Translations under genes and position numbers: made by a program
Shown: piece by piece, positions 1-34,954 of the stretch
Layout of the letters: each line of letters opens with the position of its first letter
Numbering within the stretch: position 1 is the first letter of the stretch
Origin: an uncultured Spirochaetales bacterium
GTDB taxonomy: Bacteria > Spirochaetota > Spirochaetia > Sphaerochaetales > Sphaerochaetaceae
Length of the DNA stretch: 34,954 nt
Assembly (NCBI GenBank): GCA_949282255.1
Contig: CASDPA010000022.1
Location: 1-34,954, forward strand
Direction of reading: 5' to 3'
The notes under the pieces: generated by a model
Databases searched by the model: none
Told to the model about the DNA's origin: nothing
What the model saw: only the letters and a program-made list of their open reading frames with translations

Positions 1-81
1 GCTAGCGGGGATAGCTCGTTGATACTGGCACCATCAGGTGTCTTGAGCGAGAAGAAGCTCCACCTTAAAATTGAAAATTAA
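1..81 (+). CDS. possible 3' end of an upstream gene
   Basis: Frame 1 is open from the window edge to a TAA at 79-81 (26 codons, ending in ...KLHLKIEN), while the other two forward frames stop early. It could be the C-terminus of a protein that begins outside the window. The fragment is too short to recognise. The left arm of a hairpin (58-68) lies within its last codons. A chance open frame of this length is quite possible. Confidence 0.35.
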   Translation, partial: ASGDSSLILAPSGVLSEKKLHLKIEN

Positions 82-88
82 GGTGGAG
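58..88 (+). other. perfect 11-bp stem-loop overlapping a stop codon
   Basis: The arms at 58-68 and 78-88 are exact reverse complements (CTCCACCTTAA / TTAAGGTGGAG) around a 9-nt A-rich loop. No run of T follows, so it is not a standard intrinsic terminator. It sits 15 nt before the ribosome binding site of the nitroreductase gene and could be an mRNA-stabilising or 5' leader structure. Confidence 0.55.
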
Positions 89-116
89 AGTAAGTCACTA
101 GATAGGAGGTTTTTTT

Positions 117-614
117 ATGGATGCATATGAAAGTTTGCTTTCAAGAAGAAGCATAAGAAAGTACAAGAAGGACGCAGTGCCTCATGAGTTCGTTGAGAAG
201 GTTGTGGATGCCGCGCGCCATGCTCCGAGCGGCATGAATACCCAGGCCTGGCATTTCGTGGTCGTGGAAGATACGGGCAAGATTTCTGAAATCGGCCGTT
301 TTATCCAGGATGGCGATGCCGATATATGCTATGGCGCACCGGTGTTCATTATGGTCAGCTATGATGAGAGGAGTCCGTATGCAAAGGAGGATTCGACATG
401 TGCCATGTGTGCCATGATGTATGCTGCCAATGCGTTGGGATTGGGGTCTGTATGGATCAACAGGATAAACAGAAGCGGAGAAAAGGCTTCAAGCATGCAG
501 AAGTTTGGTGTGCCGGAAGGCTACAGGGTGTATGGCTGCCTTGCACTGGGGTATGCGGATATGACGCCGGATAAGCGCATGCTGAAAAAGGATACGGTCA
601 CATATATCAAATAA
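117..614 (+). CDS. nitroreductase family protein
   Basis: This 165-residue protein has the layout of the short FMN-dependent nitroreductases: an N-terminal SRRSIRKYK motif (about residues 9-17) of the type that contacts FMN phosphate, the PSGMNTQAWHF segment (about 38-48), and GLGSVWIN (about 108-115). Members reduce nitro groups, quinones or enones with NAD(P)H; the substrate cannot be told from sequence. The start is fixed by AGGAGG at 104-109, 7 nt before the ATG. It ends at a hairpin terminator (660-690). It is a cytosolic, apparently monocistronic gene; the promoter is not evident and may lie upstream of the window or within the leader. Confidence 0.9.
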   Translation: MDAYESLLSRRSIRKYKKDAVPHEFVEKVVDAARHAPSGMNTQAWHFVVVEDTGKISEIGRFIQDGDADICYGAPVFIMVSYDERSPYAKEDSTCAMCAMMYAANALGLGSVWINRINRSGEKASSMQKFGVPEGYRVYGCLALGYADMTPDKRMLKKDTVTYIK

Positions 615-659
615 TATCCTGTAAATATGATTTTTACTTGAGTTTAAATAGAATTTTGG

Positions 660-690
660 GATTCAGGCTATCAAAGCCTGAATCTTTTTC
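660..690 (+). terminator. intrinsic terminator of the nitroreductase gene
   Basis: A 10-bp stem GATTCAGGCT / AGCCTGAATC (660-669 and 675-684) with a 5-nt loop is followed by TTTTTC. It lies inside the last codons of the convergent minus-strand gene ending at 671, so the same bases encode the C-terminus of that protein. Confidence 0.8.
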
Positions 691-1330
691 CTAGCTCCCT
701 CTTCATATCCCTTTTCCTTATTATCGCAAGGCTCAGAAAGCAGATTACCGCGCAAAGGAGGGGCAGCATACAGAGCCATTTTATTTTTGCCAGGGAGAAT
801 ACATATAACAGCGGGCTCAAAAGGCATATCAAAACCGATATGGTCATGTAGGAGAAGAATCGGGAATAGTTTCTCCTTCCTGCCATCGTCAGGATTGTGA
901 GGGTTATTGTAAGTGCGCAAGAGGCGGTCGGGATAACGTAACTGGTGCTCCAGCCCTTGAAATCCATCAGCACGTCGATGTAGGTGATTATCACCAAAAG
1001 GATGACCGAGGATGTGAACAGCTTGGCGCCGATGCTTGGCCTATGGCTGATCCAGAGGCTGCAGATCATCCATATGAGAAGTATTCCGATGGAAATCTCC
1101 ACAGCCCATGCATGGGAGGCCTTTTCCCAGGAAAAATAATTGATGAAGGCCATTATAAGAATTGCAGACAGGCTCAGGATCAGGAGGATCTTTTTTGCAA
1201 TGTGTTTTTTTATCCTGTACACAGGATATGCGTATGGCGTATTCCCGGGCTGCCCGAGTTGTGCTCCGCAGATGGGGCAGGTATGATCCGAGCCTATGCA
1301 ATCTATGCCGCAGTTTTTGCATGTTCTCAT
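671..1330 (-). CDS. zinc-ribbon plus six-helix membrane protein (DUF6320-like)
   Basis: A 219-residue protein when started at the ATG at 1330. That ATG overlaps the stop of the upstream acyltransferase gene as ATGA, which implies translational coupling; a longer open frame reaching 1540 would overlap that gene by more than 200 bp and is not preferred. The N-terminus is a zinc ribbon (C4xxC7 and C18xxC21), followed by about six hydrophobic segments. From memory, this architecture matches DUF6320-type proteins that neighbour condensation/alcohol acetyltransferase-like enzymes in Firmicutes. It probably works with that enzyme at the membrane, but the biochemical role is unknown. Its 3' end overlaps the opposing terminator. 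Confidence 0.75.
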   Translation of the reverse strand: MRTCKNCGIDCIGSDHTCPICGAQLGQPGNTPYAYPVYRIKKHIAKKILLILSLSAILIMAFINYFSWEKASHAWAVEISIGILLIWMICSLWISHRPSIGAKLFTSSVILLVIITYIDVLMDFKGWSTSYVIPTASCALTITLTILTMAGRRNYSRFFSYMTISVLICLLSPLLYVFSLAKIKWLCMLPLLCAVICFLSLAIIRKRDMKRELGKRFRL

Positions 1331-2628
1331 TTCTCGTCCCCCCATATGTTCGAATATACGGATACATCCGCTATTTTTGCAAGCTGCTTGCAGAAGCTGC
1401 GGATCAGGCGCGCATCCTCGATGTTTCGTGCAAAGGAGACTGTTAACACGTCCCCCATGCTTATCACCCCGATGTTTATGGGACTTTTGAGCGTGGGATA
1501 AAGCACTTCCTCGAAGCATAAGATGTTTTTCTGCATCCATAGGGGAATATCCACCATCCCGATATTGGATAGTGCGATGGTCTTCCTGTTTTCCCCGATG
1601 CTTTTGAAGCCTATCGGGATAAAGATGTCCTTGAGCTTTAGTGGGGTTATCCTGCTGAATATGTTTGTACTGATCGCCACATTCGATTTCTGAACTTTTT
1701 CCAGATGCACTTTTGTAAGATGGCTCTTAAGCTTGGCGTTGACCATCCCGGCCCCTTTGTCGAAATCCTCGAAGCTGTCGAAAGGTATGCTTATGTTCAC
1801 CACCCCGAAGAAGTTTCTGAGTGTCTTGGAGGGAAAGAACTTTCTGAGGTTGACCGGTACCTGGATCACAATCGGCTTCTTTCTTCTTGAAGGCCTCTTT
1901 TCATTCTCATCAATGGCGCAGGCCACATATGATGAAAGAAGTGCGGTGATTGTGATTCCTATGCGGGAGGCCTCTTTTTTCAACTCGGACACCCTGAGCT
2001 TGAAAACTGTCACGTTGTTTCCGAAATCGCTGAAATGGCGGCCTTTTATCAAATAGGCCTTATCTTCCGCCATGCGGTCCTTGCCTTTCTTTTCCAAGAA
2101 GTATTTTCTGAACGCATCCTCCTCTTCCTCGTTATCCGAGCTTTCAGGAAGAAGTATTTTGTTTTCAGGTCCGCCTTCTTCTCCAAGTTCTTTGAAATAA
2201 TGGAACAACAGGGTTTTGAGGAACTCGGAAAGGCCTGTGCCGTCGGTTATGACGTGGTATGCCTCGACGCTTATCCTGTGGTTGAAATAAAGAACCTTTA
2301 TCAGGTAGTTGTTGTTTTTCTCCCATTGCATGAGATGCGCAGGATACTCGTTTTCCTGCTGTACAAGAAGGGGCTTGTCGTTGTTCTCCAGATAATACCA
2401 GAAAAGCCCCCGTTTCAGGCGCTTTGTCATCATGGGATACCGTAATACGGTCTTATCCAGCGCCTTCTGCAGGGACTTTTCATCCACCGGGTCTGCAAGC
2501 ACCGCAGCAACCCGGTAGGTCGAGGAATTCCTTATGCTTGATGTGGATGCGAACATGTGCGCCGTGGTATCTAGAGTATCAAACATCAGCTGAAGTATAG
2601 CAGAACTTTCACCCTGTGTTAATTCCAT
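1327..2628 (-). CDS. condensation-domain/alcohol acetyltransferase-like acyltransferase
   Basis: This 433-residue protein carries the HxxxDG active-site motif of the condensation/WS-DGAT/alcohol acetyltransferase superfamily at H125-D129-G130 (AYHVITDGTG). Only one histidine of the usual HH pair is present (Y124-H125). These enzymes transfer an acyl group from CoA or a carrier protein to an alcohol or amine; the substrate here is unknown. The gene begins 15 nt after trpB and overlaps the next gene by ATGA, so all three probably share a transcript. The ATG at 2628 has no clear Shine-Dalgarno sequence; an internal ATG at 2586 is possible, since family-like sequence begins near residue 16. Confidence 0.78.
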   Translation of the reverse strand: MELTQGESSAILQLMFDTLDTTAHMFASTSSIRNSSTYRVAAVLADPVDEKSLQKALDKTVLRYPMMTKRLKRGLFWYYLENNDKPLLVQQENEYPAHLMQWEKNNNYLIKVLYFNHRISVEAYHVITDGTGLSEFLKTLLFHYFKELGEEGGPENKILLPESSDNEEEEDAFRKYFLEKKGKDRMAEDKAYLIKGRHFSDFGNNVTVFKLRVSELKKEASRIGITITALLSSYVACAIDENEKRPSRRKKPIVIQVPVNLRKFFPSKTLRNFFGVVNISIPFDSFEDFDKGAGMVNAKLKSHLTKVHLEKVQKSNVAISTNIFSRITPLKLKDIFIPIGFKSIGENRKTIALSNIGMVDIPLWMQKNILCFEEVLYPTLKSPINIGVISMGDVLTVSFARNIEDARLIRSFCKQLAKIADVSVYSNIWGDEK

Positions 2629-2643
2629 GGCGCGATGCGGCCT

Positions 2644-3936
2644 TCAGTTCTTTTCCCCTCCGATGTGGGACAAGAATTCGTCGTATCCATCCTTGAGCGT
2701 CTCTTCAGGCTCGTACTCCTCAAGAGGATAGTGCTCCATCACGAAATCTATATCCTTGTCTCCGCGTCCGGAGAGGTTTACGAGTATGTTCTTCCCTTTG
2801 CCCATCTGCTTTGCAAGCTTTACGGCATATGCCACCGCATGCGAGCTCTCAAGGGCTGGGATTATGCCTTCCATCCTTGAAAGGGCATAGAACGCCTCTA
2901 CAGCCTCCCGGTCGGTTGCAGTCTTGTAATCGACCCTCTTTATATCATGCAAGAAGCAGTGCTGCGGGCCGACTCCGGGATAATCCAGTCCGGATGCGAT
3001 AGAATACACAGGAAGCGATTCTCCCTTGTCATCTTGGAGCACATAGCACTTGAAGCCGTGTATCATGCCCTTTGTTCCCTTTGATATGCTTGCCGCATGT
3101 TTGCCGGTCTCCAGGCCTTTTCCTGCAGGCTCGACGCCGTAGATCTTTACATCCTTGTCATCGAGGAACGCCGAGAAAAGTCCCATCGCATTGCTGCCTC
3201 CACCCACGCAGGCCACAAGGGCATCAGGAAGACGTCCGGTGAGATTTTGCATCTGTTCTTTCGCCTCCACGCCGATTATGGACTGGAAGTCGCGCACCAT
3301 GCGCGGGAACGGATCGGGGCCGACCACGCTTCCGATGCAGTAGATCTGGTTTACAGGATCTTCAAGGTAGGCCTTGAAAGCCTCGTCTACGGCATCCTTG
3401 AGGGTTCTTGTTCCGGTTGTGACGCTAACGACCTTTGCCCCGAGCACTTTCATCCTCGCTACGTTCGGCGCTTCCTTTTTCACATCCACCTCTCCCATGT
3501 AGATGTCGCATTCAAGTCCGAGAAGGGCCGCTGCGGTAGCAAGGGCCACTCCATGCTGTCCCGCACCGGTTTCTGCGATGACCTTCTTCTTTCCCATCCT
3601 CTTTGCAAGCAGCACCTCTCCCAGGCAGTGGTTGATCTTGTGGGCTCCCGTATGGTTGAGATCTTCTCTCTTGAGATAGATCTCAGCCCCTCCTACAGCC
3701 TCGGAAAGCCTTTTTGCATGGTAGACCGGGCTTGGACGTCCCGTGTAGGTCTCATTGAGCTCTTTGAGCTCCTTTATGAAGGAAGGATCGTTTGCAATCT
3801 TGTCGTAGGCTTCCCCGACTTCCTTCATGACCCTGTGAAGCACTTCGGGCACGAACGCCCCGCCGTATTCTCCAAAGAATCCGTTCTTATCTGGAAGGTT
3901 TTCCGTATTTATCGTTTTTGTTACGAGGTTCTGCAT
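2644..3936 (-). CDS. trpB: tryptophan synthase beta chain (orphan TrpB)
   Basis: A 430-residue PLP enzyme that condenses indole with L-serine to give tryptophan. The PLP lysine is K100 in [14 protein letters not shown], the catalytic glutamate is E122 in AETGAGQHG, and the phosphate-binding loop GGGSNA is at 245-250; all point to the TrpB1 class. It is about 30 residues longer than usual, with an acidic C-terminal tail. No trpA or other trp gene is adjacent, so it may salvage free indole or partner a distant trpA. The start has AGGAG 7 nt upstream. A promoter and a palindrome lie at 3965-4000. Two downstream genes follow closely. Confidence 0.95.
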
Positions 3937-3964
3937 ATCTGTTTTCTCCTTATGTTTCCATTGA

Positions 3965-3980
3965 TAGTAACACGATACTA
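3965..3980. promoter_or_regulatory. candidate operator at the trpB promoter
   Basis: TAGTA and TACTA (3965-3969, 3976-3980) form a perfect inverted repeat around a 6-bp centre and cover the predicted -10 box of trpB. An operator overlapping -10 is a usual repressor position. It is not a clean match to the E. coli TrpR box. The motif AGTAACA also recurs 20 bp away at 3986-3992. Confidence 0.4.
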
Positions 3981-4000
3981 TTTAAAGTAACATATGTCAA
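3972..4000 (-). promoter_or_regulatory. trpB promoter
   Basis: On the minus strand TTGACA (3995-4000) and TATCGT (3972-3977) are 17 bp apart. This gives a 5' leader of about 30 nt ending in AGGAG before the ATG at 3936. Confidence 0.6.
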
Positions 4001-4029
4001 TACGTTTCAAAAAAACCATTAAGAAATTT

Positions 4030-4668
4030 TCAGCATTCCTCGAAACGCCTGTCGCTGATGCGAAACGAGTCCCTGCATTTCTGCTTCGCCCGCTTTCTTG
4101 TTTCCTCGTCCACCTTCTTAAAGTAGGGCAGGGCTTTGTCGGCAGAGAGGATGTAGAAATCGCAGAGGGCCCAGGCGATAGCCATTGAGATATAGTAATC
4201 GTCGTTTTTAACGGAGGTTATCAGAGTAAGCATCTCATCAAGATCGTTGAAACTCTTCTTATTCTGCATCATCCAGACGATTGCAAGGCGGCGGACGAAC
4301 ACCCTTTCATCCTCGAAGAGCTTCTTGAAATATGAATATGCCTCGCCCAGCTCCGCCTTCTTGAATTTGAGCGCGGCTGAAAACGAATCGACCTCGTCCC
4401 AGCTCTTTAAAAGCGGAAGCTGGGAGGATACAAGCTCGAGCTTCCCGTCAAGCGGGCATTTCTTCCTCGCAATGGCAAAGCCCCTTAGAAGCACATCCTC
4501 ATGATAACGGATCGGGAAATCAAGCTCGTCGATCTCTTTTGCCAAACTCCTCAAAATAGGAAGCTTCACGCCAAGGATCGGATAATCGGCATCCTTTACG
4601 ATCTTGTTCGAGAAGGATGAATACTCCTTGCTTATATAAGGAAGATAAAGCTTGTAAGTGTCGGTCAT
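4030..4668 (-). CDS. AlkD-like DNA alkylation repair protein
   Basis: A 212-residue, all-helical protein of the DNA alkylation repair (HEAT-like repeat) family. Seen are GVKLPILRSLAKE near residue 33, KSWDEVDSFSAAL near 88, FVRRLAIVWMMQ near 123, YYISMAIAWALCDFY near 153, and a basic C-terminus with KCRDSFRISDRR. Members flip or excise alkylated bases without a classical glycosylase fold. The ATG has no Shine-Dalgarno sequence and lies only 9 nt after a TATAAT box, so the mRNA is probably leaderless. The trpB promoter lies between this gene and trpB, so the two need not be co-transcribed. Confidence 0.85.
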   Translation of the reverse strand: MTDTYKLYLPYISKEYSSFSNKIVKDADYPILGVKLPILRSLAKEIDELDFPIRYHEDVLLRGFAIARKKCPLDGKLELVSSQLPLLKSWDEVDSFSAALKFKKAELGEAYSYFKKLFEDERVFVRRLAIVWMMQNKKSFNDLDEMLTLITSVKNDDYYISMAIAWALCDFYILSADKALPYFKKVDEETRKRAKQKCRDSFRISDRRFEEC

Positions 4669-4677
4669 GATATGGTG

Positions 4678-4706
4678 ATTATAATATCAGGATTCAGGTA
4701 TTTCAC
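4678..4706 (-). promoter_or_regulatory. alkD-like gene promoter, probably giving a leaderless mRNA
   Basis: On the minus strand TATAAT (4678-4683) is a perfect -10 box, with GTGAAA (4701-4706) 17 bp upstream as a 4/6 match to -35. Transcription would start about 3 nt before the ATG at 4668. Confidence 0.55.
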
Positions 4707-4718
4707 TATATATTTCTA

Positions 4719-4756
4719 TATTATTAAAGACAGCCTTCCATTAGAGAAAGGCTGTC
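4719..4756 (-). terminator. terminator of the lipoprotein operon
   Basis: A 9-bp stem GACAGCCTT / AAGGCTGTC (4729-4737 and 4748-4756) with a 10-nt loop; on the minus strand it is followed by TTTAATAAT. It lies about 30 bp past the stop codon of the 922-residue lipoprotein. Confidence 0.7.
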
Positions 4757-4786
4757 AAATGGTTTGCTCTCTTGATATCGAACCCA

Positions 4787-7555
4787 TCAATTGTTATTAA
4801 GCAGACGGATTATTGATTCGCTGTCATCAATTTTATACTCTGTGGTTTCATTGATGGTAGCATTCTCTCCGGAAGCATCTGGGCCCACAGGTTTTGTAAA
4901 ACTCAGGTAATAGGATCCTGATCTGTCTGACGTCCCAACATTGATATTCTCGTATCTGATGGTTGCTTTTCCTTGATTTCCAGGTAAGGTTGCCTCAATA
5001 GTTCCGTTACCGTCATATCCGATTGTATAGAGATGATTTTCATCAAGGTTGCTCCCTGATCCGCCTTCTATATTCAATTGGATGTTTGCCGTTGTATTTA
5101 AAACAGTTCCATCTTCAAGTTCGCAGTTTGAAATGCTTATATAGTTTTCGGATTGTGGATAGGAGGCGCTAATACTATTTGTCTTTCTTCTTATTGTTAT
5201 TCCGTCAACTGTGTAAGAATCTTCTGGAGAAGATCCTGCCCAGCCATTATTAATCCACCAGTCATGCTCGAAACTGGCATCTGCTTTAGAAATGACTTCC
5301 CCCAATTTCTGATTTACTTTGTTCAGCAGCTCTTCCCCTGTACTAAAGGAGGAAGTGTAGAAACTGAAATCTATTTCTACAGAATTGTTTTTGCTGTCAC
5401 TGATAGTGATGACCGTATCTCCTGCCTTATCGATGGTGACAATGCCGCCATCAGATATTCTTACAACATCATTTGAAGCCTCGAATGAGAGTTCCGTATC
5501 GGTTGCAAGGACTGAGATTCCGAATTTTCCGAGCTCTCCATCTGCAAGTGCAAGTCCGGTTTCTAGAATGCCAGTCGAAAGCCTGGTGCCGTTCTGATTG
5601 AGCCAGAAAGCTTTCAAACCGCTTATACTGAAGGTGATTGTATCAGAATACCATTTCCCGTCTTTTGCAACGCTGAGCATCAAGGTCTGGACAGTATCGT
5701 AGAAGTCAAGATCTTCATTGTTGATATCTATGGTTATTGACGTTTGGCCGTTGGCTTCTTCCTGCAATGCTGAGTTGATGTACCACTTGAAGTCTGCAGC
5801 TCCGATGGTATTGTCGAATTCCACTGTCACGGGGTTGCTGTTTGTGACCGTGATATAATTGCTTCCGCCAATGCTGAATGACACGTTGTCGAAAGTCGGC
5901 TCAAGGACAACAAACCCGACCGGTTTTATCTCGATTCCGTTGGATGCGCTGCCGAGATCGCTTGCATAATCCTCTCCTTCATTCGTTTTTGCTTTGACCG
6001 CATAGCAATATGTGGTGTCGGAGAGTATTGCCGAATCGGAATAGGATGTACCGGTAATGCCTGATTGTATAAGCTCGAAGTTCTCTGTGGTCTTTCTGTA
6101 AAGATCATAACTGTCGGCAAAAGGAATCTCGTTCCATGATACGATCGCCTCGCCATCCCCGGCTTCTGCCGATGCTGCAGGTGCAGCAAGCTTCACTTTG
6201 ACATCTTTTGCCGTAGTAGCGCTGCATTCTGCGTTGTCATTGCTCGTGACGGTGATTTTTGTAGATCCCGGTTTGTTTGCGGTGAAAGCCGCCTCCATCT
6301 GATCCTCGCTGCTTACAACCGTAAGCACATCAGGATTGGAAAGGGACCATGTTACGGATTTGTCGCTGGCTGCCCCGGGGCCGATTTCATAAGACAATGT
6401 GAAAGAGCTGCCATAGGTAAGCGTTTCATCAGGCAGATTGTCAGATATCAGCGAGATGGTCTTTACAGATATCTTTGTATGTATCGAATCAAAAAACTCG
6501 GTCATGCTGGAGGCTCTTCCATCTGTAAGGAAGGCCTGGGCGTTCAAAGTATAGGTTGTATCGTCTTCAAGACCTGTGAATATGCATGATGAAGCCATAT
6601 CGGTCTCATTGATGTCGATTTCTTTTGTGATCTGAGATTCCCCATCGCTTAATACAAGCGTCACCTTGCTTATCATTGTCGTATTGTATGTTTTCTTTGG
6701 ATTGGACCACGTGATTTTGATTGCATGCGGGTCACCTTCAACATTTGACCAGGAGACGTTTGAAATATTCCTGCCTATGTATGAAGGGACATTATCATCC
6801 GTTATCAGATAGAGGTCTTCGTCGTTTGAATCCGGCTTTGAAACCTGTCCTGCAGCTATCTGGAGAGTGTTTGAGAATTTCTTGTATGCAACGGCTATTC
6901 CATCCTTGTCCGTAATGGTGAACGCAATTGTCTGCCCGGTTGTGGCAGCCAGGCCCGAATAGGTGAGGGTGCACTCTGTTATGCCGTCTGAGACCTCGAT
7001 GGTTTTGAGCTCTCCGGCTTCTGTTGCCTCTCCGTCATCGCTTATGTAAAGGAGCTGGAAATTCAGCTCCCCTTTTTCAAGAGCATCGGCAAATGGAGTG
7101 TCACTGTTTGTTAGGCCGTCCCAATTGAAAGTCACCTCAAGGCTTCCTGTTCCGTCGGTGTATATGGCTTCCATCGGTACTATGATGCTGTTGTCCCCCG
7201 CCGGTTTGACAGTAAGGGTGGGAGTTGACGATGAGCTTACACAGGTCATCATTCCTTGGCAGTCCTCTTCTTCATATCCCTCCACCAGTACCGTGTACGT
7301 CCCCATCCTGACCTCTTCGATCTCTATTGTCCCGGAGGTCTGGTTGAATGTCTTTCCAACAGCTTCGCCTTCGCTCGGCGTCAGTGTGATCCTATAGCTC
7401 TGTGGCGCAGTGAAAGTGCTCGGCCTTATGGTCCTCGTGTTCGAAGAGCCCACATAGAGCCTTACCGTCCCGGTCGTTTCCGTGCTGGTGTTGCACGAAA
7501 AGAACAGAAGCAATGCAAGTAGTGAAAGAATTGCCGTCCATGCCTTTTTTCTCAT
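4787..7555 (-). CDS. large surface lipoprotein with fibronectin/Ig-like domains
   Basis: A 922-residue exported protein. The signal peptide ends in LLLFFSC (Cys21), a relaxed lipobox of spirochaete type. The mature part reads as a chain of beta-sandwich domains: FN3-like stretches (about 260-350 and 455-545), a Big2-like bacterial Ig domain between them (about 360-450, with VTWSLSNPDV and GSTKITVTS), further Ig-like repeats, and a Ser/Gly/Asn-rich C-terminus. No catalytic motif is visible. It is probably anchored on the cell surface or in the periplasm and may bind glycans or host material. Its ATG overlaps the stop of the upstream lipoprotein gene as ATGA, so the two are coupled and likely act together. 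Confidence 0.75.
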   Translation of the reverse strand: MRKKAWTAILSLLALLLFFSCNTSTETTGTVRLYVGSSNTRTIRPSTFTAPQSYRITLTPSEGEAVGKTFNQTSGTIEIEEVRMGTYTVLVEGYEEEDCQGMMTCVSSSSTPTLTVKPAGDNSIIVPMEAIYTDGTGSLEVTFNWDGLTNSDTPFADALEKGELNFQLLYISDDGEATEAGELKTIEVSDGITECTLTYSGLAATTGQTIAFTITDKDGIAVAYKKFSNTLQIAAGQVSKPDSNDEDLYLITDDNVPSYIGRNISNVSWSNVEGDPHAIKITWSNPKKTYNTTMISKVTLVLSDGESQITKEIDINETDMASSCIFTGLEDDTTYTLNAQAFLTDGRASSMTEFFDSIHTKISVKTISLISDNLPDETLTYGSSFTLSYEIGPGAASDKSVTWSLSNPDVLTVVSSEDQMEAAFTANKPGSTKITVTSNDNAECSATTAKDVKVKLAAPAASAEAGDGEAIVSWNEIPFADSYDLYRKTTENFELIQSGITGTSYSDSAILSDTTYCYAVKAKTNEGEDYASDLGSASNGIEIKPVGFVVLEPTFDNVSFSIGGSNYITVTNSNPVTVEFDNTIGAADFKWYINSALQEEANGQTSITIDINNEDLDFYDTVQTLMLSVAKDGKWYSDTITFSISGLKAFWLNQNGTRLSTGILETGLALADGELGKFGISVLATDTELSFEASNDVVRISDGGIVTIDKAGDTVITISDSKNNSVEIDFSFYTSSFSTGEELLNKVNQKLGEVISKADASFEHDWWINNGWAGSSPEDSYTVDGITIRRKTNSISASYPQSENYISISNCELEDGTVLNTTANIQLNIEGGSGSNLDENHLYTIGYDGNGTIEATLPGNQGKATIRYENINVGTSDRSGSYYLSFTKPVGPDASGENATINETTEYKIDDSESIIRLLNNN

Positions 7556-9237
7556 AATACCACCTCTATATCGTATGTATCTACTTTTATCCTTATCGTT
7601 TTGGAGTATTTAACCCCGTTTGTTTCTGTTGTGCATATCAATTCCTGGACCGAGACCTCGTCCGTGATGTTGGATTTGTCCAGATAGTCCTTCAGGCTGT
7701 ATGAGAAGGAAACACCCTCTGCGACCTTGTATCCGTTGAGTATCCATTCCACCTGCTGCGCATTCTCATCCTCGATTTCAAAAGATACAGCCTCTTCACA
7801 TCCGATTTCGCTGTTCTGGTCGTAGTCCGTCCTTATTATGATGGCATATCCGTCAAGTGTAGGTATTTGGATATCGAAAACCGGATCTTCTATGCAGAAG
7901 GAGATTGATGTGCTCTCTTTCTGATCTTCATAGGATGCGGTAAGGGTGTAAGAATATGTCTTGCCGCTTTCTATATCCTTATCAAGATAGCTTCTTTCAG
8001 ACGAGTCTTGAAGAAGGATATCCGTTTTTCCTCCGCTTTCCCGGATAAGTGTGCAGAGCACCTCTTCATTGTCTATGTCCAAAAAGGAGAGCAGAAGCCC
8101 GCCGTCCTTCACTTCATATGCAAGCTCCGGCGCTTTTATGGGGATGTCAAGAAAGAGGGTGGAGGAGATGTTGTTGTTTGTCTCCTTGTATGTTATCTCC
8201 ACCTTTCCGCTTTTCTTGATTGTAAGCTCTCCATCTGCGCTTATTTCTGCAATGGATGGATCTGATGAGAAGAAGAGTATGTCTCCTTCCTCATCGAGCA
8301 TGGCAGCATTCTCCGGTATCCTTACAGCCTTCACCATGGCCGTTGAGCCTATCACGAGATCCTCCTGCTCGAGGACAAGGGAGACTTCTTTCAGTTTTAT
8401 TGGAGAGGTTATCACACCTTCATCGAAGTGCGCTGTCTTTTCCCCTGATGAGGTGCTTAAATAACAGTAAACGTGATATTCGCTTCCCTCCTCAAGACCA
8501 TTCAGCAAAAAGGATCTGTTTTCCTGGTCTATGGTTTCATGCTGGCTGTGTGCTGAAGCGTTTTTTGAAACAGGATTGATTTCCAGATGGATTTTTTCAA
8601 AGCCGTCCGGTACGTCGTAGCCCACCAGGATTTCGGCCTCATTTGTGATAGAGAAGTCGAGATTCGCCCTTGTTGCTTTGATGAAATTGCACACCCCGAG
8701 ATCTAGTATTGTATCTTCAGTGAGGTTGAATGTGACGTTTTTGGATTTTCTTCCGACTTCTTCGCCGTTGGATATGAAGACTATCTCAATATTCCGGTTG
8801 CCTGAATTAGGTATGGAAAAAACAGGATCTGCAGATGAGGCGGAGCCTATGAAACTGCCGTCATCCCCATGGATTTCTATTGTATCCACCTCTTGATAAT
8901 CTTCCAGCGAATATAAAAGCCGCAGGCCTCCTGAAAGCTTCAGCTCCACCTCGATTTTTCCATGTACCATCGGCAGCGCCATATTGCAATATCCGACTTT
9001 CATGCCATCTATATCATATCCGGTGAACTCTGCACTGCAGCCTTCGGGCAGGTTGTAGAAGATGAAGGAGGAAGATTGCCTTTTTTCGTTTCTTATCGTT
9101 TTCCCTGTGCTGTCCTTAACAACGGCTGCCACCTGATAGCAATTGTCTGTTACGATGGAGACCGTCAGTATTTTCGGCTCCCCATCGCAGGATATCAGGA
9201 AGATGATGGATAATAAGAAAACGAACATTTTTCTCAT
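7552..9237 (-). CDS. surface lipoprotein with Ig-like domains
   Basis: A 561-residue exported protein with the signal MRKMFVFLLSIIFLISC (Cys17, followed by Asp). An Asp after the lipid Cys retains lipoproteins in the inner membrane of E. coli, but that rule is not known to hold in spirochaetes. The mature part is beta-rich, with FN3/Big2-like sections (about 285-370 and 375-450) resembling those in the downstream 922-residue protein. The function is not recognisable. It is the first gene of a two-gene unit and diverges from a YesM/YesN two-component pair that could control it, although no shared site was identified. Confidence 0.75.
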   Translation of the reverse strand: MRKMFVFLLSIIFLISCDGEPKILTVSIVTDNCYQVAAVVKDSTGKTIRNEKRQSSSFIFYNLPEGCSAEFTGYDIDGMKVGYCNMALPMVHGKIEVELKLSGGLRLLYSLEDYQEVDTIEIHGDDGSFIGSASSADPVFSIPNSGNRNIEIVFISNGEEVGRKSKNVTFNLTEDTILDLGVCNFIKATRANLDFSITNEAEILVGYDVPDGFEKIHLEINPVSKNASAHSQHETIDQENRSFLLNGLEEGSEYHVYCYLSTSSGEKTAHFDEGVITSPIKLKEVSLVLEQEDLVIGSTAMVKAVRIPENAAMLDEEGDILFFSSDPSIAEISADGELTIKKSGKVEITYKETNNNISSTLFLDIPIKAPELAYEVKDGGLLLSFLDIDNEEVLCTLIRESGGKTDILLQDSSERSYLDKDIESGKTYSYTLTASYEDQKESTSISFCIEDPVFDIQIPTLDGYAIIIRTDYDQNSEIGCEEAVSFEIEDENAQQVEWILNGYKVAEGVSFSYSLKDYLDKSNITDEVSVQELICTTETNGVKYSKTIRIKVDTYDIEVVL

Positions 9238-9260
9238 AACTTGCCTATTTTTCTTTGCTA

Positions 9261-9289
9261 AGAGTATGTTTTCTTTTTAAGTTGGTCAA
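9261..9289 (-). promoter_or_regulatory. candidate promoter of the lipoprotein operon
   Basis: On the minus strand TTGACC (9284-9289) and TACTCT (9261-9266) are 17 bp apart, about 25 bp upstream of the ATG at 9237. The 123-bp divergent intergenic region is very AT-rich; a TATAAT at 9311-9316 on the plus strand has no convincing -35. Confidence 0.45.
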
Positions 9290-9341
9290 TATTATTAAGA
9301 CAATTATTTATATAATGTCAGAATAAATATTTTATCCCATG

Positions 9342-9370
9342 TTCACTTGTCTTTCCGCCTATGCTATCCT
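9342..9370 (+). promoter_or_regulatory. candidate promoter of the first histidine kinase
   Basis: TTCACT (9342-9347) and TATCCT (9365-9370) are 17 bp apart and end 8 nt before the ATG at 9379. This would make the transcript nearly leaderless; no Shine-Dalgarno sequence is present for either possible start. Confidence 0.3.
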
Positions 9371-9378
9371 TTTTTCTG

Positions 9379-10836
9379 ATGGAAGCGAAAAAGCATGGTT
9401 TCAGATTCACGGTTATCTGGTATTTCAGCACCATATTCCTTGTATTTACAGCTGTGATGTACATAGCTTTTTTCGCTCTGTTTTCCACGACTGGCAAGAT
9501 GCAGGAGAAGATAGACAGATACATTCTTCTGGATAAGCTTTCCGATTCGGTTAATTTGGCCAGATCCGGGCTTGATGCCTATCATGGAAAATTGGAGATG
9601 GGTAATGGCGATACTTTTGTTCTTATTGAGATGGTCAAGGCTGACATTGCCAAGGCTTTTTCCATTCTTGATACCCTGGAAGATGCTTTAGATGATGATG
9701 AGGAGGCCTTATTGCTTCATGAGAGCATCGTTTCCAATCTGACAACCGTCTCAAACCTTGTTAATAATTTTGCCTTGGGTAAAGGGGATGTGTATATGCA
9801 GGCATCGGTGATTCTTGATGATCTCCTCGGATCCGGAATCCCAGATTATCTTTCCCTTGTCGTAAGGTATGATACGGTGGAAAGCATAGACACCGCCATA
9901 TATCTTGAACGGATGCGGAGCTCGATAATCTATATGATCGGCATCTGTTTTGCGATAGTCATCCTTTTTTCCTTCATGTTCTCAAAGAGCCTTGATCGAC
10001 CGGTGAAGGCGATAACCGAAAGTGCAGGGGAGCTTGCCAAGGGGAATTACGATACACCGGAGCTGAAAGGAGCGGAGCCTCTGGAGCTTGCCTCTCTTGA
10101 AGAGAGCATCAATAAGATGAAGAAGGCCATCAAGGAAAGAAGCGAATTCGAGAAGGAGATCTATGAGCGCAGGGTTAGGGAAGCCGAGATGGCCAAGGAG
10201 CTCAATAGGGCGCACTATCTTGCCCTTCAGGCACAGATCAATCCCCATTTCCTTTTCAACGCCCTAAACACAATAAGCCATACCGCACTTTTTGAGAATG
10301 CGGAGAAGACTGTGGATCTTACAAACACGCTGGCACTTTTTTTCCGCTATACACTTGAATTCCGCAACGAGGTAAGCCTTGCGGAGGAGCTTGATTTCTG
10401 CACCCAGTATCTGATAATTCAGAAAAAAAGGTTTTCCGACCGGTTGGATTATGTGATAGACTGCGATGACGGGATAGGTGGTGTGCTCATACCGCCGCTT
10501 GTGATAGAGCCTTTTGTCGAGAATGCTGTAATCCATGGTTTGGAGCCGAAAGAGAACGGTGGATGCATCCAAGTGTCGGCCTCAGCTTCAATGGATGGCA
10601 TGGTAAAGGTTGTCGTGGAAGACGACGGAATGGGCATAGAAGAGGGCTTCGAGCCCCCTGCGCAGGGCAGGAAGGGCCGCATAGGAATAAAAAACGTAGA
10701 GGAGAGATTGGACCTGTTTTTTGAAGGGCGCTCTAGCGTAAAAATGGAAAGGATCGCTGGCGGAGGAACCCGTGTGGAAATCATGATTCCCCGCAACGGG
10801 GGTAAAAAGCATGAAGATATTGGTTGCCGACGATGA
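9379..10836 (+). CDS. YesM/LytS-type sensor histidine kinase
   Basis: A membrane sensor kinase of about 485 residues. Order: TM helix (about 11-36), extracytoplasmic sensor of about 140 residues, TM helix (about 181-202), HAMP-like linker, coiled coil, then the His_kinase domain with the phospho-acceptor in QINPHFLFN (His290), N-box EPFVENAVIHG and ATP-lid motifs DDGMGI and GRIGIKNVEERL. It presumably phosphorylates the regulator encoded next, which overlaps it by 26 bp. An ATG 18 nt upstream at 9361 is in frame; neither start has an SD sequence. The ligand is unknown. The divergent lipoprotein genes are possible targets. Confidence 0.88.
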   Translation: MEAKKHGFRFTVIWYFSTIFLVFTAVMYIAFFALFSTTGKMQEKIDRYILLDKLSDSVNLARSGLDAYHGKLEMGNGDTFVLIEMVKADIAKAFSILDTLEDALDDDEEALLLHESIVSNLTTVSNLVNNFALGKGDVYMQASVILDDLLGSGIPDYLSLVVRYDTVESIDTAIYLERMRSSIIYMIGICFAIVILFSFMFSKSLDRPVKAITESAGELAKGNYDTPELKGAEPLELASLEESINKMKKAIKERSEFEKEIYERRVREAEMAKELNRAHYLALQAQINPHFLFNALNTISHTALFENAEKTVDLTNTLALFFRYTLEFRNEVSLAEELDFCTQYLIIQKKRFSDRLDYVIDCDDGIGGVLIPPLVIEPFVENAVIHGLEPKENGGCIQVSASASMDGMVKVVVEDDGMGIEEGFEPPAQGRKGRIGIKNVEERLDLFFEGRSSVKMERIAGGGTRVEIMIPRNGGKKHEDIGCRR

Positions 10837-12238
10837 GGAACTTGAGCGTGATGCGCTTGAGGTGCTTATACACCGGTTTGAGAAAGATGCGGAAATCATC
10901 AAGGCGAAGAATGGGAAGGAAGCCCTTTCTTATGCCTTGTCCGAGGATGTGGATTTGTGCATACTCGATATACGCATGCCTCTTATGAGCGGATTGGATG
11001 CCGCCTCTGCGATAAAACAGGAAAAGCCGGATCTTCCATTTTTGTTTCTGACAGCATGGGGTGAATTTTCATATGCACAGAAGGCCATAAGGCTCAAGGC
11101 GGATGATTATCTGGTCAAACCGGTAAGCTGCCAGGTGCTCAAGCAGGCCTTGGACAGGATCTGCTCCCGTGTTGATAAAAGGAAAGTGTCATCTGCAGGA
11201 AACCTCTCGGAAGGCTTTTTCTCCATGCTCAAATATGGAAGCTTCCTCTCGGATGCCGAAAAGCTGTTTGAGGATTATGGGATAAGGGATTTCTCAGGTT
11301 CCGTGCTCACCTTCGAAAGCCGTCTTTACAACGAGCTTTTTGCAGACTTGTCGAAGAATCTGGAAGGGCGACCTGTTCATATCTGCCGCTACGATGACGG
11401 CATCAGGTGCACTTTCATCATCTTCGGCATTAATGGCATGCTGCTGCATGATGCCCTTTTCCATCTGGGTTATGGGGATGTTACGGCCGGCATCGGCCTT
11501 GATTTCTCTTCTATTGCAGAGATATCCATGTCCATAGCCTCTTCCTTCAAGGCCCACAGCCGCACAGCATCTGCGAAAAGCGGACTTCTATGCGCCTCGC
11601 ACTTTGACATCGAGCAGGCTTTTGACAAGGCCAAGGTGATGAGGCTTTCAGATGAGCTTTTGGAATACACACTTTCCGGATCCATTGAGGATGTGCGCCG
11701 TGCTCTGAACGGCATATCCGGCGCCTTTGGCGAAAACCCGTTGAAGATGGAGGAAGCAAAAAAGGAGCTTTATGAGATTGTCATGGTCTACCGCCATAAC
11801 GTCCAGCGGAAAATACCGCTTTTCTTTTATCCGGAACCGGATGAGCTTTCGGTTTCCGGTCTGGAGAGCTATCTGTCATCCCTGGCTCTTCAGGCGGCCT
11901 CTGCCGTATCCGAGGACAGGAAGGATAAGTACAAGAGGGTTTTCAATCTTATATCCGAGTACCTGGCCAGGCATTATGCGGACAATCCCAGCCAGGAGGA
12001 GATTGCAGAATATGTGGGAATAAGATCCTCATATTTCTCGCGTCTTTTCAAGGAGTATTACGGAATCAATTTCAGCACGTATATGCAGGGCATGAAGATG
12101 GAGAAGGCCAAAGAGCTTCTGCTTGAGGGAAGGAGCATCAAGGAGGCCTCCGACATGGTCGGTTTCTCAGACCCCAATTATTTTACGCGTGTATTCCGCT
12201 CCCATTTCGGCGTTCCTCCCAAGAATTTCAAGAGATAG
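10811..12238 (+). CDS. YesN/AraC-family response regulator
   Basis: A 475-residue regulator. The N-terminal receiver has the acidic pair ADDEE near the start, phospho-acceptor D53 in CILDIRMP and the conserved KP in YLVKPVS. A middle region of about 230 residues is typical of long YesN proteins. Residues about 375-475 form the AraC double helix-turn-helix (PSQEEIAEYVGI...YFSRLFKEYYG; IKEASDMVGFSDPNYFTRVF). It overlaps the kinase gene by 26 bp and is its likely partner. The DNA targets are unknown. Confidence 0.9.
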   Translation: MKILVADDEELERDALEVLIHRFEKDAEIIKAKNGKEALSYALSEDVDLCILDIRMPLMSGLDAASAIKQEKPDLPFLFLTAWGEFSYAQKAIRLKADDYLVKPVSCQVLKQALDRICSRVDKRKVSSAGNLSEGFFSMLKYGSFLSDAEKLFEDYGIRDFSGSVLTFESRLYNELFADLSKNLEGRPVHICRYDDGIRCTFIIFGINGMLLHDALFHLGYGDVTAGIGLDFSSIAEISMSIASSFKAHSRTASAKSGLLCASHFDIEQAFDKAKVMRLSDELLEYTLSGSIEDVRRALNGISGAFGENPLKMEEAKKELYEIVMVYRHNVQRKIPLFFYPEPDELSVSGLESYLSSLALQAASAVSEDRKDKYKRVFNLISEYLARHYADNPSQEEIAEYVGIRSSYFSRLFKEYYGINFSTYMQGMKMEKAKELLLEGRSIKEASDMVGFSDPNYFTRVFRSHFGVPPKNFKR

Positions 12239-12259
12239 CAGTCTTTCTGCCAACCGTAC

Positions 12260-12288
12260 TTTATATTTTTCCTGCCTGCTGTTAGAAT
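12260..12288 (+). promoter_or_regulatory. candidate promoter of the ABC exporter gene
   Basis: TTTATA (12260-12265) and TAGAAT (12283-12288) are 17 bp apart, upstream of the AGGATGG ribosome binding site at 12303-12309. Confidence 0.45.
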
Positions 12289-12316
12289 CGTCTTGCTTCA
12301 TCAGGATGGTTCTATT

Positions 12317-14062
12317 ATGGGAATACTTGCTAAATTCGCATCGTACTACAAACCCTACAGGAAGGTTTTCTTTCTCGATCTCGCATGTGCGGTGGTCATC
12401 AGCTTTGTCGATCTTATGTACCCGCAGCTTCTCAGGAAGCTCGGCTCATCCCTTTTCCTTGAATCTTCGGAGATGATCCTTTCTGCTCTTCTGCCGCTCT
12501 TTGCAGTTCTTCTTGCCGCTTACGCCATCCAGGCGATATGCACATATTATGTGAGCTACCAGGGACATATGATGGGCGCGATGATGGAGCGTGACATGCG
12601 CAGGGAACTGTTCGAGCATTATGAGAGCCTTTCATTCTCATATTATGACAAGAACAATTCGGCCCAGATGATGAGCAAGCTCGTCTCGGATCTTTTCGAC
12701 ATCTCCGAATTCGCCCATCATGGGCCTGAGAACCTGTTCATTTCCGTCATAAAGATCATAGGCTCGTTCATTTTCCTTCTCATCATAAACTGGATGCTTG
12801 CCATTCCGCTTCTTATTCTCGTGATTTTGATGTTTTTCTTTTCACTCAGGCAAAACAGGAGGATGCAGGAGACCTTTCTTGAAAATAGAAAGAGGATAGG
12901 GGATGTCAATGCATCTCTTCAGGACACCTTGGCTGGCATAAAGGTCGTGCAGTCCTTTACTGCGGAGGACGAGGAGAAGAAGAAATTCAGAAAGAGCAAT
13001 GAGAATTTCCTTTCATCAAAAGATAGGAACTACAGATGTATGGGACTCTTTATGAGCCAGAACAGGTTTTTCCAAGGACTGATGTATCTCGTAACACTTG
13101 TCTTTGGAGGTTTTCTCATTGCAAAGGGGAAAATGGAGGCCTCCGATCTTGCCATGTACGCCCTTTACATAGGCATATTCATAAGCCCCGTGCAGATTCT
13201 TGTCGAGCTGGCTGAGATGATGCAGAAGGGCCTATCCGGTTTCCGCCGTTTTTCTGCGATGATGGATACCAGGCCCGAGATAGTGGATGCCCCGGATGCT
13301 GTCGATCTCTTAAATGTGCGTGGAAATATAAGCTATGAGGATGTGAGCTTCAGATACAGCGGGGATGAGGAGGTTCTTGAGCATGTGGATATGAGCATAC
13401 CTGCTGGACGCTCTGTGGCCCTGGTCGGATCCTCGGGCGGCGGTAAAAGTACGATATGCTCCTTGCTTCCAAGGTTTTATGATGTCACGGGAGGAGCGGT
13501 TAAGATCGACGGCAAGGATGTACGCTTTCTTACCTTGAAAAGCCTTAGGCGCTGCATCGGTATCGTGCAGCAGGAGGTGTATCTTTTTTCCGGAACAATA
13601 CGTGAAAACATAGCCTATGGTAAGCCTGAGGCAACGTTTGAGCAGATTGTCGAGGCTGCCAAAAAGGCAGATATCCATGATTTCATCTCATCCCTTCCCG
13701 ATGGATATGATACATTCGTCGGTGAGCGTGGAGCCCGGCTCTCCGGTGGGCAGAAACAGAGGATAAGCATTGCCCGTGTTTTTTTGAAGAATCCTCCGAT
13801 ACTTATATTGGACGAGGCGACAAGCGCCCTTGACAACAGCAGCGAACGCTATGTGCAGCAGAGTCTGGAGGCTTTGAGCGCCAATAGGACGACAATAACA
13901 ATTGCACACCGCCTTTCAACAATCCGTAACGCTGACGAGATTCTCGTTGTTGAGCATGGACGTATCGTGGAGAGAGGAAGCCATGAAAAGCTTTTGGCCT
14001 CAGGAGGGGTTTACGCCCGGTATTACAACATGCAATTTGAAGGCTTGGATGGCCAAAAATGA
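12317..14062 (+). CDS. ABC exporter half-transporter (permease-ATPase fusion)
   Basis: A 581-residue type IV ABC exporter of the MsbA/multidrug class: an N-terminal six-helix transmembrane domain (about 1-310), then a nucleotide-binding domain with Walker A GSSGGGKST (about 375), signature LSGGQKQRISIAR, Walker B ILILDEATSALD and the H-loop IAHRLST. It should work as a homodimer, since no second half-transporter is adjacent; the substrate (lipid or drug) is unknown. The ATG at 12317 is preferred because AGGATGG lies 7 nt upstream; an in-frame TTG at 12293 is not needed. Confidence 0.92.
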   Translation: MGILAKFASYYKPYRKVFFLDLACAVVISFVDLMYPQLLRKLGSSLFLESSEMILSALLPLFAVLLAAYAIQAICTYYVSYQGHMMGAMMERDMRRELFEHYESLSFSYYDKNNSAQMMSKLVSDLFDISEFAHHGPENLFISVIKIIGSFIFLLIINWMLAIPLLILVILMFFFSLRQNRRMQETFLENRKRIGDVNASLQDTLAGIKVVQSFTAEDEEKKKFRKSNENFLSSKDRNYRCMGLFMSQNRFFQGLMYLVTLVFGGFLIAKGKMEASDLAMYALYIGIFISPVQILVELAEMMQKGLSGFRRFSAMMDTRPEIVDAPDAVDLLNVRGNISYEDVSFRYSGDEEVLEHVDMSIPAGRSVALVGSSGGGKSTICSLLPRFYDVTGGAVKIDGKDVRFLTLKSLRRCIGIVQQEVYLFSGTIRENIAYGKPEATFEQIVEAAKKADIHDFISSLPDGYDTFVGERGARLSGGQKQRISIARVFLKNPPILILDEATSALDNSSERYVQQSLEALSANRTTITIAHRLSTIRNADEILVVEHGRIVERGSHEKLLASGGVYARYYNMQFEGLDGQK

Positions 14063-14068
14063 TAAAAT

Positions 14069-14104
14069 ATGCATAGAATGCATAAAAATGCATTGTTTAT
14101 GCAA
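14069..14104. promoter_or_regulatory. helically phased ATGCAT array (candidate ArgR-like operator)
   Basis: Four TGCA cores start at 14070, 14079, 14089 and 14100, that is 9, 10 and 11 bp apart, about one helical turn each. The middle pair gives ATGCAT-AAAA-ATGCAT, the same geometry as an ArgR box (TGAAT-N4-ATTCA) with changed bases. The array overlaps the -35 box of the amino acid importer operon, which suggests repression. Confidence 0.5.
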
Positions 14105-14122
14105 CGTCCGGTCTGCTATACT
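14093..14122 (+). promoter_or_regulatory. promoter of the amino acid ABC importer operon
   Basis: TTGTTT (14093-14098) and TATACT (14117-14122) are 18 bp apart. They lie upstream of AAAGGAG and the ATG at 14156, and overlap the ATGCAT array. Confidence 0.5.
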
Positions 14123-14155
14123 AAAAATATCTTTTTTCTGAAAGGAGTTGAAAAA

Positions 14156-14965
14156 ATGAAGAAGGCAATAGCTGTTCTGTTTGTTTCTGTTCTCGCTTTA
14201 TCTTTGGCTTTCGCCCAGGGCGGGAAAGAAAGTTCTGTCGATGCATCCCTCGATAAAGTCAAGGAGAAGGGTGTTTTCGTGCTTGGTTTGGATGATTCTT
14301 TTCCTCCGATGGGCTTCCGCGATGAGAACGGGGAGATCGTCGGATTCGATATAGATGTGGCGCGTGAGGTATGTTCTAGGCTCGGTGTTGAGCTTGTTCT
14401 CCAGCCGATTGACTGGAACAGCAAGGAGCAGGAGCTTGCCACAGGCAATATAGACTGCATTTGGAACGGCTTTACAATCACCGAAGAAAGGAAGGACAAC
14501 ATGCTCTTTTCCGATCCGTATGTCAAGAACGCCCAGGTGATCGTTGTCAACGCCTCCTCGCCTGTAAACACCTTGGCTGACCTTGCAGGGGCATCAATAG
14601 GGGTTCAGGCGGGATCGAGCGCCGAAAGCGCAATCGAGGATACTCCGGATTTCGCCGCTTCGATCGGTGAGATCATCCAGTTCAAGGAGAACCTGACAGC
14701 GCTGATGGATCTTGAGATCGGCGGAGTGGATGCCGTTGTGATGGATCTTCTGGTTGCAAACGACAACATCAACAGAAGCGGCAAGGATTTCCGCATCCTT
14801 TCTGAAACGCTTGTCGATGAGGAGTATGGAATAGGGTTCAGAAAGAACGATCATGCCCTCCGTGATGCGGTGCAGGCTGAGCTTGAGGCCATGGCCGCCG
14901 ATGGCAGTCTTGCAGAGATTGCGAAAAAGTGGTTCGGCGCTGATATCACAGTAGTAGGCAAGTGA
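14156..14965 (+). CDS. polar amino acid ABC transporter substrate-binding protein
   Basis: A 269-residue family 3 binding protein. A signal peptide of about 20 residues ends AFA-QGG and has no lipid Cys, so it is probably a soluble periplasmic protein. The fold is marked by GVFVLGLDDSFPPMGFRDENGEIVGFDIDVA in outline (ligand-contacting N-terminus), the TITEERK segment and the C-terminal AEIAKKWFG. The context with a HisM-like permease and a GlnQ-like ATPase makes it an importer for a polar amino acid; arginine is suggested only by the ArgR-like array upstream. The ATG at 14156 has AAAGGAG upstream; a longer in-frame start is rejected. Confidence 0.9.
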   Translation: MKKAIAVLFVSVLALSLAFAQGGKESSVDASLDKVKEKGVFVLGLDDSFPPMGFRDENGEIVGFDIDVAREVCSRLGVELVLQPIDWNSKEQELATGNIDCIWNGFTITEERKDNMLFSDPYVKNAQVIVVNASSPVNTLADLAGASIGVQAGSSAESAIEDTPDFAASIGEIIQFKENLTALMDLEIGGVDAVVMDLLVANDNINRSGKDFRILSETLVDEEYGIGFRKNDHALRDAVQAELEAMAADGSLAEIAKKWFGADITVVGK

Positions 14966-14966
14966 T

Positions 14967-15602
14967 ATGTCCAAGCTGCTTTTGTTGATGCTGGAGGGAA
15001 CCCTCGTCAGCCTTAAGATATTTTTTCTTACCTTGGTCTTTTCGCTTCCTTTGGGCTTTGTTGTGGCAAAGGGGCGTATGAGCCGCATCTGGATCGTGAG
15101 GTCCCTTGTCAACCTTTATATCCAGATCATGCGAGGTACTCCGCTGATACTGCAGCTTATTTTCGTATATTTCGCCCCGTTTTATGTATTCGGGGTATCC
15201 TATGACAGGTTTACTGCGGTGATTTTGGCATATGTCATCAATTACAGCGCATATTTTGCTGAAATCTACCGCTCAGGCCTGCAGTCGATGGAAAAGGGGC
15301 AGTATGAGGCTTCGAAGGTGTTGGGCTTCACAAAGGTCCATACATTCTTTTTCATAATCCTGCCCCAGGTGATAAAGAGGATCCTCCCCGCACTCGGCAA
15401 CGAGGTGATAACCCTTGTCAAGGATACCGCACTTGCCCAGACCATTGGGGTCGCCGAGCTCTTTAGGGTGGCACAGAACGCATCGGCCCGCGAATTTTCC
15501 ACGGTCCCGATATTTGTTGCCGGGGTATTTTACTTTGTGATGAATTTCATCGTGTCCAAAGCCTTCGATATGGCGGAAAAGAAACTCTCTTATTACAGGT
15601 GA
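14967..15602 (+). CDS. polar amino acid ABC transporter permease
   Basis: A 211-residue inner-membrane permease of the HisMQ/GlnP family, with about five helices. The EAA loop that docks the ATPase is visible as YEASKVLGFTKVHTFFFIILPQ in outline (about residue 113 on). The ATG lies one base after the TGA of the binding-protein gene, so translation is tightly linked. Only one permease is encoded, so it should form a homodimer. Confidence 0.92.
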   Translation: MSKLLLLMLEGTLVSLKIFFLTLVFSLPLGFVVAKGRMSRIWIVRSLVNLYIQIMRGTPLILQLIFVYFAPFYVFGVSYDRFTAVILAYVINYSAYFAEIYRSGLQSMEKGQYEASKVLGFTKVHTFFFIILPQVIKRILPALGNEVITLVKDTALAQTIGVAELFRVAQNASAREFSTVPIFVAGVFYFVMNFIVSKAFDMAEKKLSYYR

Positions 15603-15606
15603 TAGC

Positions 15607-16368
15607 ATGGCCGAGCTGATGATAAAAGCGGAAAACATCAAGAAATCCTTTTCCTCCCTGGAGGTTTTGAAGGGTATTTCGTTCTATCTGGAAAAGGGGC
15701 AGGTCCTTTCCGTAATAGGGCCGTCCGGAAGCGGCAAAAGCACCCTGCTGAGGATTGTCACACAGCTGGAGAGGGCGGATTACGGATATCTGGAGATAGG
15801 AGGGGAGAAGCTTTTTTCCTCAGAAAGCGGGAAGGCTGTGTACGTCAAAGCCGCAGATGAGAAGAGGATCGGTCTCAAGACCGGGCTTGTCTTCCAGAAC
15901 TTCAACCTGTTTCCCCATTTTTCCGTGCTGCGCAACATAACCGAGGCCCAGAGGGCGGTGCTTAAGCGGACGAAGGACGAGAGCGTGGAGATTGCCATGA
16001 AGCTTTTGAAGAAGATGGGGCTTGAGGATAAGGCCTCAAGCTATCCCTGCCAGCTTTCGGGCGGGCAGATGCAGCGCGTCTCGATTGCCCGCGCCTTGGC
16101 CCTCGACCCGCAGGTGCTTTTTTTCGATGAGCCCACGAGTGCGCTCGATCCGGAGCTCACACGTGAGATACTTTCCGTGATAAGGGAGCTTGCAGAAGAG
16201 AGGATGACCATGGTGGTCGTCACCCATGAGATGAATTTTGCAAAAGGTATTTCCGATAAGGCCATATTCATGGACGGTGGGGTGATCTGCGAGGAAGGGG
16301 TTGGCGCGAAGCTCTTTACAGACCCGGAGAACGAAAGGACCAGGCGGTTCCTGAAAAGCTTCTCCTGA
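15607..16368 (+). CDS. polar amino acid ABC transporter ATP-binding protein
   Basis: A 253-residue GlnQ/HisP-type ATPase with Walker A GPSGSGKST (about 39-47), signature LSGGQMQRVSIARAL, Walker B VLFFDEPTSALDP and a switch histidine in VVTHEM. It begins 4 bp after the permease stop and completes a binding protein-permease-ATPase importer. The operon ends at the hairpin at 16389-16412. Confidence 0.93.
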   Translation: MAELMIKAENIKKSFSSLEVLKGISFYLEKGQVLSVIGPSGSGKSTLLRIVTQLERADYGYLEIGGEKLFSSESGKAVYVKAADEKRIGLKTGLVFQNFNLFPHFSVLRNITEAQRAVLKRTKDESVEIAMKLLKKMGLEDKASSYPCQLSGGQMQRVSIARALALDPQVLFFDEPTSALDPELTREILSVIRELAEERMTMVVVTHEMNFAKGISDKAIFMDGGVICEEGVGAKLFTDPENERTRRFLKSFS

Positions 16369-16381
16369 TATTTTTGTACAA

Positions 16382-16421
16382 TAAAAAAGGCTTGATGCGT
16401 TTGCACCAAGCCATATTTTTT
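16382..16421. terminator. bidirectional intrinsic terminator
   Basis: GGCTTG / CAAGCC (16389-16394 and 16407-16412) with three further inner pairs after one mismatch is flanked by A6 on the left and T6 on the right. It can stop the importer operon on the plus strand and the TRAP operon on the minus strand. Confidence 0.8.
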
Positions 16422-16440
16422 CCCCTTTGCTTTTTTCTTA

Positions 16441-17757
16441 TCAGAGATTTGTTGGAATGTACCCGCCGAATACCTGAGGAAGAATGAGGCTGATCTGAGG
16501 AACGAACGAGATCAGCAGAAGTGCTATGATCATACAACCATAGAACGGAAGCGTTGCTTTCACGACCTTTTCCATCGGTGTCTTTCCCACCGCTGATCCG
16601 ATGAAGAGGACCGCGCCTACAGGAGGTGTGAGAAGACCGATTCCGCAGTTGAGAACCACCATTATGCCGAACTGGATCGGATCGAGTCCGCATACCCCTG
16701 TTGCGATCGGAAGAAGGATCGGGGTTGCGATAAGGATGATCGGAGCCATATCCATGATACACCCGAGAATAAGCAGGATGAGGTTCAAAAGGAGTATGAG
16801 CACTATCCTGTTCGATGTGAGCGATGTGATCGCCTGGGCTGCAAGATCGGGCACGTGGAGGATTGTGAGACAGTTGCCGAATACGGCCGATGTTGCAATG
16901 AGAATAAGAACGATCGAGAGTGTTCCGACACATTCGTCGAGTGCCTTCCATACACCCTTCCATGTAAGTCCCTTGTAAATGAAGACGCTTACGATGAGCG
17001 AATAGATTACCGCGATTGCCGCAGACTCGGTTGCAGTGAACACACCGGCAACAACTCCGATGACGACGATTACGACCGCTGCGAGAGCCCAGATTGATTT
17101 TCCAAGCTGCTTGATGAGTCTGGTGATGCTGAACCTTTCTCCTTTTGGATAATGGCGCTTTACTGAAATTACATATGATCCGATCATCAGCGTAAGGGCC
17201 AGAAGTGCTCCAGGAAGGTATCCTGCGAGGAAGAGGCTTCCTACGGAGATGCCTCCTGCCGTGGTTGCATAGATGACCATGTTGTGGCTTGGAGGAACGA
17301 GCAGGCCTTCACATGATGATGTGATCGTTACTGCTGTTGAGAAATCCGCATCGTAGCCTTCGTTGACCATCATCGGGATCAAAATGGATCCGAGGGATGC
17401 GGTATCTGCCGAAGCTGATCCGGAGATTCCTCCGAAGAAATAGGAGGCGACAATATTAACCTGTGCAAGTCCTCCTCTCATCCAGCCTACGCATGCATTT
17501 GCAAGGGCGATGAGCTTTTCGGAGATTCCGCCTGTGCCCATGAGAACTCCCATGGTGATGAAGAACGGAACCGCCATCAATGAGAACGAGCTTATGCCTT
17601 TGACCATGAGGCGGCATACGTCATTGAGGTTGAGTCCCAAGAAAGACATGCAGAATACGGAGGAAAGTCCGACCGCATATGCGATTGGGAACCTGAGGAA
17701 GATCATGACGAAGAAGCTTCCCAGAAGAATTGCGATTGCTGCTGTATTGGCGTCCAT
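16441..17757 (-). CDS. dctM: TRAP transporter large permease (DctM)
   Basis: A 438-residue protein with about 12 hydrophobic segments, the ion-coupled translocation subunit of a TRAP importer. Typical blocks include FFGGISGSASADTASLGSILIP, LLVPPSHNMVIYA and GLLTPPVGAVLF. Its ATG shares one base with the TGA of the small permease gene (TGATG), so the two are coupled. The substrate is not predictable from the permease; a sugar acid is suggested by the nearby kduI/kduD. Confidence 0.93.
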   Translation of the reverse strand: MDANTAAIAILLGSFFVMIFLRFPIAYAVGLSSVFCMSFLGLNLNDVCRLMVKGISSFSLMAVPFFITMGVLMGTGGISEKLIALANACVGWMRGGLAQVNIVASYFFGGISGSASADTASLGSILIPMMVNEGYDADFSTAVTITSSCEGLLVPPSHNMVIYATTAGGISVGSLFLAGYLPGALLALTLMIGSYVISVKRHYPKGERFSITRLIKQLGKSIWALAAVVIVVIGVVAGVFTATESAAIAVIYSLIVSVFIYKGLTWKGVWKALDECVGTLSIVLILIATSAVFGNCLTILHVPDLAAQAITSLTSNRIVLILLLNLILLILGCIMDMAPIILIATPILLPIATGVCGLDPIQFGIMVVLNCGIGLLTPPVGAVLFIGSAVGKTPMEKVVKATLPFYGCMIIALLLISFVPQISLILPQVFGGYIPTNL

Positions 17758-18299
17758 CAGTCATTTACCTCCTCTTCCTTCACAAAGAATAGCTTGATAT
17801 GGTTGTAAATTGCTTCGATTTCGAAAATGATCATTGCAAATCCTGCAAGAGGAACCGGGAAATACATCCAGAAGCGGCTCAGCCATGGAAGGGACACGTA
17901 GAAGCCTCTTCCTCCGAGGGTTGTGGCATAACGCCAGCCGACGGTGAGCATTATAACTCCAAGTGCGAAAACGGCCACGTCGGACAGGATGTCGAGGATC
18001 CTGATTGCTAACTTGGGAAGATACCTGTCGAAGGCGGTCATGCGGATATGGGCTCCGCGGCGGATCGCAAGGGCGGCAGAAAGAACGGCCATGTACGACA
18101 TGAATGTAAGAACGACTTCTTCGGACCATGCCGGGTCGTCGAGAAGGGGTGTCAAGTCGCCCAGATAGCGGCCGGCTACGGCATAAGATGTGATGAGGAT
18201 ATCTCCGATCAGAAGGATCTTGCAGATGAAAAGCACGATCTTATATGTCCAGTCGTATGCCGGTCTGACCTTATCAAGGACCTGAAAGATTTTTGGCAT
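17757..18299 (-). CDS. dctQ: TRAP transporter small permease (DctQ)
   Basis: A 180-residue protein with four hydrophobic helices, matching the DctQ family in size and in the segment WSEEVVLTFMSYMAVLSAALAIRRGAHIRM in outline (about 58-87). It pairs with DctM in the membrane. A GGGAG sequence precedes its ATG. It is separated from dctP by two strong hairpins. Confidence 0.9.
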   Translation of the reverse strand: MPKIFQVLDKVRPAYDWTYKIVLFICKILLIGDILITSYAVAGRYLGDLTPLLDDPAWSEEVVLTFMSYMAVLSAALAIRRGAHIRMTAFDRYLPKLAIRILDILSDVAVFALGVIMLTVGWRYATTLGGRGFYVSLPWLSRFWMYFPVPLAGFAMIIFEIEAIYNHIKLFFVKEEEVND

Positions 18300-18319
18300 T
18301 TTTTATTCTCCCACTGTAA

Positions 18320-18374
18320 AGGATTCCAGGGGGTCTGGAATCCTTCTGAAAGCGGCCAGGCAGGAACCTGCCTG
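18320..18374. other. two adjacent strong hairpins between dctP and dctQ
   Basis: Hairpin 1 is a perfect 10-bp stem (18320-18329 and 18335-18344) with a 5-nt loop; hairpin 2 is CAGGCAGG / CCTGCCTG (18357-18364 and 18367-18374). On the minus strand only TTT follows hairpin 1, so termination would be partial. Such an element commonly lets binding protein be made in excess over permease, by mRNA stabilisation or attenuation. Confidence 0.65.
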
Positions 18375-18384
18375 CGCCGACTGG

Positions 18385-19434
18385 TTATTTGAGTGCTTTA
18401 AGCTGCTCGTAAAGCTCGGGCTGAGCCTTGCTGTAGGTGCTGTTCACATCTTCTACCGCTGCTTCCCATGGGCTCTTGTCTGTAACGTCGATCACATGGC
18501 AGCCTTCTGCCTTGAGCTGGTCGAGAACCTCGTTCTCAGCGCTTTCGGAGATTTCTGCGTTATAAGCCTGTGTGAGCTTTCCAGCTTCCATGATGACATC
18601 CTGCTGCTGCTTTGTGAGCTTTGCCCATGCAGTGTCGGTGATGACGACCTGGATTGCACCGAGGGTGTGTCCGTCAAGAATGAGGTACGGAGCAACTTCG
18701 GGGAATGCGTTGGACTTGTAGTTTGCAATCGGCTGCTCAGCACCATCGACAACACCTGTCTGAAGGGCTGAATAGAGCTCGCCGAAGGATACAACCGTCG
18801 GGGATGCGCCAAGACCCTTGACAAGACCGTTCATGATCGGGTCGTTGGATACGCGGAGCTTCATGCCTTTGAGATCCTCGATTCCTGCAATCGGAGAAAC
18901 TGTGAAGAAGTGCCTGAAACCTTCCTCCCCATAGAAGATGCCTCTGATAGGCAGGCCGATTTCCTGGGGTTCGTTGAGGAATTCCGGAGCAAGGTCGGAG
19001 TTTGCGAAGTTCCAGAAATGCTCTCTTGATTCAAACATGAACGGAAGGGAAAGAAGCATCGACTTCTGAGCTCCGTAGCTTGTGAGTGCGAATGCGGAGA
19101 TTCTGGACATGTCGATCGATGTTCCGCCACCGAGCATTGAATCGAGAACGTCGTTTTCAGATCCGAGAACGCCTGAGGCCTGCACATCGATTGTGATCGA
19201 TCCACCGGAAAGCTTTTCAACCTGCTCCTTGAAATAGGTGGCTGTTCTTCCGACGATTGTATCGAGAGGGTTGACTTCCGCATAAACAAGAGTTACGTGC
19301 GGATCTGTCGTGACATCTCCTGTTCCTTCTTTTGCTGTTGCGGCAGGAGCAGAAGTGCTCGAACTGTCCTTGGAGCAAGATACAAAGGACAGGATGAGTA
19401 CGATTGAAAGTACTGCAATAAGGAATTTTTTCAT
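18385..19434 (-). CDS. dctP: TRAP transporter substrate-binding lipoprotein (DctP)
   Basis: A 349-residue DctP-family protein. The signal peptide ends in LSFVSC (Cys20), so the mature protein should be lipid-anchored. Family features seen: LVYAEVNPLDT near the mature start, DLKGMKLRVSNDPIMNGLVKGLGASP (in outline) with the ligand-carboxylate Arg, and FGELYSALQTGVVDGAEQP. It delivers a carboxylate-containing ligand to DctQM. A strong AGGAGG site precedes the ATG. It is downstream of a sensory operon with a second DctP-like protein. Confidence 0.93.
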   Translation of the reverse strand: MKKFLIAVLSIVLILSFVSCSKDSSSTSAPAATAKEGTGDVTTDPHVTLVYAEVNPLDTIVGRTATYFKEQVEKLSGGSITIDVQASGVLGSENDVLDSMLGGGTSIDMSRISAFALTSYGAQKSMLLSLPFMFESREHFWNFANSDLAPEFLNEPQEIGLPIRGIFYGEEGFRHFFTVSPIAGIEDLKGMKLRVSNDPIMNGLVKGLGASPTVVSFGELYSALQTGVVDGAEQPIANYKSNAFPEVAPYLILDGHTLGAIQVVITDTAWAKLTKQQQDVIMEAGKLTQAYNAEISESAENEVLDQLKAEGCHVIDVTDKSPWEAAVEDVNSTYSKAQPELYEQLKALK

Positions 19435-19514
19435 TTCCTCCTCCTTGATTTGTGCATTTGAGGTATTTGGTTGGATTATTGTCCATGAGAAGGCCTTTAT
19501 CCACTTCCCGTATC

Positions 19515-19543
19515 ACTTTATCTTAAGATTTTGCAGCCCGCAA
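19515..19543 (-). promoter_or_regulatory. candidate dctPQM promoter
   Basis: On the minus strand TTGCGG (19538-19543) and TAAAGT (19515-19520) are 17 bp apart. The -35 is poor, as expected for an activator-dependent promoter. Confidence 0.35.
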
Positions 19544-19567
19544 GTTTCAGCAAAAAAAAGTGTCAGC
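19542..19567 (-). promoter_or_regulatory. candidate response-regulator site: 10-bp direct repeat
   Basis: On the plus strand AAGTTTCAGC (19542-19551) and AAGTGTCAGC (19558-19567) agree at 9 of 10 positions and start 16 bp apart. They abut the -35 box of dctP, where AraC-type activators usually bind as tandem monomers. Confidence 0.45.
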
Positions 19568-19607
19568 TATCTAAAAAAAATGAAAATACAAATTCCGGTA
19601 TCATCTT

Positions 19608-20606
19608 TTATATTGATCTGATTTCTTCGAGTATTGCCCTTTCCTCTTTGTTTAGTGACGAATAGATCGGTGCCATCATAGTTCTTATGGCTTCTATGTC
19701 TTCTTCTGAAGGCTTTGTTATCACTACGTCTGTCTGTGATAAAGCTTTCATGACTTCCTCTTCCGTTTCCTTCCATATTTTCCTTTCATAAATTGATGCT
19801 TCCATTGCACATTCTTTTATGATTGCGAGGAATTCAGGATCTACGGATTCGATCTTCCCCTTTGCCGCGCTGCTCATGAGCATTATCTCTGGAAGGCGGA
19901 AATGTTCATCCATATAAAAATACGGCGATACCAGGTAATGCCCTGTATAATAATAGCTGGGCATGTTGTTTTCCGCTCCGTCGATTTTCAGAAGCTGGAG
20001 TGCCGAGTATACATCGGAGTAGGGGATCTGGATACTTTTAGCTCCCAAAAGCTCTATCAGGGTGCTCATGAGTTCTGATTCCTGCACTCTTATTCTTTTC
20101 CCTGCAATATCTTTGGGGCTGTTGACCGGATTGCGGGTATAAAAACTTCTGGCCCCCGCATCGAACCAGCACATTCCCACCGCCCCATATTTTTCTGCAA
20201 CCGATAGGAAATCTTTTCCGACTTCCCCGTCGAGTACTCTCCACATGTGCTCCGAATCGTTATATAGATAAGGCATCTCCAATATGGCCATCTCCGGCAT
20301 GGTTTCTGCGAGCGTTCCGAGGGAAAAGCGGGAGAAGTCTATCCCTCCGATTAGAAGTTGCTCCAAAACGCTGACCTCCCCGCCTAGCTGTCCGTCACCA
20401 TATACTTCTATCGATATTCTTCCATTTGTCCTTTCTTCTACCATAGATGCGAAATAACGGGCGGCCTTGGTGGTGGGGTAGTATTCCGGTTGGTTATCCG
20501 CATATCTTAAAATAAGCTCTGGCCCGTTATCCTCGCCACCTGTCCTGGCACAGGACGTGGGAAACAGCATGAGTATGGTGGCCATCAGCAGAAGAATCCT
20601 ATTCAT
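19608..20606 (-). CDS. TRAP-type binding lipoprotein, probable sensor subunit
   Basis: A 332-residue DctP-family protein with a lipoprotein signal (LFPTSC, Cys19). Conserved elements: LRYADNQPEYYPTTKAARYF near the mature start, DIAGKRIRVQESELMS with the ligand Arg, and YSDVYSALQLLKIDGAENN. It is coupled by ATGA to the response regulator gene rather than to a permease, and the real transport binding protein (dctP) follows as a separate gene. By precedent (B. subtilis DctB-DctS, clostridial XylFII-LytS), it probably presents the ligand to the kinase. It could also feed DctQM. Confidence 0.85.
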   Translation of the reverse strand: MNRILLLMATILMLFPTSCARTGGEDNGPELILRYADNQPEYYPTTKAARYFASMVEERTNGRISIEVYGDGQLGGEVSVLEQLLIGGIDFSRFSLGTLAETMPEMAILEMPYLYNDSEHMWRVLDGEVGKDFLSVAEKYGAVGMCWFDAGARSFYTRNPVNSPKDIAGKRIRVQESELMSTLIELLGAKSIQIPYSDVYSALQLLKIDGAENNMPSYYYTGHYLVSPYFYMDEHFRLPEIMLMSSAAKGKIESVDPEFLAIIKECAMEASIYERKIWKETEEEVMKALSQTDVVITKPSEEDIEAIRTMMAPIYSSLNKEERAILEEIRSI

Positions 20607-21382
20607 GTCCTGACCTCCAACGCACTCTTTTTCCTAAAGTCCGTGGGAGTCATCCCTGTTTTCTTTTTGAACGCTCTTGCGAAATAACTCGAGCTTTCGT
20701 ATCCGACATTTCTGGCAATTTCCGAATTCGGCTTTAGGGGATCCTTCAATAGTTCTTTAGCTGCATTGATACGCAGATCCGATATATAGTCCACAAAGTT
20801 TATTCCGGTTGATTTCTTGAATAGTACAGAAAGATAAGAGGGGTTTATCCCTAATATGTCTCCCACTGATTCCAAAGAGATGTCGTACATCATGTAATTG
20901 TGCTGCAGATACAGCATGACACGGTTTATCAGCTGTCCTGATTTGTCCAGTCCGTCGCTTTCTCTGAGTTTTTTTGCTTCCTCTGCCGCCTCTGCAAGCG
21001 ATCTGTATGCCTCCACCTGTCCACTCGCCTTCCTAATGGCTTTTTCTACATCGTCCGCCTCGACAGGCTTTAAAATGTAGTCGGATGCACCGAGCTTCAG
21101 GGCTTCGTGGGCATAGGAAAAGAGGCTGTATGCGGTTATGAATATTATTTTTACGGATGGTTTCTGCCTGAGTATCTCGTTTGCGGCATCAAGACCGTTC
21201 ATTCCTGGCATCTCTATGTCCATAAGGACCACATCGGCATTCCAAAGCGTTGCGATGGTGACTGCGAGCCGGCCATTTTCCGCCGTCCTTATTTCGGCCA
21301 TCCTGCCGAAACGGGAGCAGATGATCTTCTCAAGAAATTCCCGTTCCATATGTTCATCATCGGCTATCAGTATCTTGATCAT
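20603..21382 (-). CDS. YesN/AraC-family response regulator
   Basis: A 259-residue short regulator. Receiver: acidic ADDEH at 7-11, phospho-acceptor D55 in VVLMDIEMP, K105 in YILKPVE. The C-terminal AraC double helix-turn-helix occupies about 155-255 (SLESVGDILGINPSYLSVLFKKSTG; NSEIARNVGYESSSYFARAFKKKTG). It overlaps the kinase gene by 26 bp and the binding-protein gene by ATGA, so kinase, regulator and binding protein form one unit. The dctP promoter is the obvious target. Confidence 0.92.
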   Translation of the reverse strand: MIKILIADDEHMEREFLEKIICSRFGRMAEIRTAENGRLAVTIATLWNADVVLMDIEMPGMNGLDAANEILRQKPSVKIIFITAYSLFSYAHEALKLGASDYILKPVEADDVEKAIRKASGQVEAYRSLAEAAEEAKKLRESDGLDKSGQLINRVMLYLQHNYMMYDISLESVGDILGINPSYLSVLFKKSTGINFVDYISDLRINAAKELLKDPLKPNSEIARNVGYESSSYFARAFKKKTGMTPTDFRKKSALEVRT

Positions 21383-22877
21383 CCTCTTGCTCCTCCTCTT
21401 CTTCGATTGTCTTCAATGGAAGGGTCAGACGGACTTTAGTCCCTTTTCCCTTTTGGGAATCGATCTCAAGCCCGCAACCTGCACCCTGCATGCGTAGCCT
21501 ACAGGCGACATTGGACAGCCCGATGTGATCCCCGGCCGCATTTTGGTCATAAAGTCTGTTTTTGATCTGTCCGAGCCTTTCTGTGTCCATCCCCACGCCA
21601 TCATCGGTTATCGTTATGCATAACAAAGCTTGTTCGATGTATGCCGATATCCTGATTTTCCCAGCCTCTTCTTTAGGCCCCAGTCCATGCCTGACCGCAT
21701 TTTCCACCATAGGTTGTAGGATGAACGATGGTACAAGCGTTTCGGTGAGGTCGATTTGTGGTGAAAGGTCCCATTCGATGCCTATTTTGTCTCCGAACCT
21801 GACCTGGCAAAGCAGGTGGAATTCGTTTACAATCATGATTTCTCTGGACAATGGCACAAGAAGTTCGTTGCTTGAAAGCGCGTAATGGAATAGCTTTCCA
21901 AGTGCACTTATAAGTCTTTCCGTTTCTTTAGCATTCTCCTTTCCTGCCATGTGCTTTATGACATTGAGCGTGTTGAATAGGAAATGAGGGTTTATCTGGC
22001 TTCTGAGTTGCTGCATTTTCTCCCTTTCAAGAAGGTTCTGCAACTCCAGTGTTTCGGTTTCCTTCTTGTGCAGCATACTTTCCATCGCCTGCTTCTCCTC
22101 AAGCAGTCCGACCCGTTCCTTTAGAGATCTTTTCATCACATTGAAGGATGAGGCGAGTCTGCTGAGCTCGTCGTTGCCGTTCTCGTCGAGATCCTGTATG
22201 CCGAATTCGGAGCGGCTGACTGCTTCGCTGGCCCTCTCCATTGCAAGCATCATCTTCAGAATCCTTGTCAGTGTGAGCATGACTATGACTGCGGAAACGG
22301 AACATAGGAAGAAAGCTATGTTCTCTATTATGTTTACGGTATCGTTCAGGGCCATGATGTCTGAAAACGATTCCCTGCTGTCGAGTATCGCCTGTTCGAG
22401 AAGCTCGCGGGAATACAGTCCCAGATACTCCAATGCCGGAGCAAGCTTGCCGTAATAAAGCTCGGTGGCATCCTGCACATTACCGTTAAGAAGATAGGAA
22501 AAGAGGCTGTCGGCGGCGTTTTTCACATATTTGTATGTGGTATCCACTGCATTGGACAGCAGATACTGCTCCCTCGAAAGTGTCCTGACATCCTTTTCGA
22601 TGATGGCAATCTCTTCGTCCATCGTTGCAAGATCATGGCGTATGTCCGCCATCAGTGTTGCCGGATTTCCGTAATCCCATCTGTGGTTCTCAAACAGGGA
22701 GGCGGCATCCTCTGTAGCATGCAGAAAACCGCTTATGGCCTGTATGTTGTGCATTTCTTTGTCCAGCGGCTCCATGACCCTTGCCTTTTGGAAGCTGTTT
22801 ATCCCCACTTCCACCACCAGTGCGAGAATGAACACAGAAAGGAAGAAAACCGTCCGAAACAATATGCTGTGGTTCAT
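21357..22877 (-). CDS. YesM/LytS-type sensor histidine kinase
   Basis: A 506-residue sensor kinase when started at the ATG at 22877, where the N-terminal TM helix (FRTVFFLSVFILALVVEVGI) begins at once; an in-frame extension to 22991 is not preferred. An extracytoplasmic helical domain of about 170 residues is followed by a second TM helix, HAMP region, coiled coil, His_kinase motif QINPHFLFN (His298), N-box QPMVENAVRHGLG and DDGVGM. First gene of the kinase-regulator-binding protein operon. It probably reads the loaded state of the cognate TRAP binding protein. Confidence 0.9.
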   Translation of the reverse strand: MNHSILFRTVFFLSVFILALVVEVGINSFQKARVMEPLDKEMHNIQAISGFLHATEDAASLFENHRWDYGNPATLMADIRHDLATMDEEIAIIEKDVRTLSREQYLLSNAVDTTYKYVKNAADSLFSYLLNGNVQDATELYYGKLAPALEYLGLYSRELLEQAILDSRESFSDIMALNDTVNIIENIAFFLCSVSAVIVMLTLTRILKMMLAMERASEAVSRSEFGIQDLDENGNDELSRLASSFNVMKRSLKERVGLLEEKQAMESMLHKKETETLELQNLLEREKMQQLRSQINPHFLFNTLNVIKHMAGKENAKETERLISALGKLFHYALSSNELLVPLSREIMIVNEFHLLCQVRFGDKIGIEWDLSPQIDLTETLVPSFILQPMVENAVRHGLGPKEEAGKIRISAYIEQALLCITITDDGVGMDTERLGQIKNRLYDQNAAGDHIGLSNVACRLRMQGAGCGLEIDSQKGKGTKVRLTLPLKTIEEEEEQEDDQDTDSR

Positions 22878-22918
22878 TCTCTTTTCCCTATGCAAAGTCC
22901 CGCCTCCGTATAAATTGG

Positions 22919-22927
22919 ATTCTAACA
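22919..22927 (-). promoter_or_regulatory. candidate extended -10 promoter of the sensory operon
   Basis: On the minus strand TGT-TAGAAT (TGn plus a 5/6 -10 box) lies about 42 bp upstream of the kinase ATG. No good -35 is seen, which an extended -10 tolerates. Confidence 0.4.
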
Positions 22928-23027
22928 TACTTTTATCCTGAAATCCCGTAAATATTGCGATAATGGGGATACCATGGTACTGTAAGTTCAAAACAGCGGC
23001 CTATCGGATGCTGCAAAGGAGCCTTTT

Positions 23028-23558
23028 ATGAAAATGAGCGTATATCTGGATGAGAAGACCTTCCGTTCTTTTACGGTTTTCGATATTCTCTCGCGCCGCA
23101 AATATTGGAAGAGTCCGGTGATCTTCGCTTCGATAATGACCTTTTCCGCCTTGGTCTGTTTCCTGATGCACAGCATAGATGGTGCCGTGCTTTTGGGTGT
23201 GGTGCTGTCTGTGATCGGACTGGGGATGCCTGTGATATATTTTTCCACATTCTTCAGCTCCCTGAAAAAGCAGGTGAAGCTTCAGAAGCTTGATCCACCG
23301 AGGAATGTCTATGATGTCGAACTGCTTGGCAAGGCGGACGGGATCATCGTCAGCAATGAAAAGGAGCAGGCCTGTTATAAGTGGAAGGATGCCTGGAAGG
23401 CCTACAGGAGCTTTTGTGCGATATATCTTTTCATCACAAGCGAGCGTGGCTTCATCCTTCCATATTCTTCCATGAAAGAAGGGGATGAGGCACTGTGGTG
23501 GTCTTTCATCCGTGACAATCTTGGCCAAGAGAAGTGCATCGACCTTCGCAAGAAATGA
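23028..23558 (+). CDS. YcxB-like membrane protein
   Basis: A 176-residue protein with two adjacent TM helices (about 28-70) and a C-terminal cytoplasmic beta-rich domain (about 90-170) containing SNEKEQACYKWKDAWKAY and a buried ITSERGFILPYSSM-type strand, as in YcxB-family C-terminal domains. The function of the family is unknown. AAAGGAG stands 6 nt before the ATG. It stands alone between the divergent kinase gene and the UvrA2 gene. Confidence 0.7.
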   Translation: MKMSVYLDEKTFRSFTVFDILSRRKYWKSPVIFASIMTFSALVCFLMHSIDGAVLLGVVLSVIGLGMPVIYFSTFFSSLKKQVKLQKLDPPRNVYDVELLGKADGIIVSNEKEQACYKWKDAWKAYRSFCAIYLFITSERGFILPYSSMKEGDEALWWSFIRDNLGQEKCIDLRKK

Positions 23559-23595
23559 TTTTCATCCGCAATTGTAGGAAAACCATGCCGATCCG

Positions 23596-23625
23596 GTGTC
23601 ATGGACCGCGATTATGAAATATAAT
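23596..23625 (+). promoter_or_regulatory. promoter of the UvrA2 gene, probably giving a leaderless mRNA
   Basis: TATAAT (23620-23625) is a perfect -10 box 8 nt before the ATG; GTGTCA (23596-23601) is a 4/6 -35 at 18 bp. There is no Shine-Dalgarno sequence. Confidence 0.5.
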
Positions 23626-23633
23626 CATTTATC

Positions 23634-26111
23634 ATGATAGAGAGCATAAAAGTCATCGGTGCGAAGGTCCATAATCTTAAGAATATCAATGTTGATATCC
23701 CCCTCAATAAGAAGGTCGCCATAGCCGGTGTATCCGGCTCCGGCAAATCCTCCCTTGCTTTGGGCATACTATATGCAGAAGGTTCCAGGCGATATCTTGA
23801 AAGCCTGTCAACATATACAAGAAGACGAATGACGCAGGCCGAGCGCGCCCTTGTGGATGATGTGCTTTATATTCCTGCCGCCCTGGCTCTGCGCCAAAGG
23901 CCGGGAGTGCCCGGCATCAGAAGCACCTTCGGCACCAGCAGCGAGCTTCTCAATTCCCTGCGCCTGATGTTCTCCCGCCTTGCATCCCACCGGTGTCCGA
24001 ATGGTCATTATTCGGCCCCGTCCATGAACGTGGCACTCGGAAAGGAATATGTCTGTCCCATATGCGGTGCGCATTTTTACGGCCCAAGCGCGGAGGATCT
24101 GGCTTTCAACAGCCTTGGCGCATGCAGAAAATGCGATGGGACCGGAATCATCAGGACCGTGGACAGATCCACCCTCGTTCCGGATTTGTCGCTTTCAATA
24201 GAAAATGGAGCAGTGGCCCCTTGGAATTCGCTCATGTGGTCCTTGATGGTGGATGTATGCCGTGCGATGGGAGTGCGGACCGACATACCTTTCAAGGACC
24301 TCACCGACGAAGAGAAGGAGATTGTCTACGACGGGCCTGCTGTGAAAAAGCACATCCTTTACAAATCAAAAAAAGGTGATGACTTTGCCGAGCTGGATTT
24401 CACTTATTACAGCGCAGTCCGCACTGTGGAGAACGCCCTTTCAAAAGTGAAGGACGAGGCTGGGATGAAGAGGGTGGAGAAATTCCTCAAGCTGGACAGC
24501 TGTCCCGATTGCCATGGCGCCAGGCTTTCAGAGGAGGCGCGTGCGCCGAAAATCCTTGGCCTCAGCATTGCCGATGTGACTGCAATGACGCTTTCAGATG
24601 CAGCAGAATGGGTTTTTAAGGTTCCTCCATCGCTTCCTGAAGAGATGCGGTCAATGGCCGATAGCATAGTTGAATCCTTTCTTGATAATGCCCGCCGGCT
24701 TTTGGATCTCGGGCTTGGTTATATTTCTTTGGACAGGGCATCCAGCACCCTTTCCACAGGGGAAAGGCAGAGGGTGCAGCTTGCCCGTGCGGTGAGAAAC
24801 AGGACCACAGGGGTCCTTTATGTGTTGGATGAACCTTCTATCGGGCTTCATCCCGACAACATCGAAGGTCTGAAGGCTGTGATCGACGATCTGGTCAAGG
24901 ATGGCAATTCCGTCGTGCTTGTCGACCATGACATACAGCTGTTGAAAGCAGCAGACTGGATGATCGAGCTTGGACCGGAGGCGGGAGAAAAGGGCGGATA
25001 TGTCATAGCTGAAGGGAGCATGGGGGATATCATGAAAAACGGTAATTCCATGATCGCTCCTTTTTTCAGATATAAGGCTGGTTCTGCTGAAAGTGGGGAA
25101 TATGATGCTGTAAAACTTTTTTCCTTTGGGCGGATACACTTATCGACAGACTTTATCCATACTGTCAAACCTCTTGAGGTGGATTTCCCGAAGGGTCGCC
25201 TTTCAGTCATAACCGGGGTATCGGGAAGCGGAAAGACCACTATGATACTTGAAAGCCTTGTTCCTGCTTTGGAGGCTTTGATAAAAGGCGGAAGGCTCCC
25301 TGGACATGTAAAGGCTGTGGAAGCGGATGGGATCAGGCATGTGAAGCTCATTGATGCGACCCCAATAGGAATCAACATCCGTTCGACGGTTGCAACCTAT
25401 GCCAATGTGCATGATGAGCTTAGGAAGATTTTTGCAAGGCTTGGCTCCTCAAAGGAGAAGGGATATAAAGCAGGTGATTTTTCCTACAACACCGGAAAGC
25501 TCCGCTGCCCCGTATGTGATGGCACCGGCTCAGTGAGCCTCGATGTGCAATTCCTTCCGGATGTGGACGTTCCATGCCCGGAATGCGGGGGCTCGCGCTA
25601 CAGCAAGGATATTGAAAAGATCAAGTATGTCAACAGCAGGGGTGAAGAGTATTCCTTGAACGAGCTTATGGCGATGGATGTGAACGGTGCATTGGCGGCG
25701 ATTACAGGCCATAAGCTCATTACGGAACGCCTAAATACGCTCCGCGAGCTTGGACTTGGATATCTTACCCTTGGCGAGGAGACCCCGGGGCTTTCGGGAG
25801 GGGAGGCACAGAGGCTCAAGCTTGCAAGCGAGATGGGGCGCCGTCAGGACGATTCTGTTTTTATCTTCGATGAACCCACGATAGGGCTGCATCCTCTTGA
25901 TGTCCAGATCCTGATGAATGTTTTTAAAAGCCTCATAGACAGCGGGGCGACAGTGATTGTCATAGAACATGATCTTGATGTCATAAGGAAGGCCGATTAC
26001 ATAATCGACATGGGTCCCAAAGGAGGACAGGAAGGGGGATGCATCGTCGCATCCGGTCCTCCCCCGGTGATAAGGGCCTGCAGCAGGTCGATCACTGGAA
26101 AATATATCTGA
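23634..26111 (+). CDS. UvrA2-type ABC ATPase (excinuclease subunit A paralogue)
   Basis: An 825-residue twin-ABC protein, about 115 residues shorter than housekeeping UvrA. Walker A1 GVSGSGKSS (32-40) and A2 GVSGSGKTT (528-536) are intact. Signature 1 is [12 protein letters not shown] (373-384, Thr replacing the usual Gly) and signature 2 is [12 protein letters not shown] (from 720). Zinc-finger pairs [18 protein letters not shown] and [14 protein letters not shown] are present. Between the first Walker A region and the first zinc cluster the UvrB-binding domain is missing. This is the UvrA2/DrrC-like class, tied in other bacteria to DNA damage or drug tolerance rather than to standard UvrABC repair. 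The gene stands alone. Confidence 0.9.
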
Positions 26112-26140
26112 ATGAAAAAGGCCCACCCGGAGGTGGGTCC
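26110..26140 (-). terminator. terminator of the gntR-kduI-kduD operon
   Basis: GGCCCACC / GGTGGGTC (26120-26127 and 26132-26139, one G-T pair) with a CGGA loop; on the minus strand it is followed by CTTTTTC. No T run exists on the plus strand for the convergent UvrA2 gene. Confidence 0.75.
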
Positions 26141-26158
26141 CGTTCTGAAATTCAGGCG

Positions 26159-26944
26159 TTACTGGGGCTGCTTGCCGATGTATGCAAGGATTCCGCCGTC
26201 GACGTAAAGCACATGGCCGTTGACGAAGTTGGATGCATCGCTTGCAAGGAACACGGCCGGTCCCTGGAGATCTTCCGTCTTGCCCCAGCGGTTTGCAGGG
26301 GTTTTTGCGAGGATGAACTCGTTGAAGGGGTGTCCCGGTGTTCTTAAAGGAGCGGTCTGCGGAGTCTCGATGTATCCAGGTCCGATGCCGTTGCACTGGA
26401 TGTTGTATGCTCCGTATTCGCTGGCGATGTTTCTGGTGAGCATCTTTAATCCGCCCTTTGCAGCTGCATAGGCGCTTACTGTCTCTCTTCCAAGCTCGCT
26501 CATCATCGAACAGATGTTGATGATCTTTCCGTGGCCTTTTTCGATCATGTATGGGATTACCGCCTTGGAAACGATGAATGGTGCGTTGAGGTCGACGTCG
26601 ATGACCTTCCTGAAGTCGGAAGCGCTCATCTCGAGCATCGGGATCCTCTTGATGATGCCTGCATTGTTTACAAGGATGTCGATTGAGCCGAACTCATCGA
26701 CGATCTTCTTGGCCGTCTCAGCAACTGCAGTCTCGTCGGTTACGTCGCAGACGTATCCTGCCGCATCGATTCCGGCTTCCTTGTAAGAGGCAAGCCCCTT
26801 GTTAACAAATTCCTGGTTGATGTCGTTGAACACCACCTTGGCTCCTGCTTCGTGGAACGCCGATGCGATTGCAAAGCCGATTCCATAGGAAGCTCCGGTT
26901 ACCCATGCCACTTTCCCTTTAAGGGAGAAATCACTCATTTTCAT
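26159..26944 (-). CDS. kduD: KduD/gluconate 5-dehydrogenase-type short-chain dehydrogenase
   Basis: A 261-residue classical SDR: TGASYGIG cofactor motif at 16-23, NNAG at 93-96, catalytic S146, Y159 and K163 (YAAAK). In the kdu pathway this enzyme interconverts 2-dehydro-3-deoxy-D-gluconate and 2,5-diketo-3-deoxygluconate with NAD(H); related IdnO enzymes act on 5-ketogluconate. Placement 18 bp after kduI supports KduD. AGGAG lies 9 nt before the first ATG; a second in-frame ATG two codons later is possible. Confidence 0.88.
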   Translation of the reverse strand: MKMSDFSLKGKVAWVTGASYGIGFAIASAFHEAGAKVVFNDINQEFVNKGLASYKEAGIDAAGYVCDVTDETAVAETAKKIVDEFGSIDILVNNAGIIKRIPMLEMSASDFRKVIDVDLNAPFIVSKAVIPYMIEKGHGKIINICSMMSELGRETVSAYAAAKGGLKMLTRNIASEYGAYNIQCNGIGPGYIETPQTAPLRTPGHPFNEFILAKTPANRWGKTEDLQGPAVFLASDASNFVNGHVLYVDGGILAYIGKQPQ

Positions 26945-26962
26945 AATTTCGTTCTCCTATTG

Positions 26963-27805
26963 TTATCTCAAATCTTTTGTTTCAATCCAATCCTGGTCGT
27001 CATAAGCCCTGTTCTCGCCGCACATAGACCAGATGAAGGTGTAGTTGCTGGTGCCGCATCCGGAGTGGATCGACCAGCTCGGATTGATCACAGCCTCGTC
27101 GTTGTGCATGATTATGTGCTTCGTCTCAGAAGGCTCGCCCATGAAATGGAACACCACATCGTTTTCCTTTATGTCGAAGTAGAAGTAGACCTCCATCCTT
27201 CTTTCGTGGGTGTGCACAGGCATTGTGTTCCATACCGATCCCTCTTCAAGGTGTGTCAGTCCCATAGAAAGCTGGCAGGTTTCGAGTACATCAGGATGGA
27301 TGTACTGGTTGATGGTCCTCTCGTTGCTTGTGCTCTGCGAGCCGAGGTGCTTGTGGATCGCTTTCTCGTATGGAATGTGCACAAGTGGACAGGCCTTGTG
27401 GGCAGGGGTGGTGCAGATGTAGAACTTTGCCGGTTTTTCCTTGTCGTTTGATCCGAAGACAACCTCTTTGGTGCCCATCGGGATGTAAAGGCAGTCGTAA
27501 TTGTTCATTTTGAACTGCTTGCCGTCGGCCTTGATGTATCCGTCTCCGCCGATATTGATTACTCCCATCTCCCTTCTTTCAAGAAGATAGTGTGCTCCGA
27601 AGTTTTTCCAGCAGTCGATGTTCTTGTCTGCCTTGAGCTCGCCTGAGACCGGCATGGCTCCCATCACGACGATCCTGTCGACGTGGGAATATACTGCGGA
27701 AACATCATCGGCCTTGAAGATGTCCTTGATCAAAAACTCATCCCTGAGTTCATCCGTTGTCATTCTCTTGAATGGTTCTTTTCCTGTTGAATAGCGGATA
27801 TCCAT
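26963..27805 (-). CDS. kduI: 5-dehydro-4-deoxy-D-glucuronate isomerase (KduI)
   Basis: A 280-residue cupin isomerase, the usual family length when started at the ATG at 27805 (AAAGGAG upstream); an in-frame extension into gntR is rejected. The zinc ligands fit H198 and H200 in VHTHERRMEVYF, E205 and H247 in SIHSGCGT. It converts the unsaturated-uronate product 5-keto-4-deoxyuronate to 2,5-diketo-3-deoxygluconate, the substrate of KduD. Pathway input is pectin, alginate-like or glycosaminoglycan disaccharides. Confidence 0.95.
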   Translation of the reverse strand: MDIRYSTGKEPFKRMTTDELRDEFLIKDIFKADDVSAVYSHVDRIVVMGAMPVSGELKADKNIDCWKNFGAHYLLERREMGVINIGGDGYIKADGKQFKMNNYDCLYIPMGTKEVVFGSNDKEKPAKFYICTTPAHKACPLVHIPYEKAIHKHLGSQSTSNERTINQYIHPDVLETCQLSMGLTHLEEGSVWNTMPVHTHERRMEVYFYFDIKENDVVFHFMGEPSETKHIIMHNDEAVINPSWSIHSGCGTSNYTFIWSMCGENRAYDDQDWIETKDLR

Positions 27806-27821
27806 GGTTTTCTCCTTTCTA

Positions 27822-28496
27822 TTATTCCTTATTGTAATTTTTGAAATATCCGGAGTAACATCCGTTGCTCCTTTCCCTGATGCGTCTGATGCCGCCCTCC
27901 AGATGGACTGTGATGATCCCCTCGGCATCCTTCTCGTCCCTCTGCCTTATCATTGCAAGCATTTTCTTATGCTCGTCGACTATCGAGATGAAGTCCTTTA
28001 CTTCCACTATGTCCAGCATCCTCAGCCTGGTGTAGTGCACGTTGTTCTGCAGCATGGACCAGATATAGGCATTGTCCGTCTTGGAAAAGAAATAGCTGTG
28101 GAAGGCGGTATCGAGCGCGTAGAATGCAGGCGCCTCAAAATTCGAGGACAGCAATATCTCCTGCTTCCTTATTATATGCTCGAGATCCTCTATCATGAAT
28201 GCGTCAGCCTGCTTCATCAGCGCTTTAAGGATTTTCGCCTCCACAACCGATCGGAGGAAAATCATCTGCTTAGCGATGCTGAAGTCGATCAGCGACACCT
28301 TCGTATACTGGTATGGGGCGATATCCACCAAGCCCGCATCGCTTAAACGCTGTATTGCCGTACGCACCGGTGTGCGGCTGGAAGAAAACCTTTCGCATAT
28401 TATGTTTTCAGCCATGTCATCCCCAGGTTTGAGCACGAGGGACAGTATCTCATCCCTCAGGGTATCGTAGATGTAGCTTGTCATGTCTTTGAGCAT
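27822..28496 (-). CDS. GntR-family regulator (FCD subfamily)
   Basis: A 224-residue repressor-type protein. The N-terminal winged helix (about 1-70) shows YDTLRDEILSLVLKPGDDMAE and SSSRTPVRTAIQRLSDAGLV; the C-terminal FCD ligand domain (about 75-215) has D..FH at DTAFHSYFF and a later DEHKKML, where metal and ligand residues sit in this family. It lies 16 bp upstream of kduI in the same direction and probably controls its own operon through the GTATAC palindromes at 28551-28581, released by a uronate intermediate. An internal ATG at 28484 is an alternative start. Confidence 0.88.
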   Translation of the reverse strand: MLKDMTSYIYDTLRDEILSLVLKPGDDMAENIICERFSSSRTPVRTAIQRLSDAGLVDIAPYQYTKVSLIDFSIAKQMIFLRSVVEAKILKALMKQADAFMIEDLEHIIRKQEILLSSNFEAPAFYALDTAFHSYFFSKTDNAYIWSMLQNNVHYTRLRMLDIVEVKDFISIVDEHKKMLAMIRQRDEKDAEGIITVHLEGGIRRIRERSNGCYSGYFKNYNKE

Positions 28497-28550
28497 GTTT
28501 TCTTCCCTATGGCTATAGGATAAGGTGCATTTTCAGATTTGTAAAGGAAA

Positions 28551-28562
28551 ATTTTATACAAA
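28551..28562. promoter_or_regulatory. secondary GntR operator (imperfect)
   Basis: ATTTTATACAAA agrees with the perfect palindrome at 28570-28581 at 10 of 12 positions. Its centre is 19 bp away, about two helical turns, and it covers the -10 box. Confidence 0.5.
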
Positions 28563-28580
28563 TTTTAAGTTTGTATACAA
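28553..28580 (-). promoter_or_regulatory. promoter of the gntR-kduI-kduD operon
   Basis: On the minus strand TTGTAT (28575-28580) and TATAAA (28553-28558) are 16 bp apart. Each element lies inside one of the two palindromes, which suits autorepression. Confidence 0.55.
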
Positions 28581-28581
28581 A
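28570..28581. promoter_or_regulatory. primary GntR operator, perfect palindrome
   Basis: TTTGTATACAAA is a perfect 12-bp palindrome with the GTATAC core common for FadR/UxuR-type GntR regulators. It overlaps the -35 of the gntR promoter. Confidence 0.65.
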
Positions 28582-28646
28582 AAATAAAACTGATATCAAT
28601 TATCCTGTTAAATTGCGTATTTCATGAATAAATTTTTACTGTTCTA

Positions 28647-28675
28647 TTGACATAAGTTTTATTGTAGGGTATTTT
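28647..28675 (+). promoter_or_regulatory. tRNA promoter
   Basis: TTGACA (28647-28652) and TATTTT (28670-28675) are 17 bp apart, with the tRNA starting 15 bp further on. Confidence 0.65.
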
Positions 28676-28690
28676 AATTAGGCTAATCGA

Positions 28691-28763
28691 CGCAGGGTAG
28701 AGCAGTTGGCAGCTCGTCGGGCTCATAACCCGGAGGCCGTAGGTTCGAGTCCTACCCCTGCTA
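28691..28763 (+). tRNA. initiator tRNA-Met (CAT)
   Basis: A complete 73-nt cloverleaf. The acceptor CGCAGGG pairs with CCCTGCT except at the first position (C1 x U72), the mismatch that marks initiator tRNAs. The anticodon arm is GGG-CTCATAA-CCC with the three G-C pairs of tRNA-fMet. The T arm is GTAGG-TTCGAGT-CCTAC and the discriminator is A. CCA is not encoded (TCC follows). An ORF reading through it on the minus strand is an artefact. Confidence 0.95.
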
Positions 28764-28769
28764 TCCATG

Positions 28770-28803
28770 TAACTCCTGTATATGGCAGGAGTTATTTTTT
28801 TCG
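28770..28803 (+). terminator. tRNA terminator
   Basis: A 9-bp stem TAACTCCTG / CAGGAGTTA (28770-28778 and 28786-28794) with a 7-nt loop is followed by a run of seven T. Confidence 0.85.
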
Positions 28804-28828
28804 ATTCTTGCAGTGTTTTTTTGGAGTC

Positions 28829-28860
28829 TGACCAAAAGTTGACCAAAAGTTGACCAATTG
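28829..28860 (+). repeat. three 11-bp direct repeats beside the tRNA
   Basis: TGACCAAAAGT is repeated exactly at 28829-28839 and 28840-28850, with a third degenerate copy TGACCAATTG at 28851-28860. Short direct repeats just past a tRNA are typical of the arm-type sites of tyrosine integrases, so this may be one end of an integrated element or its scar. No integrase gene is in the window. Confidence 0.6.
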
Positions 28861-29168
28861 CATTTTTGTGTGAGGGTATTTGAGCACTGTCACACTTTGC
28901 GATTGTTCTTGAGAAAACAATGGCTTTTTGTCTCGGTGGTGGATACGTTTTTCCTATTAGGAGCCTGACAATGAGGTTCAGGGACATATAAAGCGATAAT
29001 AATAGGATAGAAGTGATTTTGCTTTAATTTGTTTTGTTTGAGAGCGGAAATGTTTTCCTTATAGGATAGTATTGCATGGGGAGCGGGAGTTTGAGTCGAT
29101 TGGAATCGCTTTATACGAAATTTTAGTTTTAGGAGCTTCTGTGCCTAACGTACTTTTTTCTATGTTTG
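28861..29168. other. AT-rich stretch without a recognisable gene
   Basis: No supported coding frame is seen in about 300 bases. An 11-bp exact inverted repeat (TATAAAGCGAT at 28987-28997, ATCGCTTTATA at 29105-29115) brackets 107 bp, and ATAGGATAG occurs twice between its arms. It could be a remnant of a small mobile sequence. Confidence 0.4.
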
Positions 29169-29197
29169 TTGACGATATCGGTCTTTGTTAATATACT
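29169..29197 (+). promoter_or_regulatory. strong promoter of a candidate small RNA
   Basis: TTGACG (29169-29174) and TATACT (29192-29197) are exactly 17 bp apart, each a 5/6 match to consensus. No coding start follows; the predicted transcript enters a highly structured stretch. Confidence 0.7.
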
Positions 29198-29203
29198 TTG
29201 ATT

Positions 29204-29318
29204 GTCGGAAGGTGGAATTCCTTCCGGCGGTAAGGACTTATCACCAGGGACAGCACACGTGACTGCAGACGTGGGAATTGGACCCACCTTCTGATCTCTC
29301 GCTCCTGTCCCTACTTTT
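29204..29318 (+). ncRNA. candidate structured small RNA of unknown class
   Basis: About 115 nt from the predicted start to a terminator-like end. Pairings seen: local hairpin CGGAAGG / CCTTCCG (29206-29212, 29220-29226); long-range CGGAAGGTGG / CCACCTTCTG (29206-29215, 29284-29293, one G-T); GTGGG / CCCAC (29271-29275, 29283-29287); outer AGGGACAG / CTGTCCCT (29246-29253, 29305-29312) followed by ACTTTTAT. The first two exclude each other, so the RNA could switch fold or form a pseudoknot. It does not show the SRP, tmRNA, RNase P or SAM signature sequences I know; a 6S-like RNA cannot be excluded. Confidence 0.5.
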
Positions 29319-29324
29319 ATGTCC

Positions 29325-29549
29325 TCAAAGCACCCTTTGTTCCCACCGTCGTAAATGCACGGGCATCAATGTTCCGGAAGGTATGCCTAGAACTCTGAGA
29401 ACGTATGGAATTTTCCCAATGAGGATAGGGGTATCGGTTTCTTTTTCAACATCTTTTTTTGTACAAAACCCGAGCTTATAAAAAAGTTTGGATAGTTTTT
29501 CTCCATATTGCTGTAATTCTTCAAGGTTTGGGTTGAACAATTTATCCAT
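29325..29549 (-). CDS. small hypothetical protein
   Basis: A possible 74-residue protein, not recognised. The N-terminal half (LEELQQYGEKLSKLFYKLG) would form an amphipathic helix; the C-terminal half is basic. AAGGAG lies about 11 nt before the ATG at 29549; an in-frame TTG at 29558 is too close to it. A gene-like fragment ends just upstream at 29555. It might be a real small gene of the accessory region or a remnant. Confidence 0.4.
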   Translation of the reverse strand: MDKLFNPNLEELQQYGEKLSKLFYKLGFCTKKDVEKETDTPILIGKIPYVLRVLGIPSGTLMPVHLRRWEQRVL

Positions 29550-29554
29550 ATTAT

Positions 29555-29728
29555 TCAAATCTCCTTAACTTCTGTAATTGTGAAATCGGAAATATCCAGC
29601 CCTGCAGGATTGTGTAAAGCCTGTTTTTTTTGTCTTGGATATATGCGGCACAGCGATGATGAGTGTCGGATTTTATCCTTTTCCCGTTTGGAAAAACCGT
29701 TTTTCGGAAGTATATCCGGTATGTTGTA
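29555..29728 (-). pseudogene. possible gene fragment without a start codon
   Basis: Between stops at 29729-29731 and 29555-29557 the minus strand has an open frame of 57 codons with no ATG, GTG or TTG start. Its end, HNPAGLDISDFTITEVKEI, has a protein-like composition and stops within the ribosome binding region of the next small ORF, as in an operon. It could be the tail of a decayed gene; it could also be chance. Confidence 0.25.
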
Positions 29729-29817
29729 TCAGACAGAGGCGATCAATGTTCTCTGTGTTGTCAATATGATGAAAAAGGTCGGAATTTCAGTTACACTTTT
29801 ACTGAAGCTCGGTGAAT

Positions 29818-30201
29818 ATGACGAAGAAGGAAAAGGTTCGGATAATCAAAAAGATCATTTGGGATTACAAAATACAGCCTGAGAAACTGCTTAAGAAACT
29901 GAGCGGGCCTGAATCGGATGAAAAGATCAGGCAATGGTTTTTTGTCAGGACTTTCGAATCTTTACCCTGGCAGAAAGTCGTTGGTTTCTGGGGAGTTGAT
30001 ACTTGCTTAAAAATGGATGAAAAACAGATACGTTCCAAAATAAGGCCGCAGCTGAGAGGTAAATATGACAGGATATACAAACTACTTCGAAGAGAACCTG
30101 TATCCCCTGCAGAATGGGATCTTGAAAGCTATCGACAAATCATCAAGCCCTTTCTATCTGACCGGTGGAACCGCTTTGAGCAGAGCGTATCTTCAACATA
30201 G
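29818..30201 (+). CDS. putative partner/antitoxin of the AbiEii-type protein
   Basis: A 127-residue charged protein beginning MTKKEKVRIIKKIIWDYKI; no domain is recognised with certainty. Short proteins with this kind of helical N-terminus (a KGP/SGP turn, then W/LLxRxxExxP) often precede AbiEii-like nucleotidyltransferases, so it is probably the antitoxin or partner. It does not resemble the winged-helix AbiEi. Its last 45 codons overlap the next gene by 137 bp in another frame, which is exceptional and could reflect loss of an original stop. Alternative start: GTG at 29812. Confidence 0.6.
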   Translation: MTKKEKVRIIKKIIWDYKIQPEKLLKKLSGPESDEKIRQWFFVRTFESLPWQKVVGFWGVDTCLKMDEKQIRSKIRPQLRGKYDRIYKLLRREPVSPAEWDLESYRQIIKPFLSDRWNRFEQSVSST

Positions 30202-30793
30202 ATATTGCGGGGATCTTGATCTGTTTGTAAACGATGATTCGGATTTTTCTTTCCATGTTTCCAAGGTATTGAATATTTTGCGTGATGTTGACGGAATAAA
30301 ACTGGATTCCGATCCCAGCCTCGTGTCCCATGGGTGTGTAAGGACGTATATATTGTCCGGACGGATCAGGATCAAGATCGATTTTGTCAATGACGATTCC
30401 GTACATTTCGGGGCTTTGCGCCGTGCCCCTTTTTTCAGCAGGATTGATTCTCTCCGGAATATTGCGGTAAACAAGTTGACTGCCTTGATAGGCAGAAGCG
30501 AAGTGAAAGATATAGCCGATTTATGGGCCGTCTCAAGAAATTGTTCGTTCAATTGGGGGGATATGATTTCTCATGCCTCGGAAAAAGAAGCATGCATCGA
30601 TGTCGATTACATTTGCGGGGTTTTGGAAAACCATTCGGAAAAAGAATTGGAAGAACTGCCCTGGAGGAACCGTTTGGACTTTTCGGAGGTAAGGAGAAAT
30701 CTTTCTGCCATGTGCGAGGATATGATAAGGCTGGGCGATAACAGTTTGGCCGCCGGGCGCCTGAAAAAAGGGGAGAGGGTTTTCAAGCTGTAA
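30065..30793 (+). CDS. AbiEii/AbiGii-type nucleotidyltransferase (toxin or defence protein)
   Basis: A 242-residue member of the DUF1814/AbiEii superfamily. The nucleotidyltransferase core is clear: FYLTGGTALSRAYLQHRY (G34-G35) followed by CGDLDLFV with D50 and D52 as metal ligands, then KIDFVND, the third-acid strand, and RIDSLRNIAVNKLTALIGR-type helix with the DIADLW motif. Such proteins are toxins of type IV toxin-antitoxin or abortive-infection systems that modify RNA or protein with nucleotides. GAGAGG precedes the ATG. Its position behind a tRNA agrees with an accessory defence module. Confidence 0.85.
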   Translation: MTGYTNYFEENLYPLQNGILKAIDKSSSPFYLTGGTALSRAYLQHRYCGDLDLFVNDDSDFSFHVSKVLNILRDVDGIKLDSDPSLVSHGCVRTYILSGRIRIKIDFVNDDSVHFGALRRAPFFSRIDSLRNIAVNKLTALIGRSEVKDIADLWAVSRNCSFNWGDMISHASEKEACIDVDYICGVLENHSEKELEELPWRNRLDFSEVRRNLSAMCEDMIRLGDNSLAAGRLKKGERVFKL

Positions 30794-30916
30794 GATAGGC
30801 ATCATTCCATCAGGATCCAAGAGCCCGTGACAAATAGGGTCAAGCCATGAAAGGGAAATCCAATCACACGGAATTATTGCCCCCTCTGCCTTTTCTGCAT
30901 CGCGTGCCGTACCGGG

Positions 30917-30944
30917 TTGCAAACGACAGTGGTTTTATGATAAT
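30917..30944 (+). promoter_or_regulatory. candidate upstream mgtE promoter
   Basis: TTGCAA (30917-30922) and GATAAT (30939-30944) are 16 bp apart; transcription from here would include the leader ORF. Confidence 0.45.
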
Positions 30945-30996
30945 TATTTAGCCGGTGCTTTTGTGCACTTTATTTTCAGACCTACAGGAGGATGAC

Positions 30997-31059
30997 GTGA
31001 CTTCAAGATTTATGAAAGCCGACGGAGACGATCCTTTAAGTAGGTTGTTTTCTTATTGA
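30997..31059 (+). CDS. possible 20-residue leader peptide upstream of mgtE
   Basis: A GTG-started frame of 20 codons with AGGAGG at 30986-30991, 5 nt before the start: the best ribosome site of the neighbourhood, whereas mgtE itself has none. The peptide contains KADGDDPLSRLF, an acidic/proline stretch. In E. coli the acidic, proline-rich MgtL leader of mgtA senses low magnesium by ribosome destabilisation; a like role is inferred, not shown. Its ribosome site pairs with its own codons at 31031-31035. A chance ORF is possible. Confidence 0.35.
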   Translation: MTSRFMKADGDDPLSRLFSY

Positions 31060-31073
31060 TCCGGCTTGATAAT
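31045..31073 (+). promoter_or_regulatory. candidate proximal mgtE promoter
   Basis: TTGTTT (31045-31050) and GATAAT (31068-31073) are 17 bp apart and would give a 22-nt leader holding the hairpin CCCGT / ACGGG (31088-31099) just before the ATG. If this is the main promoter, the leader ORF is not on the message. Confidence 0.4.
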
Positions 31074-31101
31074 CAACATCTTTATGTCCCGTTGACGGGT
31101 T

Positions 31102-32445
31102 ATGGACAAGAACAAAGAAATCCTTTTTTCCTTCGTAAATGAAGGACGATGGAAGGATGCCGCGCTTCTGCTTTCAAAAATGAACGAGGTGGATGCGGCG
31201 TTGCTTCTGGAAAAGTTGAGCCACGAGGATGTGCTTACTATTTTGAGACTTCTGGACAAGGACCAGGCCGCGGAGATTTTTTCAAATCTTCCTGACGAGA
31301 TGATGGCCGCATTGATCCAGGAGGTCACAGGCGGCGAGATCCGTATTATTCTGGACAGGCTGGCGTACGACGATGCCGCGGACATGCTGTCGGAGGTCCC
31401 CGCGAACATTGTCCGCAGGATACTCCAGAACACAGGAAAGAAAGACAGGGAAATGCTGAACAAGTTCCTCAGCTACGCCGAGGATTCGGCAGGCTCGGTG
31501 ATGACCGGCGAGTATATCGCGCTGAAGCTGTGGATGAAGGTCTCGGACGCGCTTTCTCATATAAGGAGGAACGGGCGGGACAGCGAGACGATCTACACCT
31601 GCTATGTCACGGACGATGTGAACCATTTGATCGGGGTTGTAAGCGTGAGGAGCCTGCTGCTGAGCGACGATGACGAGCCCATCGGGAAGCTGATGGAGAA
31701 GGATGTCATTTTCGTTGAGACCTCGACCGACAGGGAGGAGGCCTCCAGGATCCTTTCCAAATACGACCTGCTTGCTCTTCCGGTTACCGACAGCGAAAAA
31801 AGGATGGTCGGAATCATCACCGTAGACGATGTGCTGGATGTCATCGACGAGGAGGTCACGGAGGATTTCGAGAAGATGGCCGCCATGGCTCCGAGCGACA
31901 GGCCGTATCTTAAGAGCAGCATTTTCTCTCTTGCGAGAAACAGGTTCGTCTGGCTGTTGGTCCTCATGGTCAGCGGAATGATAACAGGGGGTATCCTTTC
32001 AAAATTCGAAAACGCCTTTTCGGTCCTTCCCGTGCTGGTGACGTTCATCCCGATGCTTACCGATACCGGAGGAAACGCCGGCAGCCAGAGCTCCACGATG
32101 GTCATCAGGGGAATAGCATTGGATCAGATAGGGATGAGGGATGTCATAAAGGTCTTCAGGAAGGAGTTCGGCGTTGCCATTATTGTCGGATTCGGCCTGG
32201 CCTTCGTCAATTTCCTGAGGATCATGCTGTTCGGAACAGGCGGCATCATGGTCGCCCTTACCGTCGCCATCTCGTTGTATGCGACCGTCATCATCGCAAA
32301 GACCATCGGAGGGATCCTGCCGCTTGTTGCAAAGGCCTGCCGCCTCGATCCGGCCATCATGGCCTCTCCGCTGATCACGACCATGGTGGATGCGTTCTCG
32401 CTGGTCATATACTTCTCGTTGGCAGTCCGGATTCTGGGAATATGA
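31102..32445 (+). CDS. mgtE: MgtE magnesium transporter
   Basis: A 447-residue Mg2+ channel/transporter with the full family layout: N-terminal helical superhelix (about 1-125), tandem CBS domains (about 130-255, e.g. ALPVTDSEKRMVGIITVDDVLDV in outline), connecting helix, and a five-helix membrane domain with TDTGGNAGSQSSTMVIRG and a C-terminal ASPLITTMVDAFSLVIYF block in outline. The cytosolic domains close the pore at high Mg2+. No Shine-Dalgarno sequence precedes the ATG; a small hairpin does. Confidence 0.95.
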   Translation: MDKNKEILFSFVNEGRWKDAALLLSKMNEVDAALLLEKLSHEDVLTILRLLDKDQAAEIFSNLPDEMMAALIQEVTGGEIRIILDRLAYDDAADMLSEVPANIVRRILQNTGKKDREMLNKFLSYAEDSAGSVMTGEYIALKLWMKVSDALSHIRRNGRDSETIYTCYVTDDVNHLIGVVSVRSLLLSDDDEPIGKLMEKDVIFVETSTDREEASRILSKYDLLALPVTDSEKRMVGIITVDDVLDVIDEEVTEDFEKMAAMAPSDRPYLKSSIFSLARNRFVWLLVLMVSGMITGGILSKFENAFSVLPVLVTFIPMLTDTGGNAGSQSSTMVIRGIALDQIGMRDVIKVFRKEFGVAIIVGFGLAFVNFLRIMLFGTGGIMVALTVAISLYATVIIAKTIGGILPLVAKACRLDPAIMASPLITTMVDAFSLVIYFSLAVRILGI

Positions 32446-32604
32446 TTAAAAGGAGGCCGGCCTGCGAGCTTTTAAAATCAATTTCAAACTTTTGAGGCTC
32501 ATATATGCTATTTAAAAACCTATGTCCTAACAGGGCTCGATTATTCAAATTCTCAAAAAGGGGGATATTTCGGATGACATATCCGGCATAAAATAGTGCT
32601 TGTC
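32446..32604 (+). other. intergenic region between mgtE and the helicase gene
   Basis: A GC-rich palindrome AGGCCGGCCT flanked by AAAAG / CTTTT lies near 32450-32477 and could weakly terminate mgtE. CGGAT / ATCCG (32571-32585) forms a small hairpin, and TAAAAT (32589-32594) is a possible -10 box just before the helicase start, without a good -35. Confidence 0.35.
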
Positions 32605-34764
32605 ATGGTTGATTTGGATAAATTGAACGAGGAGCAGCAAGATGCCGTAACCACCACGGAAGGCTATGTCCGTGTCATCGCTGGCGCGGGATCGGGAAAA
32701 ACCCGCGCGTTGACGATGCGGTATGCCTATCTGGTGGAGTGCATCGGTGTGATACCGTCTTCCATCCTATGTGTGACCTTCACCAACAAAGCCGCATTTG
32801 AGATGAAGAAACGCATCCGCGGCATGATAGGCGATATGGATTTCGGCTTCATAACCACGTTCCATGGATTCTGTAACAGATTCATAAAGGACGAAGGCCA
32901 TCATGTCGGGTATCCGAAGACCTTCATGATCATCGACAACGAGGACCGTAAGGAGATTCTCAAGCATGTCATCTCCGATCTCGGATTCGGGCATCCATAT
33001 AATAAACTGAGTTCCCTTATCGATGAAATCAGTGCGAGAAAGCATGACCAAGCGGATAAGTATATAAAGGCTTTGACCTCTCTTGATCCTCAAGCGTTCG
33101 AAAAAGTATTGAAGAAGATTCCTGAAAGCGATGAGATGTCCTGGATTTTCTGGAAATACGTCCAGGAGGAACGCAGATGCTTCGGTCTGGATTTCGACGA
33201 CCTGGTTCTGGTTGCTCTTTACATTTTGAAAAACCATCCCTCCGTAAGGCTTGGCTGGCAGAAAAGGCTTGAGTATGTCATGGTCGACGAGTTCCAGGAT
33301 GTAAGCCGGACGCAATTGACACTTGCCGAGACGCTTTCCGGTTATCATAATAACCTTTTTGTGGTAGGCGATCCTGATCAGACGATATATTCGTTCCGTG
33401 GTGCGGATCCGAAGTATATTTTGAGTTTCACAGAAAGGCATCCGGATACGAAAACCATCGTTCTTTCCAAAAATTACAGGTCTTCAAAGGAAATCCTGGG
33501 CATTTCAAATACCCTCATCAAGCATAACCGGTTCCGTTTTGAAAAGGAGCTTTTGCCTATAAGGGATGCCATGGGAAGGACCGTATATTTCCATGGAAAG
33601 TCCGCAGAGGAGGAAGCCGCATGGATCGCAGCACAGGTTGAAGCGCTTCATGCAGCCGGTGCTGCCTGGTCCGATTCGGCGGTTTTATATCGGGCTTCTT
33701 ATTTAACCAGATCCGTAGAGGAAGCATTGGTGCGCCGAAAAATCCCTTATCGTATTTACCAAGGAGTGGCTTTTTACGGGCGCAAGGAGATAAAGGATGC
33801 GATCTGTTATCTGAGGCTTGCCCTGTATGGGGATGACTTGTCTTTCAAGAGGGTTGTGAACGAGCCGAGGCGGGGTATGGGGAAAAAGCGTCTGGCTGCT
33901 CTGGAAAAGAAGGCATCCGCGGATGGCTGCACATTGTTTGAGGCTTTTGGCAATCTTGTCGGGACCCCATTGTTTTCCAATGCTGAGATAGCCGGTTTCT
34001 GGGATCTGATGGCAACGATGAGGAAGATGGTCAAAACAGTAATGCCCGGCAAGTTGCTCGATTATGCATTGAGGATATCCGGTTATGAGGCAGCCCTTCA
34101 GGCGGCAGGGGATGACGAAAGGCTGGACAACCTTGCGGAACTGCGCCAATCGGTTGCCTGGTTTGAAAGCGAAGCCGGAGAGGCTGTGACGCTCGAGGAT
34201 TATCTTTCAAGCATCGCGCTATATACGACAGGCGATGACTATGATGATAAGGATGCTGTGAAGCTGATGACGATCCATGGGGCAAAAGGCCTGGAGTTCC
34301 CCTTTGTTTTCGTCTGCGGGATGAGCGAGGGTATCCTGCCGTCTTCAAGGGCAGTCAACAGATATGATTTGGAAGAGGAGAGGAGGATAGCCTATGTTGC
34401 CTTCACCAGGGCGAAGAACAGGCTGTTTCTTTCGGATTCCGAAGGCTTCCATCATTCCGTAGGCATGAAATGCCCGTCGCGCTTCATTTTCGACTGCGAG
34501 CGTGTGGATTTGGATTATGTTGTCGAATTGCCCGATGACCTGGTGGAAGAAACCCGGCGTATCGTTTCAATGGAAGAGATGTATTCTGAGGTTACGGAAT
34601 CCGTTTCTGCCGGATGTAAGATAAACCATCCTACGCTCGGCTTTGGAGTTATCAAGGAAGTGGTGGATGCCAAAAGCGGGGTTTTTCTTGTTCATTTTGG
34701 AAAGCTGGATACGGAAAGAACTCTTTTCATCAAAACCGAATGGCTTATTTACAATGGTGATTGA
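32605..34764 (+). CDS. pcrA: UvrD/PcrA-type superfamily 1A DNA helicase
   Basis: A 719-residue 3'-5' helicase with all core motifs: LNEEQQDAV (Q-motif, 7-15), GAGSGKT (27-33), TFTNKAA, TFHGFCNRF, DFDDLV, Walker B MVDEFQD, VVGDPDQTIYSFRGAD, LSKNYRSS, VKLMTIHGAKGLEFPFVF in outline, and YVAFTRAKNRLFL. The C-terminus ends in a small Tudor-like domain (HPTLGFGVIKEV), as in PcrA. It unwinds DNA in repair and at transcription-replication conflicts. The ATG at 32605 and a GTG at 32596 are both possible; neither has a Shine-Dalgarno sequence. Confidence 0.93.
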   Translation: MVDLDKLNEEQQDAVTTTEGYVRVIAGAGSGKTRALTMRYAYLVECIGVIPSSILCVTFTNKAAFEMKKRIRGMIGDMDFGFITTFHGFCNRFIKDEGHHVGYPKTFMIIDNEDRKEILKHVISDLGFGHPYNKLSSLIDEISARKHDQADKYIKALTSLDPQAFEKVLKKIPESDEMSWIFWKYVQEERRCFGLDFDDLVLVALYILKNHPSVRLGWQKRLEYVMVDEFQDVSRTQLTLAETLSGYHNNLFVVGDPDQTIYSFRGADPKYILSFTERHPDTKTIVLSKNYRSSKEILGISNTLIKHNRFRFEKELLPIRDAMGRTVYFHGKSAEEEAAWIAAQVEALHAAGAAWSDSAVLYRASYLTRSVEEALVRRKIPYRIYQGVAFYGRKEIKDAICYLRLALYGDDLSFKRVVNEPRRGMGKKRLAALEKKASADGCTLFEAFGNLVGTPLFSNAEIAGFWDLMATMRKMVKTVMPGKLLDYALRISGYEAALQAAGDDERLDNLAELRQSVAWFESEAGEAVTLEDYLSSIALYTTGDDYDDKDAVKLMTIHGAKGLEFPFVFVCGMSEGILPSSRAVNRYDLEEERRIAYVAFTRAKNRLFLSDSEGFHHSVGMKCPSRFIFDCERVDLDYVVELPDDLVEETRRIVSMEEMYSEVTESVSAGCKINHPTLGFGVIKEVVDAKSGVFLVHFGKLDTERTLFIKTEWLIYNGD

Positions 34765-34796
34765 GCAGCCGCGTCTTCATCCCTGATATCCATGAA

Positions 34797-34825
34797 AAAA
34801 GGTCAGGGGAAGCCCGCCTGACCTT
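34797..34825 (-). terminator. hairpin terminator on the minus strand
   Basis: AAGGTCAGG / CCTGACCTT (34799-34807 and 34817-34825), followed on the minus strand by TTTT. It would stop transcription coming from the right, opposite to the helicase gene. Confidence 0.6.
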
Positions 34826-34828
34826 GTG

Positions 34829-34862
34829 GATGGTGGATTGTATCAAGCCATCATCTTTTTTT
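34829..34862 (+). terminator. terminator of the helicase gene
   Basis: GATGGTGG / CCATCATC (34829-34836 and 34848-34855, one G-T pair) is followed by seven T. Confidence 0.75.
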
Positions 34863-34872
34863 GTGCAACGAA

Positions 34873-34895
34873 AACCTCCGTTTCGAACGGAGGTT
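34873..34895. other. perfect 10-bp hairpin with a 3-nt loop
   Basis: AACCTCCGTT / AACGGAGGTT around TCG. On the minus strand TTCG follows, so it may be the first of two terminators for a gene ending at about 34910. Confidence 0.55.
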
Positions 34896-34909
34896 CCGGA
34901 AAGCTTTAG

Positions 34910-34954
34910 CTATACATAAAAATGAAAACCTGTCCGATAATCGTAGGTGTAACA
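34910..34954 (-). CDS. possible 3' end of a minus-strand gene
   Basis: One minus frame is open from the window edge to a TAG at 34910-34912 (14 codons, ending TGFHFYV); a second frame ends at 34907 with a TAA. Two minus-oriented hairpins lie just beyond, so a gene probably ends here, but which frame is used cannot be decided. Confidence 0.25.
   Translation of the reverse strand, partial: CYTYDYRTGFHFYV

What the first reader, a model, noticed from the sequence alone, without database searches (positions are those of the whole stretch)
29169..29318. Autonomous structured RNA with mutually exclusive folds in the accessory region
The best-spaced promoter for a non-coding start in the window (TTGACG-N17-TATACT) leads not to a gene but to about 115 nt dense in complementarity. 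The 5' segment 29206-29215 can pair locally (29220-29226) or with 29284-29293 over 10 bp, and an outer 8-bp stem with a T-rich tail closes the 3' part. Competing pairings plus a terminator-like end suggest a regulatory small RNA or a sensor RNA. No family known to me fits.
Basis: partly seen in the sequence, partly recalled or inferred. Interest (0 to 1): 0.65.

Follow-up and report, generated by a model that had tools for sequence, protein, structure and literature searches.

The report
Structured small RNA from conjugative element
A small structured RNA gene, absent from the RNA family database, is kept by a few related bacteria next to a probable RNA-cutting enzyme gene carried by a conjugative element, and it probably keeps that gene in check.

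Summary
The RNA gene is real. It has a promoter (29169-29197), about 110-115 nt (29204-29318), and a closing stem with a U-tract. Rfam has no match. Three homologues exist, all in the same genus (4 of 48 genomes; about 790 sampled class and phylum genomes add none).

Comparison supports a functional RNA on the + strand. Over 24 core pairs, 97.9% of cells are paired, with changes on both sides in 8 pairs. There are 8 G.U and 0 A.C cells. The promoter hexamers and the 17-nt spacing persist while the spacer diverges. The "mutually exclusive fold" fails: 10/10 pairs in the window but 3-5/10 in homologues.

The RNA always lies beside, or antisense inside, a gene with a MuF_C (PBECR-type predicted RNase) domain, in exactly the same four genomes. 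In G009 the RNA and gene form a cassette inserted between virB8 and virB9 of a conjugative T4SS operon. Close relatives have no such cassette. In the window, G020 and G003 the T4SS is gone, and in the window and G020 the nuclease domain is gone too, yet the RNA is intact.

Best reading: an element-borne antisense RNA repressor (antitoxin-like) of the nuclease gene, now an orphan in the window. Expression and function are untested.

The parts
29169..29197 (+). sigma-70-type promoter TTGACG-N17-TATACT of the RNA
   Evidence: hexamers 12/12 and 11/12 identical within the two pairs of homologues while the spacer is 10/17 and 5/17 identical; 17-nt spacing in all four; blastn homology with G003 starts at 29169
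29204..29318 (+). structured small RNA, about 110-115 nt (start inferred from the -10 box)
   Evidence: homologues
29204..29228 (+). hairpin 1 (9 bp, 7-nt loop); sequence differs between clades but a hairpin can form in each
29229..29242 (+). hairpin 2 (GGUAA-GGAC-UUAUC), covarying closing pair
   Evidence: helix 1
29246..29312 (+). hairpin 3: outer 8-bp stem (29246-29253/29305-29312), middle helix GUGA/UCGC (29259-29262/29299-29302), inner covarying hairpin (29268-29275/29283-29290) with invariant loop AAUUGGA (29276-29282)
   Evidence: compensatory changes in outer and inner helices
29305..29318 (+). 3' arm of the outer stem plus U-tract, terminator-like (U-tract present in all four homologues)
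29325..29558 (-). remnant of the MuF_C/PBECR-type gene: N-terminal about 66 codons, then an internal deletion that removes the nuclease domain
   Evidence: (44% identity to residues 2-66 of the G009 protein)
28691..28763 (+). tRNA-Met at the edge of the accessory region; flank 93% identical with G003 up to just past the tRNA terminator

Best explanation
29169-29318 is a complete gene for a small structured RNA that belonged to a T4SS conjugative element. There it forms a two-gene cassette with a MuF_C/PBECR-type predicted RNase gene. The RNA is transcribed divergently from that gene, from a promoter next to the gene's start. It is therefore perfectly complementary to the long 5' leader that the nuclease gene has when it is read from the virB operon (G009), or to the coding sequence itself (G003). 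Most likely it base-pairs with that mRNA and keeps nuclease synthesis low in the resident cell, as IstR-1, OhsC, SymR and RalA do for their toxins. Shown: promoter-like site, structure, covariation, strand, linkage, cassette nature, and persistence where the nuclease gene is broken. Inferred: transcription, duplex formation, repression, toxicity of the protein. In the window the element and the nuclease domain are lost and the RNA stands alone. There it is either an orphan antitoxin-like RNA acting in trans on incoming related elements, or a not-yet-decayed remnant.
For: Four homologues, with RNA and gene in exactly the same 4 of 48 genomes. Covariation: 8 pairs changed on both sides, 97.9% of cells paired, slid controls at most 2 such pairs. 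Simulated substitutions at the observed level lose far more pairs (P <= 0.005 for window against G003 or G009). Strand test: 8 G.U and 0 A.C cells on the + strand. Promoter hexamers conserved over diverged spacers. In G009 the RNA and gene lie between virB8 and virB9, whereas in G066 the two genes are 1-2 bp apart. MuF_C hit 46 bits against a cut-off of 27.6. PBECR domains occur in T4SS elements and are predicted RNases (PMC5512222). Divergent antitoxin RNAs complementary to long toxin 5' UTRs are established for istR-1, ohsC, orz and agrB (PMC4147584). No Hfq or ProQ model match in this genome, which fits extended cis complementarity better than a chaperone-dependent trans sRNA.
Against: No transcript data. 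Toxicity of the MuF_C protein is unknown, and MuF-C domains can be inactive (PMC5512222). In G009 the RNA lies about 50-160 nt upstream of the start codon and does not cover the ribosome-binding site. A pure antisense RNA need not keep loop and internal-loop sequences (AAUUGGA, GUGACUGC, GAUCUCUCnCUCC) while its stems change, which hints at a protein or trans partner. The RNA of the window and G003 differs more (80% identity) than the flanking chromosome (93%), so intactness in the window may be recent arrival rather than selection as an orphan.
Confidence: 0.5

Rival explanations
1. RNA antitoxin that binds the protein: the conserved structured RNA directly binds and inhibits (or is a substrate or decoy of) the PBECR RNase, working like type III toxin-antitoxin pairs but encoded on the opposite strand and as a single unit.
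For: Loop and internal-loop letters are invariant while stems covary. The partner gene has a predicted RNase domain. The RNA stays intact where the nuclease domain is lost.
Against: No tandem repeats, opposite strand, no ToxN/AbiQ-type match. No binding data.
Confidence: 0.17
2. Transfer-control antisense RNA: like FinP or CopA, it targets the virB operon transcript to limit expression of the T4SS genes downstream (virB9, virB10) rather than the cargo gene; remnant copies could act against incoming related elements.
For: In G009 it is antisense to the operon leader between virB8 and the cargo gene, with virB9 and virB10 downstream. Hairpin plus terminator build.
Against: Related T4SS operons in the same genus (G066, G023) lack it. 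It follows the cargo gene, not the T4SS. In G003 it lies inside the cargo gene.
Confidence: 0.13
3. Trans-acting sRNA with chromosomal targets, using the pyrimidine-rich GAUCUCUCGCUCC segment to cover Shine-Dalgarno sequences of host mRNAs; the nearby gene is incidental.
For: Conserved C/U-rich segment; three of four carriers lack the T4SS gene virB8 of this element.
Against: Very patchy distribution (4/48), no Hfq or ProQ model match in the genome, strict linkage to one cargo gene.
Confidence: 0.1
4. A mobile DNA repeat (MITE-like or single-strand DNA hairpin) whose folding is a by-product; the promoter resemblance is chance.
For: Two different insertion positions relative to the gene: upstream (G009, G020) and inside the frame (G003, window).
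Against: One copy per genome, conserved promoter hexamers and U-tract, G.U strand bias.
Confidence: 0.06
5. Riboswitch or sensor RNA with mutually exclusive folds.
For: 10-bp alternative pairing in the window, favoured in a 90-nt intermediate.
Against: Alternative pairing absent in the three homologues; no plausible gene just downstream on the same strand.
Confidence: 0.03

Closest known systems
Type I antitoxin RNAs of divergent loci (IstR-1/tisB, OhsC/shoB, Orz/zor, AgrB/dinQ)
   Same: Small RNA transcribed divergently from the gene and complementary to a long 5' leader without covering the start site (PMC4147584)
   Different: Those toxins are small hydrophobic peptides; here it is a 316-aa MuF_C/PBECR-type protein on a T4SS element, and the RNA keeps conserved loops
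SymR/SymE and RalA/RalR
   Same: Antisense RNA paired with a nuclease gene; RalA pairs within the coding region, as the G003 copy would
   Different: No sequence or family relation found; SymE (113 aa) and RalR are other proteins; the RNA here is a three-hairpin RNA with covarying stems
FinP (traJ) and CopA (repA) antisense RNAs
   Same: Mobile-element antisense RNA of hairpins with a terminator, opposite a leader in an operon (from general knowledge)
   Different: No Rfam match; no ProQ/FinO-domain match in this genome; follows a cargo gene rather than traJ or repA
Type III antitoxins ToxI / antiQ
   Same: Conserved structured RNA next to a predicted RNase gene
   Different: No tandem repeats, opposite strand, toxin not of ToxN/AbiQ type

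Membership tests
Type I toxin-antitoxin system | RNA gene complementary to the mRNA of the paired gene | tested here: met
   G009: RNA antisense to the leader between virB8 and the gene; G003: antisense inside the ORF. Complementarity follows from position; an mRNA through this region is assumed
Type I toxin-antitoxin system | paired gene encodes a toxin | not testable with these tools
   MuF_C domain is a predicted RNase fold, possibly inactive (PMC5512222)
Type I toxin-antitoxin system | toxin usually a small hydrophobic peptide | tested here: not met
   316 aa with a MuF_C domain; SymE and RalR are known exceptions to this usual feature
Type I toxin-antitoxin system | RNA represses synthesis of the toxin | not testable with these tools
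   needs expression experiments
Type III toxin-antitoxin system | antitoxin RNA of tandem repeats | tested here: not met
   no direct repeats
Type III toxin-antitoxin system | RNA cotranscribed upstream of the toxin on the same strand | tested here: not met
   opposite strands in all four loci
Rfam families (6S, riboswitches, RAGATH and others) | covariance-model score at or above gathering | tested here: not met
   only tRNA passes
FinP/CopA-type antisense RNAs | antisense to the leader of a transfer or replication regulator gene | tested here: inconclusive
   in G009 antisense inside the virB operon, but upstream of a cargo gene
FinP/CopA-type antisense RNAs | FinO/ProQ chaperone partner (FinP) | tested here: not met
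   no ProQ domain in the window's genome (97% complete); not searched in G009

The most novel reading that the evidence does not exclude
A new kind of RNA-protein conflict module on conjugative elements: a structured RNA that directly neutralises a MuF_C/PBECR RNase, and that recipient chromosomes keep as an orphan after the element decays, giving immunity against the same element.
Probability: 0.12. Interest if true: 0.75.

Novelty: new member of a known kind. Interest (0 to 1): 0.5.

Why it matters
I know of no RNA partner for MuF_C/PBECR domains, which are predicted RNases that phages and conjugative elements deliver; the literature search here was narrow. If the RNA controls the enzyme, it gives a handle on how such elements avoid poisoning their own hosts, and on whether leftover RNAs at tRNA genes protect against reinfection. 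At the least it is a small RNA family not in Rfam, with covariation support, in a lineage (probably a spirochaete, inferred from memory, not tested) whose genome shows no Hfq or ProQ match.

Tried and rejected
Rfam at gathering and at E<=10: only chance hits besides the tRNA.

Wider homologue searches (viral contigs by four patterns and by the protein, plasmids, phages, 395 class and 393 phylum genomes) gave nothing beyond the four copies.

The genome-contig hit L006 is a chance match in a coding sequence.

Weak model hits in G030, G423 and L025 fit only parts of the model; those in G030 and G423 lie in or beside coding sequence; treated as chance.

A leader peptide on the opposite strand was considered: short ORFs can be read in G009 and G020 but in different frames, so coding is not conserved (read by eye).

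A tRNA-like reading of the opposite strand (GGTCCAATTCC resembles a T-arm) was dropped: the hairpin is not next to the acceptor-like stem and ARAGORN finds nothing there.

att repeats of the tRNA 3' end: none in the window besides the tRNA, and one match in L022 that is the tRNA itself.

Full report
Observation. The window has a promoter-like site TTGACG-N17-TATACT at 29169-29197, followed by about 115 nt that fold at -44.9 kcal/mol against a shuffled mean of -33.9 (z -2.8, no shuffle as good). The fold has three hairpins: 29204-29228, 29229-29242 and 29246-29312. The last has an 8-bp outer stem and is followed by ACUUUU. Rfam gives nothing but the neighbouring tRNA-Met.

Homologues. A DNA search of 60 relatives found three more copies, and a pattern search of all 48 held genomes of the genus found the same four: the window, G003:C29, G009:C77 and G020:C6. 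A covariance model built from them (R1) found no others in 139 family, 395 class or 393 phylum genomes beyond weak partial matches that I judge to be chance. Plasmids, phages and viral contigs gave none.

Evidence that it is an RNA. Three of the four sequences fold on their own into the same three-hairpin shape. The fourth (G020) has a different minimum-energy fold but can form all but one of the core pairs. On the model-fitted alignment, 24 core pairs have 97.9% of cells paired, 8 pairs with changes on both sides and 14 such cells; every slid control has at most 2 such pairs. That alignment leans to the structure, but RNAalifold on a plain MAFFT alignment also finds 9 such pairs. Substitutions at the observed level, placed at random, would leave about 23 of 33 pairs between window and G003, against 32-33 observed. 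All eight wobble cells are G.U on the + strand and none is A.C, so the + strand is the constrained one. The promoter hexamers are 12/12 identical between window and G003 and 11/12 between G009 and G020, while the spacers are 10/17 and 5/17 identical, always 17 nt long. A U-tract follows the outer stem in all four. Limits: only four sequences, in two clades, and no expression data.

The alternative fold. In the full RNA it has probability about 0 and costs 7.7 kcal/mol, although a 90-nt intermediate would prefer it. It is therefore a feature of this copy, not of the family, and the switch or sensor idea loses its support.

Surroundings. The neighbouring gene encodes a 316-aa protein in G009 with a MuF_C domain (46 bits, cut-off 27.6) and a weaker PBECR3 match below cut-off. 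Protein and RNA occur in exactly the same four of 48 genomes, although linkage means these are not independent events. In G009 the order on the - strand is virB4, an ORF without a Pfam match, relaxase, T4CP, virB11, virB8, [RNA on the + strand], MuF_C gene, virB9, virB10. In the relative G066, virB9 starts 1-2 bases after virB8, and the same virB9 follows in G023, so RNA plus gene look like an inserted cassette. In G020 only the last virB8 codons, the RNA and 69 codons of the gene remain beside tRNA-Val. In G003 the RNA sits antisense inside an intact 349-aa ORF as an in-frame insert of about 30 codons. In the window the gene is a fragment lacking the MuF_C region, beside tRNA-Met. The window's genome, G003 and G020 have no virB8 of this element.

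Mechanism. The RNA promoter lies between the RNA and the gene start in G009, so the RNA is antisense to the leader of the gene when it is transcribed from the virB operon. PBECR domains are predicted endoRNases found also in T4SS elements, and the MuF-C domain of phage Mu is thought inactive (PMC5512222). Divergent antitoxin RNAs complementary to long toxin 5' leaders are known, and SymR and RalA control nuclease toxins (PMC4147584). I therefore think repression of the MuF_C gene by base pairing most likely (0.5). The unexplained point is that loops (AAUUGGA) and internal-loop segments (GUGACUGC, GAUCUCUCnCUCC) stay fixed while the stems change, which a purely cis-antisense RNA does not require. 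This leaves room for a protein partner (0.17), transfer control (0.13) or trans targets (0.1). No Hfq or ProQ domain was found in the window's genome (a diverged Hfq or assembly gaps remain possible).

Orphan question. The RNA is structurally intact where the nuclease domain is gone, as expected if antitoxin-like RNAs outlive their toxins. But the RNA of the window and G003 is 80% identical against 93% for the flanking chromosome, so the two loci may come from separate arrivals, and recent decay is an alternative to selection.

Verdict. Its class, a mobile-element antisense or regulatory RNA, is known; its partner and structure are new as far as tested.

Noticed in passing
window 29812-30793: Two overlapping + strand ORFs downstream of the RNA: the second matches AbiEii (Pfam 53 bits, also PADLOC), the first (129 aa, no match) has the position of its partner; a possible type IV toxin-antitoxin / abortive infection pair in the same accessory region.
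   Followed up: partly
L041:2139-3500 (-) in G339 and L038:2148-3611 (-) in G019: VirB11-type ATPases of related elements carry intein-like Hint (and in G019 homing endonuclease) domains that interrupt the ATPase at its P-loop.
   Followed up: partly
L003:952-2001 (+), G003: The RNA gene sits antisense inside an otherwise intact 349-aa MuF_C ORF as an in-frame insert of about 30 codons: an RNA gene tolerated within a reading frame.
   Followed up: partly
L002/L003/L004/L005 inner hairpin: G020 pairs a G009-like outer stem with a G003-like inner hairpin, suggesting recombination or exchange of RNA modules between copies.
   Followed up: no
L023:30-980, G188: A CRISPR-like array (repeat near TATTCCCCGCAAGTGCGGGGGTGTTTC) a little upstream of a distant MuF_C-gene relative.
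   Followed up: no
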